Shown here: one piece after another, positions 1-64,000 of the stretch
Layout of the letters: the number at the start of each line of letters is the position of its first letter
Position numbering within the stretch: the first letter of the stretch is position 1
DNA from: Halosimplex salinum
GTDB taxonomy: Archaea > Halobacteriota > Halobacteria > Halobacteriales > Haloarculaceae
Direction of reading: 5' to 3'
Assembly: GCF_003730195.1 (NCBI RefSeq)
Contig: NZ_QWGG01000003.1
Span: forward strand, 496,001 to 560,000
DNA length: 64,000 bases
Position numbers and translations under genes: made by a program
The notes under the pieces: model-generated
Seen by the model: only the letters and a program-made list of their open reading frames with translations
The model's database searches: none
What the model was told of the DNA's origin: nothing

Positions 1-99
1 GATGTTACTCACACCTGGCTCAGGCTTACTACCGACTTACCTGTCTATAACTATTCCTCGAAAACCCTTGCGTCGGACCGCTGGGTTACCAGCGACACC

Positions 100-1050
100 A
101 TGACAGATTCAGACGACCCACACCCGATCGCGGAACGCATCGCACGTTCAGTAACACGAGCCCCCGAGGAGGGGAGTAGCTCCCGCCGCGGCTTCCTCGC
201 CCGCTCGGCGCTGGCCGGCGGAGCCCTGCTGGCCCTCGGCGGCGGCACGGGCGCCGCGCTCGCACAGGAAGGCGACGACGACGACGACGGGATGACGGCC
301 GACGAAATGACGGCCGCTTTCGACGACGTCGACGGGACCGACATCGACGTCCTCAACTACGCGCTCACGCTCGAACACCTGGAGGACGCGTTCTACCAGG
401 AGGGGATGGACATGTTCGACGAGAGCGACTTCGTCGACGCCGAGAGCCTGTCGTCGTACAGCGAGGAGTACCGGCGGGAAGTGTACGCCTACGTGCAGTC
501 CATCGGCGAACACGAGGCCGCCCACGTCGACGTGCTCACGCAGGCCGTGGAGCTGCTGGGCGGAGAGCCCGAACAAGCGGCGACCTACGACTTCGGCGTC
601 GAGAGCGTCGACGACTTCCTCGCGCTCGGGGCGGTCCTCGAGAACACCGGCGTCGCGGCCTACGCGGGCGCGGCCCCGTTCGTCGAAAGCCCCGACCTGC
701 TTGGCGCCGCGCTGTCGATACACAGCGTCGAAGCGCGCCACGCGGCCGTCCTCAACGAGGTCACCGGCGAACCGCCCGCCCCGGACGCCTTCGACGCGGC
801 GGCATCACAGGCGGACGTGCTCGAGGCCGTCGGTCCGTTCATCGCCTCCGACACCGGCGCCGAAACGGAAACCGACGACGGGACGGACGACGGCACCGAG
901 ACGCCCACGGACGACGGCACTGCCACCCCCACGGACCACGGCACCGACACCCCCACGGACAACGGCACCGCGACCCCAACGGATCACGGTACGGCCACCG
1001 CGACGGACGACGGCGAGGGGACCGACACTGGGACGGCGACGGACAGCTAA
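100..1050 (+). CDS. Tat-exported ferritin-like domain protein with Thr/Asp-rich C-terminal repeats
   Basis: 316 aa. A twin-arginine signal (R29-R30, then GFLARSALAGG and a hydrophobic stretch ending at an ALA-Q site near residue 55) predicts export. Residues about 85-240 form a four-helix ferritin-like domain with candidate metal ligands E92/E95, an ExxH at E139-H142, E181 and a second ExxH at E211-H214. The tail (about 250-316) is an octapeptide repeat of Asp, Gly, Thr and Pro. In this family the fold binds di-iron or is purely structural; activity here is unknown. It probably sits in the cell envelope with the tail as an O-glycosylatable stalk (inference). A TATA-like TATAACT lies at 46-52 and a T-run follows the gene. 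Confidence 0.85.
   Translation: MTDSDDPHPIAERIARSVTRAPEEGSSSRRGFLARSALAGGALLALGGGTGAALAQEGDDDDDGMTADEMTAAFDDVDGTDIDVLNYALTLEHLEDAFYQEGMDMFDESDFVDAESLSSYSEEYRREVYAYVQSIGEHEAAHVDVLTQAVELLGGEPEQAATYDFGVESVDDFLALGAVLENTGVAAYAGAAPFVESPDLLGAALSIHSVEARHAAVLNEVTGEPPAPDAFDAAASQADVLEAVGPFIASDTGAETETDDGTDDGTETPTDDGTATPTDHGTDTPTDNGTATPTDHGTATATDDGEGTDTGTATDS
886..1005 (+). repeat. Five 24-bp in-frame repeats encoding a DxGTxTPT octapeptide
   Basis: Residues 263-302 of the ferritin-like protein are five consecutive octapeptides (DDGTETPT, DDGTATPT, DHGTDTPT, DNGTATPT, DHGTATAT). The repeat is visible at DNA level with an exact 24-bp period, so copy number may vary between strains. Confidence 0.9.
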
Positions 1051-1089
1051 CCCGGTCGAGGCGGTCCGACTCCGGCGACACGTGCGACA

Positions 1090-1095
1090 TTTTTT
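1090..1095 (+). terminator. Poly-T tract downstream of the ferritin-like gene
   Basis: Six consecutive T residues on the coding strand 39 nt after the stop codon. Archaeal RNA polymerase terminates at such T-runs without needing a hairpin. Confidence 0.5.
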
Positions 1096-1163
1096 CGACG
1101 GGGCGGTCCGACCGGCGCTCGTCACCCACCGTTATCTGTGTCCGCTCCGACCTCTCGATCGAT

Positions 1164-2129
1164 ATGCGCGCTGTACGCCTCCACGACCACGGCGGTCCCG
1201 ACGCGCTGACAGTCGAGGAGACAGACCGACCGGACCCGAACCCGGACGAACTACTCGTCGAGGTCGCCGCGGCCGGCGTCAATCCCGTCGACACGTACTT
1301 CCGCGACGGGTCGTACGAGCCGGTCTCGCTCCCCTTCACGCCCGGCGTCGACGTCGCAGGCGTCGTCGCCGCGACGGGCGACCGCGTCGACGAGTTCGAC
1401 GACGGAGACCGCGTCTTCGGTACCGGCATCGGCAACGGCGGCCATCAGGGCGCCTACGCCGAGTACGCGACGGTCCCCACGGACCGGGTCGTCCACCTGC
1501 CCGACGACGCCGACCTGACCGAGGCGGGTGCGGCGGGCGTCGCGTCCGTGACGGCCTGGCGGGCGCTCGTCGACCACGCCGACCTCGACCCGGCCGAGCA
1601 CTGCCTGGTCCACGGCGGGTCGGGCGGCGTCGGCCACGCGGCCGTCCAGGTCGCCGACGCCGTCAGCGCCCGAGTGATCACGACCGCCCGCGAGGAGTAT
1701 CACGACGCGCTCACGGAGATGGGCGCCGAGACCGTGCTCGACTACGGCCGCGACGACCTCGCCGACGCGGTGACGGACGCCTCCGCCGGCGGAGTCGACG
1801 CCGTCCTCGACCACCGACTGGACGACTACCTCCAGTTCGACGCCGACGTGGCCGCGACCGGCGCGCGAGTCGTCGGCATCGGCGAGAACAGCCCCGACCC
1901 CGGGTTCACGAACGACGGCGCCGCCCGCTCGAAGGACGTGTCCTACCAGTTCATGTCGATGTTCAACACGCCCGACCTGCGGGTCCCGCTCCGCGGCGTC
2001 GCCCACCTCATGGAACGCGGCGCCCTCTCGGTCGAACTCGCGCGCTCCTACGACCTCGACGAGGCCGGCGAGGCCCAGCGCGCCGTGATGGAGGACTCGT
2101 TCCTCGGCAAACTCGTGATCGAACCGTAG
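1164..2129 (+). CDS. Zinc-independent NADPH:quinone reductase family (MDR superfamily)
   Basis: 321 aa, the usual length for quinone oxidoreductases. The N-terminal GroES-like half carries GVNPVDTYFRDG and TPGVDVAGVV. The Rossmann half has the nucleotide-binding motif VHGGSGGVGHAAVQ at 149-162. The catalytic and structural zinc cysteines of alcohol dehydrogenases are absent, which puts it in the zeta-crystallin/QOR branch. Expected role is NADPH-dependent one- or two-electron reduction of quinones or enones in the cytoplasm. It is a stand-alone gene and the substrate cannot be told from sequence. Confidence 0.88.
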   Translation: MRAVRLHDHGGPDALTVEETDRPDPNPDELLVEVAAAGVNPVDTYFRDGSYEPVSLPFTPGVDVAGVVAATGDRVDEFDDGDRVFGTGIGNGGHQGAYAEYATVPTDRVVHLPDDADLTEAGAAGVASVTAWRALVDHADLDPAEHCLVHGGSGGVGHAAVQVADAVSARVITTAREEYHDALTEMGAETVLDYGRDDLADAVTDASAGGVDAVLDHRLDDYLQFDADVAATGARVVGIGENSPDPGFTNDGAARSKDVSYQFMSMFNTPDLRVPLRGVAHLMERGALSVELARSYDLDEAGEAQRAVMEDSFLGKLVIEP

Positions 2130-2165
2130 GCGGTCGACGGCGACGAGAGTGGCGCGGCCGGCCCG

Positions 2166-3095
2166 TCACAGCACCCGGTTGACCGGGTCTTCGCCGGTCC
2201 CAACTCGGCGGACGCTCTCCTCGAGGATGGCGGCCACGTGGCGGTAGTAATCGCGAGTGTAGGCGGCGCAGTGGGGCGAGACGATCACGTCGTCCATCTC
2301 CCACAGCGGCGACTCCTCGGGGAGCGGTTCCGTCTCGAAGACGTCGAGCGCCCCGCCCGCGATGTCGCCGTCCTGCAGAGCCGATACGAGCGCCGGCTGG
2401 TCGACGACGCCGCCTCTCGCGACGTTGATCAGGTAGGCGTCCTCGCGCATGGCGTCGAGTTCCGCGGCGCCGATCAGGTCGCTGGTCGCGTCGGTCAGCG
2501 GGACGGCGAGGACGACGAACCGCGCGTCAGCGACGGCCTCGCGGAGGTTCCCGGTCGTGTACACCCGGTCGACGCCGGGTTCGGGGAGCGGGGAGCGTCG
2601 GACGCCGACCACGTCCATCCCGAGCCCGGTCAGTCGGTCGACGATGCCGCGGCCGAGGCCGCCGAGGCCGACCACGCAGGCCCGCTCGCCGGCGACGGTC
2701 CACCCCTCGTCCCAGCCCGGGCGAGACCACTCGCGCTCGGTCTGGTTTGCGGCGTGGTCGTGGATCCGCCGGGCAAGCGCGAGGGCAAACCCCGCGACGG
2801 TCTCGCCGACCGCGTCGCCGTGGATGCCGGTGCTGTTCGTCAGGACGACGCCCGCCTCCCGGAAGCGGTCCTGGGGGAACCGGTCGACCCCGGCCTGGAT
2901 CGAGTGGACCCAGTCGAGGTCGAGGAAGGCATCGCGGTGTTCGAGCGTGACGACGGCCTGGCAGTCGGCGAGCGAGTCGGGCGAGCCGTCGACGACAGTC
3001 ACGCCGACCGAGGCTGCCGCGAGCCGCTGTGCGAGCGGCTCCGGCGGGAACACCGCCGCGACCGATTCGTCGATCCCGATCCGGTCGATCTCCAT
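2166..3095 (-). CDS. D-2-hydroxyacid dehydrogenase (NAD(P)-dependent)
   Basis: 309 aa. The Rossmann motif GLGGLG is at 143-148. The family catalytic residues are in place: Arg227 (in VARGG), an acidic residue in DVFETEPLP (Glu254/256) and His275 (in SPHCA). The N-terminal substrate half has the expected NSTGIHGDAVGE segment. It reduces 2-keto acids or oxidises D-2-hydroxy acids; the haloarchaeal relatives are characterised as broad 2-ketoacid reductases (family knowledge). The next minus-strand gene downstream faces the plus-strand quinone reductase, so transcripts converge here. Confidence 0.88.
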   Translation of the reverse strand: MEIDRIGIDESVAAVFPPEPLAQRLAAASVGVTVVDGSPDSLADCQAVVTLEHRDAFLDLDWVHSIQAGVDRFPQDRFREAGVVLTNSTGIHGDAVGETVAGFALALARRIHDHAANQTEREWSRPGWDEGWTVAGERACVVGLGGLGRGIVDRLTGLGMDVVGVRRSPLPEPGVDRVYTTGNLREAVADARFVVLAVPLTDATSDLIGAAELDAMREDAYLINVARGGVVDQPALVSALQDGDIAGGALDVFETEPLPEESPLWEMDDVIVSPHCAAYTRDYYRHVAAILEESVRRVGTGEDPVNRVL

Positions 3096-3180
3096 GGTCG
3101 AACGTACTCGGCCGCGGATAGTAACGGTTGCTCCGAACCGGGCTTGCCCGGCGACGGTCGGTAGGGCCGCCAGCGGCCCG

Positions 3181-4362
3181 TCACTCCCCAGTGGGGAGCC
3201 GTCCGGCGCGCGCGAGCGCGGCCATCCCGACGGTGATGACGCCGACGAGGACCGCGTAGCCGCGGAAGACCCCCGAGTAGGAGAGCCCGAACTGGGCGAG
3301 CGAGCCGACCGCGACGCTCCCGGGCGCCTGCATCAGCATCATGACCGCGCTGTAGCCCGAGTAGGCGCTCGCGCGGTTCTCGTCGGGCAGCGAGTCGAGG
3401 AGGTACGCGTCGGCGACCGGGAACAGGCCGTGAACCACGAGGCTCATCACGACGGAGACGGCCGCGACGGCGAGCCAGCCGGTGACGAGCGTGAACGCGA
3501 ACAGCGTGACGACGAACCCCGCGAGGATGCCGAGCAGGACGGAGAGATAGGAGAAGCGGTCGGCGAGGCGCCCGGCGACGACGAACGAGGGGACGCCCGC
3601 TGCGAAGGTCACGGTCAGGAGGGTGTTGGCCGGCCCCGTCGCGATGCCCTTGGCGCCGAGGTAGGTGACGTAGAAGTTGAACACGCCCTGCCAGACGAAC
3701 CCCGAGAACCCGACGAAGACGACGCCGGCGGCGACGAGGTGCCACTGGGCGCGGATCGCCCCCAGCAGGTCGCGGTCCTCGACGCCGGCCGTCGGCAGGT
3801 CCGCCCGGCGCAGCGCGAAGACGAACACGACCGTCAGCGCGAGCGAGAGGACGGCCAGCGCGCGGAAGGAGATGCGCCACGACCCCATGGCGATGGCCAG
3901 CGAGACGAGAAAGGGGGCCGTGACGGCGGCGATCTGCGAGGACATCCCCCGCAGGCCGACCGCCAGCCCAACGCGGTCGGGGTAGAGTTCGCTGACCAGC
4001 GGGTTCGCGGCGATGAAGAACACGCCGGAGGCGAGTCCGACGAACAGCGCGCCGGCGACGGTGACGCGGATGTCCGGGGAGAACGCCGTGAAGCCGGCCG
4101 CGGCGGCGAGGAACAGCCCCATCCCGACGAGCACGCGGTGACGAGCGACGCGCGTCAGGAGATACCCCGTCGGGAGGCGGGGGAGCGCGCTGCCGACCCA
4201 GACGGCCGTCGCGGCCAGTCCCGCCGTCGCCGGACTGACGCCCGAGCGGATGAAGAAGTCGACCAGCGGCGCGAACGCGATGCGCCCGAAGTTCACCAGG
4301 AAGGAGAAGGCGCAGATGGAGACGAACACGCCGGCGCGCCCGCGGGGTTTGGCGGGGCTCAC
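3181..4362 (-). CDS. Major facilitator superfamily transporter
   Basis: 393 aa from a GTG at 4362, with 12 predicted membrane helices that begin at VFVSICAFSFLVNFGRIAF. The short loop TGYLLTRVARHRVLVG fits the MFS A-motif position between helices 2 and 3. The frame stays open upstream to another GTG at 4554, but those 64 residues are Arg/Gly-rich without structure, so I prefer the start next to the first helix. The substrate is unknown. The gene is divergent from the FMN reductase at 4650. Confidence 0.82.
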   Translation of the reverse strand: MSPAKPRGRAGVFVSICAFSFLVNFGRIAFAPLVDFFIRSGVSPATAGLAATAVWVGSALPRLPTGYLLTRVARHRVLVGMGLFLAAAAGFTAFSPDIRVTVAGALFVGLASGVFFIAANPLVSELYPDRVGLAVGLRGMSSQIAAVTAPFLVSLAIAMGSWRISFRALAVLSLALTVVFVFALRRADLPTAGVEDRDLLGAIRAQWHLVAAGVVFVGFSGFVWQGVFNFYVTYLGAKGIATGPANTLLTVTFAAGVPSFVVAGRLADRFSYLSVLLGILAGFVVTLFAFTLVTGWLAVAAVSVVMSLVVHGLFPVADAYLLDSLPDENRASAYSGYSAVMMLMQAPGSVAVGSLAQFGLSYSGVFRGYAVLVGVITVGMAALARAGRLPTGE

Positions 4363-4649
4363 GACGGCCAGCTCCGGGGTGGGCCCGCTCGTCGCGACCC
4401 GAACCGGCGGCCGGACGACGACGCGATCTGCCCGTCCGGGGCCGGACGGCCGACGATGCCGCTCGAAGAGGTCACGTTCCCCGGTCGCTCCTACGAGCGT
4501 TTGAACCCCTCGCTCCCGGTCGATACTTCCGTTTGCGGCCCGTTCACGAGACACTCGGACCGCGGCCGGCGCGCGGTCGAACCCCTCTCGAATCCTACCA
4601 AAACGCGGTTCAGCGAACCTTTATTCGCGCGGTGCTCCGATCCTGATAC

Positions 4650-5207
4650 ATGACCCGCCCCGACGTCGTCGCAGTCTGCGGGAGCCGTCGCGAGGGGAGT
4701 TACACCCGCAGAGCCCTCCGTATCGCCCTCGACGCCGCGAGCGAGGCCGGCGCTCGCACGGAACTGCTGGACCTGCGAACGGTCGACCTGCCGCCGTTCG
4801 ACCCCGACGCCGAGGAGGGGGACGCCGTCCGCGAGTTCAAGCGCCGGGTCCGCGAGGCGGACGCCGTCGTCCTCGGTTCGCCGGTGTACCACGGCTCCTA
4901 CTCGGCGACGCTGAAAGACGCGCTGGACTACTGCGGCAAGGACGAGTTCGCGGACACGACGGTCGGCCTGCTCGCCACCGCCGGCGGCGGCAGTTACGCG
5001 AGCACGTTCGACCACCTCCGCGTGGTCGTCCGGTCGGTCCACGGCTGGACCGTCCCGACCCAGGTCGGCATCCGGGGCGCCTACGACAAGTTCGACGGGC
5101 CGGAGATCACCGAACCCGGCCTCGAAGACCGCGTCCGCGAAGTCGCCGCCAACGCCCACGTCGCTCCCTCCGCCCCGCCGGAGATCGCCGCCGGGTGCGA
5201 CGACTGA
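4650..5207 (+). CDS. NADPH-dependent FMN reductase family flavoprotein
   Basis: 185 aa with the flavodoxin-like fold signature of the family: CGSRREGSYTRRAL near the N-terminus (phosphate-binding loop) and VLGSPVYHGSYSATLKDALDY in the middle (isoalloxazine contact). Members reduce FMN, quinones or azo compounds with NAD(P)H. A TATA-like CTTTATTCG at about 4618-4626 lies the right distance for a leaderless transcript starting at or near the ATG. Confidence 0.88.
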   Translation: MTRPDVVAVCGSRREGSYTRRALRIALDAASEAGARTELLDLRTVDLPPFDPDAEEGDAVREFKRRVREADAVVLGSPVYHGSYSATLKDALDYCGKDEFADTTVGLLATAGGGSYASTFDHLRVVVRSVHGWTVPTQVGIRGAYDKFDGPEITEPGLEDRVREVAANAHVAPSAPPEIAAGCDD

Positions 5208-5255
5208 CTGTCGCCGCTCCGCTCCGTTCCGCTCCGTTCCGTTCCGTTTCGCGAC

Positions 5256-6167
5256 TCAGATCAGGTCGAGCGTGCGGAGCGTCCGCTCTAGCTGGACCTC
5301 CTCGTCGCGGTCCATCCGCTGGAGCGGCCGGCGCATCGGTCCGGGGTCGAACTCGACGTCGGGGTGGAGGTCCAGCGCGGACTTCACGCCCCCGAGGTAC
5401 GGACCGCGGTCGATGGCCTTCCACACGTCGAACACCGTGCTCTGGAGTTCGCGAGCGCGACCCTCCTCGCCGCCGACGTAGGACTCGTAGAGTTCGACGG
5501 TGAGGTCCGGGAAGACGGTCGAAACGGCGCTGACCAGACCCGTACAGCCGATCTCCAGTTCCGCGAACAGCAGCGAGTCCAGCCCCGCGAGGTAGGTCAA
5601 CTCGGGGTGCTGGTCGATGGCCTGCCCGAGCCACGCCACGTCGCCGCTGGAGTCCTTGACGCCGACGATGCCGTCGATGGTCGCCAGTCGGTCGAGGGTC
5701 TCCAGGTCGAGTTTGTTGCCCATCCGCGCCGGGAAGTGGTAAATGTACACCGGGATCTCCACGGCGTCGGTGACCTCCTCGTAGTGCTCGACGATCGCCT
5801 CGCTGTCGATCGGGTAGTAGTAGGGGATGCCGACGACGACGGCGTCGGCGCCGTTGGCCTCCGCGTCGAGGGCGTAGGAGACCGTGTTGCGCGTGCTCGG
5901 GGCGCTGACGCCGGCGATCACCGGCACCTCCTCGCCCACCTCGTCGACGACCGCCTCGATGACCGCCGCGCGCTCGTCGGGCTTGAGCATCGGGAACTCC
6001 CCGTTCGTGCCCAGCGGGAACACCCCGTGGACGCCCCGATCGACGACGAACCGCGCGTGCGCCGCCGTCGCATCGAGCGCGAGGTCCTCGTCGTTCTCGA
6101 AGGCGGTGATCGTCGGCGGGATGACCCCGCGGATCGAAACGTCACGTGTCGGTCCTGATTGCGTCAT
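5256..6167 (-). CDS. Dihydrodipicolinate synthase/KDG aldolase family protein
   Basis: 303 aa class I aldolase of the DapA/NanA family. The Schiff-base lysine is K171 in GVKDSSGD and the catalytic tyrosine is Y143 in YIYHFPAR. The carboxylate-binding loop is GTNGE at 53-57. It lies 98 bp downstream of a PfkB-family sugar kinase on the same strand, so a 2-keto-3-deoxygluconate (or phosphogluconate) aldolase of the modified Entner-Doudoroff route is more likely than lysine biosynthesis. That pairing is inference; true DapA cannot be excluded. Confidence 0.82.
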   Translation of the reverse strand: MTQSGPTRDVSIRGVIPPTITAFENDEDLALDATAAHARFVVDRGVHGVFPLGTNGEFPMLKPDERAAVIEAVVDEVGEEVPVIAGVSAPSTRNTVSYALDAEANGADAVVVGIPYYYPIDSEAIVEHYEEVTDAVEIPVYIYHFPARMGNKLDLETLDRLATIDGIVGVKDSSGDVAWLGQAIDQHPELTYLAGLDSLLFAELEIGCTGLVSAVSTVFPDLTVELYESYVGGEEGRARELQSTVFDVWKAIDRGPYLGGVKSALDLHPDVEFDPGPMRRPLQRMDRDEEVQLERTLRTLDLI

Positions 6168-6265
6168 CTGTCGATCCCTCCACGACCCCGGCGCATGAAC
6201 CTGTCGCTAGAGGACAGTGATGCGACCCCGCGCCCGGACGGGTCCGACGACGCGACCGAGTCCGG

Positions 6266-7210
6266 CTACGCCACCGAATCCGGGTCGGGTAGTTCGGCCA
6301 TCCCGCCGGCACGAGTCGTCGAGGCGGCGGCGACGGCGTTGGCGCGTGCGAGCACCGCGTCGAGGTCCCGCTCGCCCCCGGCGAGCGCGTCGACGACTCC
6401 CGCGGTGAAGGCGTCGCCCGCGCCCGTCGTGTCGACCGCCTCGACGCTGTACCCCTCGTGTGACGCCTCGGCCGGACCCCACGGCGCGGCTTCGGCCGCG
6501 GCGGCCGCCGCGCCGCCCTCGCCGAGCGTCAGGAAGACGGTGTGCGGACCGCGCTCGTGGAGCTGTGACGCGACCGCGGTGACGTCGGTGGCGTCGCCCG
6601 CCACGCCCGCTGGACCGAGGTCCTCCGGCGACGCCTTGACCACGTCGACGCGGGGGAGGAGCCGCTCGACTTCGGTCTCGAAGTCCGCGTCGGCCCACAG
6701 CTCCGGCCGGGCGTTCAGGTCGAAGACGACGGTGCAGTCGCGTTCGCTCGCCCGTTCGACCAGATCGTGAATCGCCTCCCGCGAGGGCGAACTCGCGAGG
6801 AGGACGCTCCCGACGACGACCCACTCCGCGTCGGCGAGCGTCTCGTCGGGCACCCGCCCGGACCGGAACCGGGTGTCGGCGGTGCCGTCGCGGTAGAAGG
6901 TGAATCGCGGGCCGGTGTCGGGGTCGCCGCTGACGAACGCCAGCGTGGTCTTCGCGTCGGGGTCGCGCTCGACGAAGCGGTCGGGGACGCCCCGGTCGGC
7001 GAGCGTGTCGGCGAGAAAGTCGCCGAACGGGTCCGCGCCGACGCGCGTCCAGAACCAGGGTTTCCGGTCGAGCTGTGCGAGACGGACGGCGACGTTGGCC
7101 GGAGCGCCGCCGGGCCGCCGGGCGAACTCCTCGGTCGCCGCCAGCGCACTGGCGCTCCCCGGCAGGAAGTCGACGAGCGTCTCGCCGGCGACGAGGACGG
7201 TCGGGTTCAT
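6266..7210 (-). CDS. PfkB-family carbohydrate kinase (fructokinase or KDG kinase type)
   Basis: 314 aa starting at MNPTVLVAGETLVDF. The substrate-binding signature GGAPANVAVRLAQL is at 34-47 and the ATP/anion-hole signature DTTGAGDAF at 260-268, with catalytic base D266. The reading frame is open far upstream (to 7768), but that part overlaps the kptA gene and has no kinase homology, so the start at 7210 is used. With the downstream aldolase it probably forms a two-gene sugar-acid operon. Confidence 0.87.
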   Translation of the reverse strand: MNPTVLVAGETLVDFLPGSASALAATEEFARRPGGAPANVAVRLAQLDRKPWFWTRVGADPFGDFLADTLADRGVPDRFVERDPDAKTTLAFVSGDPDTGPRFTFYRDGTADTRFRSGRVPDETLADAEWVVVGSVLLASSPSREAIHDLVERASERDCTVVFDLNARPELWADADFETEVERLLPRVDVVKASPEDLGPAGVAGDATDVTAVASQLHERGPHTVFLTLGEGGAAAAAAEAAPWGPAEASHEGYSVEAVDTTGAGDAFTAGVVDALAGGERDLDAVLARANAVAAASTTRAGGMAELPDPDSVA

Positions 7211-7263
7211 ACCCCTCCCTTTCGCGCCGTCCGGCAAGAGTCCGCGGGGTTCGTTCCCGGTCG

Positions 7264-7947
7264 TCAGCCTCCCTCCAGCACGGACAGGTACTCCGGGGGC
7301 ACCCGCTCGGCGGTGTACGTCGCGCGGCCGCGCCGCGTTATCTCGTGTCCGTCGGCGCGCATCGCCGCGGCGTCGACTTCGAAGACGACCGGGTCGGCGG
7401 CGTGGCGGCCGCCGACGCGGCGAGCCGCTTCGAGGGTCCCGGAGAGGTGGACGAGCTGGCGCGACATCGGTTTCAGGCCCTCCCCCAGGATCGCCTCGCG
7501 GTTGCGCGGCGCGGTGCCGTGATACAGCGTCCCCGGAACCGGGCCGTCCCCCGACGCCAGGTCGACGTCGACGGAGTGGCCGTAGGCCGCGCGGACGCGG
7601 TCGGACTCCGCGGTGGTCGCTCCCTCGTGCGCCCCGCTCCCGACAGCGCCGCCGGTCCGCTCGAAGCGCCCGTTCGGGTCGGTCGCGACGACGGCGGCCA
7701 CGCGCTCGCGGCTCGCCCAGTCGTACTGGCGTTCGGCGGCGGCGACGAGGGCGTCGAACGGCGTCCATCCCGCGTCGTCGAGCCGGAGGCCCGCGTCGTC
7801 GGGGAAGTGCCTGAGCGCGCCCGAGAGGAACTTCGAGAGGCGCCGCCGACGCTCGCCGTCGAGGACGGCACGTCCCTCACGCTCGCAGCCCGGGCAGGCC
7901 TCGCCCTCGAAGACGCCGTGCTCCTCGCACGTGCGAACGTCGGTCAT
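7264..7947 (-). CDS. kptA: RNA 2'-phosphotransferase (Tpt1/KptA)
   Basis: 227 aa. The N-terminal 25 residues form a zinc-ribbon-like cap (C7, H10, C18, C21). The transferase part begins at RRRLSKFLSGALRHFP. It keeps the family Arg-His-Arg-Arg elements: R46-H47, the GHS motif at 123-125, YHGT at 142-145, R163 and VHLS at 166-169. The enzyme moves an internal 2'-phosphate from RNA to NAD+. In archaea, which make no 2'-phosphate during tRNA splicing, the physiological substrate is unclear. The start follows MTDVRTCEEHG. Confidence 0.9.
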   Translation of the reverse strand: MTDVRTCEEHGVFEGEACPGCEREGRAVLDGERRRRLSKFLSGALRHFPDDAGLRLDDAGWTPFDALVAAAERQYDWASRERVAAVVATDPNGRFERTGGAVGSGAHEGATTAESDRVRAAYGHSVDVDLASGDGPVPGTLYHGTAPRNREAILGEGLKPMSRQLVHLSGTLEAARRVGGRHAADPVVFEVDAAAMRADGHEITRRGRATYTAERVPPEYLSVLEGG

Positions 7948-8056
7948 CGGTCGACGGTTCGGCGCTGGCCCGGAAAACTCGTTCGCCGGTCGGCCAGAGG
8001 CGGCGTCTCGCGCGTGCGAAGCGGTGACAGGTCCCGGAGCGCCTCGCGACCGCACC

Positions 8057-8065
8057 GTTTTTTAC
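8057..8065 (+). promoter_or_regulatory. TATA-like element for the DUF5786-type small gene
   Basis: T-rich GTTTTTTAC sits about 30 nt before the ATG at 8091, the spacing expected for an archaeal promoter driving a leaderless transcript. Confidence 0.4.
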
Positions 8066-8090
8066 CTCGATCCCGCTAGCTGAATCTACA

Positions 8091-8261
8091 ATGGGCTTCG
8101 GGAGCTACGACGAATCCGAGCAGGAGAACCAGAACAGCGACGCCGACTACGACGACGAGGACACGCTCAACGTCCACGAGCACAACCACGACGGCGAGGT
8201 CTCCGTCGAGGGCGGCGAGGACGCCGACCTGCTCGTCGACCGCCTGCAGGACATGAAGTAA
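8091..8261 (+). CDS. Small acidic haloarchaeal protein (DUF5786-like)
   Basis: 56 aa, read directly from MGFGSYDESEQEN to the TAA at 8259-8261. Strongly acidic and Asp/His-rich in the middle (VHEHNHDGEVSVEGGED), ending LLVDRLQDMK. It looks like the short conserved haloarchaeal family often annotated as DUF5786; function unknown. The gene has its own promoter-like element and sits between convergent or divergent neighbours, not in an operon. Confidence 0.75.
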   Translation: MGFGSYDESEQENQNSDADYDDEDTLNVHEHNHDGEVSVEGGEDADLLVDRLQDMK

Positions 8262-8289
8262 GTCCTCGACGCGTCACACCACAGTCCGC

Positions 8290-8628
8290 TCAGTGCGCGG
8301 GGGCGTAGGCCTCCGAGAGGACGTTCAACACGAGGACGCCCGCGACGACGAGCGCCATGCCGACGACCGCGGCAACATCGATCCGTTCTTCGAAGACGAC
8401 GACGCCGAGCAGCGCCGTCCCGACGATCCCGGCGCCGGCCCACGTCGCGTACACCAGCCCGACGGGCAGGTCTTCGAGCGTCAGCCCGAGCAGGTAGAAC
8501 GAACCGACGTACCCGACGACGACGACGGCGCTGGGGAGGAGGTGTGCGAACCCGTCGCTGGCCTTCAGCGCGGCGGTTCCGGTCACTTCCGCGGCGATAG
8601 CGAGCGCGAGCGTCAGATAGGGGCGCAT
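8290..8628 (-). CDS. Small multidrug resistance (SMR/EmrE) family efflux protein
   Basis: 112 aa with four membrane helices, the SMR length. The start MRPYLTLALAIAAEVTG places the essential proton/substrate-coupling glutamate at E14, as in EmrE. The family signature VGLVYATWAGAGIVGTALLG follows in the third helix. Members act as antiparallel dimers that exchange protons for cationic compounds; guanidinium-type substrates are also possible. The frame extends upstream to 8721 but without SMR character. Confidence 0.9.
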   Translation of the reverse strand: MRPYLTLALAIAAEVTGTAALKASDGFAHLLPSAVVVVGYVGSFYLLGLTLEDLPVGLVYATWAGAGIVGTALLGVVVFEERIDVAAVVGMALVVAGVLVLNVLSEAYAPAH

Positions 8629-8729
8629 GGACGGGCCGACGCGATCCGCCGGAAAACCGCTTGTCGAACCCGCTCCCACTTCCTGTTCGTTCCCGAATAC
8701 TTTAGTCCGACCGCCGCCCACCGCGAGGT

Positions 8730-9557
8730 ATGTCGGACCTCGGGGAACTGGGGCTGTCGAGCTACGAGGAGAAGGTGTACCGGGCGCTGCTGTCGCTCGG
8801 GTCGGCGACGGCCGACGCGGCCTCGGAGGCGAGCGGCGTGCCGATGGGGCGGATCTACGACGTGCTCAACGGCCTCGACGCCCGCGACATCGTCCGAAGC
8901 CAGTCGACGGACCCGACGACCTATGCCGCGGTCGACCCGGAGACGGCGGCCGAGCGGTTGCTGGCCGAGCGCCGTCGCGAACTCGACACCCGCGCGGAGC
9001 GCTACGAGGAGATCGCCGCGGGGATCGGCCCGGAACTGGCGGCGACGATGCCCGCCGAGAGTCGGTTCTGGGCCGCGCCGCTCGGGAGCGACACCGCCGT
9101 CTCGCTGGAGCGGGACCTGTTCGCCGCCGCCGACGGCACCGTCCGCTCGGCGATGAGCTACCCGTACGCTGCCGCGCCGTGGGAGCGCTACGAGCCGGAG
9201 GTCGACCCCTTCTACGACGCGCTCGAACCGGACGTTGAGGTGCAACTGCTCGGCCACGCGGCGATGCTCGACGCCGCGCCGCCAGAGGTGGTCGCGGAGA
9301 CGGTCGACTCGCCGTCGAACGTCTCGCTCCGGGTCACGACCGACCTCGAAGCCACCTTCGACGTGGTCGACGGCGACGAGGTGTGTTTCCACGTGCCCCA
9401 TCCGCTCGACAGCGGCGAGCGACTGGGCGTGATCCACGTCCGCGACGGGTCGATGGCCGGTCGATTGACCGAGGTGTTCGACCGCGCCTGGGCCGAGGCG
9501 GAACCGCTGTCGACCGTCGTGGAAAGCGAGGTCCGAGCGGAGCGAGGACCTCGATAG
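8730..9557 (+). CDS. TrmB-family transcriptional regulator
   Basis: 275 aa. The N-terminal winged helix (about 1-80; LGLSSYEEKVYRALLSLG, then VPMGRIYDVLNGLDARDIV) is typical of TrmB proteins, followed by a short coiled linker and a C-terminal sensor domain (about 110-260). TrmB regulators bind sugars or other small effectors and control metabolic genes. No obvious partner operon adjoins it. The last codons (ESEVRAERGPR) lie inside a GC-rich hairpin that spans the stop codon. Confidence 0.85.
   Translation: MSDLGELGLSSYEEKVYRALLSLGSATADAASEASGVPMGRIYDVLNGLDARDIVRSQSTDPTTYAAVDPETAAERLLAERRRELDTRAERYEEIAAGIGPELAATMPAESRFWAAPLGSDTAVSLERDLFAAADGTVRSAMSYPYAAAPWERYEPEVDPFYDALEPDVEVQLLGHAAMLDAAPPEVVAETVDSPSNVSLRVTTDLEATFDVVDGDEVCFHVPHPLDSGERLGVIHVRDGSMAGRLTEVFDRAWAEAEPLSTVVESEVRAERGPR
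9528..9552. repeat. Hairpin overlapping the end of the TrmB gene
   Basis: Seven-base arms GAGGTCC/GGACCTC enclose the loop GAGCGGAGCGA. The intergenic DNA after it (9558-9686) holds further repeat-like sequence, including ACGCGAAGCGCC at 9576-9587, which recurs inside hel308 at 15652-15663. Confidence 0.6.
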
Positions 9558-9686
9558 GCGAACGGGGAGTGCGCGACGCGAAGCGCCGCAAACGACCCGT
9601 GAGTGGCGGTCGCCGAGCGGAGCGAGAGACGGACCGAACGGTGGCGCCCACCACCTACTTACTGCTGGCACGGCTAGACGCGCGTG

Positions 9687-10424
9687 ATGTCGGTCCCTGA
9701 CGAAGTCGACCTCTCCGGCGACCGCAAGCGCCTCTATCGGTTCGTCGAGCGCCACGGACCGGTCGAGCCGTCGGTCGTCGCGGAGACGGTCGGGGTGGAC
9801 CCGGAGTCCTTCCAGCACCACGTCTCGATCCTCGAACGCGACGACCTCCTGACGGAGGACCGGGAGGGGCGCTTGCGCCCGCGCCTCCAGTCCGGCGAGG
9901 CCGAGGAGTTCTCGGAGGCGGGCGTCTCCTACACCGTCCGCCCGGCGCGGCCGGCGGACTTCTCCGGCGTCGTCGGCGTCATCCGCGCGGTCACCGAGGA
10001 GCGGACGTACATCACCGCCGAGACCGTCGCCGAGGAGTTCGACTACGAGGAGACGCTGTTCAGGCGCACGCCCACGGAGTGTCGCGTCGTCTTCGTCGCC
10101 ACCGTCGCCGAGGAAGTCGTCGGCTGGGCCCACGTCGAGGCCCAGGAGCAGGCCAAGCTCCGCGGCACCGCCGAGGGGACCGTCGGCGTCCTCGAGGGGT
10201 ATCGCCGCCACGGCATCGGCAGTCACCTCCTCCAGCGGAGCGTCGCGTGGGCCGCCTCACGGGGCTGCCGGAAAGTGTACGACAGCATCCCGGCGACCAA
10301 CGGCGCCGCCATCGACTTCCTCGAACGCAACGGCTGGCGGATCGAAGCGGTCCGCGAGGACCACTACGAGATCGACGGCGAACTCGTCGACGAAGTGATG
10401 CTCGCCCGCCGACTCGACGAGTGA
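9687..10424 (+). CDS. GNAT family N-acetyltransferase with N-terminal HTH domain
   Basis: 245 aa from the ATG at 9687 (a GTG precedes it directly). Residues 1-75 are a winged-helix-like domain (GDRKRLYRFVERHGPVEPSV, DPESFQHHVSILERDDLL). The rest is a GNAT domain with the acetyl-CoA loop GYRRHGIGSHLL and the C-terminal AIDFLERNGWRIEAVREDHYEIDG. An HTH fused to an acetyltransferase may be a regulator that senses or uses acyl-CoA. The target is unknown. Confidence 0.82.
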   Translation: MSVPDEVDLSGDRKRLYRFVERHGPVEPSVVAETVGVDPESFQHHVSILERDDLLTEDREGRLRPRLQSGEAEEFSEAGVSYTVRPARPADFSGVVGVIRAVTEERTYITAETVAEEFDYEETLFRRTPTECRVVFVATVAEEVVGWAHVEAQEQAKLRGTAEGTVGVLEGYRRHGIGSHLLQRSVAWAASRGCRKVYDSIPATNGAAIDFLERNGWRIEAVREDHYEIDGELVDEVMLARRLDE

Positions 10425-10430
10425 GACCCC

Positions 10431-10883
10431 TTACTCGTCCCAGTCGTCGCTCGACCACGCGTCCTCGTGGTCCTCGACGGACGATTCGCCCGCGCGCGGG
10501 AGCGCCCGAGACAGGACCACGTACTCCGTCATCGCCAGCGCGAGCGCGACGGCGATCGGGAGGAGGGGGTTCTCGAAGACGAACAGGAGCGCGAGGACCA
10601 CGACGCCGGCCCCGGAGAGCGCGTAGCCCGCCGCGCCGGGGTGGAAGCTCCGCGCGAGGTTCTGGTGGTCGTCGCGGACGTAGTTCTCGTCGGCCCGACG
10701 GATCGTGTAGGGGATCGTGTAGAACATGCCCACCCCCGAGAGCGCGCCGATGACCAGCGCGACCGCCAGTCGGTCGAAGAGGAGGACCGTCACGTACGCG
10801 AGCATTCCGAACGTGACCAGGGCGGCGGCGCCGCCGACGAACCCGGGGGAGACCACGCCCTCGTCCAGCGTCGATTCTGCCAT
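10431..10883 (-). CDS. Four-helix membrane protein of unknown function
   Basis: 150 aa with four hydrophobic segments (about 18-37, 38-58, 85-104, 108-128) and acidic ends, including the tail EDHEDAWSSDDWDE. I do not recognise the family by motif. Its stop is 6 bp from the stop of the GNAT gene, so the two are convergent. It is probably a lineage-conserved haloarchaeal inner-membrane protein. Confidence 0.7.
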   Translation of the reverse strand: MAESTLDEGVVSPGFVGGAAALVTFGMLAYVTVLLFDRLAVALVIGALSGVGMFYTIPYTIRRADENYVRDDHQNLARSFHPGAAGYALSGAGVVVLALLFVFENPLLPIAVALALAMTEYVVLSRALPRAGESSVEDHEDAWSSDDWDE

Positions 10884-10960
10884 GCCTGTTCGTTCACACC
10901 GCTGTCAATAAAACGATAGGGGACGGCGCCCGCTGTGTTCCCGTCCGGAACGGCTGCCCG

Positions 10961-11788
10961 TCACCCGGTACGGAAGGAGAGATCGAGCGTCGGCGCGGAG
11001 TGGGTGAGACTCCCCATCGAGATCACGTCGACGCCGGTCGCGGCGTAGTCGGGGACGTCTTCGACGGTGATCCCGCCCGACGCCTCTGCCAGCACCTCGC
11101 GACCGACCTCGTCGGCGGCCTCGTGGAGCAGTCCGACCGCCTCCGCGGTCGTCTCGGGGTCCATGTTGTCGAGCAGGACGATGTCCGCTCCCGCTTCTGC
11201 GGCCCGGGGCGCTTCCGCGACCGTCTCGACCTCGACCTCGATCTTCGTCGAGAACGAGGCCCGCTCACGGAAGTGCTCGACCGCGCTCTCGAGGCCCATC
11301 TCGGCGACGTGGTTGTCCTTGACCATCACCATGTGCGAGAGGTCGAGGCGGTGGGTGTCGCCGCCGCCGGCGACGACCGCCCGCTTCTCGATGCCGCGGA
11401 GGCCGGGCGTGGTCTTGCGGGTGCCCGCGACCCGTACGTCGTCGCTCTCGGTCCGTGCCGCGTCTACTGCCGCTCGCGTCTTCGTGGCGATTCCCGACGC
11501 GTGGCCGGTGACGTTGACGGCGACGCGCTCGCCGCGCAGGACCTCCCGAGCGGGGCCCGCGACTTCGAGGACGCGATCACCGGATTCGATCCGGTCGCCG
11601 GCGTCGGCGCTGTCGGTGACGGACACGCCGAGGTACTCGAAGACGGCGCTGGCGGCCTCGAGACCGGCGACGACGCCGGACTCCTTCGCGACGAGACGGC
11701 CGGTCGTCTCGCCGGGGACCTGGTTGGTCACGTCGTGGTGGCCCACGTCCTCGCGGAGCCACTGTTCTATCTTGGAGTCGGGGATCAT
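10961..11788 (-). CDS. nadC: Nicotinate-nucleotide pyrophosphorylase (quinolinate phosphoribosyltransferase)
   Basis: 275 aa. It starts MIPDSKIEQWLREDVGHHDVT and carries the QPRTase signature: RKTTPGLRGIEKRAV, then GGGDTHRLDLS and VMVKDNH. It converts quinolinate plus PRPP to nicotinate mononucleotide, the last committed step of de novo NAD synthesis. It begins 14 bp after the nadB stop and is the distal gene of nadA-nadB-nadC. The frame is open much further upstream, but only as a shadow of nadB. Confidence 0.95.
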   Translation of the reverse strand: MIPDSKIEQWLREDVGHHDVTNQVPGETTGRLVAKESGVVAGLEAASAVFEYLGVSVTDSADAGDRIESGDRVLEVAGPAREVLRGERVAVNVTGHASGIATKTRAAVDAARTESDDVRVAGTRKTTPGLRGIEKRAVVAGGGDTHRLDLSHMVMVKDNHVAEMGLESAVEHFRERASFSTKIEVEVETVAEAPRAAEAGADIVLLDNMDPETTAEAVGLLHEAADEVGREVLAEASGGITVEDVPDYAATGVDVISMGSLTHSAPTLDLSFRTG

Positions 11789-11802
11789 CTCGAATCGATC
11801 CC

Positions 11803-13443
11803 TCAGTCCGCCCGCGTCGTCGCGGGCTCTTCGACGAGATTGTGCGTGCCGACGGACTCCTCGTTCTCGGCGGCGGCCCGGGCGACCAGCAGGGCCGTCA
11901 CCGAGGCGTGACGGAGTTCGTACAGCGACCGCGAGGTCCGCGTGCGGACGTAGGCGTCGACTTCGCCCTTCAGTCGCCGGAGCACCGCCTGCGCGCGCCC
12001 GAGGTCGTCGGGATGGCGGCGGATGCCGACGTACTCGTCCATCACGCGGCGCAGGCGGACGAACTTCTCGGCGGCGAAGTTGTCGGGGAGCGCCGGGTCC
12101 CGGTCCAGCAGTTCCGGCGCCTCGACGACTTCGGGGTCGTAGTCCGCGGCGTCCTCGCCGGCGCGGAGGCCCCAGACGAGTCCCTCCAGCAGGGAGGTCG
12201 ATGCCAGGCGGTTGGCGCCGTGGACGCCCGTGCGGGAGCACTCGCCGACGGCGTAGAGGCGGTCGAGCGAGGCCCGCCCGCGGGTGTCCACGTCGACGCC
12301 GCCACAGAGGAAGTGCTCGGCGGGGCCGACCGGGATGCCCGCCTCCCAGTCGACGCCCCGCTCCTCGCACTTCTCGGCGAGGTCCGGGAACTCCGCGGCG
12401 AAGTCCAGCGGGGACACGTCCAGCAGGACTTCGCCCGTCGCGTCTCGCTCCTTCTGGACGGCTCGCGACACCACGTCGCGTGGCGCGAGTTCGGCGTCGG
12501 CGTGGTAGTCGGGCATGAAGCGCTCGCCCTCGGCGTTGACGAGGTGGGCGCCCTCGCCCCGGACGGCCTCGCTGACGAGGAAGGGGCCGTCCCCCTGTTC
12601 GTCGCCCTGCTCCGCGGCTTCGCCGCTTCGCTTCGAGGCGCTCCGCGCCTCGCTCCCGGGATACACCGTCGGATGGAACTGGACGTACTCCATGTCCGCC
12701 ACGTCCGCGCCGGCCATCGCGGCCATCGCGATGCCGTCGCCGGTCGAGCCGTCGGGGTTGGTCGAGCGCGGGTAGAGGTCGCCGATACCCCCGGTCGCGA
12801 GTATCGTCGCGCCCGCGAAGGCGGGGGTGACCTCGCCATCGTGTTCGAGCAGGGCACCGTTGACGCGGCCCTCGTGGCTGACGAGTTCGAGCGCGGCGGT
12901 GTCGTCCAGTATCTCGACGCCGTCGTGGTCGTCGAGGTAGTTGAGGAACGGGACGTGGATGTGCTTGCCAGTGGAGGCGTCGACGTGGAGGATGCGGGGC
13001 TCGTCGTGGGCCGCTTCGCGCGTGAAGTCGAAGTCGTCGCCCTCGCCGTCCGTACTGCCGTCGCTCCCGTCCTCGGTCGTGTCGAAGTCGACACCGAGGG
13101 TGTCGACAAGCACGTCCCTGACCGCATCGTTGGCCTCGTCGACGAGCACGTCCACGGCCTCCGGGTCGGCGGTGTCGGCGCTGGCGGCGAGGATGTCTTC
13201 CTTGAACTGCGCGGGGTCGTCGCGAGAGACGGCGATGCCGCCCTGGGCCCACCACGAGGACGAACCCTCGGGACGGGTGGCCTTCGTCGCGACGGTCACG
13301 TCCGCGCCCTCCCGGGCGGCACCGAGTGCGGCGGCCAGACCGGCGATACCGGAGCCGACGACCAGCACGTCCGTCTCGTCGTACTCGTCGTAGTCGTCCA
13401 GATCGGCGGTCGTCTCGTCGGCCTCGGACTCACTCGCACTCAT
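11803..13443 (-). CDS. nadB: L-aspartate oxidase
   Basis: 546 aa flavoprotein that oxidises L-aspartate to iminoaspartate. The FAD motif GSGIAG is at 30-35, and QFHPT (255-259), RGEGAH (295-300), EHFLCGG (376-382) and HGANRLASTSLLE (408-420) match active-site blocks of the NadB/succinate dehydrogenase flavoprotein family. Two haloarchaeal insertions are visible: an acidic one at about 123-137 and a repeat-derived one at 263-286, between QFHPTVYPG and FLVSEAVRGEG. The start lies 2 bp after the nadA stop. Product channels to NadA. Confidence 0.94.
   Translation of the reverse strand: MSASESEADETTADLDDYDEYDETDVLVVGSGIAGLAAALGAAREGADVTVATKATRPEGSSSWWAQGGIAVSRDDPAQFKEDILAASADTADPEAVDVLVDEANDAVRDVLVDTLGVDFDTTEDGSDGSTDGEGDDFDFTREAAHDEPRILHVDASTGKHIHVPFLNYLDDHDGVEILDDTAALELVSHEGRVNGALLEHDGEVTPAFAGATILATGGIGDLYPRSTNPDGSTGDGIAMAAMAGADVADMEYVQFHPTVYPGSEARSASKRSGEAAEQGDEQGDGPFLVSEAVRGEGAHLVNAEGERFMPDYHADAELAPRDVVSRAVQKERDATGEVLLDVSPLDFAAEFPDLAEKCEERGVDWEAGIPVGPAEHFLCGGVDVDTRGRASLDRLYAVGECSRTGVHGANRLASTSLLEGLVWGLRAGEDAADYDPEVVEAPELLDRDPALPDNFAAEKFVRLRRVMDEYVGIRRHPDDLGRAQAVLRRLKGEVDAYVRTRTSRSLYELRHASVTALLVARAAAENEESVGTHNLVEEPATTRAD
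12586..12657 (-). repeat. In-frame repeat insertion inside nadB (24 residues, SGEAA core)
   Basis: Residues 263-286 of NadB interrupt a conserved block. At DNA level the insert holds two short hairpins: GAGGCGC/GCGCCTC with a 3-nt loop (12635-12651) and GCGGC/GCCGC with a TTC loop (12614-12626). Read in the nadB sense it shares AGCGGCGAAGCCGCG with an insert in hel308. Confidence 0.75.
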
Positions 13444-13445
13444 GG

Positions 13446-14579
13446 TCAGATCTCCAGCATCCGGTCGAGCGCGACCTGCGCGAGTTCCTTCTCCTCCGGT
13501 GCGACCTCGATGACGTTGCGCTCGCGGCCCTCGACGAGTTCTTCGAGCACCCACGTCAGGTAGTTGGGGTCGATCTGGCGCATGGCGTTGCAGTCCATGC
13601 AGGCGTCGCCACAGAGGGGCAGCACCTCCACCTCGGGATGCCAGCGGTCGAGGTGCTTCGCGAGGTGGATCTCCGTCCCGATAGCCCACGCGTCGCCGGG
13701 GTCGGCCTCCTCGACGACCTCGCAGATAGTCGCGGTCGACCCGACCACGTCGGCGGCCTCGACGACCTCGCGGCGACACTCGGGGTGGACGACGACGTTC
13801 GCGTCCGGGCGGCGCTCGCGCAGGTCCTCGATGTGGGACTCGCTGAAGCGCTCGTGGACCTGACAGTAGCCGTCCCAGAGGACGATGTCGTTCTGGACGA
13901 CCTCCTCGGCGTCCTTGCCCTCGGGGTCCCACGGATCCCATTCGGCGATCTGGTCCTCCATGCCGAGTCGGTACGCGGTGTTCTCGCCGAGGTGCTTGTC
14001 GGGGAGGAAGAGGACCTTGTCGCCCTTCTCGAAGGCGTACTCGAACGCCTTGTGGGCGTTGGAGGACGTACACACGAGTCCGCCCTGCTCGGCGCAGAAC
14101 GCCTTCAGATCGGCGTAGGAGTTCATGTACGTGATGGGGATGATCTCCTCGTCGGGCGCAGCCCCCGTAATTTCGGCCCACGCGGCGTCGACCTGCAGCG
14201 CCTCGGCCATTCCGGCCATCGGACAGGACGCCTCCATGCTCGGGAGGATGACGCGCTGGGAGTCGTCGGTGATGATGTCGGCGGACTCGGCCATGAACGT
14301 CACGCCGCCGAAGATCACGTAGTCGGCGTCGGCGTTGGCCGCTTCCTTCGAGAGCTGGTAGGAGTCGCCCACGAAGTCGGCGTGCTCGACGATCTCGCGT
14401 CGCTGGTAGTTGTGGCCGAGAATGACCACGTCGTCGCCGAGTTCGTCCAGCGCCGCCTCGATGCGTTCGGTGCGTTCGGCCTCCTCTAGCTCGCGGTAGG
14501 CCGGCGGCAGCTGTTCCAGGTTGTCGTACTTGAAGAGACTGAGGTCAGTCTCGAACTGCGCGGTTTCCATCTCGGGCAT
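13446..14579 (-). CDS. nadA: Quinolinate synthase
   Basis: 377 aa [4Fe-4S] enzyme that condenses iminoaspartate with dihydroxyacetone phosphate. Family motifs seen: ILGHNYQRREIVEHADFVGDS, FGGVTFMAESADI, PSMEASCPMA, the Cys in GGLVCTSSN and the C-terminal CGDACMDCNAMRQID. These contain the three cluster-ligand cysteines. MPEME offers two starts three codons apart. It leads the nadA-nadB-nadC operon. An inverted repeat with a TATA-like sequence lies about 40-60 bp upstream. Confidence 0.95.
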   Translation of the reverse strand: MPEMETAQFETDLSLFKYDNLEQLPPAYRELEEAERTERIEAALDELGDDVVILGHNYQRREIVEHADFVGDSYQLSKEAANADADYVIFGGVTFMAESADIITDDSQRVILPSMEASCPMAGMAEALQVDAAWAEITGAAPDEEIIPITYMNSYADLKAFCAEQGGLVCTSSNAHKAFEYAFEKGDKVLFLPDKHLGENTAYRLGMEDQIAEWDPWDPEGKDAEEVVQNDIVLWDGYCQVHERFSESHIEDLRERRPDANVVVHPECRREVVEAADVVGSTATICEVVEEADPGDAWAIGTEIHLAKHLDRWHPEVEVLPLCGDACMDCNAMRQIDPNYLTWVLEELVEGRERNVIEVAPEEKELAQVALDRMLEI

Positions 14580-14616
14580 GGTGGTCAGTTGGGTTACCTG
14601 ATTCTATGGACCGCCG

Positions 14617-14641
14617 TATTGAAAAGATTTTGCCTTCAATA
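14617..14641. promoter_or_regulatory. Candidate operator/promoter of the nad operon
   Basis: Inverted repeat TATTGAA (14617-14623) / TTCAATA (14635-14641) with an 11-nt spacer, 38 bp upstream of nadA. On the minus strand the nadA-proximal arm reads TTCAATA and is a plausible TATA box. A repressor binding the dyad would block TBP access (inference). Confidence 0.4.
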
Positions 14642-14790
14642 CAGTATATCGGTGAGAAGACTATCCGCTGGATGGGCTATCGACCAGATATCGGAGACAG
14701 TTTCCGTCTTTGTTGATTCTTGGTATTTGTTACCACTCGACGATATCGGCGAGAGATACTGCGGAGAAGAATGGGCGGAGCGGTGACGGG

Positions 14791-15033
14791 TCAGACGATC
14801 TGTTCGCCGTCGTCGTCGTAGACTTCGATGGCGTCAACGGGGCAGGCCCGCGCGGCGAACTTGGCGTCCATCTCGGCGTCCTCGGGCACCTCGCGGACGA
14901 AGATGTCCTCCTCCGCTTCCTCGCTGTCGGCGAGCACCGCCTTCCCGGCGTCGGTGTCGCGCTCGAAGGCGTCCCACTCGGCGACGCACTGGAACATCCC
15001 GATACAGGTGTCTCGGTCGTACTCGATTCGCAT
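14791..15033 (-). CDS. Single-cluster ferredoxin
   Basis: 80 aa, starting MRIEYDRDTCIGMFQC. The Cys pattern is C-IGMFQ-C near the N-terminus and ACPVDAI near the C-terminus. This is a bacterial-type monocluster ferredoxin with few cysteines (3Fe-4S or 4Fe-4S with a replaced ligand). It is very acidic in the middle, as in halophiles. It is a low-potential electron carrier of unknown partner. The longer frame upstream is a shadow of intergenic repeats and hel308. Confidence 0.88.
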   Translation of the reverse strand: MRIEYDRDTCIGMFQCVAEWDAFERDTDAGKAVLADSEEAEEDIFVREVPEDAEMDAKFAARACPVDAIEVYDDDGEQIV

Positions 15034-15120
15034 ACCGGGAGTTGGCCGGCGTCTGGCATAGTGGTGACGGGACGGCGATTCGCGTTCAGTAGGTGTGCGA
15101 GTTGAGTGGTTATTCCTGCG

Positions 15121-15407
15121 GAGTGAGCCGTGGATAGAAATCGAGCTGGAGTGACCGCAGTCGTCAGCAAGCGCTGAAAGCCCTCGGCGCGCTCGCTCAC
15201 GGCTCACTTTGCCGGCTGTGCTGAGCATTCGCGCGAACGGAGTGAGGCGCGGTTCACCGTCAGAGCAAGCTCTGACGTGCCCGCGGTCGTTCGCAGCGCT
15301 CACTCCCGCGGACACCGAGCGCGAACGCAGTGAGCGCTCGGCCTTTTTCACCCATGTTTTTGCCGGAGGGGTCGCGCCGTGCGCGACCCCTCCGGGAAAA
15401 AGATGGT
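15121..15407 (-). repeat. Composite dispersed element, copy A
   Basis: Read on the minus strand the order is: box 2 (15394-15407, GGGAAAAAGATGGT as plus strand), a perfect 15-bp stem with a 3-nt loop (15363-15377/15381-15395), box 1 (15341-15365), a second hairpin with 8-bp arms CCGAGCGC/GCGCTCGG, a CGCGCGAATGCTnAGnACAGC-type block (15215-15251) and one 57-bp unit (15141-15197). The unit reads as the 19-residue peptide SERAEGFQRLLTTAVTPAR. All parts recur in copy B at 53972-54542 in the same order. Confidence 0.8.
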
Positions 15408-15414
15408 CCCGGTA

Positions 15415-15421
15415 GTTTAAA
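15415..15421 (+). promoter_or_regulatory. TATA box of hel308
   Basis: TTTAAAT 27-33 nt before the ATG, so transcription should start close to the start codon. It lies only 8 bp beyond box 2 of element A, placing the element over the BRE/upstream region. Confidence 0.55.
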
Positions 15422-15447
15422 TCCCAGAGGGCGTTACCGGACCAGTA

Positions 15448-17889
15448 ATGGACGTCGCGGACATTCCGGGCGTGCCCGACTGGTTGCCCGACCACCTGCG
15501 AGCCGACGGCATCGAGTCGCTGTACCCGCCACAGGCCGAGGCCGTCGAGGCCGGCGTCACCGAAGGGGAGAACCTCGTCGCCAGCGTCCCCACGGCCAGC
15601 GGCAAGACGCTCGTCGCCACGCTCGCCATGCTCGCCTCCGTGGAGCGCGGGACGCGAAGCGCCCCGGACGACGAGAGCGGCGAAGCCGCGAGCGGCCGGC
15701 GGGGCAAGGCGCTGTACATCGTCCCCCTTCGCGCGCTCGCGAGCGAGAAGCGCGAGGAGTTCGAACAGTTCGAACAGTACGGCCTCGAAGTCGGCGTCTC
15801 GACCGGGAACTACGAGTCCGAGGGCGGGTGGCTCGCGACGAAGGACATCGTCGTCGCCACGAGCGAGAAGGTCGACTCGCTGGTCAGGAACGACGCGCCG
15901 TGGCTGGACGAGCTGACCTGCGTCGTCTCCGACGAGGTCCACCTCGTCGACGACCCGAACCGCGGCCCGACGCTGGAAGTCACCCTCGCGAAACTCCGGC
16001 AGTTGAACCCGGACCTGCAGACCGTCGCGCTCTCGGCGACCATCGGCAACGCCGAGGCGCTCGCCGACTGGCTCGACGCCGCGCTGGTCGACTCCGACTG
16101 GCGCCCCATCGAACTGAAGAAGGGCGTCCACTACGGCCAGGCGCTCCACCTCGAAGACGGGTCTCAGAGCGAACTCCCGGTCAGGAACTCCGAGAAGCCG
16201 ACCGCCGCGATCGTCCGCGACACGCTCGAAGACGAGGGGTCGACGCTGGTGTTCGTGAACTCCCGGCGCAACGCCGAGGCCGCCGCCGGACGACTCGCCT
16301 CGACCGTCGAACCCCACCTCACGCCCGAGGAGCGGGAGCAACTCGCCGAGGTGGCCGACGAGATCCGCGACGTGAGCGACACGGAGACGAGCGACGACCT
16401 CGCCGACGCCGTCGAGGGCGGCGCCGCCTTCCACCACGCCGGCTGTGCGAACGACCACCGCTCGCTCGTCGAGGACGCCTTCCGCGACCGGCTGATCAAG
16501 GTCGTCTCCGCGACCCCCACGCTCGCCGCGGGCGTGAACACGCCGTCGCGGCGGGTCGTCGTCCGCGACTGGCGGCGCTACGACGGCACCGCCGGCGGGA
16601 TGCAGCCCCTCTCGGTACTCGAAGTCCACCAGATGATGGGTCGTGCCGGTCGGCCCGGTCGCGACCCCTACGGCGAAGCGCTTCTGCTCGCGAACAGTCA
16701 CGACGAACTCGACGAACTGTTCGAGCGCTACGTCTGGGCCGAGCCCGAGGACATCGAGTCGAAGCTCGCGGCCGAGCCGGCGCTGCGGACGCACATCCTC
16801 GCCACCGTCGCCTCAGGGTTCGCCAACTCCCGCGAGGGCCTGCTGGAGTTCCTCGAACAGACGCTCCACGCGAGTCAGAACGCCGACCGGGTCCAGCTCG
16901 AACGGGTCATGGACGACATGATCGAGTATCTCGAGGTCAACGAGTTCCTGGAACGCGAGGACGACGGCGGACTCACGGCCACCTCGCTGGGACACACCGT
17001 CTCGCGGCTCTACCTCGACCCGATGAGCGCCGCGGAGATCATCGACGGCCTGCGCGCCTGGAAACGCGGGACTGGACGGGCGGGCACCACGACCGACGCG
17101 TCGACGGCCGAGGGGCCGGATCCCGACGAGGAGCCGCCGGGGTTCACCGCTGCCAGCGACCTGGCCGACGATGCCGACGACGAGGAAGCCGAACGGCCCG
17201 ACCCCACGGCGATGGGGCTCTACCACCTCGTCGCGCGCACGCCGGACATGTACGAGCTCTACCTGCGCTCGGGCGACGAGGAGGAGTACCAGATGCTCGC
17301 CTTCGAGCGCGAGGAGGAGTTCCTCGGCTCGATGCCCAGCGAGTTCGACCCGGCCTTCGAGGACTGGCTCTCGGCGCTGAAGACCGCGCGTCTCCTGGAG
17401 GACTGGGCCAGCGAGGTCGACGAGGACGAGATCACCGACCGCTACGACGTCGGCCCCGGCGACGTGCGCGGCAAGGTCGAAACTGCCCAGTGGCTGCTGG
17501 GCGCCGCCGAGTCGCTGGCCGGCGAACTCGGCCTCGGTCTCGCGCCCGCCGTCCGGGAGGCGCGAGTCCGCGCCGAACACGGCGTCCGCGAGGAGCTGAC
17601 CGACCTCGCGGGCGTCCGCGGCGTCGGCCGCAAACGCGCCCGCCGGCTCTACCAGGCGGGCATCGAGGACCGCGCAGCCCTCCGCGACGCCGACAAGTCG
17701 GTCGTCCTCGGAGCCCTGCGCGGCCGCGAGCGCACCGCGGAGACGGTGCTTGAGAACGCCGGCCACCGCGACCCGTCGATGGACGACGTCGAGCCCGACG
17801 CGGCGGCTCGCCCCGACGAGACGGGGAGTCCCGACGCCGTGACCGAGCCGGACGACGAGGAAGACCAGTCGAGCCTGGGTGACTTCTGA
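15448..17889 (+). CDS. hel308: ATP-dependent DNA helicase Hel308
   Basis: 813 aa superfamily 2 helicase that unwinds lagging-strand forks in archaeal repair. Motif I is SVPTASGKT (47-54), motif II DEVH (162-165), motif [13 protein letters not shown], and motifs IV-VI include [15 protein letters not shown] and [10 protein letters not shown]. The C-terminal ratchet/HhH part contains [22 protein letters not shown]. Two insertions stand out: a repeat-derived 21 residues (66-86) between motifs I and Ia, and an acidic linker near 530-585. The next gene, cgi121, starts 19 bp after the stop. Confidence 0.95.
15643..15705 (+). repeat. In-frame repeat insertion inside hel308 (21 residues, SGEAA core)
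   Basis: Codons 66-86, between helicase motifs I and Ia. Contains ACGCGAAGCGCC (15652-15663; also at 9576-9587) and the hairpin GCGGC-GAA-GCCGC (15677-15689). The same 13-mer occurs in nadB (12614-12626, opposite strand) and between genes at 39453-39465. Confidence 0.75.
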
Positions 17890-17908
17890 TGGGCCGAGGT
17901 GGAGCCTG

Positions 17909-18493
17909 ATGGAGCTCGTCGAGGGGACCGCGACCGTCGACGACCTGGACGAGTTCGTCGCACGCCTCGGAGCTATCGGCGACGAGCACGGCGTCACCGT
18001 CCAGGCGTTCGACGCCCGCGCCGTCGTCGACCGCGCCCACCTGGAACGAGCGGTCGAACTCGCCGACCGCGCGATCGGACGCGGCGAGCACGTCGCCCGC
18101 GACCGGGGCGTCGAGATACTGCTGTACGCGGCCGGAACGCGCCAGATCGACCGGGCACTGGAACTGGGCGTCAGCCCGGGCGAGTGTCCGGTCGTCGTGC
18201 TGGTGGATGCGGTGGAGGATAGCGGCAGGGACGGCGACGGCGACAGGGACGGCGGCACAGACGCAGACGCAACCGCAGAGGCAGACGCAGAGGGGGCCGA
18301 ACAGCGAGCCGCGGCGGCCGTTCGCGAGATGGACGGCCCCGGATCGGTCGACCCGGGTGAGACGCTCGGAGCGTTCGACGCCGAGCGAGTCCGGGCGTTC
18401 TTCGAGGTCGGCGACGCCGAACTGGAGGCGGTCGACGGGACGCTCGCCGACGTGGTCCGCGAGCGCGTCGCGCTCCTCGACGTGGAGAAGTGA
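17909..18493 (+). CDS. cgi121: KEOPS complex subunit Cgi121
   Basis: 194 aa from MELVEGTATVDDLDEFV. The segment VQAFDARAVVDRAHLERAVELADRAI and EILLYAAGTRQIDRALELGV match Cgi121, which binds tRNA and activates Bud32 in the KEOPS complex that makes N6-threonylcarbamoyladenosine-37. A Gly/Asp-rich stretch (about 107-130) interrupts the domain after VVLVDAVED, probably a surface loop. It follows hel308 by 19 bp and is likely co-transcribed with it, an arrangement known in haloarchaea. Confidence 0.9.
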   Translation: MELVEGTATVDDLDEFVARLGAIGDEHGVTVQAFDARAVVDRAHLERAVELADRAIGRGEHVARDRGVEILLYAAGTRQIDRALELGVSPGECPVVVLVDAVEDSGRDGDGDRDGGTDADATAEADAEGAEQRAAAAVREMDGPGSVDPGETLGAFDAERVRAFFEVGDAELEAVDGTLADVVRERVALLDVEK

Positions 18494-18589
18494 GCGAGGG
18501 CACTCCGCCGGTCGGATCGGACGGGACGGCATTCCCACGGGGCGAGAGTCGCCGCCAGCAGTATATGTCTGTACGGCGAACACTCGCGT

Positions 18590-19030
18590 ATGTACGAGGA
18601 CATCCTCGTTCCGACGGACGGGAGCGCCGGTGCGAGCGCCGCGCTCGACGAAGCGATCGACCTGGCCGATGCGTTCGACGCGACGGTCCACTCGCTGTAC
18701 GTGGTCGACGTCGCCGCGGTCGGGCCGGATACCGGCGCCGTCGACCTCGCCGAGTCGTTCGAGCGGATGGGCGAGGAGGCGACCGAAGCGGCCGCGACCC
18801 GGGCCCGCGACGCCGGCGTCGACGCCACGAGGTCGGTCGCGACCGGGAGTCCCCACCGGGCGATCCTCGACTACGCTGACGACCACGATATCGACCTCGT
18901 CGTGATGGGCACGCACGGCCGGACCGGACTGGAACGGTACCTCCTCGGGAGCGTCACCGAGAAGGTCGTCCGCGCCGCCGAGATCCCCGTGTTGACGGTC
19001 CGCGCGAGCGAGGAGGAGGGCGAGGAGTAA
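18590..19030 (+). CDS. Universal stress protein (UspA family)
   Basis: 146 aa. Starts MYEDILVPTDGSAGASAALDEAI. The C-terminal nucleotide-binding motif GTHGRTGLERYLLGSVTEKVVRAAEIPVL is split over the usual positions (G-2X-G-9X-G-S/T), so an ATP-binding type is expected. First of two tandem usp genes on this strand, with a third nearby on the other strand. Confidence 0.92.
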   Translation: MYEDILVPTDGSAGASAALDEAIDLADAFDATVHSLYVVDVAAVGPDTGAVDLAESFERMGEEATEAAATRARDAGVDATRSVATGSPHRAILDYADDHDIDLVVMGTHGRTGLERYLLGSVTEKVVRAAEIPVLTVRASEEEGEE

Positions 19031-19062
19031 GGCTCAGGTGTGCGCGTGCCATACGTTCACAC

Positions 19063-19512
19063 ATGCGATTCGTCGTAGCAGTCGACGGGTCCGCCGAGAG
19101 CGACCGCGCGCTCGACCACGCCGTCGAGATGGCGACGGCGGCCGGGTCGACGCTGACAGCCGTCCATTCGGTCGACCCCGACGTGTACGACCTGGGCGGG
19201 AGCGAGCCGCCCGCGAACAGTTCGGAGTTCGAGGAGCGACTCGTCGTCGAGAGCGTCAGCGACGCCGAGACCCGCGGCGAGCGACTGCTCGGTGACGCCG
19301 TCGACCGGGCGGCCGAAGCGGGACTCGACGCCGACGCCGAACTGCTGTACGGCGACCCGGTCGAGACGATCCCCGACTTCGCGACGCGAGAGGGGTACGA
19401 CGGCGTCTTCGTCGGCCACCGCGGGCTCTCCGAGGAGCACGAACGCGTGCTCGGGAGCGTCGCCAAAGGCGTCGTCGAACGGTCGTCGGTCCCGGTGACC
19501 GTCGTCCGCTGA
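19063..19512 (+). CDS. Universal stress protein (UspA family), second copy
   Basis: 149 aa beginning MRFVVAVDGSAESDRALDHAV. The C-terminal motif reads GHRGLSEEHERVLGSVAKGV, so the GxxG part is modified (H-R-G-L-S). It starts 32 bp after the first usp stop and may be co-transcribed with it. Sequence is clearly diverged from its neighbour, so this is not a recent duplication. Confidence 0.9.
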   Translation: MRFVVAVDGSAESDRALDHAVEMATAAGSTLTAVHSVDPDVYDLGGSEPPANSSEFEERLVVESVSDAETRGERLLGDAVDRAAEAGLDADAELLYGDPVETIPDFATREGYDGVFVGHRGLSEEHERVLGSVAKGVVERSSVPVTVVR

Positions 19513-19542
19513 CGGCGTCCGCTGACGGCGTCCGCTCCGGGG

Positions 19543-20019
19543 TCAGGCGTCGTCGGCGTCGTCCACGAGCGCCCCGTGTTCGTCGACCTCGCCGCGAACG
19601 AGTCGGGTCGAGGAGATCCGCTCGCCGTCGGCCGCGCGGACGAACGGGACGACGAACCCCTCGATCGCGTCGAGCCCACGGTCCGCCCGCTCGTCGTTGA
19701 TGTCCGCGAGTTCGTGTGCGGTCTCGGGCGAGACGACCAGCGCGTCCAGCGACGGGTCGCTCGACGCGATGCCGTGCTCGTCGTGCAGTTCCCGGATCTC
19801 CACGTCGCGCCCCCACTCGTCGAGTCGGTCGATCTCCGTGCGGACCCGTTCGCGGCGGTCCGCGAAGTCGGGGACCGCCCGCTCGCGCTTGCCGCAGGCG
19901 AACTCGTCGCTCGTGAGCGCGACGAGGACCCCCTCGTCGCCGCGTTCGAGCGCTTTCCTGAACAGCGCGCGATGACCGTCGTGTATCGGGCCGAACGTGC
20001 CGGCGACTGCGACGCGCAT
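19543..20019 (-). CDS. coaD: Archaeal phosphopantetheine adenylyltransferase
   Basis: 158 aa nucleotidyltransferase. The ATP motif is HDGH in GTFGPIHDGHRALF, and the second signature ISSTRLVRGE is near the C-terminus. In archaea this family transfers AMP to 4'-phosphopantetheine in CoA synthesis. The start is MRVAVAGTFG (20019); an in-frame codon nine bases upstream adds only three residues. The gene lies convergent to the second usp. Confidence 0.88.
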   Translation of the reverse strand: MRVAVAGTFGPIHDGHRALFRKALERGDEGVLVALTSDEFACGKRERAVPDFADRRERVRTEIDRLDEWGRDVEIRELHDEHGIASSDPSLDALVVSPETAHELADINDERADRGLDAIEGFVVPFVRAADGERISSTRLVRGEVDEHGALVDDADDA

Positions 20020-20110
20020 ACTCACCACTCTCCCCGGCGAGAGAAATGAGTCACGGCCGAGGGAGAGAGCGGTGGGTCTCCGGTCGCGTTCCGCCGGGCC
20101 GCCGTCGCGC

Positions 20111-20524
20111 TCACCGGCCGACCGTCGCCGCGCCGGGCACGACGATGTCGGCGGTTCGGTCGAGTTCGCGCCGGACGCGACCGGGCAGTCGACGGCCGCC
20201 GAGGACGACGGTGTCGGCGCCTATCCGGGCGGCGTAGGCCGGGAGCTCCTCGTTCGGCCGGCCGTGACAGCATCGCGTGGTCACCGCGACGCCGCGCTCG
20301 CGGCCGCGGTCGGCGATGGACCGCAACAGGTCGTGGCCCTGGTCCTCGACGTCGTCCACGAGTATCTCCGCGCTGCTGAGCGCCGGTTCCCCGTACCGCC
20401 CGGTGTCGACGACGTACAGCGCGTGGACGGTCCCCCCGTGTCGCTCCGCCATGGCCAGCGCGTGGTCGATAGCCTCGCCGGACGGATCGCTTCCGCCGAG
20501 CGAGAGCAGGATCGTCTCTGTCAT
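20111..20524 (-). CDS. Universal stress protein (UspA family), third copy
   Basis: 137 aa starting MTETILLSLGGSDPSGEAIDHAL. The usual VDGS near the N-terminus is SLGGS, and the C-terminal glycine-rich motif is VLGGRRLPGRVRRELDRTADIV, which lacks the canonical G-2X-G-9X-G(S/T). Likely a non-ATP-binding type. It lies 91 bp upstream of coaD on the same strand. Confidence 0.85.
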   Translation of the reverse strand: MTETILLSLGGSDPSGEAIDHALAMAERHGGTVHALYVVDTGRYGEPALSSAEILVDDVEDQGHDLLRSIADRGRERGVAVTTRCCHGRPNEELPAYAARIGADTVVLGGRRLPGRVRRELDRTADIVVPGAATVGR

Positions 20525-20725
20525 TGGTCTCGTTCGAACCGAACCGATCGGCGGGCAAATAGGTGCGAGACGGTTCGCGCGCTCGCTCCGAGAGTAGTCA
20601 CTGTATTACCCGGGGAGTAAGCGCCGTGTAACGGTCGGAACGGTCGTGTTCGCGGCGGACGGCGACGGCCGGTCGCGGTGCAGGGGCCTGCAAACAATTA
20701 ACACGACGACTCGGGTAGGCGGAGT

Positions 20726-22087
20726 ATGGCGACGCTCGACGACCCCGTCTCGATCGGCGGGGTCGACCTCCCGAACCGCCTCTACCGGGCGCCGTTGCTC
20801 GAGTGCGCCGGCAACGGCCCCGACGCCGTCGACACCTTCCTCGCGGAACTGGCGCCGACCGCGGCGTCGGGCGTCGGGCTGATCTTCCAGGGCGCCAGCA
20901 TCGTCACCGCCGAGAGCGGCTGTGCCGCGCCGAACATGACCCGGTTCCACGACCCCGAGTTCGTCGCGCGGTGTTCCCGGCTGACCGACGCCGTCCACGA
21001 CCGCGGCGGCCGGATCTTCGTCCAGCTCGCCCACGGCGGCCTCCGGAGCATGGCCGTCTGGCACGCCGGCCACCGCGCACGGAACCCCGACCACGAGGAA
21101 CTGGCCGTCTCCCGCCCGCCCCCGCAGTTGCGAGCACTCGACCGTCTAGGGCTGGTGGACTTCGAGCCTGCCGTCATGTCCACGGCTGACGTGTACGGCC
21201 TCGCCGAGCAGTTCGGTCGCGCGGCGGGCTACGCCGCCGACGCCGGCTACGACGGGATCCACCTCTCCGGCGCGAACATGGGCATCGTCCAGCAGTTCCT
21301 CTCGCCGTTCTACAATCGCCGCGACGACGAGTTCGGCGACGGTCCCGGCGAACCACCGGGGAGCGGCGGCGTGCGGTTCCTGGAAGCCGTCCACGACGCC
21401 GTCCGCGAGCACGCCGGAGACGTGCCGCTGGCGACGAAGGTGCCCGCCGAGACGGCCGCACCGCGGTTCGTCCGCCGACGGCTCTCCCGCGACGACGCCG
21501 TGCGGATCTGCGAACGGGTCGCCGATATCGGCTACGACGCCGTCGTCCCGGTCGAGGTCTCGACGTTCTGGGACATGAGCGTCGTCCGCGGCGCCTACCC
21601 GGACCGGGCGTGGGCCGCCGAGGACATGCAGGGGGGCTACGCCGAGGCCTTCGGCGGTCCGCTCCGCGCGAAGGCCGTCGCAGCGCTGAATCGGTTGCAG
21701 AGCCGCCGCTTCCCGCGAGAGCCCGGCTGGAACGCCGACCTCTGCTGGCGCGTTCGTCGGCGAGTCGACGTGCCCGTGCTGTGTGAGGGCGGCGTCCGGG
21801 AGCGCGAGACGTGTGACGAGTTGCTCGGCGCGTCCGGCGGCGAACCGGCCTGTGACCTCGTGGGGATGGGGCGCCCGTTCTACGCCGAACCGCGACTGGG
21901 GGCGCGACTGCTCGGTGAACGGGGAGAGAGCGGCGATCCGGGGGCGCTCTGTGCCAGTTGCAACAACTGCACCGTCCCGCAGGTGACCGGCGCTCCGGGG
22001 CGGTGTCGGACGCCGGCCGTCGTCCGGGAACGCGCTCGACTCGAAACGGAGGGGGTCTACGAACGCGAGGGCTCCGACGGGGAGTGA
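20726..22087 (+). CDS. Old-yellow-enzyme family oxidoreductase with an Fe-S motif
   Basis: 453 aa. A TIM-barrel NADH:flavin oxidoreductase: N-terminal GGVDLPNRLYRAPL, QLAHGG, and the loop GYDGIHLSGANMGIVQQFLSPFYNRRDD. Near the C-terminus CASCNNC-x11-C matches exactly the CxxCxxC-x11-C [4Fe-4S] motif of 2,4-dienoyl-CoA reductases, yet the protein ends shortly after and lacks their FAD/NAD(P)-binding C-terminal domains. It must therefore take electrons from a separate partner (inference). The substrate is probably an enoate or enone. Confidence 0.87.
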   Translation: MATLDDPVSIGGVDLPNRLYRAPLLECAGNGPDAVDTFLAELAPTAASGVGLIFQGASIVTAESGCAAPNMTRFHDPEFVARCSRLTDAVHDRGGRIFVQLAHGGLRSMAVWHAGHRARNPDHEELAVSRPPPQLRALDRLGLVDFEPAVMSTADVYGLAEQFGRAAGYAADAGYDGIHLSGANMGIVQQFLSPFYNRRDDEFGDGPGEPPGSGGVRFLEAVHDAVREHAGDVPLATKVPAETAAPRFVRRRLSRDDAVRICERVADIGYDAVVPVEVSTFWDMSVVRGAYPDRAWAAEDMQGGYAEAFGGPLRAKAVAALNRLQSRRFPREPGWNADLCWRVRRRVDVPVLCEGGVRERETCDELLGASGGEPACDLVGMGRPFYAEPRLGARLLGERGESGDPGALCASCNNCTVPQVTGAPGRCRTPAVVRERARLETEGVYEREGSDGE

Positions 22088-22150
22088 AGCGGCGGCCGGG
22101 GATGGCTCTCGGGGTCGGGCGAGAACAGATCGAACGCGGTCAGAAGCCGC

Positions 22151-22765
22151 TCAGTCGTCGTCGGGGAGTTCGTCGACGAGGACGACGGCCTCGCCGTCGA
22201 TGATCGTGGTGCCGTCGTCGACGACGCGGGTCGTGAGGCGGTACTGGTCGTCGCCCAGGTCTTCGACGATCTCGCAGACGGCGGTGACCCGGTCGCCCAG
22301 GCGGACGGGGTTGTGGAACTCCAGGTCCTGGGAGAGGTAGATGGTCAGGCCCGGCAGGCGGGCGAGGCCCGCGCTGATCAGGCCGCCGACGAGCGTACCG
22401 TGGGCGATCCGGCCCTTGAAGCGGGTCTTGCCCGCGAACTCGTCGTCGAGGTGGAGCGGGTTCGTGTCACCGCTCGCGGCCGCGAAGGCCTTGATGTCCT
22501 GGTCCGAGAGCGTCTTCGTGAACTCGACCCGGTCGCCGACGCCGAGGCGCCCGCGGTCGGTCTCCGTCAGTTCGACGTGCCACTCCGGCAGGTCCTCGTC
22601 GGCCTCGATGCGGTCTACGGTGTCCAGCCCGTCGTCATCGCCCGACGGCGCGACGCCGAACGCGGCGAAGGCCGCCCGGTTGGCCGCGACTACGCTGTTG
22701 AACATGTGTGAGGACGTCTCCGTCCACGTGTCCAGCAGCGCGTTTCGGTGCGGTTCAGAACTCAT
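22151..22765 (-). CDS. MaoC-family (R)-enoyl-CoA hydratase with phasin-like N-terminus
   Basis: 204 aa. The hotdog domain (about 70-200) keeps the hydratase 2 dyad: D100 and H105 in GDTNPLHLDDEF, followed by AHGTLVGGL. It should convert trans-2-enoyl-CoA to (R)-3-hydroxyacyl-CoA, the PHA monomer. Residues 1-40 (LLDTWTETSSHMFNSVVAAN) resemble the amphipathic granule-binding helices of phasins, so it may dock on PHA granules. It is divergent from phaR across a 388-bp regulatory gap. PhaJ-like role is inferred from context. Confidence 0.85.
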   Translation of the reverse strand: MSSEPHRNALLDTWTETSSHMFNSVVAANRAAFAAFGVAPSGDDDGLDTVDRIEADEDLPEWHVELTETDRGRLGVGDRVEFTKTLSDQDIKAFAAASGDTNPLHLDDEFAGKTRFKGRIAHGTLVGGLISAGLARLPGLTIYLSQDLEFHNPVRLGDRVTAVCEIVEDLGDDQYRLTTRVVDDGTTIIDGEAVVLVDELPDDD

Positions 22766-23080
22766 CGATACCGCCGTTTGGGTTTGGGACTATTAAAACA
22801 TAGTGGTACGTAATAACACAGGATCTGCAGAGAGAGCGCCTCTCAGGCCGCAACGCGGGATACGCGCGCCCTACTTCCGGCGATTTTCGCAGTAACAGAA
22901 AGCCGGTTCTGGCCGTTCTGACGGCCCGTCGGTGCCGGACGAGTAATTCGCAGTTACCGTCGCCGTCGTCCGGGGTCGACGGCCACTGCGGCCGCGCCGA
23001 CTGCGTCGATACCACCCACCGCCCTTACCACGCCGATATTGTTCCTTGGTAGCAGTTACCGCACAGTGCCGATCCACGCT

Positions 23081-23106
23081 ATGGTAGAGAATGGTATCAG
23101 ATGGTA
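23081..23106 (+). promoter_or_regulatory. Three 10-bp-phased ATGGTA repeats: candidate PhaR operator
   Basis: ATGGTA starts at 23081, 23091 and 23101, each followed by four variable bases. The spacing equals one helical turn, so a protein could contact one face of the DNA. The array ends about 14 bp before the phaR TATA box. Confidence 0.5.
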
Positions 23107-23119
23107 TTCAGCGCAACCC

Positions 23120-23127
23120 TTATGTAT
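23120..23127 (+). promoter_or_regulatory. TATA box of phaR-phaP
   Basis: TTATGTAT, about 27-34 nt before the phaR ATG at 23154, consistent with a short or absent leader. Confidence 0.5.
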
Positions 23128-23153
23128 TTGAGGGGGGTATGTACTGTTGACCG

Positions 23154-23450
23154 ATGACCGAGGAGAACGACGGGCCGGCGTGGCCGCCGACGATGTTCAG
23201 CGGGATGCAGGAGATGAGTGAGCAGGCGATGGAGACTCAACAGGAGTTCCTGAGCCAGATGATGCAGGCCGGTGCCGGCGGGCTGGACATGAACCAGCTC
23301 GGCGCGATGAGTCAGACGGCGACGTTCAAGACCCGCGTGCAGTCCGGCGGCCGAATCTCCATCCCCGACGCCGAGCGCGAAGCGCTCGACATCGAAGAAG
23401 GGGACATCGTCCAGACCGTCGTCATCCCGGTCAAGCGGAACAGAGAGTGA
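23154..23450 (+). CDS. phaR: PhaR-like AbrB/SpoVT-fold regulator of PHA granule genes
   Basis: 98 aa. The C-terminal half (TFKTRVQSGGRISIPDAEREAL, then IEEGDIVQTVVIPVK) is an AbrB/MazE swapped-hairpin DNA-binding domain. The N-terminal half is helical and Met/Gln-rich, like a phasin. The Haloferax mediterranei PhaR has this architecture, represses phaRP and is titrated by granules (established knowledge). It is the first gene of phaR-phaP-phaE-phaC. Confidence 0.88.
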   Translation: MTEENDGPAWPPTMFSGMQEMSEQAMETQQEFLSQMMQAGAGGLDMNQLGAMSQTATFKTRVQSGGRISIPDAEREALDIEEGDIVQTVVIPVKRNRE

Positions 23451-23455
23451 TACAC

Positions 23456-24004
23456 ATGGCATACACGACCCCCATCACCACGGCGTTCGAGATGCAGCGC
23501 GCGACGATCGAGCAGAGCCAGAAGGCCTTCGAGCAGACGCTGGACTTCCAGCAGACGGTCAACGAGGCCGTCGTCGACAGCTTCGACAGCCAGGAGTCGG
23601 CCCAGCGCCGCGGCGTCGAGCTGTCCCAGACGATGTTCCACAGCTACCTCGACCTCGTCGAGTCCACGATGCCCGGCGCGGCCGGCAGCGTCGACGAGCT
23701 CCGCGCGGCCCTCGACGAGCAGTACGACTTCCTGCTCGAGAACCACGCGGAGGTCTTCGAGACCGTCGCGAGCGAGTACGAGCAGGGCGTCGACGCCTAC
23801 GACGAGCTGACCGCCGACTACGTCGAAGCGGTCGACGAGCAGGTGGAGATGCTCACCGAGGCCCACGAGGAACTGGAAGCCCAGTCGGTCGACGTGGCCG
23901 AGGAGTGGGGCGACCAGCTCGAGACGCTCCAGGATCAGGTCGAGGACCTGCAGGACCAGGTCACCGACGTGCAGGAGCGCGCCGCGCAGGCCGTCGAGGC
24001 GTAG
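23456..24004 (+). CDS. phaP: Phasin PhaP
   Basis: 182 aa, all-helical. Starts MAYTTPITTAFEMQRATIEQSQKAFEQ. The C-terminal part (about 120-180) is a coiled coil rich in QVEDLQDQVTDVQERA-type heptads. Coats PHA granules as their main structural protein in haloarchaea. It begins 5 bp after phaR. A T-run follows the stop before phaE. Confidence 0.88.
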   Translation: MAYTTPITTAFEMQRATIEQSQKAFEQTLDFQQTVNEAVVDSFDSQESAQRRGVELSQTMFHSYLDLVESTMPGAAGSVDELRAALDEQYDFLLENHAEVFETVASEYEQGVDAYDELTADYVEAVDEQVEMLTEAHEELEAQSVDVAEEWGDQLETLQDQVEDLQDQVTDVQERAAQAVEA

Positions 24005-24010
24005 AACACG

Positions 24011-24016
24011 GTTTTT
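24011..24016 (+). terminator. Poly-T tract between phaP and phaE
   Basis: TTTTTT followed by CTTT, 7 nt after the phaP stop and 27 nt before phaE. It can act as a leaky archaeal terminator within the operon. Confidence 0.5.
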
Positions 24017-24042
24017 TCTTTCAGGACCCCGGAGACATACCA

Positions 24043-24588
24043 ATGAGTAACACCAACGAGATGCAGGAGCAGTGGACAGAGATGGTCGAGGAGATGAACG
24101 ACGCGGTCGCCGACTCCCTCGAACAGAACATGAAGGCGCAGGCCGCGTTCGTCGAGTCCTGGGCCGAGGCCGTCGAGGACTCCGTCCCCGAGGAGGACGC
24201 GATGGCCGAGGGCTTCCAGGGCTACAACCGCGCCTACGAGGTGTGGATGGACGCCGCCGAACAGATGTTCGAGCGGTCGACCGACGCCGCCCAGGGCGAG
24301 GACGTCGCGCCGGGCGAGTTCCGCGACATCTGGCTCCAGTCGGCCAACGAGGCGTTCAAGGAGGTCATGTCGACCAGCGCCTTCGCCGCCGCGAACGGCC
24401 AGCTCGTCGAGCGCATGATGGAGATGCGCCGCGAGGCCGACGACGTGAGCCAGGAGACCATCTCCCAGCTCGGCTTCCCCACCCGCGACGACATGGACGA
24501 GGTCGGGGAACGACTCGTCGAACTGGAGCGCCGTCAGCAGGACGTCGAACAGAAGCTCGACCGGATCATCGACCACCTGGAGGAGTAA
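24043..24588 (+). CDS. phaE: Class III PHA synthase subunit PhaE
   Basis: 181 aa, highly acidic and helical. The block [23 protein letters not shown], the central [23 protein letters not shown] and the C-terminal coiled coil [23 protein letters not shown] match archaeal PhaE. It has no catalytic residues; it pairs with PhaC to make an active type III synthase. The stop is one base before the phaC ATG. Confidence 0.92.
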
Positions 24589-24589
24589 G

Positions 24590-26038
24590 ATGGCCAGCGA
24601 ACGCGCCAACCCGTTCAACCCCATCTCGCTCGCACTGGACGCACAGCGAACGGCGTTGGAGACGATGACCGACGCGACCGAGAGCAACGCCGAACTCCCC
24701 GACGCGCTCACGACGCTCGAGACCGTCGAGGTCGGCCAGACGCCCAGCGAGGTCGTCTACACCGAGAACAAGCTGGAACTGCTCCACTACAAACCCGAGG
24801 AGGCGGGCATCGAGCCCGAAGAGACCCACGACGTGCCGATCCTCATCGTGTACGCGCTGATCAACAAGCCGTACATCCTCGACCTCCAGCCCGAGCGCTC
24901 CGTCGTGCGGCGCCTGCTCGAAGCGGGCCACGACGTGTACCTCATCGACTGGAACGAGCCCTCGCGGATGGACCAGCACCTCACGCTCGACGACTACGTC
25001 AACCGCTACATCGAGAACTGCGTCGACGAGGTGCGCGAGCGCTCCGGCCAGGACAAGATAAACATCCTCGGCTACTGCATGGGCGGCACCATGTCGGCCA
25101 TGTACGCCGCGCTCCACCCCGAGAAGGTCAACGCGCTCGGCCTGATGGCCGCGGGCCTCTGTTTCCAGGGGACCGGCGGCATCCTCGAGGAGTGGGGCTC
25201 CGACGAGTACTACGACCCCGAGGAGATCACCGACACGTTCGGGAACGTCCCCGCGGAGTTCCTCGACGTCGGGTTCGCGCTGATGGACCCGGTCGACAAC
25301 TACGTCTCGAAGTACATCCGGTTCTACGAGAACCTCGAGAACGAGGGCTTCGTCGAGAACTTCGGTCGCATGGAGCGGTGGCTCTCCGAGGGCATCGACG
25401 TCGCCGGTGAGGCCTACGACCAGTTCCTCACCGACCTCTACCAGGAGAACAAGTTCTACCACAACGAGATGTACCTCGACGGGAAACACGTGAACGTCGA
25501 GAACATCGACATGCCCGTCCTCCAGATCATGGGCGAGTACGACCACCTCATCCCCGCCGACGCCTCGAAGCCGTTCAACGAGGTCGTCGGCTCGGACGAC
25601 GTGACCACCATCGAGTACTCGACCGGCCACATCGGCCTCTCGGTCTCCTCGTCGTCCCACGACGAGGTCTGGCCGGAGGTGTGCGAATGGTACGCCGACC
25701 GCGCGCCCGCAGAGGCCGACGAGGAGACGAGCGAGGCCGCCGTCGACGCGGCCCAACCCGACGACGTGACCGCCGCGGAGGAGGCTGTCGAAGAGGCGGC
25801 CGCCGAAGCCGGCCCCGCCGCCGAGGAGGAGGCTGTCGCCGAGACGACCGCGGAGGACGAGCCCGAAAGCGCCGACGTGGACACCGTCGACGGCATCGGC
25901 CCGACCTACGCCGACCGCCTCCACGAGGCCGGCATCGCCACCGTCGCCGACCTCGCGGTCAGCGAACCCGCCGACGTCGCGGAGATCACGGGCGCCCCCG
26001 TCTCCCGCGTCGAAGACTGGTTCGAGCAGGTCGAGTAA
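24590..26038 (+). CDS. phaC: Class III PHA synthase catalytic subunit PhaC with C-terminal HhH domain
   Basis: 482 aa. Polymerises (R)-3-hydroxyacyl-CoA at the granule surface. The lipase-like box GYCMGG carries the nucleophile C163; D318 ([10 protein letters not shown]) and H347 (STGHIGLS) complete the triad, at spacing typical of the archaeal enzymes. After about residue 372 comes an Ala/Glu-rich linker, then residues 428-482 form a helix-hairpin-helix module ([35 protein letters not shown]). Archaeal type III PhaC proteins run longer than bacterial ones. Poly-T follows. Confidence 0.95.
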
Positions 26039-26066
26039 GCAGAGTCACTCTCGGTTCCGCCGTTCG

Positions 26067-26071
26067 TTTTT
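26067..26071 (+). terminator. Poly-T tract after phaC
   Basis: TTTTT 28 nt after the stop, on the coding strand. A short terminator for the pha operon in the gap before the convergent gene. Confidence 0.4.
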
Positions 26072-26079
26072 CGCGACCG

Positions 26080-27348
26080 CTACTGCAGGTCCGACAGCCG
26101 CGCCGCCGCGAACGGAACGAGCATCTCGCGGGGCGTCGGACCTCCGTGCATCCCGATCTTCGGGACGATTTTCTCGGCCCCGGGGTAGACGAGTTTCAGG
26201 TCCGGATGTGTACAGACGAGGTCGCCACAACGCCCGTCGAGCGTCGGCTCTCCGACCGGGCCGAAGAAGCCGCGGTCGCGGACCTCGTCGCGCGTGAGCA
26301 CGGTCGCGCCGCGGGCTTCGAGCGCCCGGCGTGCACGGCTCTCTTCACCCTCGCGTATCGCGAGGTGGAGAAATCGGTAGTCGCCCCACGGGAGGAACGG
26401 GTCCCCGGACTGATCTCGTGCGAGGGCGTCGGCGAGGCCGTCGACCGAGAGCAGATCGAGACACCCCTCGGGGCCGGAGTCGAAGTCGACTAGCCCGTGG
26501 TCAGCCGTGAGACACACGAGGGTCTCGGCGGCGGTCTCGGGGTCGACCGCGTCGTAGAGCGCCCGCGAGAGGGCGGTCGTGACGGTCGCGAGCGCGTCGT
26601 GATAGGCGCCGGAGTCGGTCCCGAAATCGTGGCTCGTGGTGTCAAGCTCGGAGACGTAGCAGTACGTGTACGAGGGGCCATCGACGGACTCCAGTCGCTC
26701 GCGAAGCGCCGTCGCTCCGCTCGTCACGTCGTCGTACGGGATCTGTGTCGCGCCGCGAAACGTCGCGCTGGCGTACTCAGATCCGAGCGTTTCCGTGGGC
26801 TGGACGACGGCCGTTTCTACGCCGGCCGATTCGAGGGCGGGATAGATCGGATCGGCGCGGACGACCTCGTCGGGCGCCACGGGCGGCGTCGCGCTCCCCT
26901 CGCCGGGGTCGCGGACCTCGTGCGGGAAGGCCTCGACGACCGTCTCGTGTTCCGACAGGCGGACGTCCCAGCCGAAGACCCCGTGTTCGGCGGGAGGGGC
27001 CGCGGTGTGCATCGTCGTGATCGCGGACGCGGTCGAAGAGGGCGCTACCGAAGTCAGGGGCCTCACCGACCCGCGCTCCGAGAGACGGGCGAGCAGACGG
27101 TGCTCTTCGGCGTCGCGACGCCACCGACGCCACCCCAGTCCGTCGAGGAGAACGACGACAACGTTCGAGACGTCCGACTCCACGCCCGCCAGCACGTCGG
27201 CGGGAAGCGACCGACCGACGTCCACACCGAACGCGTCCGCGGCAGTTCCCGGAACGTTCGCGAAGCAGTACCGCTCGTAGTCGGGGACCACCAGTCCGTC
27301 GCGCGTTCGCCGGTCGAGGAGGGCGGCCGCGTCACCAGTGCGAAGCAT
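26080..27348 (-). CDS. Alkaline-phosphatase superfamily protein (phosphodiesterase/nucleotide pyrophosphatase type)
   Basis: 422 aa. The nucleophile region VVVLLDGLGWRRW is followed by the metal/nucleophile block SVAPSSTASAITTMHTAAPPAEHGVFGWD. Further metal ligands are visible in DTTSHDFGTDSGAYHD and TADHGLVDF, and C-terminal MHGGPTPREMLVPFA. No signal peptide, so cytoplasmic. The substrate is unknown; cofactor-independent phosphoglycerate mutase-like or nucleotide phosphodiesterase activity are both possible. An inverted repeat sits just upstream of its ATG. Confidence 0.82.
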   Translation of the reverse strand: MLRTGDAAALLDRRTRDGLVVPDYERYCFANVPGTAADAFGVDVGRSLPADVLAGVESDVSNVVVVLLDGLGWRRWRRDAEEHRLLARLSERGSVRPLTSVAPSSTASAITTMHTAAPPAEHGVFGWDVRLSEHETVVEAFPHEVRDPGEGSATPPVAPDEVVRADPIYPALESAGVETAVVQPTETLGSEYASATFRGATQIPYDDVTSGATALRERLESVDGPSYTYCYVSELDTTSHDFGTDSGAYHDALATVTTALSRALYDAVDPETAAETLVCLTADHGLVDFDSGPEGCLDLLSVDGLADALARDQSGDPFLPWGDYRFLHLAIREGEESRARRALEARGATVLTRDEVRDRGFFGPVGEPTLDGRCGDLVCTHPDLKLVYPGAEKIVPKIGMHGGPTPREMLVPFAAARLSDLQ

Positions 27349-27355
27349 CGGCTAG

Positions 27356-27374
27356 TTACTCAGATTTTGAGTAA
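27356..27374. promoter_or_regulatory. Inverted repeat TTACTCA-N5-TGAGTAA next to the phosphatase start
   Basis: Perfect 7-bp arms (27356-27362 and 27368-27374), 7 bp upstream of the minus-strand ATG. On that strand CTTATTTAC overlaps the distal arm and can be the TATA box. The dyad is a good candidate operator for the divergent pair. Confidence 0.5.
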
Positions 27375-27429
27375 ATAAGCTTTGTGTGAGTCGTGACGGT
27401 TTAGGTCGCGCCGCGCGCCAGTGACGGCT

Positions 27430-27879
27430 ATGCGAGTCTCGGTCATCGGCGGCGGGCGAGTCACGGACGAACAGGCGGCGACCGCGGAGCGGCTCGGCCG
27501 GGAACTCGCCGGGCGCGGTCACGAGGTGGTCTGTGGCGGGCTGGGGGGTGTGATGGAAGCGGTCTGTCGCGGCGCGAGCGCGGCCGGCGGCCACACCATC
27601 GGGATCCTCCCGACCGAGCGCCGCGCCGACGCGAACGAGTACGTCGACACGGCGATCGCGACTGGGATGGGCAACGCGCGGAACGTGCTCGTCGCCATGA
27701 ACGGCGACGCGGTGATCGCCGTCGACGGCGGAACGGGCACGCTCTCGGAACTGGGTCACGCGCTCGACTTCGGGAAGCCGGTCGCGGGACTGGAGACGCA
27801 CCGGATCGACGGTATCGCCGGCATCGAACACGTCGAGACGGCCGAGGCGGCGGTCGAATCGGTCGAGCGGCGCGCGTGA
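27430..27879 (+). CDS. LOG-like Rossmann protein (TIGR00725 family)
   Basis: 149 aa from MRVSVIGGGRVTDEQ; a GTG nine bases upstream is a weaker start. It has the nucleotide-binding GGLGGVMEAVCRGASAAGG and a VDGGTGTLSELG motif, equivalent to PGGxGTxxE of lysine-decarboxylase-like (LOG) proteins. LOG enzymes hydrolyse nucleoside monophosphates to free base; here only the fold is certain. It is divergent from the phosphatase and may share its operator. Confidence 0.83.
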   Translation: MRVSVIGGGRVTDEQAATAERLGRELAGRGHEVVCGGLGGVMEAVCRGASAAGGHTIGILPTERRADANEYVDTAIATGMGNARNVLVAMNGDAVIAVDGGTGTLSELGHALDFGKPVAGLETHRIDGIAGIEHVETAEAAVESVERRA

Positions 27880-27922
27880 GCGCGTGAGAACGGCGCGTGG
27901 CGGGGTCGACGGCTCCGGTCGA

Positions 27923-29284
27923 TCAGGCGTCGAGCGCGGCGAGCGCCTCGTCGACGGCGTCGGGCGTCGCGCGGGCGAGGGCCGCAAACTCGACGTAGTA
28001 TCTGGCCTGGTCGCTCACGGCGGCCCGCTGGAGAGTCGGCTCGTCCCGCTCTCGAAGCGACGCGTCGCTGCTCGCCATCCGCGCGACGGGATAGGCCAGC
28101 AGTTTCCGCGCCAGCCGACGGTCGGCGCTGGCGGCCAGGGCGTCCTCGACGGCGGTGACCGCCTCGTCGCGGCGCTCGCGCAGGTCCGCGGCGCTGTCGA
28201 CCGCGAACGACTCGCCGTCAGCGACCCGTCCGCGGAGCGATAGGAACGCGTCGGCCGTCGCGATCCCCTCGTAGCGTGCGAGCGCGTCCGAGGCCGGGTC
28301 CGCCGTCGCGTCGCGGTCGGCGAGGTAGCGGGCGTCGGCGTGGAGCTGTCGGAGGGCGGATTCGACCGCCCGACCGATGTCGCTCGCGTCGGTCCCGACC
28401 AGTTCGCTCGCGTCGCTCGCGTCCGGGCCCGGGAGGACCGCGATGCGCGATTCCAGCGTCGCCGTCAGCGACCCGCGGGCGTCGACGACGGTCGCCTCCA
28501 GCGACCGGGAGTCGGTCAGCGGCCCCCTGTACCGCTCGCCGACGTGACGGGCGTCGTCCAGTCGCGCCCGTCCCTCCGCGATCGTCCCGGCCCGCTTCCC
28601 GACCGCCCGCGCGTCCGGCAACCGCGTCGCCCCGGCGTCGGCCGCCGTCGGTGCGTCGGACGGCGCCCGCTCGTAGTCGTCCCACTCTGGCGTGGCCGCG
28701 TCGGCCGCCCCCGCTGCCAGCGATTCGACGATTCCGTAGACGAGCAGCGCCCGAACCGGGTCCCCGGGGTCGCCGACGATGGTCGAACCCTCGCGGAACG
28801 AGTCCACGTTGCGTTCGAGCGTTATCCCGCGCGAGCGCACCGCCTCGCGGGAGAGTTCGTCGGTCGCGAACGCCCACGTGCTCGCGGCGCGCTCGGCCGA
28901 GTAGCGCGCGTCGCGGAGGTCGCCGAGTCGCTCCCGGGCCGTCTCGGCGTTTTCGGTTTCGGCCAGGCTCTCGCGGGCCCGCTCGACGCTGCGCTCGACC
29001 AGCGTACGCGTCGCCTCGTCGGGCCCCCCGTCGGTCGGGAGCGGGTCGGGGAGGTCGGCGAGCGTCGACCGGACCGTCCGCCGGGCACGGTCGAAGTGCG
29101 ACGCGGCGACGAGGACGGGAAACGGCTCGGTCACCGCCGGGAGCGGCCCCGAGACGGCCGTCGTGACCGCCGTCGCGTCCAGCGGCGTCGTCTCCGCCTC
29201 CCCGCCGCTGCCGAGGGCGGGACAGCCCCCGAGCGCCGCCGTCGCCCCGACCGCCAGCAGCCGTCGCCGCGTCAGTCCGTCCAT
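27923..29284 (-). CDS. Tat lipoprotein, paralogue 1 (unknown function)
   Basis: 453 aa starting MDGLTRRRLLAVGATAALGGC: twin-arginine motif and a lipobox with C21 as lipidated cysteine. A GTG six bases upstream is an alternative start. The mature part is all-helical and rich in Ala, Arg and Glu. It is homologous to the upstream protein (29367-30707): both share the RSLEAT-x3-DAR-x-SL block and similar spacing throughout. The function is not recognised. Third gene of a three-lipoprotein set. Confidence 0.72.
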   Translation of the reverse strand: MDGLTRRRLLAVGATAALGGCPALGSGGEAETTPLDATAVTTAVSGPLPAVTEPFPVLVAASHFDRARRTVRSTLADLPDPLPTDGGPDEATRTLVERSVERARESLAETENAETARERLGDLRDARYSAERAASTWAFATDELSREAVRSRGITLERNVDSFREGSTIVGDPGDPVRALLVYGIVESLAAGAADAATPEWDDYERAPSDAPTAADAGATRLPDARAVGKRAGTIAEGRARLDDARHVGERYRGPLTDSRSLEATVVDARGSLTATLESRIAVLPGPDASDASELVGTDASDIGRAVESALRQLHADARYLADRDATADPASDALARYEGIATADAFLSLRGRVADGESFAVDSAADLRERRDEAVTAVEDALAASADRRLARKLLAYPVARMASSDASLRERDEPTLQRAAVSDQARYYVEFAALARATPDAVDEALAALDA

Positions 29285-29366
29285 TGACACGACTGGCGAG
29301 GCGGCGCGGTAAATGTCTCGTGGTCACGGGGCGGGCCGGTGGCCGCTACTGTCGGCGGTCGTCGGA

Positions 29367-30707
29367 TCACTCCGCGCCGAGCGCCGCGAGCGCCTCGTCG
29401 ACGGCGTCGGGGACGGCGTCGGCGACCACTTCTATCTGGAGGAAGAGACCGACCTCGTCGGCGAGACGGTCGAGTTCGACGGGGCCGTCGCCGTAGCGAC
29501 GGAGGTCCCGGGCCGCGTAGTCGAGCCAGCCGGCGAGGTCGGCCAGTTCCGTCCGCGCCAGCCGTTCGTCCGCGCTTTCGGCCAGCGCGTCCTCGACGGC
29601 GGTGACGGCCGCCCGCCGCAGTGCAGCGACGTCTTCGGCGCTCTCGACGGTCCGGTGATCGCCGGCGGCGACTCGCTCGCGCAGCGTCTCGAAGCCGCCG
29701 ATCTGCGCGAGCGTCTCGACCTGCCACAGGATCCGCCCGGGGAGTTCTGTCTCGGGGACGAACTCGCCCTCGTAGGGGAGTTCGCCGTGTAACTCGCGGA
29801 GCGCCGCGCCGGCGACCGTCCCCTCGAGGTCGCCGCCGTCGTCGACGAGGTCCGAGAGGTCGGCCTCTTCGGCCGGTTTGTCGGCCATCCGCGAGTCGAT
29901 CGTCGACGCCAGCGAGTCGCGGGCGTCGGCAAAGGTCGCCTCCAGCGACCGGGCCTCGGACAGCGACGCGGCGAACTGCTCGTCGACGTGTCGGGCGTCG
30001 GCGAGCGTAGCGCGGGCCTGTTCGACTTCGCTCGCGCGCTCGCCGACGGTGAGTGGGGTGATCGGTTCGGACCCACCGCCGTGGCGGTCCCGGTCCAGGT
30101 CGTTGTCGGCGTCGCGGAGCCAGTCGCCGACCAGCGCGTGGACGACCGCGGCGCGGACCGGGTCCTCGCCGACGAACGCCCGCTCCTCGCGGAACCGGGC
30201 GAGGTCGTCGCGGACCGACCGCCGCGCCGAGCGCACGTCGGCGGCGGTCAGCTCGCCCTCGACGGTCGCCCAGGCGGCCTCCACCGCGCGGGCGGGACCG
30301 CGAGCGTGTGCGAGCAGTTCGAGGCGCTCCCGGGTACCCGTGGCTCGGACCGCCTCAGCGAGGTGTTCGCGGGCGTGCTCGGCGCGGTCGGCGATCTCCT
30401 CGCGCATCGCGCCGTTGGGGAGGTCGTCGGCCGTCAGGGGGAGCGGCGCCGCGGCGAGCATCGCGTGGGCGCGCTCCCGGGAGCCCGAGACGTGGGTATC
30501 GGCTACCTCGACGGGCAGCGGTCGGGCGACCGTCGGTCCCTCCCTGTCGGCGATCCGTGCGATCGATTCCCCGTCGAGTTCCACCGGATCCGGCTTCAGC
30601 GGGTTGTTCAGAGCACCACAGCCCGCCAGCAGCGTCGCGCCGCCGAGTGCGAGGACGCCGCGGCGAGTGAGGCGCCCGCCGCCGGAGGGCGACCCCTCGT
30701 CCGTCAT
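29367..30707 (-). CDS. Tat lipoprotein, paralogue 2 (unknown function)
   Basis: 446 aa. LTRRGVLALGGATLLAGC gives a Tat signal and lipobox with C30. The remainder is helical, Ala/Arg/Glu-rich, with repeated segments such as ARATLADARHVDEQ and RSLEATFADARDSLAST that align with its downstream neighbour. A tandem duplication followed by divergence is likely. Its ATG overlaps the stop of the preceding gene by 4 bp, so the two are translationally coupled. Confidence 0.75.
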   Translation of the reverse strand: MTDEGSPSGGGRLTRRGVLALGGATLLAGCGALNNPLKPDPVELDGESIARIADREGPTVARPLPVEVADTHVSGSRERAHAMLAAAPLPLTADDLPNGAMREEIADRAEHAREHLAEAVRATGTRERLELLAHARGPARAVEAAWATVEGELTAADVRSARRSVRDDLARFREERAFVGEDPVRAAVVHALVGDWLRDADNDLDRDRHGGGSEPITPLTVGERASEVEQARATLADARHVDEQFAASLSEARSLEATFADARDSLASTIDSRMADKPAEEADLSDLVDDGGDLEGTVAGAALRELHGELPYEGEFVPETELPGRILWQVETLAQIGGFETLRERVAAGDHRTVESAEDVAALRRAAVTAVEDALAESADERLARTELADLAGWLDYAARDLRRYGDGPVELDRLADEVGLFLQIEVVADAVPDAVDEALAALGAE

Positions 30708-31498
30708 CGGCTCCCTCCGTCGGTGTCGGTCGTAGCGTTCGCGGCGGTCCCGGCGGGGGCGTCGGTTTCCGACGGAATCGCGGTCGCCGAGCGAGGTCGG
30801 GAGGTGGTTCGAGTGCGCTCGCGTTCGCGCTCACGTTCCATTCGGAAACACTCGCCGCTGGCGACGCCAGTGGCGCCCATCTCGAACTCCGCGGGGTCGA
30901 TCGCGACCGGGAGGCGAGCGATAATGGTGCGGGCATCCCGCTCGCCACTCTCACAAGCCACGTCGGCGTCGCGGAGAAATCGGCCGTATCGGGTCTCGAC
31001 CTCGCCGTCGTCCCAGGTGACGTAACAGAGCACTTGCCGGTAGCACTCCTCGACCGAGCGGTTCTCGAGCAGCAGCGTCTCGCTGTCGAAGTCCGTCTCG
31101 GCGACGAACGACCGGGCGGTCTCGGCGCTGGCGGAGACCTCGGTCTCGGTCGCGCGGTCGGAGACAGTGAGCGTCTCGGCGGTCGCCTCGTCGGCGATCA
31201 GGCCCTCGGCCTCGCGGTCCGTGGACCGGACGGTCCCGCCGGCGGTCGGCCTGTCGGCGGGGTCGGGGACGAACCACGCGAGCGGGTCGCTGTAGTCGGC
31301 TTCGTCCGCGCGGAGGGTGACGTACTCGGGGTCGACGACGCGGTCGTCGCCGGCGGTGGGGACCGGCGGCGTCGACGAGCCGACGGGCGTCCCGGCGGAC
31401 TCGCGACCGGCGTCGGTGTCGGCGTCGGGACAGCCAGCCAGTCCGGCGACCAGACCGACGGCTCCCTGGAGGGCACGGCGGCGCGTGAGTCGGGGCAT
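30704..31498 (-). CDS. Tat lipoprotein of unknown function (operon head)
   Basis: 264 aa from MPRLTRRRALQGAVG with lipobox LAGC (C23). The mature protein has a mostly beta-like globular part containing two close cysteines (VEECYRQVLCYV) and another pair later (VACES, GECFR). The C-terminus is Arg/Glu then Thr/Ala-rich. It is not homologous to the two downstream lipoproteins. The gene heads a three-gene unit and is divergent from the GCS-like gene. Confidence 0.72.
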   Translation of the reverse strand: MPRLTRRRALQGAVGLVAGLAGCPDADTDAGRESAGTPVGSSTPPVPTAGDDRVVDPEYVTLRADEADYSDPLAWFVPDPADRPTAGGTVRSTDREAEGLIADEATAETLTVSDRATETEVSASAETARSFVAETDFDSETLLLENRSVEECYRQVLCYVTWDDGEVETRYGRFLRDADVACESGERDARTIIARLPVAIDPAEFEMGATGVASGECFRMERERERERTRTTSRPRSATAIPSETDAPAGTAANATTDTDGGSR

Positions 31499-31598
31499 CG
31501 ACGCATTCTGGGCGCGTCGGCGGTAAATATCTCGTGGCTCGGCGCGGCCGTCCGCACGAGGACCACGTTCAAGTATCGTGGGAGGCGAACGGGGAGGT

Positions 31599-33113
31599 AT
31601 GTCCGGCTCCGAACTCGCGGCTCGCGTCCGGGCGGCCCTCGACGTCGACGCCGAGGAGTTCCACCGGCGGGTCGCCGAGGAGGCCGACCGGCTCAAAGCG
31701 GAGGTGCGCGACGGCACCTTCGACAACACCGAGGCCATCGTCGGCCTCGAACTCGAACTGTACGCCGTCGACGCCCGTTCGGGGTCGCTCCGGCGGATGC
31801 CCCGCGGCCTCCTCGAACTCATCGGCTTCGAGAAGGAGCTGGGCCTGCACAACGCCGAGATGCAGACCAGCCCCCAGCCGCTGAACGAACACGGCCTCGC
31901 CGCGCAGGAACGGGAGCTCGAGGCCAACCTCGCGCCCGCGCTGGACCGGACGGGCCGGGACGACATCCGACTCGTCAGCGACGGCCTCTGGACGGTGCCA
32001 CCGACGGGGGAGACGGCCACCGACTACCTCTGTGACTCGGTCGAACAGCACGGCGTCCGCATCGCGACCAACATGTCCGACGCCGCCCGCTACCACACGA
32101 TGGCCAACACGGCGTACCCGACGGGCATGCGCATCGAGGCTCCGCACGTCTCCCTGCGGGCCGACACGGTCATGCCCGAGAGCCTCATCACCTCTATCCA
32201 GCCTCACTACCAGATCCCCCACGCCCCCGACCTGCCCGAGTACTTCCGCTACGCCCTCCGCGTCGCCGGCCCGCTCCTCGCGCTCGGCGTCAACTCCCCG
32301 TTCTTCCCGCCCGACCTCTACGACGACGCCGCCGACGCCGACATCGTCGACGACGCCTGGATGGAACACCGCATCGGCGTCTTCGAGGACGTGCTCAACC
32401 CCGTCGGCGACGACGCCCCCGACAAAGTGCGGTTCCCACCGGACTTCGAGACCGTCGAGGACGCCATCGACGACATCGTCGACGACGAGATAATCGTCCC
32501 GTCCGAGGTCGACGTCGGTCATCGCTTCGACGACGCGTTCGCCCACCTGCGACACAAACACGGCAGCTACTGGCGGTGGGTCAGGCCGGTGTTCGACGGC
32601 GCGAACCGCTCGTCCGCCAACGCCCGCATCGAGTTCCGACCGCTCCCCGCCCAGCCGACCGTCAGAGACGCCGTCAGCTTCGAAGCGGTGTTCGCCGGCC
32701 TCATGGCCGCGCTCCCCAGCGTCGAGCATCCGGTCCGCGCGATGTCCTGGGAGACCGCCCGGGAGAACTTCTACGCCGCCAGCCGCGACGGGCTCGACGC
32801 CGAACTGACGTGGATCACCACCGACGGCGCGGAGACGACCAACGCCGACCGCATCTACGGCGAACTGTTCGAGGCCGCCCGCGAGGGGCTCGAAGGGAAG
32901 GGGCTCTCGACGGAGGCCGCCCGCCGCTACATCTACCCGCTCCGCGAACGGGTCGACCGACGGCTGACGCCCGCGCGCTGGAAACACGACCACGTCGCGG
33001 CCGCCGTCGACGAGAACGTCCCCCTCGCCGAGGCCATCTGGGGTATGCAGTCCGCCTACGTCGACCGCCAGTCGGAGACGCTGCTCGAGGGCTCGTTCGT
33101 CGACTGGCTGTGA
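31599..33113 (+). CDS. Glutamate-cysteine ligase (GCS2)-like protein
   Basis: 504 aa from MSGSELAARVRAAL; an upstream in-frame ATG adds seven Gly/Arg residues. EAIVGLELELYAVD (46-58), the His-rich NTAYPTGMRIEAPHVS and the ARIEFRPLPAQPTVRDA block fit the carboxylate-amine ligase fold of gamma-glutamylcysteine ligases. Haloarchaea use gamma-glutamylcysteine as main thiol, but their known GshA is shorter (about 360 aa), so this may be a paralogue with another substrate. The 3' end is duplicated just past the stop. Confidence 0.72.
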   Translation: MSGSELAARVRAALDVDAEEFHRRVAEEADRLKAEVRDGTFDNTEAIVGLELELYAVDARSGSLRRMPRGLLELIGFEKELGLHNAEMQTSPQPLNEHGLAAQERELEANLAPALDRTGRDDIRLVSDGLWTVPPTGETATDYLCDSVEQHGVRIATNMSDAARYHTMANTAYPTGMRIEAPHVSLRADTVMPESLITSIQPHYQIPHAPDLPEYFRYALRVAGPLLALGVNSPFFPPDLYDDAADADIVDDAWMEHRIGVFEDVLNPVGDDAPDKVRFPPDFETVEDAIDDIVDDEIIVPSEVDVGHRFDDAFAHLRHKHGSYWRWVRPVFDGANRSSANARIEFRPLPAQPTVRDAVSFEAVFAGLMAALPSVEHPVRAMSWETARENFYAASRDGLDAELTWITTDGAETTNADRIYGELFEAAREGLEGKGLSTEAARRYIYPLRERVDRRLTPARWKHDHVAAAVDENVPLAEAIWGMQSAYVDRQSETLLEGSFVDWL

Positions 33114-33137
33114 GCGGGTCGTTCGTCGACTGGCTGA
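33093..33137 (+). repeat. Tandem duplication across the stop codon of the GCS2-like gene
   Basis: The segment encoding GSFVDWL and the stop codon is followed at once by GGGTCGTTCGTCGACTGGCTG, nearly the same sequence again. A replication-slippage duplication would explain it. Confidence 0.7.
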
Positions 33138-33167
33138 GACGCCCCTGGTGAGGGGCCGGTTTCGAGC

Positions 33168-33806
33168 TCAGTCCCGGTCGTCGGCCGCCTCCGCGCCGGT
33201 CCGTGGATCCACTCGTATCGACGGGCGCATGCCCATCGAAACCTCGTCGTACAGTTGCACGTCGCCGTCGAGTTCTCTGACGTGCCACTCGTACGGGTCC
33301 GAGCGACGCCAGAGTTCGGTCCCCGATCCGTCGAATCCGTACACGTCGGCGCCCTCGTCGTCGGACCCGGTGACGACGACCCGGACCCCGTCGACCAGTT
33401 CGAACCGCTCGACCGCGTGTTCGAACTCGACCCGCGTTCCACCGACGACGAACGCGTCGTTCGGCCACGAGTCGGCGATCGCGCCTGTCTCCAGGTCGAT
33501 CTCGAAGTATCGGTCGTTCGTCCCACGGGTGATGACACGGTCGCCCAGTGCCCGTACGTCGGTGTGAGCGAACTCGTCGACACCCCGTCTATCGCGTTCG
33601 TCGGGTTCCTGAACGAACCAGTCGACCCGGCAGTGGGGGTCGACCTTCGCGACGTTTCTCGACGCAGACGGGAGGGGAACGTCCGGTTCCGCGTCGACGG
33701 CGTCGTCGGTCAGTTCGAGGACGAGCGAGCTATCGACGGAGAGGTAGTAATCGACGTTCGGCAGACGAAGGGTCTCTCCGTCGCACGTGACGACGTTGTC
33801 GGACAT
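33168..33806 (-). CDS. Hypothetical protein with beta-propeller-like strand repeats
   Basis: 212 aa from MSDNVVTCDGETLRLP (an ATG four codons upstream also possible). No signal peptide. Several segments look like propeller blades: RYFEIDLETGAIADSW, DVYGFDGSGTELWRRSD and YDEVSMGMRPSIRVDPRTG, but only three or four are present, so this is not a full propeller. It lies 121 bp downstream of the giant surface protein on the same strand. Function unknown. Confidence 0.65.
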   Translation of the reverse strand: MSDNVVTCDGETLRLPNVDYYLSVDSSLVLELTDDAVDAEPDVPLPSASRNVAKVDPHCRVDWFVQEPDERDRRGVDEFAHTDVRALGDRVITRGTNDRYFEIDLETGAIADSWPNDAFVVGGTRVEFEHAVERFELVDGVRVVVTGSDDEGADVYGFDGSGTELWRRSDPYEWHVRELDGDVQLYDEVSMGMRPSIRVDPRTGAEAADDRD

Positions 33807-33927
33807 CGATATTCTCATCGTGACTTCCTCGAACTCGAACGTCCCATCTGTACTCGACTTCGCGAGGGGATGGCAAACGGCTTACGGGTTCGCGGGCAGG
33901 GACCGACTCGATCGGTCCCGGGTCGTG

Positions 33928-36900
33928 TCACGCACATTCCGTTCCGGTAGCGTGATTCTCGCCCGTGGCAGCGGTGTCCCACAGGTCGTCGAACGTGTCG
34001 CCGCTCATATCCTCGTTGAGGGCCTCGATAGTCCCGAGAGGGATCCAGTTGTCGCCCGGAACCCTGTCGCTATCGTCCAGTTCGAACTGGATCTGGCCGC
34101 CCGAAAGCGAGTCGTCGGGACCCCAGTACTCCCACGACGTATCCGCCGTCGCGGGGCTCGTGAGGCCGTTTATCTGTTCGGCCGAGATGGACCCGGTGTA
34201 ACTGATCGACATCCCCCTGTTCGACGGCACGACGGCTTTCCCGAGACACTGGTAGTCGCCCCACGGATAGTACTTCGCGCCGTTCGAGTTGACGTTCGCG
34301 ACGTCCAGCAGCGCCAGGTCCTGAACGATCATCCACCGGTCGAGATACCGCACGTCTTCCGGCCGAGCGAGGAAGCTCCCGTCGATGCTGTCGCCGCTTC
34401 GACTGCCGTACACTCGAGCCAGTTCCACGTCGTCGTTCGTCTCGATGTGGGTGACGATCCCCGGTTGGCTGTGCGGCGGGATCGTGTTGTCGTCGTTGCG
34501 TTCGGGTTCGTTCACCTCGTGGGCCGTGTCGAACCAGTCGATAGTGTGTTGCTCTCCGAGCGGGTCGCCGTCGTCGTCGGCGTCGTACAGCAGGTACTGC
34601 ATCGTGCGCCGGACCTCGTTCGAGTCGATCTTCTCCAGTTTCACGACGTCTTTCCAGTCTTCGGCCACGTCCTCGTCGGTCTCCAGCAGGTACTCGAAGT
34701 GCGCCCTGTATCGCGTCCCGTCGTATCGCTCGTGTTCGTCGAACGAGCAGTAGGCGTCGGTGAGCGCCTCCTTCGCGTCGTCGGAGTAGTCCTCGAACCA
34801 GTCCTGGGCGTCGTCCTCCAGTTCCTCTTTCAGGTCCTCGGGCTCGTCGCACTCGTCGTTGAACTCGCCCTCGTTATCGTCTTCGAGTTCGACGTCGCCG
34901 TCGTCCTCTACCTCTAGCGGAATCTCCTCGACCGTGTCAGACCCGGGGAGATACTGCTGGAGCGTCGACTCCCCTTCCTCTTGCAGGTTGTCGCAGTCCT
35001 CGTAGTTCACGTCGCCCGGACTGAAGTCGGGCCCGGCGTGGGGCCACGTGCTCGAACAGGAGTTCTGGAAGATGCTCGAACTCGAACTGTAGTGCCACTC
35101 GTCGCCGACGCCGTACTTGGGCTTGGGCTGGACCGTCGCGCCCGGCACCGCGACGACGACGCCGGTCGAACTCGTGAAGTCGATCGGGTCGACCTCGCCG
35201 ACTCTCCGTTGCTGGCCGGCGATCTCGAGGTCGACGGGCATCGCCTGGCGGACGTACGTCGTCGTCTTCGTCCCCGACGGGTCGTCGTGGCTGGCGGAGA
35301 CCTCGAAGCGGGCGTACTCGCCGTTGACCTCGACGTCCCAGTAGTCAACGGAGAGATACCAGTAGGTCGGCCACGGGATCAGCGGCATCCCCGGATGGCC
35401 GAACAGGTTGTGCTTGCGCACCGACATCGGCGCGTGGTCCGAGTCGGCGACGTCGTCGACCGACCGGTGTTCCGGGCGGACGGCCGGCGAGGTCTGTCGA
35501 GTGACCGGGTTCAGCGTGAGATACGACGGCGAACCGTCGACGGAGTACGAGACGTCGCCGAGCAGCGGCGTGTCTTCCACCGTCGCGGTCGACGTGGACG
35601 GCGGGCTTTCGAGCGCCTCGCTCGCGAAGTCCATCCCCCGGTTCAGCACGTCGGTCGCCCCGTCCGTCGCGTCCTCCATCTGTGAGTTCGCGTCGTCGGT
35701 CGAGTCCTGTCGGGCACTCTCGACGCGCTCCATCCACTCTCGAACGTCCTCGAGATACTCAAGACGGAGTTCGACGAGCGCCTTCCGCGGCGCGCTGCTG
35801 TATCGGCCGGAGACGTCGTACCTGTACCTGTCGGGTTCGAAATTGCCGTGGCGGTCTACGATCTGCGTTCGGAGGCCCTCGAAGACGTCGGACCCCGTGG
35901 CCATTTCGGCCACCGACACTTCGATCGAGTCGACCCCCGTCGGCGGACTCGCCTTCAGGCGTTCGTGCGTCGCTTCGAGTTCGTCCCGGAGCCACGATTC
36001 GAGCGAACTCCGCTCGCTGGGCGTCAGGAAGTCCGACGCGTCCAGCGTGACGCCGTCCGACACCTGTCCGTCGATCTCCGACTGGAGTCCGCTCGGACGC
36101 TCGATCCCGTCGGCGTCGATGGCGCTCTCCAGGTTCCCCTCGGGGTCCCCGGAGCCGACGTTGATCCCCTCTTCGATGGCCTCCGTGGCCGTCTCCTCGA
36201 AGTTGCCGGGGCTCAGCGACGACGGCTCGCCCCCGCTCTCGTAGGCGTGTTCCAGCCCGTCGTGGGAGACGTCTAGCTGGCTGCTGTCGCTGTGTGTCGC
36301 GGTGACCGTGACGTCGACCTCGAAGGTCACCGTCGAGGTGTCGTCCGTCTCGTCGTACTCGTAGCAGGGCGGTGTTACACCGGTAGCGCACGTGGTCTCC
36401 CGTCGCCAGTCCTGCGTCTCCTCGATGTCGTTGGTGACCGTGACGGTGAACTCGTGGAACGTCCGGGTTCGACCCGACTCGGAGCGCCAGGTCTCCGTGT
36501 GGTCGACGTCCACGTCGCTGCCGACGACGCTCGTGGTGGACCCGCCGAAGGCGGTCCAGTCGCTTCCCGAGGGCGAGTCCGCGTCGGGGTACGACCCCGA
36601 GACCTTCGAGGCGCTCCCCGTCGACACGTCGACCCCGACCGAGTAGATCTGGTCGACGACCCGCGGGACCGCGTCGTTCGAGATGTCGCCGTCGGGGAGA
36701 TCGGCCTCGGTGTCGCTGTCGACCTCGTCGCTGCTATCGGCCTCTTCGGGCGCACCGGACGGCCGGTAGTCGGAGAGGTCGATCTCGTTGCCCCGGACCT
36801 CGTCGAAGGCCGGGTCGGCGAACTTGTCGATCTTCACTTCGCGGCCGTCGGTGAGTTCCGCGTTCGCCTCCCGGGACGTGAGGGCGCCGCTTCCCCCTGC

Positions 36901-38010
36901 TCCTCCCCCACCGCCGAACCCGCCCGGCTTCCCCAGCATCCCGTTGACGACTTCCTGGATCGAACTCGGCGGGCTCCCGGACGCGCCGCCAGTCAGGATC
37001 CCGCCGACCGCGCAGATCTTCTGGGCGACGCCGTACCTGCTGAACGCCTTGCTCCGACTGCCGGACTTGCCCGTCGCCTTGAGGATCTTCTGCAGGTTGC
37101 GCGCGCCGAAACAGGAGTACGACGCGAACTTCAGATTGTCCGCCGCGGGGTCCTCGGTCCCGAACGTCTGGCGCTGGAGCGCGTAGATGGCGGAGTTCGC
37201 CAGGACAACGGTGTCTTTCTTCGGCGCCAGTTTCTTGAACGCGCCCGTCCGACTGACCGGCGACATCCGCTCGTAGTAGGCCTTCCCGTACATCACGGGG
37301 TAGAGGCGCGCCGCGAACTGGCGACCGAACCCGTCGCCGTCGAAGAAACTCGTCTGGAGCTTGTCCTGGTAGGACCCGACCTTCTCGTGGAGGAGGAACG
37401 TCGTCGACCCCACGGAGACGGTCACGTCGCTCGTGCGCGAACCGACCGTGTCACCGTCGACAGCGACCTCGTACCGGACGTCTTCGACCGTCGCCTCGAC
37501 CGTCCCCGGTTCGAGGCCCGACGGCGCCCCGGGGTCGCTCCCGGCCGTCAGCGACACCCGGTCGATCGCGTCCTCGATCGAACTCTCGGAGTAGTCGATC
37601 GCCGGGAGCGACATCTGCGTCCGCGCCCCGTTCGATTCGAACGACGAAGTCCGGAGGCGGTCCTGCAGTTCGAGATACACCCGTAACTTCGCGTATCGCC
37701 TGAACACGGACTCGCCGCCGGACGACTCGATCGCCCGTCCCGCCGGCGTCTCGGCCGGGACGGTCACCGGTTCCTCGGCGGCCGATTTCATCGCGTCCGA
37801 AGCGGCCTCGCGCAGGAGCGACTGGGTCGTCGCCGACGCCTGGTCCATCGCCTTCGCGGGGGCCACGTCCGTCGACGGGTCCGCTCTGCTGTCCAGCGTG
37901 ACGACGATCGTGACGCTCGTGAGTAACAGCAGGACCCCGACGATCGAAAACGGGATCCGCGCTCGGTCGCTCGACGCTATCGAGATCGTGTTCGGTCGCT
38001 CTCGTGTCAT
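33928..38010 (-). CDS. Giant single-anchor surface protein (DUF7286-like)
   Basis: 1360 aa. After a short basic cytoplasmic start, residues about 20-38 form one membrane helix (FSIVGVLLLLTSVTIVVTL). The rest should be outside: a helical part to about 270, a Gly-rich hinge (GGFGGGGGAGGSG, near 365), an acidic linker, a beta-rich middle with coiled segments, and an acidic C-terminal part with several cysteines. It resembles haloarchaeal proteins annotated DUF7286, which I recall near pilus/Tad-like genes; none are here. The ATG overlaps the upstream stop by 4 bp. Confidence 0.7.
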   Translation of the reverse strand: MTRERPNTISIASSDRARIPFSIVGVLLLLTSVTIVVTLDSRADPSTDVAPAKAMDQASATTQSLLREAASDAMKSAAEEPVTVPAETPAGRAIESSGGESVFRRYAKLRVYLELQDRLRTSSFESNGARTQMSLPAIDYSESSIEDAIDRVSLTAGSDPGAPSGLEPGTVEATVEDVRYEVAVDGDTVGSRTSDVTVSVGSTTFLLHEKVGSYQDKLQTSFFDGDGFGRQFAARLYPVMYGKAYYERMSPVSRTGAFKKLAPKKDTVVLANSAIYALQRQTFGTEDPAADNLKFASYSCFGARNLQKILKATGKSGSRSKAFSRYGVAQKICAVGGILTGGASGSPPSSIQEVVNGMLGKPGGFGGGGGAGGSGALTSREANAELTDGREVKIDKFADPAFDEVRGNEIDLSDYRPSGAPEEADSSDEVDSDTEADLPDGDISNDAVPRVVDQIYSVGVDVSTGSASKVSGSYPDADSPSGSDWTAFGGSTTSVVGSDVDVDHTETWRSESGRTRTFHEFTVTVTNDIEETQDWRRETTCATGVTPPCYEYDETDDTSTVTFEVDVTVTATHSDSSQLDVSHDGLEHAYESGGEPSSLSPGNFEETATEAIEEGINVGSGDPEGNLESAIDADGIERPSGLQSEIDGQVSDGVTLDASDFLTPSERSSLESWLRDELEATHERLKASPPTGVDSIEVSVAEMATGSDVFEGLRTQIVDRHGNFEPDRYRYDVSGRYSSAPRKALVELRLEYLEDVREWMERVESARQDSTDDANSQMEDATDGATDVLNRGMDFASEALESPPSTSTATVEDTPLLGDVSYSVDGSPSYLTLNPVTRQTSPAVRPEHRSVDDVADSDHAPMSVRKHNLFGHPGMPLIPWPTYWYLSVDYWDVEVNGEYARFEVSASHDDPSGTKTTTYVRQAMPVDLEIAGQQRRVGEVDPIDFTSSTGVVVAVPGATVQPKPKYGVGDEWHYSSSSSIFQNSCSSTWPHAGPDFSPGDVNYEDCDNLQEEGESTLQQYLPGSDTVEEIPLEVEDDGDVELEDDNEGEFNDECDEPEDLKEELEDDAQDWFEDYSDDAKEALTDAYCSFDEHERYDGTRYRAHFEYLLETDEDVAEDWKDVVKLEKIDSNEVRRTMQYLLYDADDDGDPLGEQHTIDWFDTAHEVNEPERNDDNTIPPHSQPGIVTHIETNDDVELARVYGSRSGDSIDGSFLARPEDVRYLDRWMIVQDLALLDVANVNSNGAKYYPWGDYQCLGKAVVPSNRGMSISYTGSISAEQINGLTSPATADTSWEYWGPDDSLSGGQIQFELDDSDRVPGDNWIPLGTIEALNEDMSGDTFDDLWDTAATGENHATGTECA

Positions 38011-39029
38011 TTGTTCCAGGTGTATATCGTGATCTTCACGTCGCCGGGCGAGACGAGTTCCGCGACGGTCTCGGCGTCGAAACTCCCCCCGTACTGCTCG
38101 TCTCGGACGTCCTCGAGGTCCTCGCGGATCATGTCCGAGAGCGGGCCTCGCAGTTGGTCGTTCGCCATCCTCGCGTCCGCTTGCGCCTGACTGACCGGGT
38201 TCGTCCCGGACACGGGGCCCACTCGCCAGGCCGGGTCGGTCTCGAACTCCGCCAGGTCGAGGAGTTCCGCCATGCGCTGGTACCGATAGACCACTAGCTG
38301 TCGTTCCAGCCCGTTTCGCTCCAAGCTCAGTTGCGTCTCGCTCGGGGGGAAGTAGCCCCGAACGACGGACCGAGCGACGAGATCCGCGACGTCTCCGAGG
38401 TCTCCGCCGCGATAGGCCCGCTTGATCTCGCTCTCGTCGAGTGACGGCATACTGCTGGGGAGGGTCATCGTCGCGGTGCTGTAGTCGACGCCCGGCGGCG
38501 GCGACGGCCCTGCTTCGACGCGCCCCTCGATCGCCGCGGACTCGTACGGCCGCCAGAGCGCGACGACGTGCGCGGTCTCCCCCGCACCGGTCAGCCGGTC
38601 CCGGATGCCGCCCTCCAGCGCGTTCCTGTACTCGATCCCCGCCCGCGTCAGCCGTTCGTCCGAGTCGCCGAGGAGCGTGCTGTCGTCACCGTCGGGGAAG
38701 CGCGCCTCGGTCACCGCCGCGTCGGCGAACTGCGCCAGGACCGGCCCGTGTGCCGTCCGTTCGTAGTCGAACGAGGGGTTCGCGTCGAACGGGTCGTGGC
38801 CGCCCGGGTCACCCTGTATCGGGTCCGTGACCGGTTCCACGCTGTACTCCATCTTCATCGTCGTCGCGGCCAGCGTCTCCGCCGTCCGGTCGGCCGTGAC
38901 CGGATCGTGGGCCGGTTCGTCGTCGGTCAGGAACACGGCCAGCACGCCGATCGACGCGCTCACCAGCAACAGCGCGAACGTCACGTCGACCACCGTACTG
39001 ATCCCGCGCGCGGATCGGTGACTGGTCAC
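38007..39029 (-). CDS. Single-anchor surface protein (DUF7284-like)
   Basis: 340 aa from a GTG at 39029 (MTSHRSARGISTVVDVTF); another GTG at 39098 adds 23 Arg-rich residues. One N-terminal membrane helix (about 14-34) follows a short basic segment, an arrangement seen in pseudopilin-like proteins. The outer part is helical and acidic. It is translationally coupled to the 1360-aa protein, so the two probably act together at the cell surface. A strong TATA-like sequence lies well upstream at 39223-39234. Confidence 0.68.
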   Translation of the reverse strand: MTSHRSARGISTVVDVTFALLLVSASIGVLAVFLTDDEPAHDPVTADRTAETLAATTMKMEYSVEPVTDPIQGDPGGHDPFDANPSFDYERTAHGPVLAQFADAAVTEARFPDGDDSTLLGDSDERLTRAGIEYRNALEGGIRDRLTGAGETAHVVALWRPYESAAIEGRVEAGPSPPPGVDYSTATMTLPSSMPSLDESEIKRAYRGGDLGDVADLVARSVVRGYFPPSETQLSLERNGLERQLVVYRYQRMAELLDLAEFETDPAWRVGPVSGTNPVSQAQADARMANDQLRGPLSDMIREDLEDVRDEQYGGSFDAETVAELVSPGDVKITIYTWNK

Positions 39030-39514
39030 GAACCGCGCCCCCGCTTGCGGACGCGACGGCCAGCGACGCACCCGCGTGGCCGACGGCTGTCGACCCACGG
39101 ACGGAACCGACGACGGCCCGTCGGCGACGCCCCCCGACGACCGGCGTCCGCGCCCCGCCGAACACGACTGTTCCCCCCTGATACCGACGGCCCAGACTGC
39201 ATACTGCTAGTGGTCTCGTCATATTATTTAAACATAACACGGCGCGTCCGCGATCACCGTCCCGAGCGCTCGGCGGCGGGCGCACGCGCGTACCCGCACT
39301 CTAGGACGAACACGTCGAACGAGCCGGAGGTAGCAGACTGTCAAAAAGCGGACGGAGAGACGCTCGCTCCCGCTGGTCGCGGCTTCGCTAGTCCTCGCGG
39401 GTCGCTCCGCTCCCCGCTCGGTATCCGTGGTCCTCGCTCCGTCTGTTCACGGGCGGCGAAGCCGCCCGTTCGCACGGTATGAGGGGCCTCCGGCCCCTCA
39501 CTACTCGGACCACG
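39030..39514. other. 485-bp gap with a promoter and strong hairpins
   Basis: No convincing gene. TTTAAATAATAT on the minus strand (39223-39234) is the likely TATA box of the two surface-protein genes, implying a leader of roughly 100-170 nt. Two perfect hairpins at 39450-39468 and 39480-39500 lie just past the stop of the small coiled-coil gene at 39515 and could end its transcript. Confidence 0.6.
39450..39500. repeat. Two perfect triloop hairpins (GAA loop and TCC loop)
   Basis: CGGGCGGC-GAA-GCCGCCCG (39450-39468) and TGAGGGGCC-TCC-GGCCCCTCA (39480-39500). The first contains the 13-mer GCGGCGAAGCCGC also inserted in nadB and hel308. They follow the small gene ending at 39515 on the minus strand. 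Confidence 0.75.
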
Positions 39515-39793
39515 CTACTCCTCGATGTGGGCCTCGACGCGGTCTTTGAGCGCGTCGGCGTGTTCCTTGGCCGTGGCGGCGTGCGTGGAGTCCTCCGTCT
39601 CGACGAGGCGGTCGACAGCCTCCTGGAGCGCGACGAAGTCGTCCGGGTCGTTCTCGAAGAACTGCCCGAGCTGGTCGACGTGTTCCTGGGCCGCCGTGGC
39701 GTTGACTTCGTTGTATCCGACCTCTAGGCCGGCGAGACGGGCGTCTAAGTCTTCCAGCGTCTCCAGCACCCGTTCGTACGGCCCCGGCGCCAT
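39515..39793 (-). CDS. Small helical haloarchaeal protein
   Basis: 92 aa from MAPGPYERVLETLEDLDARL; an ATG at 39814 would add MGRKGPY. The nearer start has a purine-rich GGAGG just upstream on the minus strand and fits a transcript start from the TTTTTAT at about 39824. The protein is acidic and fully helical (GYNEVNATAAQEHVDQLG, LKDRVEAHIEE). Function is unknown; similar short proteins are conserved in haloarchaea. Confidence 0.72.
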   Translation of the reverse strand: MAPGPYERVLETLEDLDARLAGLEVGYNEVNATAAQEHVDQLGQFFENDPDDFVALQEAVDRLVETEDSTHAATAKEHADALKDRVEAHIEE

Positions 39794-39876
39794 GTACGGA
39801 CCTTTCCTCCCCATGGGATAAAAACTACTGTGGTGGCGCCGGCCGCGAACCACCAAACACCACGGCGACCGACCGG

Positions 39877-40908
39877 TCACTCGACCCGGACGTCGACGAC
39901 CACGTGTGCGACCCCCTCGCTGTACCCTTTGACGCGACGCCTGTCTAACACGTCCACCGTCCGCCCGCGCGCGTCCGCTGCCGCTCGCACTCGGTCGACC
40001 GGGCGGTCGAACACCAGCGACTCCGGCGTCGCTTCGTGCACGTGGACGACGCCACCGGGCTCCAGCGCCCCGAGCGCGCTGTCGAGATACTCGTGTGCCT
40101 CGTAGTAGCCCATCACGATCCGGTCGGCAGTCACGTCCGTCGCCGGGTCCTCCCGGGCCAGCACGTCCCGGCAGTCGGCCCGATACGGCTGGACGCGGTC
40201 GACCACGTCGTTGCGTCGGACGTTCTCCAGCAGGAACTCGAAGGATGCGGGGTTCCGTTCGACGGCCGTCACCTCGGCACCCGCCCTGGCCATCGGGAGC
40301 GTGAAGTAGCCGATCCCCGCGAACATGTCGACCACGCGCTCGCCCTCGGAGACGACCTCGCCCATGCGCGCGCGCTCGGCCTTGTTCCCCGGCGAGAACA
40401 TCACCTCCGCGAGATCCATGGCGTACTCCGTCCCGTGCTCGCGGTGGACCGTCTCCGTGTCGCCCTCGCCGGCCAGCACCCGCACGTCGGGTTCGCGATG
40501 CGCGCCGGAGATACCGCCCCGCGCCAGCACCGTGTCGGCCGACCCGTGGAGCGCGAGCAACGCCTCGCCGACCTCCTCGGGACGGGGCGCGTCGCTCGCG
40601 TCGACGAGCACGACCGTCCCGAGCACTGCCCACGAGGCGGGCGCCCGGTCGATCTCCTCGTCGGTCCACCCCCGCTCGCGCAGGTGGTCGGCCAGATCCC
40701 GGAGACGGGGTTCGCCCACCTGGTGAACCACCTCGTCGTACTCGACGGTCTCCGGGACCGCCGTCACCGGGACCGAGACGCTACCAGCGTCGTACTCGCG
40801 GACCGACCTGTCGGCGTCGTAGACGCCCTCGGCCGCCAGTTCGTCGATGACCGCCTCCGTGCGCGGCTTGTCGACGACGACCGCCAGTCGCTCCTCGGTC
40901 TCGTCCAT
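39877..40908 (-). CDS. taw2: tRNA wyosine-pathway aminocarboxypropyltransferase Taw2 (Trm5/TYW2 family)
   Basis: 343 aa. The SAM-binding motif VVDMFAGIGYFTLPMARAG, acidic VTAVERNPASFEFL and FSPGNKAERARM are shared with Trm5. The motif IV position reads MGYYEAHEYL instead of the Trm5 NLP, as in TYW2/Taw2. It should transfer the aminocarboxypropyl group of SAM to 4-demethylwyosine at G37 of tRNA-Phe. The N-terminal third is the family's RNA-recognition part. Confidence 0.85.
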   Translation of the reverse strand: MDETEERLAVVVDKPRTEAVIDELAAEGVYDADRSVREYDAGSVSVPVTAVPETVEYDEVVHQVGEPRLRDLADHLRERGWTDEEIDRAPASWAVLGTVVLVDASDAPRPEEVGEALLALHGSADTVLARGGISGAHREPDVRVLAGEGDTETVHREHGTEYAMDLAEVMFSPGNKAERARMGEVVSEGERVVDMFAGIGYFTLPMARAGAEVTAVERNPASFEFLLENVRRNDVVDRVQPYRADCRDVLAREDPATDVTADRIVMGYYEAHEYLDSALGALEPGGVVHVHEATPESLVFDRPVDRVRAAADARGRTVDVLDRRRVKGYSEGVAHVVVDVRVE

Positions 40909-40975
40909 CTGTCTCCCCCGAGGCGTCCGACGGCCGAAACGGTTTCGAGTCGCCGCCGGAGCGGACCCCGACGGC

Positions 40976-41488
40976 TCAGGACGACTCCGGTTCGCGGTCC
41001 CGCCGGGCGGGCGACTGGCGGTTCACTCTCGAATCGCCCGCGGACGCCGGTCGGGTAGCGGACACGCCCCCTCGACCGGCGTCCGCGTCCTCGGTCTCGA
41101 GCAGGCTATCGAGACGGCGCTCGAACTCCGCCTGTTCGATCTCCCCGCGAGCGAACCGCTCGCGGAGCAGGTCGACGGGGTCGTCCGGGTCCGCGCCCGC
41201 GTCCGCCCCGGAGCGGTCGCGGTCCGCGACGCCCGATAGATCGATGCCGCGGTCGCCGAGCGACCACGGGAGGGCCACGGGCGAGAGGTCGAGGACGATC
41301 CACGCGATGATCGCGGCTACCGGCGTCAGCAGGAGCCACCCGACCACCAGGATCTCGAGCGCGTTCACGACGCCGACGTTGAACAGCGCGAGGAGCGCGA
41401 CGGGGAGCGTCGTGACGGCGATCAGCACCGGCAGGAGGGCGACGAGGCGACGGACCACGGTACCGAACGAGCGGAGGGACTCGAACAT
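40976..41488 (-). CDS. SHOCT-domain membrane protein
   Basis: 170 aa from MFESLRSFGTVVRRL (an upstream in-frame ATG at 41512 adds MKRSDSGH). Two membrane helices (about 14-35 and 43-68) are followed by a cytoplasmic SHOCT motif near 105-130: DPVDLLRERFARGEIEQAEFERRLDSLLE. The tail is disordered and charged. SHOCT modules are oligomerisation motifs; function of this protein is unknown. Confidence 0.8.
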   Translation of the reverse strand: MFESLRSFGTVVRRLVALLPVLIAVTTLPVALLALFNVGVVNALEILVVGWLLLTPVAAIIAWIVLDLSPVALPWSLGDRGIDLSGVADRDRSGADAGADPDDPVDLLRERFARGEIEQAEFERRLDSLLETEDADAGRGGVSATRPASAGDSRVNRQSPARRDREPESS

Positions 41489-41513
41489 GTGTCCGCTGTC
41501 CGACCGCTTCACG

Positions 41514-41519
41514 AAAAAA
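41514..41519 (-). terminator. Poly-T tract downstream of nmd3
   Basis: Six T on the minus strand, 53 nt after the nmd3 stop and before the SHOCT gene start. Likely ends the nmd3 transcript. Confidence 0.4.
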
Positions 41520-41571
41520 GTTGCCGGGAAGCGGTCAGAAGCTGCCGTGGTGAGCGCCCGCTACCGTTGGC

Positions 41572-42705
41572 TCACGCGTCGGTCGCTTCGACCGACCCGC
41601 CCGGGAGGATGTGTAACCCTGCGCGGCTCTTGATCACGGGAACATCGTCGGCGTCGGGGTCGAAGTAGTCGGGGCGTGGGATCGTCTTGGCCTCGTAGGT
41701 CTCCGGGTCGAGCACCTGGACGGCGTTCTCGTCCTCGACGGCGACGACCGTCGTCGTCTGGGCGTCCTCGCGAGTCCCCAGTCGCCGGGCGTCGGGCGCG
41801 TCGCCCTCCTCGAAGCTCGCTTCGTACTGCTCGCCGGTCGTCAGTCGGGTGCCCTTGAGGTTGCCGCGGACGCTCCTGACGAGGACCGGTCCGTCGCCGT
41901 CCTCGGGGTCGATCACCTCGCCCGCCCGGTAGCGCGGGAGTCGGACGGCGAAGGTCACTCGATACACCTCGTTGCCGTCGCTGTCCTCGGTGACGAGCGT
42001 CTCGTAGTCCTCGAAGGAGCCGCCCTGCTGGTCGACGATGCGCTTCGCGATCCCCTGGCCCAGCTGGTTCGTCGAGATCTTCATGTTCAGCCCCTCGTCG
42101 ACCTCTTTGACCTCCGTGACGAACGCGTTCCGGTCGCCCGTCGCCTCGCGTTCGGCGACGAACGCCTCGGCGGTCTCCTGTGCGCGCTCCTGTTCCTCGG
42201 CCGTCGGCGTCCGCTCCTCGGCGCGGATCTGGACGATCGCCGCGTAGGAGCCGCCCGCGATCCGGCCACACCGGTCGCAGGTCTGGCGGGCGATCTTCAC
42301 GGGGACGACGACCTCCTCGGAGACGAGCGTCCCGCGGACGACGCCGGTGAACTGGCAGTGCATTCGGATGTTGTTCTCGTCGAGCTGTTCGGGAGCGACC
42401 TCCCAGTTCACGTCCGTCGCGTCGAGGTGGACGCCCAGCGCGCCCGACACCTCCTCGACGGCGATGTCCGTGTAGTCCTCGGCGCCCACGTCCACCCAGC
42501 GATTGCCCCGGTGGACCGCGCCGCACTGCGAACACACCCGCACGTCGATGCGCTCGGGCGCGTCGACCAGGTCGAACTCCTCGAAGTAACAGGCGTCACA
42601 CAGCGCGCTATCGGGGTCTCGCGGCCCGTCGGCGCCCGGCCGCGCCGCCAGGTCCCCCTCGATCTCGTCTCCACAGCGCGGACAGAACTCGCCGGAGCGA
42701 CTCAT
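41572..42705 (-). CDS. nmd3: NMD3-related protein (60S export factor homologue)
   Basis: 377 aa. The N-terminal treble-zinc part has CPRCGDEI, CDACYFEEF, CSQCGAVHRGNRW and CDRCGRIAGG, the cysteine pattern of NMD3. The middle and C-terminal beta domains (FVTEVKEVDEGLNMKIST, GNEVYRVTFAVRLPRYRAGEV, VKVIKS-type end) follow. In archaea, which have no nucleus, it is thought to act in large-subunit assembly or quality control; that role is inference. Confidence 0.9.
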   Translation of the reverse strand: MSRSGEFCPRCGDEIEGDLAARPGADGPRDPDSALCDACYFEEFDLVDAPERIDVRVCSQCGAVHRGNRWVDVGAEDYTDIAVEEVSGALGVHLDATDVNWEVAPEQLDENNIRMHCQFTGVVRGTLVSEEVVVPVKIARQTCDRCGRIAGGSYAAIVQIRAEERTPTAEEQERAQETAEAFVAEREATGDRNAFVTEVKEVDEGLNMKISTNQLGQGIAKRIVDQQGGSFEDYETLVTEDSDGNEVYRVTFAVRLPRYRAGEVIDPEDGDGPVLVRSVRGNLKGTRLTTGEQYEASFEEGDAPDARRLGTREDAQTTTVVAVEDENAVQVLDPETYEAKTIPRPDYFDPDADDVPVIKSRAGLHILPGGSVEATDA

Positions 42706-42778
42706 TGTCCCGTGCTACTGGGCTGTGGAGTATAAGGGCCGCGTTCCCCGGACGGAGGTCCCCGAAGCGCGAACCCGC

Positions 42779-43210
42779 TCAGTCGTAGACGTACGGGACG
42801 ACACCGAACAGGACGGCGAAGACGCCGACCACCGAAAGCACCCCGCCGGCGTAGTAGAGCCACGTCTCCGGCTTCGGACACGCGGCGGTGCGGACCGCCG
42901 CGACGTAGCGGTCGCCCTCGTGGACGACCACTGTCCCGTCGAGACGGGCGAGCGGCTCTCTCCGGCCGAACGAGCGGTCCGAACCGGTCCGACCGGCGTC
43001 GAAGGCGCGCTGCTGGCGGTCGGCGAGGTTGCCGTATCTCACGGCTGGTTCGGGCCGGTCCGCTACCTCGTCGGCGGGCTGGACGGAGACCACGTAGTCC
43101 GTCCCGCAGGTCGACACCAGCGAGACGTAGAGGCCCAGTCCCATGAGCGACAGGCCGACCAACAGGGCGAGGGTGCCGCCGCCGACGAACGCGACCGTGC
43201 GTGCCCCCAT
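42779..43210 (-). CDS. Two-helix membrane protein with an external cysteine pair
   Basis: 143 aa from MGARTVAFVGGGTL. Membrane helices at about 8-32 and 118-139 flank an outside domain holding just two cysteines (C35 and C111), which could form a disulfide. The frame is open far upstream as a shadow of the htpX genes, so the start next to the first helix is used. It is divergent from htpX. Family not recognised. Confidence 0.68.
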   Translation of the reverse strand: MGARTVAFVGGGTLALLVGLSLMGLGLYVSLVSTCGTDYVVSVQPADEVADRPEPAVRYGNLADRQQRAFDAGRTGSDRSFGRREPLARLDGTVVVHEGDRYVAAVRTAACPKPETWLYYAGGVLSVVGVFAVLFGVVPYVYD

Positions 43211-43352
43211 CGGGCGGAGCGACACGTGACGGCGTGATGAACGTTTCGGGCGAGACGGAGCAGGCGGGGGCGGGGGCACTCGGGACCGTGGCCCCGCGTC
43301 ACCGCGGTGTGACGCGAGCAATTCATATGCCTCCCGGCCCCTATTCGCTGAT

Positions 43353-44231
43353 ATGGAGTGGAAAACCGACTGGGGACTCCGCGGCCGGATGTTCTTCACG
43401 ATGTTCCTCCTCGTCGTGGTGTACCTCGTCTTTATCGCGATACTCTCGCAGCTCGCGTCCGCGTGGCTGGTCGTGGGCTTTGCCGGAGTGTTCCTGTTCT
43501 TCCAGCTGTTCTTCAGCGACAAACTGGCGCTCAAGAGCATGGGCGCGAAGGAGGTCTCGGAGAGCGAGTATCCCGAGTTGCACGCGATGGTGAGTCGGCT
43601 CTGCCAGCAGGCCGACCTGCCGAAACCCGCGGTCGCCGTCGCGGACACGCGGACTCCCAACGCGTTCGCGACCGGCCGGTCGAAGGACTCGTCGACCGTC
43701 GCCGTCACCACCGGGCTCCTCCAGACGCTCGACCAGGAGGAACTGGAGGGCGTGATGGCCCACGAACTCGCACACGTCAAGAACCGCGACGTGATGGTGA
43801 TGACCATCGCCTCGTTCCTGTCGACCGTCGCGATGCTCATCCTCCGCTGGGGCTTCCTCTTCGGCGGCGGCGGCCGCAACCGCCAGGGCGGTGGCGGCGG
43901 CATCATCGTCGCCGTCGTCGCCTCGCTGGTCGTCTGGATAATCTCCTTCTTCCTCATCCGCGCGCTCTCGCGGTACCGCGAGTACGCCGCCGACCGCGGC
44001 GCCGCCGCGATCACCGGCAAGCCCGCCGCGCTCGCCTCCGCCCTGCTCACCATCGACAACCGCATGGACAAGGTGCCGAAAGAGGACATGCGCTCGCAGT
44101 CGGAGATGAACGCGTTCTTCATCATCCCCATCGACAAGGGCATCATCGCGCGCCTGTTCAGCACCCACCCCTCGACCGAGCGCCGCGTCGAGCGCCTCCA
44201 GGATCTCGCCGGTCGCCAGGAGACGGCCTGA
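43353..44231 (+). CDS. htpX: Zinc metalloprotease HtpX
   Basis: 292 aa M48 protease. HELAHVKNRD carries the zinc ligands H137 and H141 with E138 as base; the third ligand is the Glu in RYREYAADRGA. Four hydrophobic segments place the active site at the cytoplasmic face. It degrades misfolded membrane proteins. A Gly-rich loop (GGGGRNRQGGGGG) separates helices 3 and 4. First of two tandem htpX-like genes, with pspAB downstream. Confidence 0.92.
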   Translation: MEWKTDWGLRGRMFFTMFLLVVVYLVFIAILSQLASAWLVVGFAGVFLFFQLFFSDKLALKSMGAKEVSESEYPELHAMVSRLCQQADLPKPAVAVADTRTPNAFATGRSKDSSTVAVTTGLLQTLDQEELEGVMAHELAHVKNRDVMVMTIASFLSTVAMLILRWGFLFGGGGRNRQGGGGGIIVAVVASLVVWIISFFLIRALSRYREYAADRGAAAITGKPAALASALLTIDNRMDKVPKEDMRSQSEMNAFFIIPIDKGIIARLFSTHPSTERRVERLQDLAGRQETA

Positions 44232-44299
44232 GTTCGGCCACCGCTCTCCGCGATCCGACCGATCGATAGCCTATTGGTCAAATAAAGAGACGTTCGAGC

Positions 44300-45172
44300 A
44301 TGGAGTGGCATCTCGACAGGCGCCTCTCCCGCCGAATGGTCGTCGCCTTCGGCCTCGCGCTGGGCGGATACGCCGTCCTCCTGGGTCCGCTCGTTCTCCT
44401 CCTCCCGTGGTCGGCAGCGCTCGTCGTCTGCGGCGCCCTGGCGGCGGTGATCGGCGGTCTCGTCTTCGAGGCCGACCGACTCGTCTACTTCACGACGAGA
44501 GCGGTCGCGATCGAACGGTCGGACTACCCGACGCTGTTCGACTCCGTCGACCGACTCGCCGCGCAGGCCGACATGCCTCGCCCTGTGATCGCGGTAATCC
44601 CGACCGACAAACCGAACGCGCTGTCCGTCGGGCACGGCGACCGGACGGTGATCTGCGTGACCCTCGGTCTGCTGAAGGCGCTGGAGAGCGACCAGCTCGA
44701 CGCAGTGCTGGCCCACGAGGTCGCTCACCTGAAGAACGGCGACTCGACGGTGATGACCGTGGCCGGCTTCCCCGCGGCGGTCGCGCTGGCGATGCTCTGG
44801 GGCGCCCTGGAGAACATGAACGGCAGAGCCATCGTCCTGGGCTACTTCGGTGCGATGGCGTTCGTCGCGGTCCTGAGCCTCCCTCTCCTGTTCGTGACGC
44901 TCCCGGCGACGCTGGCGCTCTCGCGCTATCGGGAGTACGCCGCCGACCGCGGCGCCGTCGCGATCACGGGCGACCCCCTCGCACTGGCGGAGGCGCTCGC
45001 GGAGTTGAGCGGCCAGGCCGGTCCGCCCGAGGCCGACATGCGCTCGATAGCCGGCTTCAACGCGTTCTGTATCGTCCGTGCGTCGTACGTGGGCCTCCCG
45101 TGGACGCATCCCCCCACTCACAAGCGGATCCGGAAGCTCCGCGAGATCAGCGCCGAGATGGAACGGACATAG
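44300..45172 (+). CDS. Second HtpX-like M48 metalloprotease
   Basis: 290 aa and clearly paralogous to the preceding HtpX: same MEW start, HEVAHLKNGD (H139, E140, H143) and RYREYAADRGAVAITG. It lacks the Gly-rich loop and has a different first helix pair, so the duplication is old. A TATA-like CAAATAAAG just upstream (about 44278-44286) suggests its own promoter, although the gap is only 68 bp. Confidence 0.9.
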   Translation: MEWHLDRRLSRRMVVAFGLALGGYAVLLGPLVLLLPWSAALVVCGALAAVIGGLVFEADRLVYFTTRAVAIERSDYPTLFDSVDRLAAQADMPRPVIAVIPTDKPNALSVGHGDRTVICVTLGLLKALESDQLDAVLAHEVAHLKNGDSTVMTVAGFPAAVALAMLWGALENMNGRAIVLGYFGAMAFVAVLSLPLLFVTLPATLALSRYREYAADRGAVAITGDPLALAEALAELSGQAGPPEADMRSIAGFNAFCIVRASYVGLPWTHPPTHKRIRKLREISAEMERT

Positions 45173-45221
45173 CTAATCCATCGGGCGCTCCGGCCGCGGC
45201 ATCTCCGAGGCCGACGTCCCC

Positions 45222-45458
45222 TGTCCTGCAGGACATCGCCGAGAAACACGACGCGAGCGTGCCGCAGGTGACGCTGGCGTGGCCCCGCTCGCTCGCGTCG
45301 CCGCGATCCCGAAAGCGACGAACGGGGAGTACGTCGCCGACAGCTGGGCCGCCTAGGACGTGGATCTGGACGACGATGACATAGACGACGAGGACCTGGA
45401 CCGGATCGCCGAACTGGACCGGGGTCACTGGGAGAGCGACTTCGACGGCGCGCCGTGA
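45222..45458 (+). pseudogene. Remnant of an aldo/keto reductase C-terminus
   Basis: Translation gives DIAEKHDASVPQVTLAW, the typical AKR C-terminal helix, then after a frame change VAAIPKATNGEYVADSWAA, an in-frame TAG at about 45355, and the continuing DVDLDDDDIDDEDLDRIAEL up to TGA at 45456-45458. The N-terminal two-thirds is missing. One frameshift plus one stop mark it as decayed. Confidence 0.8.
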
Positions 45459-45539
45459 GACGAGTGACTGCGTAGGATCGGGCGGAGCCGCGGCCGCCGG
45501 AGGCAAGCGTCTTTTACCCGGCTGACCCAACAGGGAGGT

Positions 45540-46145
45540 ATGGGACTGCTGGACGGCCTGAAGTCCGCACTCGGGATGAAAGCGGAGGCCGACGCGACGC
45601 GGGACGCCGACCCGGAGGACCTGTTCGGGATGAGCACGGCCTACATGACGATGGAGGCCGACCTGGGGTTCGCGCCGGCCGACGCGGCCGCGCTGTGTTT
45701 CGCCGAAGTCGACAGCACCGGCTTCGAGGACGCCGTCGAGAACGTCGAGGCCATCCTCGAGGCGGGCGAGGTGGAGACGGGGACGAAAGCGAGGTTCACG
45801 ACCGACGACCACGGCTACGAGTGGGTCGTCCTCGAGGACGACGACCCCGAGGACCTGGTGACGAGCATCCACTTCGCCGCCGACGAGTTCATCGAACGCG
45901 ACTACGGGTCACGACTGCTCGCCGCACTCTTCGCCTTCGAAAAGGACGGCCAACGGGCCTACTGGGTGTACTCCTTCCGCCGCGGGAAGTACTACCCCTT
46001 CGCGCCGAAGGGCGACCACGAGCGACACAGCCAGACGGAGATCAAACTCCAGAGCGTGCTCGACGGCGAACTCACCGTCGAACCGGACAAGGAGTACTGG
46101 TATCCGCTCTGGCCGGACCGCCCCGGCGGACACCCCTGGGAATGA
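45540..46145 (+). CDS. pspAB: PspA-associated protein PspAB
   Basis: 201 aa. Starts MGLLDGLKSALGMKAEADATRD; the body has the family's MTMEADLGFAP, YEWVVLEDDDPEDLV and YWVYSFRRGKYYPFAP segments. The family is named from its genomic link to the membrane-stress protein PspA and commonly follows htpX in haloarchaea, as here once the AKR remnant is ignored. Its biochemical role is unknown, but a part in membrane stress response is a fair inference. Confidence 0.82.
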   Translation: MGLLDGLKSALGMKAEADATRDADPEDLFGMSTAYMTMEADLGFAPADAAALCFAEVDSTGFEDAVENVEAILEAGEVETGTKARFTTDDHGYEWVVLEDDDPEDLVTSIHFAADEFIERDYGSRLLAALFAFEKDGQRAYWVYSFRRGKYYPFAPKGDHERHSQTEIKLQSVLDGELTVEPDKEYWYPLWPDRPGGHPWE

Positions 46146-46196
46146 CCCGCCGCGAGAGCCTGTAACTTTATCCCGCGACCGACCGACACGCCGGTC

Positions 46197-46697
46197 GTGT
46201 CTCCGAATACCGCCGATTCCACGCCGTTCGACCCCGCCGTCTACGACCACGTCCGACCGGCGGACGGTGCGGGCGATTCGGACGGCGACGCGGAGACCGA
46301 CGGAGCGGTCGAGCCCGGGGTCTACCGGGTGGTCGGCACCCGGGCGGAGTGCGTCACCCTCCTGCAGGTCGGCGACGCCGACGGCTGGAGAGTCAACACC
46401 GGCCACGTCGTGATCGTCGACCGCGACGCCCTCGACGGGTTCGGACCCGCGGACAACCCGGACGGGAACCGTCCTGCGGGCGACGCCGTCTCGAACTTCC
46501 TCGGCGACTTCGTCTGGCAGGTCCGGGCGTTCGCCGGCAGACTCCGGGCGAATCCCCTCGCCGCGACGGTCGCGCTCGCGCTCGTCGTCGTCGGCCACCA
46601 GGGCGACCGCGTCCTCGACGTGCCGGGGTCGTGGCTCACCGCCGTCTACTTCCTCGGCGTCTTCGGCGTCGTCTACCTCGGCGCCCGCGGTGGCTGA
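46197..46697 (+). CDS. Membrane protein of unknown function
   Basis: 166 aa from a GTG (MSPNTADSTPFDPAVYDH). The N-terminal 90 residues are soluble, ending VNTGHVVIVDRDALDGF. Two membrane helices follow at about 121-136 and 142-162, with a very short tail. TAACTTTATCC about 30 bp upstream is a reasonable promoter and favours the GTG start. No family recognised. Confidence 0.68.
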   Translation: MSPNTADSTPFDPAVYDHVRPADGAGDSDGDAETDGAVEPGVYRVVGTRAECVTLLQVGDADGWRVNTGHVVIVDRDALDGFGPADNPDGNRPAGDAVSNFLGDFVWQVRAFAGRLRANPLAATVALALVVVGHQGDRVLDVPGSWLTAVYFLGVFGVVYLGARGG

Positions 46698-46852
46698 CTG
46701 CCGTTCCACTTTCACCGACTCCCCCCGACCGAGGGTGTTCGCCGCCCCGCGAGAACCGCGTTCCTGCCGGATGACGTTTCAATCTACGGATCACTCCCGT
46801 CAGAGGGCGCTCACGTGGGCCAGTTTCACTTTCACTTTGGTGTTAACGAGGG

Positions 46853-46859
46853 TTTATAT
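46853..46859 (+). promoter_or_regulatory. TATA box of radA
   Basis: TTTATAT, preceded by CACTTT direct repeats (46823-46837). Spacing predicts a transcript start at about 46880-46883, favouring the second ATG of radA as a leaderless start. Confidence 0.55.
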
Positions 46860-46882
46860 GACCGGCGGCGTAAGCGATGTCC

Positions 46883-47929
46883 ATGGCATCAGAAGACCTC
46901 GAAGACCTCCCGGGCGTGGGCCCGGCGACGGCGGAGAAGCTCCGAGAGAACGGGTTCGACGGCTACCAGGGCATCGCGGTCGCGTCGCCCGGCGAGCTGT
47001 CGAACACGGCCGACATCGGCGAGTCCAGCGCGGCGGACATCATCAACGCCGCCCGTGACGCCGCCGACATCGGCGGCTTCGAGTCCGGCGCCACGGTCCT
47101 GGAACGCCGCGAGCAGATCGGGAAGCTCACCTGGAACGTCGACGAGGTCGACGAACTCCTCGGCGGCGGCATCGAGACCCAGTCGATCACCGAGGTGTAC
47201 GGCGAGTTCGGTGCCGGGAAGTCCCAGGTCACACACCAGATCTCGGTCACCGTCCAGCTCCCCAGCGAGCACGGCGGGCTCGAGGGGAGCGCGATGTTCA
47301 TCGACTCCGAGGACACCTTCCGACCCGAGCGTATCGACCAGATGGTCAAGGGTCTCTCCGACGAGGTCCTCGAAGACACGATGGTCCTGCACGGGGTCGT
47401 CGAGGAGGAGGCCGACGCCGACGCCACGAACGACGACCTGCTCGACGACCTCGTCGAGGCGATGCTCGACAACATCCACGTCGCGAAGGCGTTCAACTCC
47501 AACCACCAGATCCTGCTCGCCGAGCAGGCCCAGGAGCTCGCCAGCGAGACTCAGGACGACGAGTTCCCCATCCGCCTGCTGTGTGTCGACTCGCTGACCG
47601 CCCACTTCCGCGCGGAGTACGTCGGCCGCGGCGAGCTCGCCGACCGCCAGCAGAAGCTCAACAAGCACCTCCACGACCTGATGCGCGTCGGTGACCTCCA
47701 CAACACCGCCGTCGTCGTCACCAACCAGGTCGCCTCCAACCCCGACTCGTTCTTCGGCGACCCGACCCAGCCCATCGGTGGGAACATCCTCGGTCACACC
47801 TCCACGTTCCGCATCTACCTCCGCAAGTCCAAGGGCAACAAGCGCATCGTCAAACTCGTCGACGCGCCCAACCTCCCCGACGGCGAGGCCGTCATGCGCG
47901 TCGAGCAGGACGGCCTGCTGAACGAGTAA
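46883..47929 (+). CDS. radA: DNA repair and recombination protein RadA
   Basis: 348 aa from [16 protein letters not shown]; an ATG two codons upstream exists but the TATA spacing favours this one. The N-terminal HhH ([12 protein letters not shown]) precedes the RecA-like core with Walker [10 protein letters not shown] (107-115), Walker [16 protein letters not shown], and the C-terminal [17 protein letters not shown] loop and [11 protein letters not shown]. Archaeal Rad51 homologue for strand exchange. No intein. Confidence 0.96.
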
Positions 47930-48025
47930 CGCCACCGCTGGCCGAGTTCGGCTTTCGTCCCAAAAATCAGCGTCGAGAGCCGGGCGCGTGTGTTTTATCC
48001 GTGCATCCCCTCTCTGCGGGCAGTA

Positions 48026-49207
48026 ATGACCGACAGCAGTGGTGAGCGTGAGCGGAGGGAGAGCGCCGGGGACGACCTCGTCGCGGCCGCGTTCGACGCG
48101 TTGCCGGCCCAGGTGGCAGTCCTGGACGGCGAGGGAGTGATCCGCGAGACCAACCACGCGTGGGAGACGTTCGGCCGGGACAACGACCTCCAGGGCGAGG
48201 TCGACATGGTCGGCGAGAACTACCTGTCGGTCTGTGACCACTCCGAGGACGACTCGGCGGCCGACGCGGCGTCGGGTATCCGGTCCGTGCTCGCGGGCGA
48301 GCGTGCGGAGTTCGCCCTCGAGTACCCCTGTCATTCGCCGGACGAGCGGCGGTGGTTTCTGATGCGCGCGCTCGCACTGCCGGAGTGCGACGACCCGCAC
48401 GGGCTCGTGATGCACGTGGACATCACGGACCGGAAAGAGGCCGAACTCCGCGTCGAGGCGAACAACGAGACGCTCTCGACGGTCGCGAGCGTGCTGAGCC
48501 ACGACCTCCGGAACCCGTTGAACGTCGCGATGGGGGGCGCGCAGTTCCTCGCCGACGACCCGGACGCCGACGCCGAAACCGTCGCCGAGCGATCGGCGTC
48601 GATCCTCTCCTCGCTCGAGCGAATGAACGCTATCGTCGACGACGCGCTCGTCCTCGCGCGCGACTCCGAGCGCGTCGACACCGAACGCGTCGACATGGGG
48701 ACCGTCGCGCGGGACGCCTGGTCACACGTCGAGACCGGCGGCGCTACCCTCGAGGTCGTCGACGACGCGACCCTCGTCGCGGACGCCAGCGTCCTCACGC
48801 AACTGTTCGAGAACCTCTTTCGGAACAGCGTGGAGCACGGCTCCACGAGCAGTCGGCCACAGGCCGACGACACCGTCGAACACGGTTCGACGAGCCCTCC
48901 GTCGCACGCTCCCGAGGACAGCGCGGAGCACGGCGAGGCCACCCCGACGGTCACCGTGGGTACTCTCGCGGACGGGTTCTACGTCGCCGACGACGGCCCG
49001 GGGATCGCCGCGGCGGACCGCGAGCGGGTGTTCGACGTCGGCTACTCCACCAACAAGTCGGAGGGCAACACGGGGATGGGGCTCGCTATCGTCCGGAAGG
49101 TCGCCGACGCTCACGGCTGGACCGTCGACGTCACCGACGCGAACGACGGAGTGAGCGGCGACCGGAGCGGAGCGCGCTTCGAGTTTCGCGGCGTCGCGCT
49201 CGACTGA
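48026..49207 (+). CDS. PAS-domain sensor histidine kinase
   Basis: 393 aa, soluble. PAS domain at about 20-135 (VAVLDGEGVIRETNHAWETFG, LVMHVDITDRKEAE), HisKA with phospho-acceptor H159 in SHDLRNPLNV, then HATPase with N box LFENLFRNSVEHG, G1 DDGPGI and G2 GNTGMGLAIV. An insertion at 268-306 repeats the N-box-like VEHG three times. No response regulator gene is adjacent, which is usual for haloarchaeal orphan kinases. Confidence 0.9.
   Translation: MTDSSGERERRESAGDDLVAAAFDALPAQVAVLDGEGVIRETNHAWETFGRDNDLQGEVDMVGENYLSVCDHSEDDSAADAASGIRSVLAGERAEFALEYPCHSPDERRWFLMRALALPECDDPHGLVMHVDITDRKEAELRVEANNETLSTVASVLSHDLRNPLNVAMGGAQFLADDPDADAETVAERSASILSSLERMNAIVDDALVLARDSERVDTERVDMGTVARDAWSHVETGGATLEVVDDATLVADASVLTQLFENLFRNSVEHGSTSSRPQADDTVEHGSTSPPSHAPEDSAEHGEATPTVTVGTLADGFYVADDGPGIAAADRERVFDVGYSTNKSEGNTGMGLAIVRKVADAHGWTVDVTDANDGVSGDRSGARFEFRGVALD
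48827..48943 (+). repeat. In-frame VEHGSTS repeat insertion in the histidine kinase
   Basis: Codons 268-306 hold three copies of a V/A-EHG segment spaced 45 and 48 nt apart. The hairpin GTCGGCC-ACA-GGCCGAC (48852-48868) lies inside. Placed directly after the N box, before the ATP lid. Confidence 0.75.
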
Positions 49208-49248
49208 TCGGCCGCAACGCACTTGACCGTCGCTTCCGAACGACCGAT

Positions 49249-49488
49249 ATGGCGTTCACGCTCTATCAACTCGACGGCTGCCCGTACTGCGAGAAAGTGG
49301 CCGACCACATGGACGACCTCGACCTGGACTACGACACCGTCTGGGTCGACGCGCTCCACTCCGATCGCAACGAGGTCAAGCGCGTCTCCGGCCAGCGGGG
49401 CGTGCCCGTCCTCGTCGACGACGACCACGGCGTCACCATGGCCGAGTCCGAAAAGATCGTCGAGTACCTCGACGCCAGTTACGCCTAA
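49249..49488 (+). CDS. Glutaredoxin-like protein (CPYC)
   Basis: 79 aa starting MAFTLYQLDGCPYCEKVADH. The active site CPYC is that of glutaredoxins; VPVLVDDDHGVTMAESEKIVEYL gives the cis-Pro and the conserved C-terminal part of the GST-N/Grx fold. Probably a gamma-glutamylcysteine-linked thiol-disulfide protein in haloarchaea (inference). It starts 41 bp after the kinase stop. Confidence 0.88.
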   Translation: MAFTLYQLDGCPYCEKVADHMDDLDLDYDTVWVDALHSDRNEVKRVSGQRGVPVLVDDDHGVTMAESEKIVEYLDASYA

Positions 49489-49501
49489 CGGCCGTCCCGG
49501 C

Positions 49502-50464
49502 TCACTGTTCTCGCCGGAGATAGACGATAGCGGCGCCCACCGAGACCAGGACGGCCGGGTAGACGAACCCGAACACGAGCGTCAGGTACCGATCGGGCAT
49601 GACGGTGTACACCTGCGGATTGAGGGGGCTTTGCCCGCGGTAGGTGAACGCGACCGTCCCCGCGAGGAGCGTCGCGACGTAGCCCAGTCCGACTGCGAGA
49701 CCGAACCGCGCCACCTCGATCGGGGAGTCGGTGGCCGCCGCCTCCCAGTGGGTCTCGGCGAACTCGTGGCCCGCACCGATCAGGACCGCGACCGGGACGA
49801 GGTAGTACAGCAGTTTCGGGACCTGGGTCGTCTGCTGTTCGATCATGTTGACGTGTCCGATCGTACCGGTCGCGCCGCCAGCGGTCTCGATCAGGTGGGC
49901 GACCGGCGCCGAGTGATTCTGCCCGATAGCGAACAGCCCCTGCAGGAGGCGCCCGACGACGGGAACTGCCAGTATCGGCTCCGCGACGGGCGCGAGTGCG
50001 TCGGGTACCAGCCCGGTCACCGCGTGGATGTTGTGGGCGTTGTACGTGACGATCCCCAGTATCGCGAACTGGTCCTCGAACGGAACGGCCCCGTTCCACA
50101 CGACGACGTTGAGCAGTGCTGTCACGGCCAGCAGCGCCGCCGCGCCGGCGTACCCGTGCCACCGCTCTGCGTCCTCGCCGAGACCGACGAGGAAGGAGAC
50201 GAGCGCGAAGAGCGCCGCCGTCCCGATCAGAACGCCGACGTACCCGAGTAGCGAGCCGCCGGCGGTGACGGAGGCGAGCGCGGAGAGGAGCGAGACGACC
50301 GCGAACCCGACCAGAAACACGATCGGGCCGCGCTTCAGCCCCGCGCGCCACGGGAACGAGACGAAGTCCTCCTCGAGGACGACCTCGACGCCGAAGACGC
50401 TCACGCTCCGGTCGCCGTCGCCCGTGCCCGCCGCGCTCTTGCCGTCCGCGTGTTCGGAACTCAC
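49502..50464 (-). CDS. Polytopic membrane protein (possible DUF63-like)
   Basis: 320 aa with about eight membrane helices after a 45-residue acidic N-terminus. Notable polar segments within the membrane region: YNAHNIHAVTG, GQNHSAPVAHLIETAGG and GHEFAETHWEAA, all His-rich, which could bind metal. The layout is reminiscent of the archaeal DUF63 family, but I cannot confirm it. Convergent with the glutaredoxin-like gene. Confidence 0.65.
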   Translation of the reverse strand: MSSEHADGKSAAGTGDGDRSVSVFGVEVVLEEDFVSFPWRAGLKRGPIVFLVGFAVVSLLSALASVTAGGSLLGYVGVLIGTAALFALVSFLVGLGEDAERWHGYAGAAALLAVTALLNVVVWNGAVPFEDQFAILGIVTYNAHNIHAVTGLVPDALAPVAEPILAVPVVGRLLQGLFAIGQNHSAPVAHLIETAGGATGTIGHVNMIEQQTTQVPKLLYYLVPVAVLIGAGHEFAETHWEAAATDSPIEVARFGLAVGLGYVATLLAGTVAFTYRGQSPLNPQVYTVMPDRYLTLVFGFVYPAVLVSVGAAIVYLRREQ

Positions 50465-50556
50465 AGGTTGCTACCTGCCGAGCACGGAAAAAAGCGTTCC
50501 GGCCGGTGTGATCGACATGATAACGGGACCGGTCGGGACCCGGACCGGCGCTCGCT

Positions 50557-50964
50557 CTACTCCTCAGCGTCGAAATCGAGCGCCGCGGAGTTGATACAGT
50601 AGCGCTTGCCCGTGGGGTCCGGTCCGTCGTCGAACACGTGCCCGAGATGTCCCTCGCAGTTCGCACAGACGACCTCCGTCCGGCGCATGCCGTGGCTGGT
50701 GTCCAGTCGCGTCTCGACGTTGCCCTCCTCGACGACGTCGAAGAAACTCGGCCAGCCGTGGCCGGAGTCGAACTGCTGGTCCGTCCCGAACAGCGCGGTC
50801 CCGCAGCCCGCACACGTGAACTCCCCGTCCTCGTCCACGTCGAGGAAGTCGCCGCTGAACTTCGGTTCGGTCCCCCGCTCGCGCAGGATCTTGTACTCCT
50901 CCTCCGTGAGTCGTTCGCGCCACTCCTCGTCCGATTCCGGGAGCCGCTCCTCGCTGTCTGTCAT
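50557..50964 (-). CDS. msrB: Peptide methionine (R)-S-oxide reductase
   Basis: 135 aa. Zinc-binding pairs C51-x2-C54 and C100-x2-C103, the substrate-site GHGWPSFFD and the catalytic C123 in RYCINSAALDF. It reduces methionine-R-sulfoxide. CTATAAAC on the minus strand (about 50987-50994) is its TATA box; the region to the HTH-CBS gene is a divergent promoter. Confidence 0.95.
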   Translation of the reverse strand: MTDSEERLPESDEEWRERLTEEEYKILRERGTEPKFSGDFLDVDEDGEFTCAGCGTALFGTDQQFDSGHGWPSFFDVVEEGNVETRLDTSHGMRRTEVVCANCEGHLGHVFDDGPDPTGKRYCINSAALDFDAEE

Positions 50965-51052
50965 ACCACCGGATAGCCGCTCCAGGTGTTTATAGCGTCC
51001 GCTCCCCGAACTCGCCGACCCGACCCGACCCGCGACCGCACCCGTCGGAGGT

Positions 51053-51062
51053 TTTATATATT
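51053..51062 (+). promoter_or_regulatory. TATA box of the HTH-CBS gene
   Basis: TTTATATATT about 21-30 nt before the ATG at 51083, predicting a leaderless transcript. Strong match in an otherwise GC-rich gap shared with msrB. Confidence 0.55.
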
Positions 51063-51082
51063 ACCCGTAGTTATTTCACCTC

Positions 51083-51637
51083 ATGGATTTACCGACGCCG
51101 GCGGACCTGCGGGAACGCCGCAACGAGCTGGGGTTGACGCAGAGCGAGTTAGCGGACAGGGCGGACGTGTCACAGCCGCTGATCGCGCGCATCGAGGGCG
51201 GGGACGTCGACCCGCGGCTGTCGACGCTCCGGCGTATCGTCAACGCGCTCCAGGAGGCCGAGGGGGCGATCCTGCGCGCCGAGGACCTGATGAACTCGCC
51301 CATCGTCAGCGTCCAGCCCGACGACTCCGTCCACGAGACCCAGGAACTGATGGACGAACGGGGGTTCTCACAGGTCCCGGTCATCCGAGACGGGACGCCG
51401 CTCGGCCTGATCGGTCACTCCGACATCCGCCAGCGGTCGGACTCCTCGGAGGCCGACAACGTCGGCGACTTCCCCGTCGACGAGGTCAAACGCGAGTCCA
51501 TCGCCACCGTCGAACCGGGCGCGACCATCGACGAGATCAACGACTACCTCAACCACAACGACGCCGTGCTCGTCGTCGAGGGCGGTGAGACCGTCGGTAT
51601 CATCACCGAAGCCGACATCGCCGCGCACATCAGCTGA
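51083..51637 (+). CDS. HTH-XRE plus CBS-pair regulator
   Basis: 184 aa. Residues 1-70 are an XRE-type HTH (RRNELGLTQSELADRADVSQ, LIARIEGGDVDPRLSTLRRIV). Two CBS motifs follow (about 72-125 and 135-184; LMNSPIVSVQPDDSVHETQEL and ETVGIITEADIAAHIS), forming a Bateman module that usually binds adenosine nucleotides. The architecture implies a transcription factor tuned by energy state. Archaea-specific fusion; target unknown. Confidence 0.9.
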   Translation: MDLPTPADLRERRNELGLTQSELADRADVSQPLIARIEGGDVDPRLSTLRRIVNALQEAEGAILRAEDLMNSPIVSVQPDDSVHETQELMDERGFSQVPVIRDGTPLGLIGHSDIRQRSDSSEADNVGDFPVDEVKRESIATVEPGATIDEINDYLNHNDAVLVVEGGETVGIITEADIAAHIS

Positions 51638-51642
51638 AAAAA
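51637..51642 (-). terminator. Poly-T tract downstream of the DUF502 gene
   Basis: Six T on the minus strand, 35 nt past the DUF502 stop and touching the stop codon of the convergent HTH-CBS gene. Confidence 0.4.
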
Positions 51643-51676
51643 GACACGGAACGCTCCGTCGTCGACCGCCCCGCCC

Positions 51677-52351
51677 TCAGTCGTTTTCGACCGGCGTCTC
51701 TGTCGGGTCTTCCTCTTCCTCGTCCTCGTCCGAATCCACGGTCATCGGGACCGAGGTCTGTTCGGCCTCGCCGAATCCGGCGCTGAGGACGCGCGTCAGC
51801 GCCTCCTCGACGCGTTCGTTCGTCTCCTCGTAGCGGTCGGGGTTCACCTCGACGACGAACCCGGTGGTGATGTTCGGCGCCGTCGGCAGAAAGAGCACGT
51901 CGCGGCCGTCGTCGGTCGACTTCCCGGTCTTGAACGCGGTCATCCGCATCCCGTCCCACGTCTCGAGTTTGACGGGTTCCTGCAGTTCGTCCGCGCCGGA
52001 GACGACCGTCTCGACGGCCATCTTCGACGCGTTGTAGATGACGCGCAGTCCGGGAAGCTGGTTCATCGTGTTGTCGATGTTCCGTTCGATGAAGTCGCCG
52101 AACGCGGTCCGCATCAGATAGCCCAGCGAGAACACGATGAGGACGAAGATGACGAGCGTCAGCACGACGCGCACCGGGCTCGCGATGTTGACCCCCTCCC
52201 AGATCCAGATGTCGACCTGCCAGGTCTCGGTCGTCAGCGGAACGCTCGCGAGCGCCAGATACAGCCGCAGGATGATGTACGCCGTCACGAGCAACGGCAG
52301 CAGAATGATGAGCCCGCTGGCGAAGTCACGTTTCCAGGATGCCGAGGTCAT
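51677..52351 (-). CDS. DUF502 family membrane protein
   Basis: 224 aa from MTSASWKRDFASGLIILLP; the frame extends upstream by 19 residues without support. Two membrane helices (about 11-33 and 52-80) precede the conserved soluble part (RNIDNTMNQLPGLRVIYNASKMAVETV, FLPTAPNITTGFVVEV). The tail is highly acidic (DEDEEEEDPTETP). Function of DUF502 is unknown. Confidence 0.87.
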   Translation of the reverse strand: MTSASWKRDFASGLIILLPLLVTAYIILRLYLALASVPLTTETWQVDIWIWEGVNIASPVRVVLTLVIFVLIVFSLGYLMRTAFGDFIERNIDNTMNQLPGLRVIYNASKMAVETVVSGADELQEPVKLETWDGMRMTAFKTGKSTDDGRDVLFLPTAPNITTGFVVEVNPDRYEETNERVEEALTRVLSAGFGEAEQTSVPMTVDSDEDEEEEDPTETPVEND

Positions 52352-52448
52352 CTGCCCGTATCTGTCGCCCGGAGTGTAATGAGCGCTTTCCTTCCGATCG
52401 CCGAACACGACCCCGACCGACCGGTCACGGTACAGCCCCCCACACCGA

Positions 52449-53282
52449 CTAGCCGCTCACGACCGCCCGGAGCGCGAAGCCCAGGTTCTCCTTGCGTTCG
52501 AGCACCCGTCGGTAGAAGTAGGAGATCCACTTCGTCCCGTAGGGCGCGTACTGCCAGACCTCGCGGTCCGCGGCCAGTTCCGTCTGGGCGTCCTCGCGCA
52601 CGCCCATCAGCATCTGTACCTCGTAGGGCGTCCCGTGTTCCTCGTGGAGATCCTCCGCCAGCGCGATCATCGCCGGGTCGTGACTCCCGACGGCCACGCC
52701 GTCGTCGAACGCCTCGAACATGTACGTCAACAGGTCCCGATACTCCTCGTTCACGCGCGATTTCTCCCGGTAGGCCACGTCCGCGGGCGGGTCGTAGGCC
52801 CCCTTGACCAGCCGGACCTTCCCCGGCAGGTCCGCCAGCCGTTCGAGGTCCGCCCGGGTCCGCCTGAGATTCGCCTGGATACAGACGCCCACGCAGCCCT
52901 GTTCGCGGGCGTGGTGTTCGAAGGCGTCCAGCGTCGCGTCCGTCGTCGTGTGGTCCTCCATGTCGATCCAGACGAACTCCCCGTGTTCGTCCGCCCGCTC
53001 TACGACCCGTGCGAGGTTCTCCCGGAACACGTCCTCGCCCATGTCGAGGCCGAGCTGAGAGGGTTTGACGGAGATGCAGGCCCGCAGGTCCGTCGTCGCG
53101 ATGTCGTCGAGCAGGTCGCAGTACGTCTGTGCGTCCTCGTCGGCCGGTCCGCGCTCGTGGTAGTGCTCGCCCAGCAGGTTGAGGATCACGCCCACCCCGC
53201 GCTCGTTGGTCTCGCGGGCGTGTTCGAGCGCGCCGGGCGCCGTCTCGCCCGCGACGAACTGACTCGCGATCGGCGGGATCAT
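52449..53282 (-). CDS. Proline dehydrogenase
   Basis: 277 aa, the short monofunctional form. FAD-dependent beta-barrel with the family blocks VSVKPSQLG-like ([12 protein letters not shown]), [51 protein letters not shown] and the C-terminal [11 protein letters not shown], then [22 protein letters not shown]. Converts proline to pyrroline-5-carboxylate. It is divergent from carS. Confidence 0.92.
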
Positions 53283-53412
53283 GTGTGCAAGTATTGCCGC
53301 CAGTGTGAAATGGGTATCGGGGCGCTGGACCGTGTGGGAGCGGACAGCACCGGCGGGGACCCGGACGACGCGAAACACCGCGATTAAGACCCGCGGGGCT
53401 GTCGGCGACGGT

Positions 53413-53958
53413 ATGGACCTGCTCTCGGCCATCGTGACGGCGCTGTGGGCGATGTTGCCCGCGTACGTGCCGAACAACGCGGCGGTACTGGCGGGCGGCG
53501 GCCGACCCATCGACGGCGGACGGACCTGGGGTGGCAGGCGCGTTCTCGGCGACGGGAAGACCTGGCGCGGCACCGCCGCCGGCACCGCCGCCGGCGTCGC
53601 CGTCGCGCTCGCGCTCAACGCCGCCGCACCGACCATCGGAGACCTGCTCGGCGTCGACCCCGTCGTGTTCCCGCTCCCGGCCGCGTTCGGACTGGCCCTC
53701 GGAGCGATGTGCGGCGACATCGGCGCCTCGTTCCTCAAACGCCGGACCGGGCGCGAACGCGGCGCGCCCTTCCCCGGCCTCGACCAGCTGGACTTCGTCG
53801 TCGGCGCGCTCGCGCTGGCGGCCCTGCTCGACTTCGACTGGGTCGTCGCCACGTTCACGCCGACGGTGCTCGCCGTCGTCCTCGTCGTAACGCCGCTCCT
53901 CCACGTCGTCACCAACGGCATCGCCTACGTCATCGGCGCGAAAGACGAGCCCTGGTAG
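53413..53958 (+). CDS. carS: CDP-2,3-bis-(O-geranylgeranyl)-sn-glycerol synthase
   Basis: 181 aa integral membrane enzyme that activates digeranylgeranylglyceryl phosphate with CTP for archaeal lipid synthesis. It starts [26 protein letters not shown]. The conserved loop [10 protein letters not shown]-like ([14 protein letters not shown]), [17 protein letters not shown] and [13 protein letters not shown] are CarS/DUF46 signatures. Four to five helices. Composite element B begins 13 bp after the stop. Confidence 0.95.
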
Positions 53959-53971
53959 GAACCATCTCGTT

Positions 53972-54542
53972 ACCATCTTTTTCCCGCTCGGGTGTCCTCG
54001 GCGCGCTTCGCGCGCCTGCGGGCACCCTCGCGGCAAAAACATGGGTGAAAAAGGCCGGACGCTTCACTCACTTCGTTCGCTCGCGTCCGGTGAATCGCGC
54101 TCACTTCGTTCGCGCGAATGCTTAGTACAGCACAGATCCTGAACAGGCCGCAGTGGCGCGCGCTGTCGCGCCGTTTATGGCGCGACAGTACCGTGCAAGG
54201 GATGACTGAGCGAACGGAGTGAACGAAGGAATCGGCTGGGGAGGCGTGAGGCTGTTTTGCAGTGCTGTCCTGGCGGACTGAAAGGGCGAGGCGCGCTCGC
54301 GCCGTAGGGGAGTCGCTGTGCGACCCCTATCTGAGCGAGCGCCAGCGAGCGAAGATATGTCGCACAGCGGCCGCGAGCGCACCGAGGGCTTTCACCGGTC
54401 AGCGTCACCTGCGGTCGATTCAACTCGTAGCGAGCGGGTCGAGGGCTTTCTCCGCGCGTTATCATTTACGGTCGAACTAACACCTAGCGAGCGTGCCGAG
54501 CGCTTTCGTCGCTTGCTGTCGACCACGGTCGCGTTCGTTCGA
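53972..54542 (+). repeat. Composite dispersed element, copy B
   Basis: Plus-strand order: box 2 (53972-53985), imperfect long hairpin (about 53984-54033) with GCGCGC-TTC-GCGCGC-like centre, box 1 (54031-54055, exact reverse complement of copy A), hairpin with arms CCGGACGC/GCGTCCGG (54055-54062/54083-54090), the CGCGCGAATGCTTAGTACAGC block (to 54131), about 240 bp absent from copy A, then three 57-bp units. A short frame ATGGGTGAAAAAGGC opens inside box 1 in both copies (MGEKGR). Confidence 0.8.
54372..54542 (+). repeat. Three 57-bp tandem units reading as a 19-residue peptide repeat
   Basis: Units at 54372-54428, 54429-54485 and 54486-54542, exact 57-bp period. In one frame (open 54318-54563) they read RERTEGFHRSASPAVDSTR, SERVEGFLRALSFTVELTP and SERAERFRRLLSTTVAFVR. 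Copy A encodes SERAEGFQRLLTTAVTPAR, 12 of 19 identical to unit 3 without gaps. Confidence 0.75.
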
Positions 54543-54655
54543 GTTCACTCCACGACTCGATAGCCGGAATCAGTGACAACACGTACACGCGAACCCGACA
54601 CCGCTCGAAGGCGGAAGTGGTGAGCTTTTCACGTCGGCGCGTCCACTGAGAGACA

Positions 54656-55870
54656 ATGAGTACGACGCTTCGGCTGGGGACGCGCGGGTCGGCGCTCGCG
54701 ATGCGGCAGGCCGCCACGATCAAGGACCGACTGGAGAACCGCCGCTTCGACGTGGAACTCGTCGAAGTGGAGACCACTGGCGACCAGATCACCGACGAGG
54801 CCATCCACGAACTCGGCAAGACCGGCGCGTTCGTCCGCGCGCTGGACGAGGAGGTTCTCGACGGCGACTGCGACGCCGCCGTCCACTCGATGAAGGACAT
54901 GCCCACGGACCTGCCGGAAGACATGGTCGTCGCGGGCGTCCCCGAACGCGCCGCGCCGCGCGACGTGCTTGTCAGCCGGAACGGAACCTCGCTGGCGGGG
55001 CTCCCCGAGGGCGCCACTGTGGGTACGTCCAGCCTCCGCCGCCGCGCCCAGTTGCTCGCCGAGCGTCCCGATCTCGACGTCCGGCCGCTCCGCGGGAACG
55101 TCGACACGCGCGTCGGGAAACTGCTCGCGCCGCCGCTCCTGCGCGAACACGAGCGGCGCGTCGAGGCCGAAGCCGACGAGGAGGTCGAGGAGTTCGCCGA
55201 GTACAACGTCCCGGACGATGCGGAGGACGACGAAGACGAGGACGAGGACGACGACTCCGAGTACGACCGCACGGTCGAGGAGTGGTTCGAGGACCTCTCC
55301 GAACTCGAGCGGCGCGCGCTGGAGCAGGACCCGGACGTCGACTACGACGCCATCGTCCTCGCGGAGGCGGGGCTCGAACGGGCAGGCCTGCTCCATCACG
55401 TCGAACACCGCCAGCTCAATCCCGACACGTTCGTCCCGGCGCCCAGCCAGGGGACGCTCGCCGTCACCGCCCGCGACGGCGAACTCGCCGAGGAACTCCG
55501 GTCGGTGCTCGACCACGCCCCGACGCGCGTCGAGGCGACCGTCGAGCGCACGGTGCTGGGGGAGCTCGGCGGCGGCTGTGTCGCGCCCATCGGCATCTAC
55601 GCGGTCCTGCAGGGCTCGGTCGTCCGCACCCTGGTCCGCGTCCTCGACCGCGACGGCGACGAGCAGATCCGCGAGACGCGCGAGCTCCCGGTTGACCAGC
55701 ACCCGCGGGCCGCCCGCGAGTTCGCCGCCGACCTGGCCGACGCCGGCGCGGCCGAGTTGATCGAACAGGCCCGCCGACGGAGCGACGAGGCGTCCGGGAC
55801 CGGCGGCGCATCGCCCGAGAGCCCGGAGCCGACCGAGGACGGTGACCGCGACGAGGAGGGCGGCGAGTGA
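54656..55870 (+). CDS. hemC: Hydroxymethylbilane synthase
   Basis: 404 aa, larger than the usual 310. It makes the linear tetrapyrrole from porphobilinogen. Seen: LRLGTRGSALAMRQA, VHSMKDMPTDLP, TVGTSSLRRRAQL, RPLRGNVDTRVGKL and the dipyrromethane-cofactor cysteine C308 in GELGGGCVAPIG. Between RVGKL and DYDAIVLAEAGL lies an acidic insertion of about 75 residues (156-230; EDDEDEDEDDDSEYD), and the tail is also acidic. First gene of hemC-cobA-hemD; 4-bp overlap with the next. Confidence 0.95.
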   Translation: MSTTLRLGTRGSALAMRQAATIKDRLENRRFDVELVEVETTGDQITDEAIHELGKTGAFVRALDEEVLDGDCDAAVHSMKDMPTDLPEDMVVAGVPERAAPRDVLVSRNGTSLAGLPEGATVGTSSLRRRAQLLAERPDLDVRPLRGNVDTRVGKLLAPPLLREHERRVEAEADEEVEEFAEYNVPDDAEDDEDEDEDDDSEYDRTVEEWFEDLSELERRALEQDPDVDYDAIVLAEAGLERAGLLHHVEHRQLNPDTFVPAPSQGTLAVTARDGELAEELRSVLDHAPTRVEATVERTVLGELGGGCVAPIGIYAVLQGSVVRTLVRVLDRDGDEQIRETRELPVDQHPRAAREFAADLADAGAAELIEQARRRSDEASGTGGASPESPEPTEDGDRDEEGGE

Positions 55871-56658
55871 CCGGGACCGTCTACCTCGTCGGCTCCGGCC
55901 CCGGCGACCCGGATCTGTTGACCGTCAAGGCCCGCCGACTCCTCGACGAGGCCGATGTGGTGCTCCACGACAAGCTCCCGGGCCCGGAGATACTCGGACT
56001 GATCCCCGAGGAGAAACGCGAGGACGTGGGCAAACGCGCCGGCGGCGACCGCACGCCCCAGTCCGTCACGAACGAACGCCTCGTTGAACTTGCCCACGAG
56101 GGCAAGACCGTGGTCCGACTGAAGGGCGGCGACCCGTTCGTCTTCGGTCGCGGCGGCGAGGAGGCCGCCTACCTCGCCGCACACGAGGTCCCCTTCGAGG
56201 TCGTTCCCGGCGTCACGTCGGCCATCGCCGGCCCGGCCGTCGCAGGTATCCCCGTCACCCACCGCGACCACGCCTCCTCCGTCTCGTTCGTCACCGGGCA
56301 CGAGGACCCCACCAAAGACGAATCGGCCATCGACTGGGAGGCGCTGGCGGCCACCGGGGGGACTATCGTCGTCCTGATGGGCGTCGGCAAACTCCCGGAC
56401 TACACCGCCGCGCTCCGCGAGGCCGGGATGGACACCGACACCCCCGTCGCGCTCGTCGAGCGAGCGACCTGGCCGGACCAGCGAGTCGCGACCGGGACGC
56501 TCGACACCATCGTCGAGGCCCGCGACGAGGCCGGCATCGAACCGCCCGCGATCACCGTGATCGGCGACGTCGCCGGCGAACGCGACGAGCTCGCCGAGTT
56601 CCTCCGCGGGTACGGGAGCGACGAGGCCGAAAATTCGGAGGCGGTGAGCGGCGAATGA
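55867..56658 (+). CDS. cobA: Uroporphyrinogen-III C-methyltransferase (SUMT)
   Basis: 263 aa from a GTG overlapping the hemC stop (GTGA). [34 protein letters not shown] and [23 protein letters not shown] are SUMT signatures. It methylates uroporphyrinogen III twice to precorrin-2, which leads to siroheme, cobalamin and, in archaea, heme through the siroheme-dependent route. Confidence 0.94.
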
Positions 56659-57428
56659 GCGCCGCGGACCGCCCGCGCATCGCCGTCTTCCGTCCGCCGG
56701 ACGACCGGCTCTCTGACGCCGTGGACCTGCTCGAATCGCTCGGCGCGGAGGCGGTCGCGGACCCGATGCTGACCGTCGACCCGACCGGCGCGGTTCCCAG
56801 AAACGACGCCGACTACGTCGTCTTCACCAGCAAGACCGGCGTCGAACTCGTCGCCGGCGAGCGCGCGGACGACGGCGGCCCCGCCGAGCGGTGGGAGCCC
56901 GGCGACGCGACCGTCTGCGCCATCGGCGAGTCGACGGCCGACGCGCTCCGAGCGCACGACTACCGCGTCGACCGCGTCCCCACGGAGTTCTCCTCGTCGG
57001 GGCTGGTCGCCGAACTCGAAGCCGAGGTCGACGGCGCGCGCGTCGAGGTCGCCCGGAGCGACCACGGCTCGGCGGTCCTGCTGACGGGGCTGGAGGACGC
57101 CGGCGCGTACGTCCACGAGACGGTGCTCTACCGGCTCGACCGCCCGAACGACGCCGGTGAGTCCGCCGAACTGGCCGCCGAGGGGCGACTCGACGGCGCC
57201 CTGTTCACCTCCTCGCTGACGGTCCGGCACTTCCTCGCCGCGGCCGAGGAGCGAGGCGTTCGCGCGGACGCGGTCGCGGGACTCGAAGACGCCGTCGTCG
57301 GCGTCATCGGCGACCCGACCGCCGGGACCGCGAGCGACGCCGGCGTCGCGGTCGACGTGATCCCCGAAGCCGCGGACTTCGACGCGCTGGCCGAGGCCGT
57401 CGTCGACGCCGCGACCGACGAGGAGTAA
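56655..57428 (+). CDS. hemD: Uroporphyrinogen-III synthase
   Basis: 257 aa. Low sequence conservation is normal for this family. Support comes from FTSKTGVELV, VCAIGESTADALRAHDYRV, LVAELEAEVDGARVEVARSDHGS, LFTSSLTVRHFLAAAE and VIGDPTAGTASDAGV, which sit at the expected places of the two-domain fold. It overlaps cobA by 4 bp (ATGA). Cyclises hydroxymethylbilane with D-ring inversion. Confidence 0.92.
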   Translation: MSAADRPRIAVFRPPDDRLSDAVDLLESLGAEAVADPMLTVDPTGAVPRNDADYVVFTSKTGVELVAGERADDGGPAERWEPGDATVCAIGESTADALRAHDYRVDRVPTEFSSSGLVAELEAEVDGARVEVARSDHGSAVLLTGLEDAGAYVHETVLYRLDRPNDAGESAELAAEGRLDGALFTSSLTVRHFLAAAEERGVRADAVAGLEDAVVGVIGDPTAGTASDAGVAVDVIPEAADFDALAEAVVDAATDEE

Positions 57429-57538
57429 GTCGGGAGCGTCTCGGGACCGGTACGTATCGCTCTGTACTCTCCAGAGGGATGGGGAACGGACGGAGCGGAA
57501 CGGACAGATACGGACCGCTCCCCGCCGGTACGGGCCGG

Positions 57539-57579
57539 AAATATAAACCCCCATACACGTTCTGGGTGGGTGTTCCACC
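57539..57579 (+). promoter_or_regulatory. Promoter and leader hairpin of the ABC transporter operon
   Basis: TATA-like AATATAAA at 57539-57546, then GGTGG-GTGTT-CCACC (57565-57579) just before the ATG at 57582. The dyad lies around the expected transcript start and could be an operator. Confidence 0.5.
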
Positions 57580-57581
57580 GT

Positions 57582-58721
57582 ATGACGCAGACACGGCGAC
57601 GGTTCCTCACGGGGACGGGTATCGCACTGGCCAGCGGGCTCGCGGGCTGTTCCGGCGCGCTGGGCAGCGGCGACGGAGAGACTGCGACCCCCGACGGCGA
57701 CGCCTACGAGGTGGGCCACGGCGACTACCGGACGACGGTGAGCGCGTCGGCGTTCCCCGAGAAACTCTACGTCTACGCGGTCCAGTCGGGCTGGTCGAAC
57801 TGGCCGGCGCTGATGGACGGCTTCGAGGAGCGGTACGGCGTCGCGCTCAACGACGACGACCGCTCCTCGGGCGAGGCGCTGACGCACATGCGTTCGCACG
57901 CCCAGAACCCCGACCACTCGGCGTACAACGGCGGGTACACCTACGGCATCGTCGCGAAGAACGACGACTTCCTCACCGGGTACAAGCCGAAGAACTGGGA
58001 CAGAGTGCCCGAGAAGCTCAAGACCGACGACGGGGAGATGACCGCGACCCGGCGGATGACCACCGCTGTCACCTACCGGCAGGACATCTACGAGGAACGC
58101 GGCCTCGACGAACCCGAGACGTGGGAGGACCTGTTGCACCCGGACGTCACGCAGGACCTCGCGCTCCAGACGCCGACCGCGGCCGTGGGGCTCGCGACGG
58201 CGCTCTCGATCAACAACGCACGCGGCGGCTCGCTCGACGACGTGCAACCGGTGATCGACTACTACGAGCAGATACAGGAGGGCGGCGCCGAGTTCACCGA
58301 CAACTTCCTCGCGCAGTTCAGCAAGGGCGAGTACGCGACGTTCGTCCGCTACGACTACTCCGGGCTGAACCTCAAGTACAACAACGAGGACGTCGCCGAG
58401 GAGGACGTCGGCGTCGCGCTCCTGCGGGGCGAGAACGGGAACGCGGGCGCGTTCAACCAGCCCTACGGCTACGGGATGATCGACGGCGCCCCCAACCCCG
58501 AGGCGTGCAAGCTGTTCATGGACTACGTGCTCTCGAAGGAGGGCCAGCGCAAGTTCCTCGACGCCTACGTCCGACCGATCCGCGCGCCGGAACTGGAGAT
58601 GCCCGACGAGTTCCCCGACCAGTCGACCTACGACGAGACGGAGTTCCAGGTCGACTACGGCGAGATGGTCGAGAAGCAGGAGGGCGTCATCGACGAGATA
58701 GAGCGGTCCGCCGGCCTGTAG
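57582..58721 (+). CDS. ABC transporter substrate-binding lipoprotein (COG1840 type)
   Basis: 379 aa from MTQTRRRFLTGTGIALASG with Tat signal and lipobox LAGC (C23). The mature protein is a type II periplasmic-binding fold: LYVYAVQSGWSNWPALMDGFEERYGV, TWEDLLHPDVTQDLALQTP and FMDYVLSKEGQRKFLDAYVRP. Similar proteins bind Fe3+, thiamine, spermidine or 2-aminoethylphosphonate; substrate here is undecided. Heads a four-gene importer operon. Confidence 0.88.
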   Translation: MTQTRRRFLTGTGIALASGLAGCSGALGSGDGETATPDGDAYEVGHGDYRTTVSASAFPEKLYVYAVQSGWSNWPALMDGFEERYGVALNDDDRSSGEALTHMRSHAQNPDHSAYNGGYTYGIVAKNDDFLTGYKPKNWDRVPEKLKTDDGEMTATRRMTTAVTYRQDIYEERGLDEPETWEDLLHPDVTQDLALQTPTAAVGLATALSINNARGGSLDDVQPVIDYYEQIQEGGAEFTDNFLAQFSKGEYATFVRYDYSGLNLKYNNEDVAEEDVGVALLRGENGNAGAFNQPYGYGMIDGAPNPEACKLFMDYVLSKEGQRKFLDAYVRPIRAPELEMPDEFPDQSTYDETEFQVDYGEMVEKQEGVIDEIERSAGL

Positions 58722-58725
58722 CGCC

Positions 58726-59712
58726 ATGTCGACCGACGAAGCGGCCGGCGGAACCGGCGGGACCGACGGACGGCGAGCGGACGCGCTCGCGGCGGTCAGC
58801 GCCGCGTTCCACGCCGGGGCCGCCCGGCTTCCCGACCCGCTCGGGCGCGTACTCCAACCGCACACCGAGCGCGACCGGGAACGTCGGCGGGTCATCGCGC
58901 TGTGTGCGCCCTTCTGCCTGCTCGCGACGGTCGCCGGCGTCTACCCGTTGAGCGAGATGCTCCGAATCAGCGTCTCCGAGGCGAAGTACGTCTCCGAGGG
59001 GTTCTCGCTGTCGGCGTACGAGCGGCTCCTCGCCGACCCGCACCTCCGGGCGTCGGCGGTCAACACGCTCTGGTTCTCGCTGGCGACGACCATCGTCAGC
59101 CTCGGCGTCGCGACGGCGACCGCCCACGCGCTGGAGAAGTACGACCTCCCGTTCCGCGGCGCGCTGTTGACCCTCCTCTCGTTCCCGATCAGCCTCCCCG
59201 GCATCGTCGCGGCGTTCATGATCATCGTGTTGCTGGGCAACACCGGACTGGTGACGAACCTCGTCGCGTGGTTCACCGGCCGGAGCAGCGTCGATCTGGC
59301 CGTCGCGACGAGCGTCGGCGGCCTGTTCGTCGCGTACTGCTACTCGATGATCCCGCGGGCGTTCCTGCTCCTGCGCGGGAGCTACGCGGAGGTCAACGAA
59401 CGGACCGAGGAGGCCGCCCGGTCGCTGGGCGCCTCGCCGGCCCGGACGTTCTACCACGTGACGCTGCCGCAGATCAAGCCGGGGGTCATCGGCGCGTTCA
59501 TCCTCACGTTCCGCACGGCGCTGGCTATCTTCGGGACCGTCCTGATCCTGCAGACCCTGCGCGTGTGGACCTACGAGATCGACTACGCGCTCTCCTCCGG
59601 GAGCGGGTTCGACATCCAGCTGGCGGCCGCGATGGCGACCGTCTGGTTCGCGTTCGTCCTCGGGTTCACGGCGCTGGGCCTGCGCTACACCAGCGCGGAG
59701 GTGGGACTGTGA
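58726..59712 (+). CDS. ABC transporter permease (first subunit)
   Basis: 328 aa with about six membrane helices and the EAA loop VNERTEEAARSLGASPARTFYHVTLPQIKPG that contacts the ATPase. It begins 4 bp after the binding-protein stop. The N-terminal 60 residues are soluble and may be disordered. The permease functions are split between two proteins as in PotB/PotC or ThiP-like systems with separate halves. Confidence 0.9.
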   Translation: MSTDEAAGGTGGTDGRRADALAAVSAAFHAGAARLPDPLGRVLQPHTERDRERRRVIALCAPFCLLATVAGVYPLSEMLRISVSEAKYVSEGFSLSAYERLLADPHLRASAVNTLWFSLATTIVSLGVATATAHALEKYDLPFRGALLTLLSFPISLPGIVAAFMIIVLLGNTGLVTNLVAWFTGRSSVDLAVATSVGGLFVAYCYSMIPRAFLLLRGSYAEVNERTEEAARSLGASPARTFYHVTLPQIKPGVIGAFILTFRTALAIFGTVLILQTLRVWTYEIDYALSSGSGFDIQLAAAMATVWFAFVLGFTALGLRYTSAEVGL

Positions 59713-60698
59713 GTGACGCCGACTCAGGCCCCGTTCGAGGCGGGGGCACGGACGATCAGACCGACGACCGTCCGCGCCCGGACGGCGGTCTCACCGTGGA
59801 AGACCGGCAGATCCGCGAACGGTCGTGGAAACGGTCGCCGTCGGCGGTGCTCGGTCGACCGCTGGTACTGACCGTGTTCGCGCTCACCTTCCTCTTCCTC
59901 GTCTTCCCCGTCGTGGCGACGTTCGTCGCCTCGTTCGCCCGCGAGTGGACGGGCGTGCTCCCGTCGGGATTCGTGACGCTGACCCACTGGGAGCAGGTGC
60001 TCGGGTTCGGCGGGTACGAGGACGCCGCCGACTACTCGCTGAAACTCGGCGCCGTCCTGCGGACGCTGACCGAGAACCCGCTCGCCGCGCCCAGTCAGAG
60101 CCCGCTGTTCCGGAGCATGTGGCTCGCGCTCGGCGGTGTGCTCGTCAACCTCGTCGTCGGCGTGCCCATCGCCTACGCCGTCGCCCGCTACGAGTTCCCC
60201 GGGCGGGACCTGCTCAACGCCTTCGCCGTCCTGCCGCTGGCGCCGGGGATCGTCCTCGGCGTCGCCTTCCTCCGGGCGTACCCGGAGCTCTCGGGGACGG
60301 ACTTCGGACTGATCGTCGGCTACTCGCTACTGAAGGCGCCGTTCATGGTGATGGCCGTCCAGTCGAGCTTCGAGTCGATGCCGCTGCGCCAGCTAGAGGA
60401 GAGCGCCCGCTCGCTCGGCGCGTCGTGGCCGCGGACCTTCCTGTCGGTGATCGTCCCGAACGCGAAACGGGGGATCGTCTCCGGGGCTATCATCTGCTGG
60501 GCGCTCGCCGCCGCGGAGTTCAACTTCTCCTACGTCGTCTTCTCGCGGGGCGCGCGCCCGCTCGCGCTCTTCCTCAAGGCCAACATCTCGAACAGCTCAT
60601 TCCTGACGACCGCCGCCGCGGTCTCGGTGTTCTTCCTGCTCGTCGCGGCCGTCACCGCGGCGCTCCAGCTCCTCGGAAATCGAGGGTTCTCAACGTAA
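59709..60698 (+). CDS. ABC transporter permease (second subunit)
   Basis: 329 aa from a GTG overlapping the previous stop by 4 bp (GTGA). A 50-residue acidic head is followed by six helices and the EAA loop LEESARSLGASWPRTFLSVIVPNAKRG. A second external insertion (about 95-140) separates helices 1 and 2. The frame is open far upstream as a shadow of the first permease. Confidence 0.9.
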   Translation: MSDADSGPVRGGGTDDQTDDRPRPDGGLTVEDRQIRERSWKRSPSAVLGRPLVLTVFALTFLFLVFPVVATFVASFAREWTGVLPSGFVTLTHWEQVLGFGGYEDAADYSLKLGAVLRTLTENPLAAPSQSPLFRSMWLALGGVLVNLVVGVPIAYAVARYEFPGRDLLNAFAVLPLAPGIVLGVAFLRAYPELSGTDFGLIVGYSLLKAPFMVMAVQSSFESMPLRQLEESARSLGASWPRTFLSVIVPNAKRGIVSGAIICWALAAAEFNFSYVVFSRGARPLALFLKANISNSSFLTTAAAVSVFFLLVAAVTAALQLLGNRGFST

Positions 60699-60700
60699 CC

Positions 60701-61720
60701 ATGGCAGACATCACACTCGACAGCGTGACGAAGCGGTTCGGCGAGACGACCGCCGTCGACGACGTGTCGCTCACCGTCGGCGACGGCGAGATACTCGGGG
60801 TCGTCGGCCCCTCCGGCTGTGGCAAGACGACGACGCTCCGCACCATCGCGGGCTTCGAGACGCCCACCGAGGGGCGAGTCCTCTTCGACGACGAGGACGT
60901 GACCCGCGTGCCGCCCGAGTGGCGCAACGTCGGCCTCGTCTTCCAGTCGTACGCCCTCTTCGAGAACATGACCGTCCGGGAGAACGTGCAGTTCGGGCCG
61001 AAGATGCGGGGCGTCTCGAAGCCCGAACGGCGCCGGCGCGCGAGCGAACTGCTCGACCTGCTGGACATCGCCGAACTGGCCGACCGGGATCCGACGACGC
61101 TCTCGGGCGGCCAGCAACAGCGGGTCGGCCTGGCGCGGGCGCTCGCGATCGAGCCGACGATCCTCCTGCTCGACGAACCGATGACCGGACTCGACGCGCA
61201 GTTGAAGACCCGCCTGCGGCGCGAACTGGTCGACCTCCTCGACGACCTGGACGTGACGGCGCTGTACGTCACCCACGACCAGGCCGAGGCGATGGTCGTC
61301 TGCGACCGGATGGCCGTCATGAACGGCGGCCGCGTCGAACAGGTCGGCGCGCCGGAAGACGTGTACGAGCGACCCGCGAACGAGTTCGTCGCCGACTTCG
61401 TCGGCACGTCGAACCGCCTGCCCGCGACGGCCCGCAACGGCCGACTCCACTTCGGGCACGCGACGACACCCGCGCCCGACGGCGACGAGGGCGACGTGAC
61501 CGTTGTCGCGCGCCCGGAGGCGTTCCGCGTCGGCGAGGGCCCCTTCGACGCGACCGTCCGCGAGCGCGCCTACCTCGGCGAACACGTCCGGGCCGTCGCC
61601 GACCTCCCGGACGGGGAGTCCGTCACGCTCCGCGTCGACCCGGCGACGGCACCGGCGCCCGGCGAACGGGTGTCCCTCGCGCTCGACACCGAGCGCGTCC
61701 ACGTCCTCTCGGACTCCTGA
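60701..61720 (+). CDS. ABC transporter ATP-binding protein
   Basis: 339 aa. Walker A GPSGCGKTT, signature LSGGQQQRV, Walker B ILLLDEPMTGLD and switch His in VTHDQAE. The C-terminal TOBE-like part (about 235-339; VARPEAFRVGEGP, VTLRVDPATAPAPGERV) is typical of the CysA/PotA/FbpC subfamily. Two bases after the second permease stop. Energises the importer. Confidence 0.93.
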   Translation: MADITLDSVTKRFGETTAVDDVSLTVGDGEILGVVGPSGCGKTTTLRTIAGFETPTEGRVLFDDEDVTRVPPEWRNVGLVFQSYALFENMTVRENVQFGPKMRGVSKPERRRRASELLDLLDIAELADRDPTTLSGGQQQRVGLARALAIEPTILLLDEPMTGLDAQLKTRLRRELVDLLDDLDVTALYVTHDQAEAMVVCDRMAVMNGGRVEQVGAPEDVYERPANEFVADFVGTSNRLPATARNGRLHFGHATTPAPDGDEGDVTVVARPEAFRVGEGPFDATVRERAYLGEHVRAVADLPDGESVTLRVDPATAPAPGERVSLALDTERVHVLSDS

Positions 61721-61825
61721 CCGTGTTTCCCGCGCGCTCGACGGGTGACACGGCGGATCCGGGACAGGGGTCGGCTCCCCGGCCATCCGGGGATTTAAAC
61801 CCAGTGCCGCGATAACAACTGCTCG

Positions 61826-63253
61826 ATGAGTACCACCGGGCCGGTCCCCGACCTCGCGGGGCGCGCGGACGCCTGCGCCGACAGACTGCTGGACGCCGAC
61901 GAAGTGCTGCTGGCCTCGCACATCGACGCCGACGGGCTGACGAGCGCGGCCGTCGCGTCGAGAGCGCTGGAACGGGCCGGCCTGGACTTCGAGACGGTGT
62001 TCAAGAAACAGCTCGACGAGACGGAGATCGCGAGCATCGCCGCCCGCGAGTACGACACCGTCCTCTTCACCGACTTCGGGAGCGGCCAGTTAGACGCCAT
62101 CGCGGCCCACGAGCGGGCCGGCGACTTCCAGCCCGTCATCGCCGACCACCACCAGCCCGCCGACGCGGAGACGGAGTACCACCTCAACCCGCTCCTCGAA
62201 GGCATCAACGGCGCCTCCGAGCTCTCCGGGGCGGGCGCGGCGTACGTCCTCGCCCGCGCGCTGGCCGACCGCGGCGACCAGTCGGCCGACAACCGCGACC
62301 TGGCGGGACTGGCCGTCGTCGGCGCCGTCGGCGACATGCAGGCCGTCGGCGGCGAACTCGTCGGCGCCAACCGCGGCATCGTCGAGGAGGGCGTCGAGAG
62401 CGGGGTGCTGGCGGAGGGCACCGACCTCTCGCTGTACGGCAAGCAGACCCGACCGCTCCCGAAGCTGTTCGAGTACGCGACGGAGGTCCAGATCCCCGGC
62501 ATCTCCGGCGACGAGGCGGGCTCGGTCCGCTTTCTGGAGGGGCTGGACGTCGACCTGCAGGCGGCCGGCGAGTGGCGCACGTGGGTCGACCTGAGCGACG
62601 ACGAGCGCCAGACCGTCGCGAGCGCGCTGGTGAAACACGCCGTCCAGCGGGGCGTCCCCGCGAAGAAGATCAACACGCTCGTCGGGACGACCTACGAACT
62701 CGTCGACGAGGCGCCGGGGACGGAGCTCCGCGACGCCAGCGAGTTCTCCACACTGCTGAACGCGACGGCGCGCTACGAGCGCGCGGACGTGGGTCTGGGC
62801 GTCTGTCTCGGGAACCGCGACGGCGCGCTGGACCAGGCCCAGACCCTGCTCTCGAACCACCGCCGGAACCTCTCGGAGGGGCTGGAGTACGTCCGCCGGG
62901 AGGGCGTCACCCACGAGGACAACCTCCAGTGGTTCGACGCGGGCGAGGCCATCCGCGAGACCATCGTCGGCATCGTCGCCGGGATGGCGCTCGGGACGGA
63001 GGGCGTCTCCGCCAGCAAACCCATCATCGCCTTCGCGCGCAAGAACGACGAGGAGACGAAGGTGTCGGCCCGCGGCACCGGAACGCTCGTCCGCGAGGGC
63101 CTCGACCTCTCGGTGGTCATGGGCGAGGCGTCCCGCTCGGTGGGCGGCGACGGCGGCGGGCACGACATCGCCGCCGGCGCGACGGTCCCCGCGGGCGAGG
63201 AGCAGGCGTTCGTCGACGCCGCCGACGACATCGTCGCCGACCAGACCGGGTGA
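61826..63253 (+). CDS. Archaeal RecJ-like DHH phosphoesterase
   Basis: 475 aa. DHH-family blocks: SHIDADGLTSAAV (31-43), VLFTDFGSG, ADHHQP with D107-H108-H109, and the DHHA1 motif GGDGGGHDIAAGATV near the C-terminus. Archaeal homologues (including GAN, which binds GINS) are single-strand exonucleases, so this may work with the replisome or in repair. It follows the importer operon by about 105 bp with its own start. Confidence 0.87.
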   Translation: MSTTGPVPDLAGRADACADRLLDADEVLLASHIDADGLTSAAVASRALERAGLDFETVFKKQLDETEIASIAAREYDTVLFTDFGSGQLDAIAAHERAGDFQPVIADHHQPADAETEYHLNPLLEGINGASELSGAGAAYVLARALADRGDQSADNRDLAGLAVVGAVGDMQAVGGELVGANRGIVEEGVESGVLAEGTDLSLYGKQTRPLPKLFEYATEVQIPGISGDEAGSVRFLEGLDVDLQAAGEWRTWVDLSDDERQTVASALVKHAVQRGVPAKKINTLVGTTYELVDEAPGTELRDASEFSTLLNATARYERADVGLGVCLGNRDGALDQAQTLLSNHRRNLSEGLEYVRREGVTHEDNLQWFDAGEAIRETIVGIVAGMALGTEGVSASKPIIAFARKNDEETKVSARGTGTLVREGLDLSVVMGEASRSVGGDGGGHDIAAGATVPAGEEQAFVDAADDIVADQTG

Positions 63254-63892
63254 CGACCCGCGACTCCACCCGTCTTCGGTCTCACTGACCCCACCCGACA
63301 CGTGGCGGTACGTCGCTCATAGAAACATAAGAAATCTGTATATTACCTAGTTCTATTTAGAAGTATACTATTCCGGCCCGTGTGCGCAAGCGATGTCCGT
63401 GCGCCATCCGCCCCACGAGACAGTGGCGAACTGCGGCCCCGCTCCTCTACCGGGACACCGTGAGGCTGCTCGGGATCAGATATCCACAGATATCCAGTAC
63501 AGGACCGATGTTTGACTGTGACGGTCGTCGCACCGCGAGCACTGTCGTAGACGGAGTGGTTCCGGGGGCGCCCCGAAACCTAGATCGCAAAAAGGGCCGA
63601 CTTCGACCGTCGTATCGGACGCCTTCCGGTTTCAGATCGACGGAGCCGGCGACGGACGATCCGACGAGGCGGAAGCAGACGAGAGCCGTTCGTAGCACGC
63701 CGGCATAGCGTTACAGATGGCCGATACTACCATATACTCGTATATAAATTATATATTATACTATCGTGCACTGCTGGCTATTTCGGGTGCCCGCTGTGCT
63801 GGCTCCCGACCGTCGGTCCGGGGAGCGCGTCGTCGGGCGGGATGGTCGGCTTCGAGAAAGGGTTAACTGCGGGCAGTTTCCACACGGTACGC
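63254..63892. other. 639-bp gap with AT-rich islands and no recognised gene
   Basis: Two AT-rich islands, about 63320-63370 and 63726-63766, the latter with TATATAAATTATATA. A tandem 10-bp repeat AGATATCCAC/AGATATCCAG lies at 63479-63498. Open frames of 83 and 108 codons here have Arg/Ser/Pro-rich shadow-like translations; I do not call them genes. Lower GC than neighbours may mark a recent insertion or excision site. Confidence 0.6.
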
Positions 63893-64000
63893 ATGAGCGA
63901 GACAGTGACCGTAGGGATCGTCGGGCTCGGGACGCACGGGGCCAACCACGCCCGGCTGCTGCGGGAGATGGGTCACGAGGTGTTCGGGGTCGACGCGGAC
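63893..64000 (+). CDS. Gfo/Idh/MocA-family oxidoreductase, N-terminal part
   Basis: The first 36 codons, cut by the window end. MSETVTVGIVGLGTHGANHARLLREMGHEVFGVDAD shows the Rossmann motif VGIVGLGTHG and the acidic end of strand 2 (VDAD), as in NAD(P)-dependent Gfo/Idh/MocA proteins. Confidence 0.7.
   Translation, partial: MSETVTVGIVGLGTHGANHARLLREMGHEVFGVDAD

What the first reader, a model, noticed from the sequence alone, without database searches (positions are those of the whole stretch)
53972..54542. Composite structured repeat shared with the hel308 upstream region (copies A and B)
Two gaps 38 kb apart carry the same ordered parts in opposite orientation: a 14-nt box and a 25-nt box, both identical in the two copies, flank a hairpin whose stem sequence differs but whose pairing is kept (a perfect 15-bp stem in A; long and imperfect in B). 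A second hairpin then has different arms (CCGAGCGC versus CCGGACGC) but a related CACTnCGTTCG loop. A shared CGAATGCTnAGnACAGC block and 57-bp units follow. Compensatory change in stems with frozen flanks suggests selection on RNA or DNA structure, or a mobile family such as a REP/MITE-like element. T5 tracts on both strands could make it a bidirectional terminator, but copy A sits between divergent genes, where none is needed.
Basis: seen in the sequence. Interest (0 to 1): 0.75.

Follow-up and report, generated by a model that had tools for sequence, protein, structure and literature searches.

The report
Mobile terminator hairpin at gene edges
The two copies belong to a large family of small hairpin elements in salt-loving archaea that insert exactly at the ends or starts of genes, often copying the last 30-110 bases of the gene as they do so, and that probably act as ready-made two-way stop signals for transcription.

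Summary
The host is a Halosimplex species. Its genome holds about 41 copies of the box1-stem-box2 element ("E"). All seven congeners searched hold 19-43, and 45 of 59 genomes of its family hold some. E is mobile. In other genera, many copies lie between direct repeats (40 of 261 overall, 29-195 nt); in all 35 cases with a clear coding signal the repeat is the end of a neighbouring gene. Four such sites have clean empty counterparts in sister species. Tandem gene-end + E arrays (up to 10 identical 171-nt units) also occur. Insertion is exact: E mostly abuts stop codons (0-7 nt) or sits 38-42 nt upstream of start codons. The box1/box2 pairing covaries (T-A 112, C-G 75 of 196). Inner stems are swapped or inverted between species. 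187 of 252 copies carry TTTTTC on both strands, the T5C sequence that terminates 95% of transcripts in Haloferax volcanii. Best reading: a non-autonomous mobile bidirectional terminator/insulator. The mover is unknown; I found no reverse transcriptase or IS1634 transposase, and Cas1 is absent from the host. Positions 54146-54542 are a separate, covarying, RNA-like repeat family absent from Rfam.

The parts
53961..53977 (+). Repeated box-1-like leader (ACCATCTCGTT-ACCATC) between the carS stop codon (53956-53958) and box 1
   Evidence: Sequence; a similar 11-nt unit (CCATCTAGTTA) recurs once or twice before box 1 at orthologous sites in congeners
53972..53985 (+). Copy B box 1 (contains CTTTTTC, a T5C terminator for rightward transcripts)
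   Evidence: T5C efficiency in H. volcanii from PMC7237163
53986..54033 (+). Copy B variable stem 1 (nested hairpin with C.C mismatches flanking T5/A5)
54031..54057 (+). Copy B box 2 (AAAAACATGGGTGAAAAAGG; the minus strand reads CCTTTTTCAC, a T5C for leftward transcripts)
54055..54090 (+). Copy B hairpin 2, directly upstream of the leftward T5C
54092..54122 (+). Copy B hairpin 3; GAAYCG...CGRAYGCT is the right end of the element
54146..54372 (+). Module 2: separate dispersed RNA-like structured repeat
54373..54542 (+). Tandem 57-nt units (GCGAGCG.G.CGAGGGCTTTC...) at the 3' side of module 2
15394..15407 (-). Copy A box 1, about 40 nt upstream of the hel308 start (15448)
15363..15395 (-). Copy A stem 1, perfect 15 bp
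15339..15365 (-). Copy A box 2
15315..15341 (-). Copy A hairpin 2
15259..15313 (-). Copy A extra hairpin arm (GTCCGCGGGAGTGAGCGC...GTCAGAGCTTGCTCTGAC) between hairpins 2 and 3; a near-identical arm recurs in other copies
15224..15255 (-). Copy A hairpin 3
15152..15196 (-). Copy A: only the last unit of module 2 (GCGAGCGCGCCGAGGGCTTTC...)

Best explanation
The box1-hairpin-box2-hairpins unit (about 75-210 nt, 'E') is a non-autonomous mobile element that carries a bidirectional transcription terminator. SHOWN: it is dispersed at tens of copies per genome; it differs by presence/absence between sister species, with clean empty sites; many insertions carry a duplicate of the last 30-110 nt of the neighbouring gene (stop codon at one edge of the repeat), so the gene is rebuilt; one edge of E sits within a few nt of a stop codon or 38-42 nt upstream of a start codon; the conserved parts are two TTTTTC tracts, one per strand, and the pairing between the boxes, while stems turn over. 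INFERRED: E ends transcripts of the adjoining gene at its T5C tract (right after the stop codon, or after hairpin 2 when read leftwards), or shields the adjoining promoter from read-through. This makes insertion at gene edges harmless or useful and explains retention at the same sites for long periods. INFERRED: insertion goes through two offset breaks, one fixed at the gene edge and one 30-110 nt inside the gene, with gap filling, by a host or foreign DNA recombinase not identified here. Once the repeat-E-repeat form exists, recombination between the gene-end repeats makes tandem arrays or removes E precisely.
For: Copy number: 41 in own genome, control 0; 19-43 in each of 7 congeners; 77 of 292 class genomes, my count of the table giving 45 of 59 in the family. 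Mobility: 40 of 261 copies flanked by 29-195 nt direct repeats against about 1 per reshuffle; empty sites aligned without gaps at the junctions in two sister species for gyrA (repeat 74 nt, 92-94% identity), L368 (54 nt) and L361 (48 nt), and in one for the FKBP-type gene L302 (48 nt). Arrays: ten 171-nt gene-end + E units at 99% identity, plus shorter ones in other genomes. Targeting: stop codon within -8 to +7 nt of the E/repeat junction in 27 of 35; box 1 within 0-5 nt of the stop in 30 of 43 Halosimplex copies facing a 3' end, and 38-42 nt from the start in about half of those facing a 5' end. Terminator anatomy: TTTTTC on both strands in 187 of 252; T5C gave 95% termination in vivo in H. 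volcanii (PMC7237163). Structure: box pairing covaries, C.C mismatch kept in 183 of 196.
Against: No termination or RNA data for any copy. Copies with box 1 against a stop codon, and promoter-side copies, never showed a gene-end duplication, so their mode of insertion is not shown and may differ. In Halosimplex itself duplications are rare, and no insertion there could be resolved at base level because intergenic DNA between congeners has diverged. An empty site could also arise by precise recombination between the repeats, although the repeat must first have been made. No mobilising enzyme was found.
Confidence: 0.7

Rival explanations
1. A selfish miniature mobile element with no function for the host. 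Its closeness to gene ends reflects insertion targeting only, and the T tracts and hairpins serve the transposition machinery.
For: Mobility and target duplication are supported; many copies decay or are absent at orthologous sites; about 40% of copies sit upstream of promoters, where no terminator of the gene itself is needed.
Against: Both TTTTTC tracts are conserved across genera while stems are not. Some sites keep the element in all congeners sampled (L033, L042 sites).
Confidence: 0.2
2. Vertically inherited cis terminators whose stems are reshuffled by palindrome-templated DNA synthesis and ectopic gene conversion, without real transposition.
For: Same orthologous positions with different stems; an exact inversion of the inner stem between two species; no G-T excess in stem 1, as expected for a DNA-level palindrome-keeping process; compensatory pairs can arise by template switching without selection.
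Against: Clean empty sites with element plus one repeat copy absent in two sister species, and gene-end duplications at dozens of unrelated genes.
Confidence: 0.07
3. A retroelement-like (target-primed reverse transcription) or Cas1-type (repeat-duplicating spacer insertion) mechanism moves E.
For: Variable-length target duplications with one fixed end resemble target-primed insertion; repeat-insert-repeat arrays resemble spacer acquisition.
Against: No RVT_1 reverse transcriptase in any of 57 family genomes, with controls positive; Cas1 absent from 8 of 14 E-bearing genomes including the host.
Confidence: 0.03

Closest known systems
SPRITE / BOX / RUP repeats of Streptococcus pneumoniae (PMC3049150, PMC10969869)
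   Same: Small, non-coding, intergenic repeats that can cluster; SPRITE is terminator-like
   Different: E is archaeal with a T5C-type tract on each strand, sits exactly at gene edges and duplicates 30-110 nt of gene ends; sequence relation not tested
Haloquadratum short mobile repeats (SMR-A), MITEs and PATEs (PMC3119063)
   Same: Short transposase-free mobile repeats of haloarchaea, some with near-terminal palindromes
   Different: SMR-A and PATE make no target duplication and SMR-A targets other mobile elements; MITEs there carry terminal inverted repeats of known transposons. E targets gene edges, makes long duplications and lacks long terminal inverted repeats
IS1549/IS1634-type insertion sequences (PMC2266710)
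   Same: Long variable-length direct repeats on insertion (8-514 bp reported)
   Different: These are autonomous DDE insertion sequences; no IS1634-family protein over cut-off in 14 E-bearing genomes; stop-codon anchoring is not described in the passages read
T-stretch (T5C) transcription terminators of Haloferax volcanii (PMC7237163)
   Same: TTTTTC tract downstream of genes
   Different: E is a packaged, dispersed, mobile pair of such tracts with conserved pairing

Membership tests
MITE | Short, multi-copy, no coding capacity, insertion polymorphism | tested here: met
MITE | Terminal inverted repeats matching an autonomous transposon | tested here: inconclusive
MITE | Short fixed-length target-site duplication | tested here: not met
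   Repeats are 29-195 nt and variable
PATE / IS200-IS605-derived elements | No target duplication | tested here: not met
Haloquadratum SMR-A | No target duplication; inserts into other mobile elements | tested here: not met
IS1634/IS1549-type | IS1634-family transposase in the genome | tested here: not met
   No match over cut-off in 14 genomes
T5C transcription terminator | T-stretch followed by C downstream of the stop codon | tested here: met
T5C transcription terminator | Transcript 3' ends at the tract in vivo | not testable with these tools
   No RNA data available
Known Rfam RNA family | Match over gathering score | tested here: not met
   region 53900-54660, best E 0.47

The most novel reading that the evidence does not exclude
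A new mobility mechanism: a DNA element that recognises gene boundaries (stop codons and the upstream edge of core promoters) and inserts by breaks 30-110 nt apart, duplicating the gene's end so that the gene is rebuilt and at once gains a terminator, driven by an enzyme class not yet linked to transposition.
Probability: 0.35. Interest if true: 0.9.

Novelty: new variant of a known kind. Interest (0 to 1): 0.76.

Why it matters
Long variable target duplications in prokaryotes are known from few elements and lack a mechanistic model (PMC2266710). Here there are dozens of natural examples with one edge fixed at the stop codon, in culturable haloarchaea, with empty sites in sister species. The family also suggests that an archaeal genome can spread its transcription terminators as mobile parts, which is directly testable by Term-seq and deletion, and it would give a natural bidirectional terminator for haloarchaeal genetics.

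Tried and rejected
Rfam match (none). Reverse-transcriptase-driven retroposition: RVT_1 absent from 57 genomes. Cas1-type insertion: Cas1 absent from the host and several E-rich genomes. IS1634 transposase as mover: none over cut-off. RNA-level selection on stem 1: no excess of G-T over A-C pairs. Vehicles: no phage match, 2 partial plasmid matches, 1 viral contig. Several 'empty' Halosimplex sites proved to be decayed copies, or had intergenic DNA too diverged to align. Exact-match scan of genome collections gave single hits in unrelated bacteria (Pelagibacteraceae, Enterococcus and others), treated as chance. A tRNA-Lys site (L373) carries several partial tRNA 3' ends and may be an old integrase site, so it is not relied on as a clean case. 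Gene identities read by eye were checked with Pfam: L302 is an FKBP-type protein, not a thermosome as first thought; L368 gave no Pfam match and is left unnamed.

Full report
1. The observation. The boxes, stems and blocks are as described. The window belongs to a 5.07-Mb haloarchaeal genome in 28 contigs. A search with box 2 gave 41 places in this genome and none for the reversed control. All seven congeners have 19-43. Across 292 genomes of the class, 77 have at least one match to a stricter 18-nt core; by my count of the printed table 45 of 59 are in the same family, against one match in total for the reversed control. The two window copies are therefore members of a large family, called E here.

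2. Anatomy. E reads: box 1 (CCAYC TTTTT C), variable stem 1 (inner lengths mostly 31-55 nt, sometimes over 100), box 2 (C AAAAA C RTGG GYGAAAAAGG), hairpin 2, usually GTGAACC and hairpin 3, ending near GGAYGCT. Boxes 1 and 2 pair with each other outside stem 1: CCAT with ATGG, CCAC with GTGG. Over 196 unique cores the fourth pair is T-A in 112 and C-G in 75, 187 paired against a shuffled mean of 100; the second pair is C-G in 189 and G-C in 6. The outer C.C mismatch next to T5/A5 is kept in 183 of 196, so the arms are not simply kept as a perfect palindrome. Shuffling ignores relatedness, but the T-A/C-G change recurs across genera. Of 252 unique copies 195 have TTTTTC in box 1, 234 have TTTTTC on the other strand in box 2, and 187 have both.

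3. Stems turn over. At 20 orthologous sites followed through the genus, the same stop codon or promoter often carries E in several species but with different stem sequences, and some species lack E or hold a decayed remnant. At one site (own copy L033) the inner stem of one congener is the exact reverse complement of that of another (G003 v G004). Wholesale exchange and inversion point to template switching or recombination between inverted arms. G-T and A-C pairs are about equally common in stem 1 (107 v 90; 33 v 55 over six stem pairs), so there is no sign of selection for RNA pairing on one given strand.

4. Position. Genes were called with a codon-usage scorer trained on the window, so these figures are not curated annotation. 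When the gene next to box 1 ends there, box 1 begins 0-5 nt after the stop codon in 30 of 43 Halosimplex copies, with a second cluster at 10-14 nt; in other genera 34 of 56 are within 7 nt. When the gene starts there, the distance peaks at 38-42 nt from the start codon. That is just upstream of the expected position of the haloarchaeal core promoter on leaderless genes (general knowledge).

5. Mobility. In other genera many copies have a direct repeat on both sides: 40 of 261 overall, 29-195 nt long, against about one per reshuffle of flanks. In the 35 cases with a clear coding signal, the repeat is the end of the gene on the hairpin side, and in 27 of these the stop codon lies within -8 to +7 nt of the junction. 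The form is flank - gene end - E - gene end - gene. For four sites in one genus (gyrA; an FKBP-type gene; and two others, L361 and L368) the sequence with E and one repeat removed aligns through both junctions in sister species at 88-94% identity without gaps at the junctions: two species for three sites, one for the FKBP-type site. The repeats are 74 nt at gyrA, 48 at the FKBP-type gene, 48 at L361 and 54 at L368. Tandem arrays of gene end plus E occur, the largest with ten 171-nt units at 99% identity. Similar insertions at nuoI-like and argF-like ends recur in several genera with different repeat boundaries (several gene names read from C-termini by eye).

6. How it probably works. Rightward transcripts of a gene ending at box 1 meet CTTTTTC 5-10 nt after the stop codon. 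Leftward transcripts of a gene ending at the hairpin side meet hairpin 2 and then CTTTTTC. In Haloferax volcanii a T5C sequence ended 95% of transcripts in a reporter (PMC7237163). E is thus built as a two-way terminator. Next to a promoter it would stop read-through into the gene and divergent transcription out of it. This step is inferred. The mover is unknown: no RVT_1 reverse transcriptase in 57 genomes, no Cas1 in 8 of 14 E-bearing genomes including the host, no IS1634 protein over cut-off. The closest reported precedent for long variable duplications is IS1549/IS1634 (8-514 bp, no mechanistic model; PMC2266710). Copies with box 1 at a stop codon or facing a promoter did not show the duplication, so their insertion may differ or be old.

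7. Module 2 (54146-54542) is a separate repeat. An alignment of 23 copies has long invariant blocks and seven helices; 20 of 53 pairs have changes on both sides (0 of 500 shuffles, sliding controls 1-6), and one-sided changes are largely G-C to G-U on the plus strand. The structure came from the same alignment, so the percentage paired is biased, but the double changes in helices 6 and 7 are strong. It looks like an unnamed structured RNA family and deserves its own study.

8. Verdict. Observation confirmed; interpretation partly supported. E resembles known small mobile repeats (SMR, MITE, SPRITE) in being short, dispersed and non-coding, but fails defining features of MITEs, PATEs and SMR-A that were tested. 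It is best filed as a new variant of small mobile repeats with unusual targeting and long target duplications. No published description was found in the open-access library with the terms tried; subscription papers could not be searched.

Noticed in passing
window 54146-54542 and L002-L030: Dispersed repeat with seven covarying helices and G-U changes on the plus strand, not in Rfam; probably an unnamed structured RNA family of Haloarculaceae.
   Followed up: partly
L322 (G020:C1:2702600-2706400): Ten near-identical 171-nt tandem units, each the last part of a gene plus one element.
   Followed up: partly
orthologous sites of L031, L058, L059: One or two 11-nt units CCATCTAGTTA precede box 1, like footprints of repeated insertion; CTAG is generally rare in haloarchaea (general knowledge).
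   Followed up: no
own L033/L034 and L038/L062: Pairs of elements facing each other, each with box 1 against its own gene end or start, filling the whole intergenic space.
   Followed up: no
L373 around 548-900: tRNA-Lys followed by several partial copies of tRNA 3' ends with an element between them; possibly an old integrase attachment region.
   Followed up: partly
p4 site (own L034) in G003, G005, G006: Second subfamily with CCCACTTTTT / AAAAACTTGGGGAAAAAGG boxes, pairing kept in changed form.
   Followed up: no
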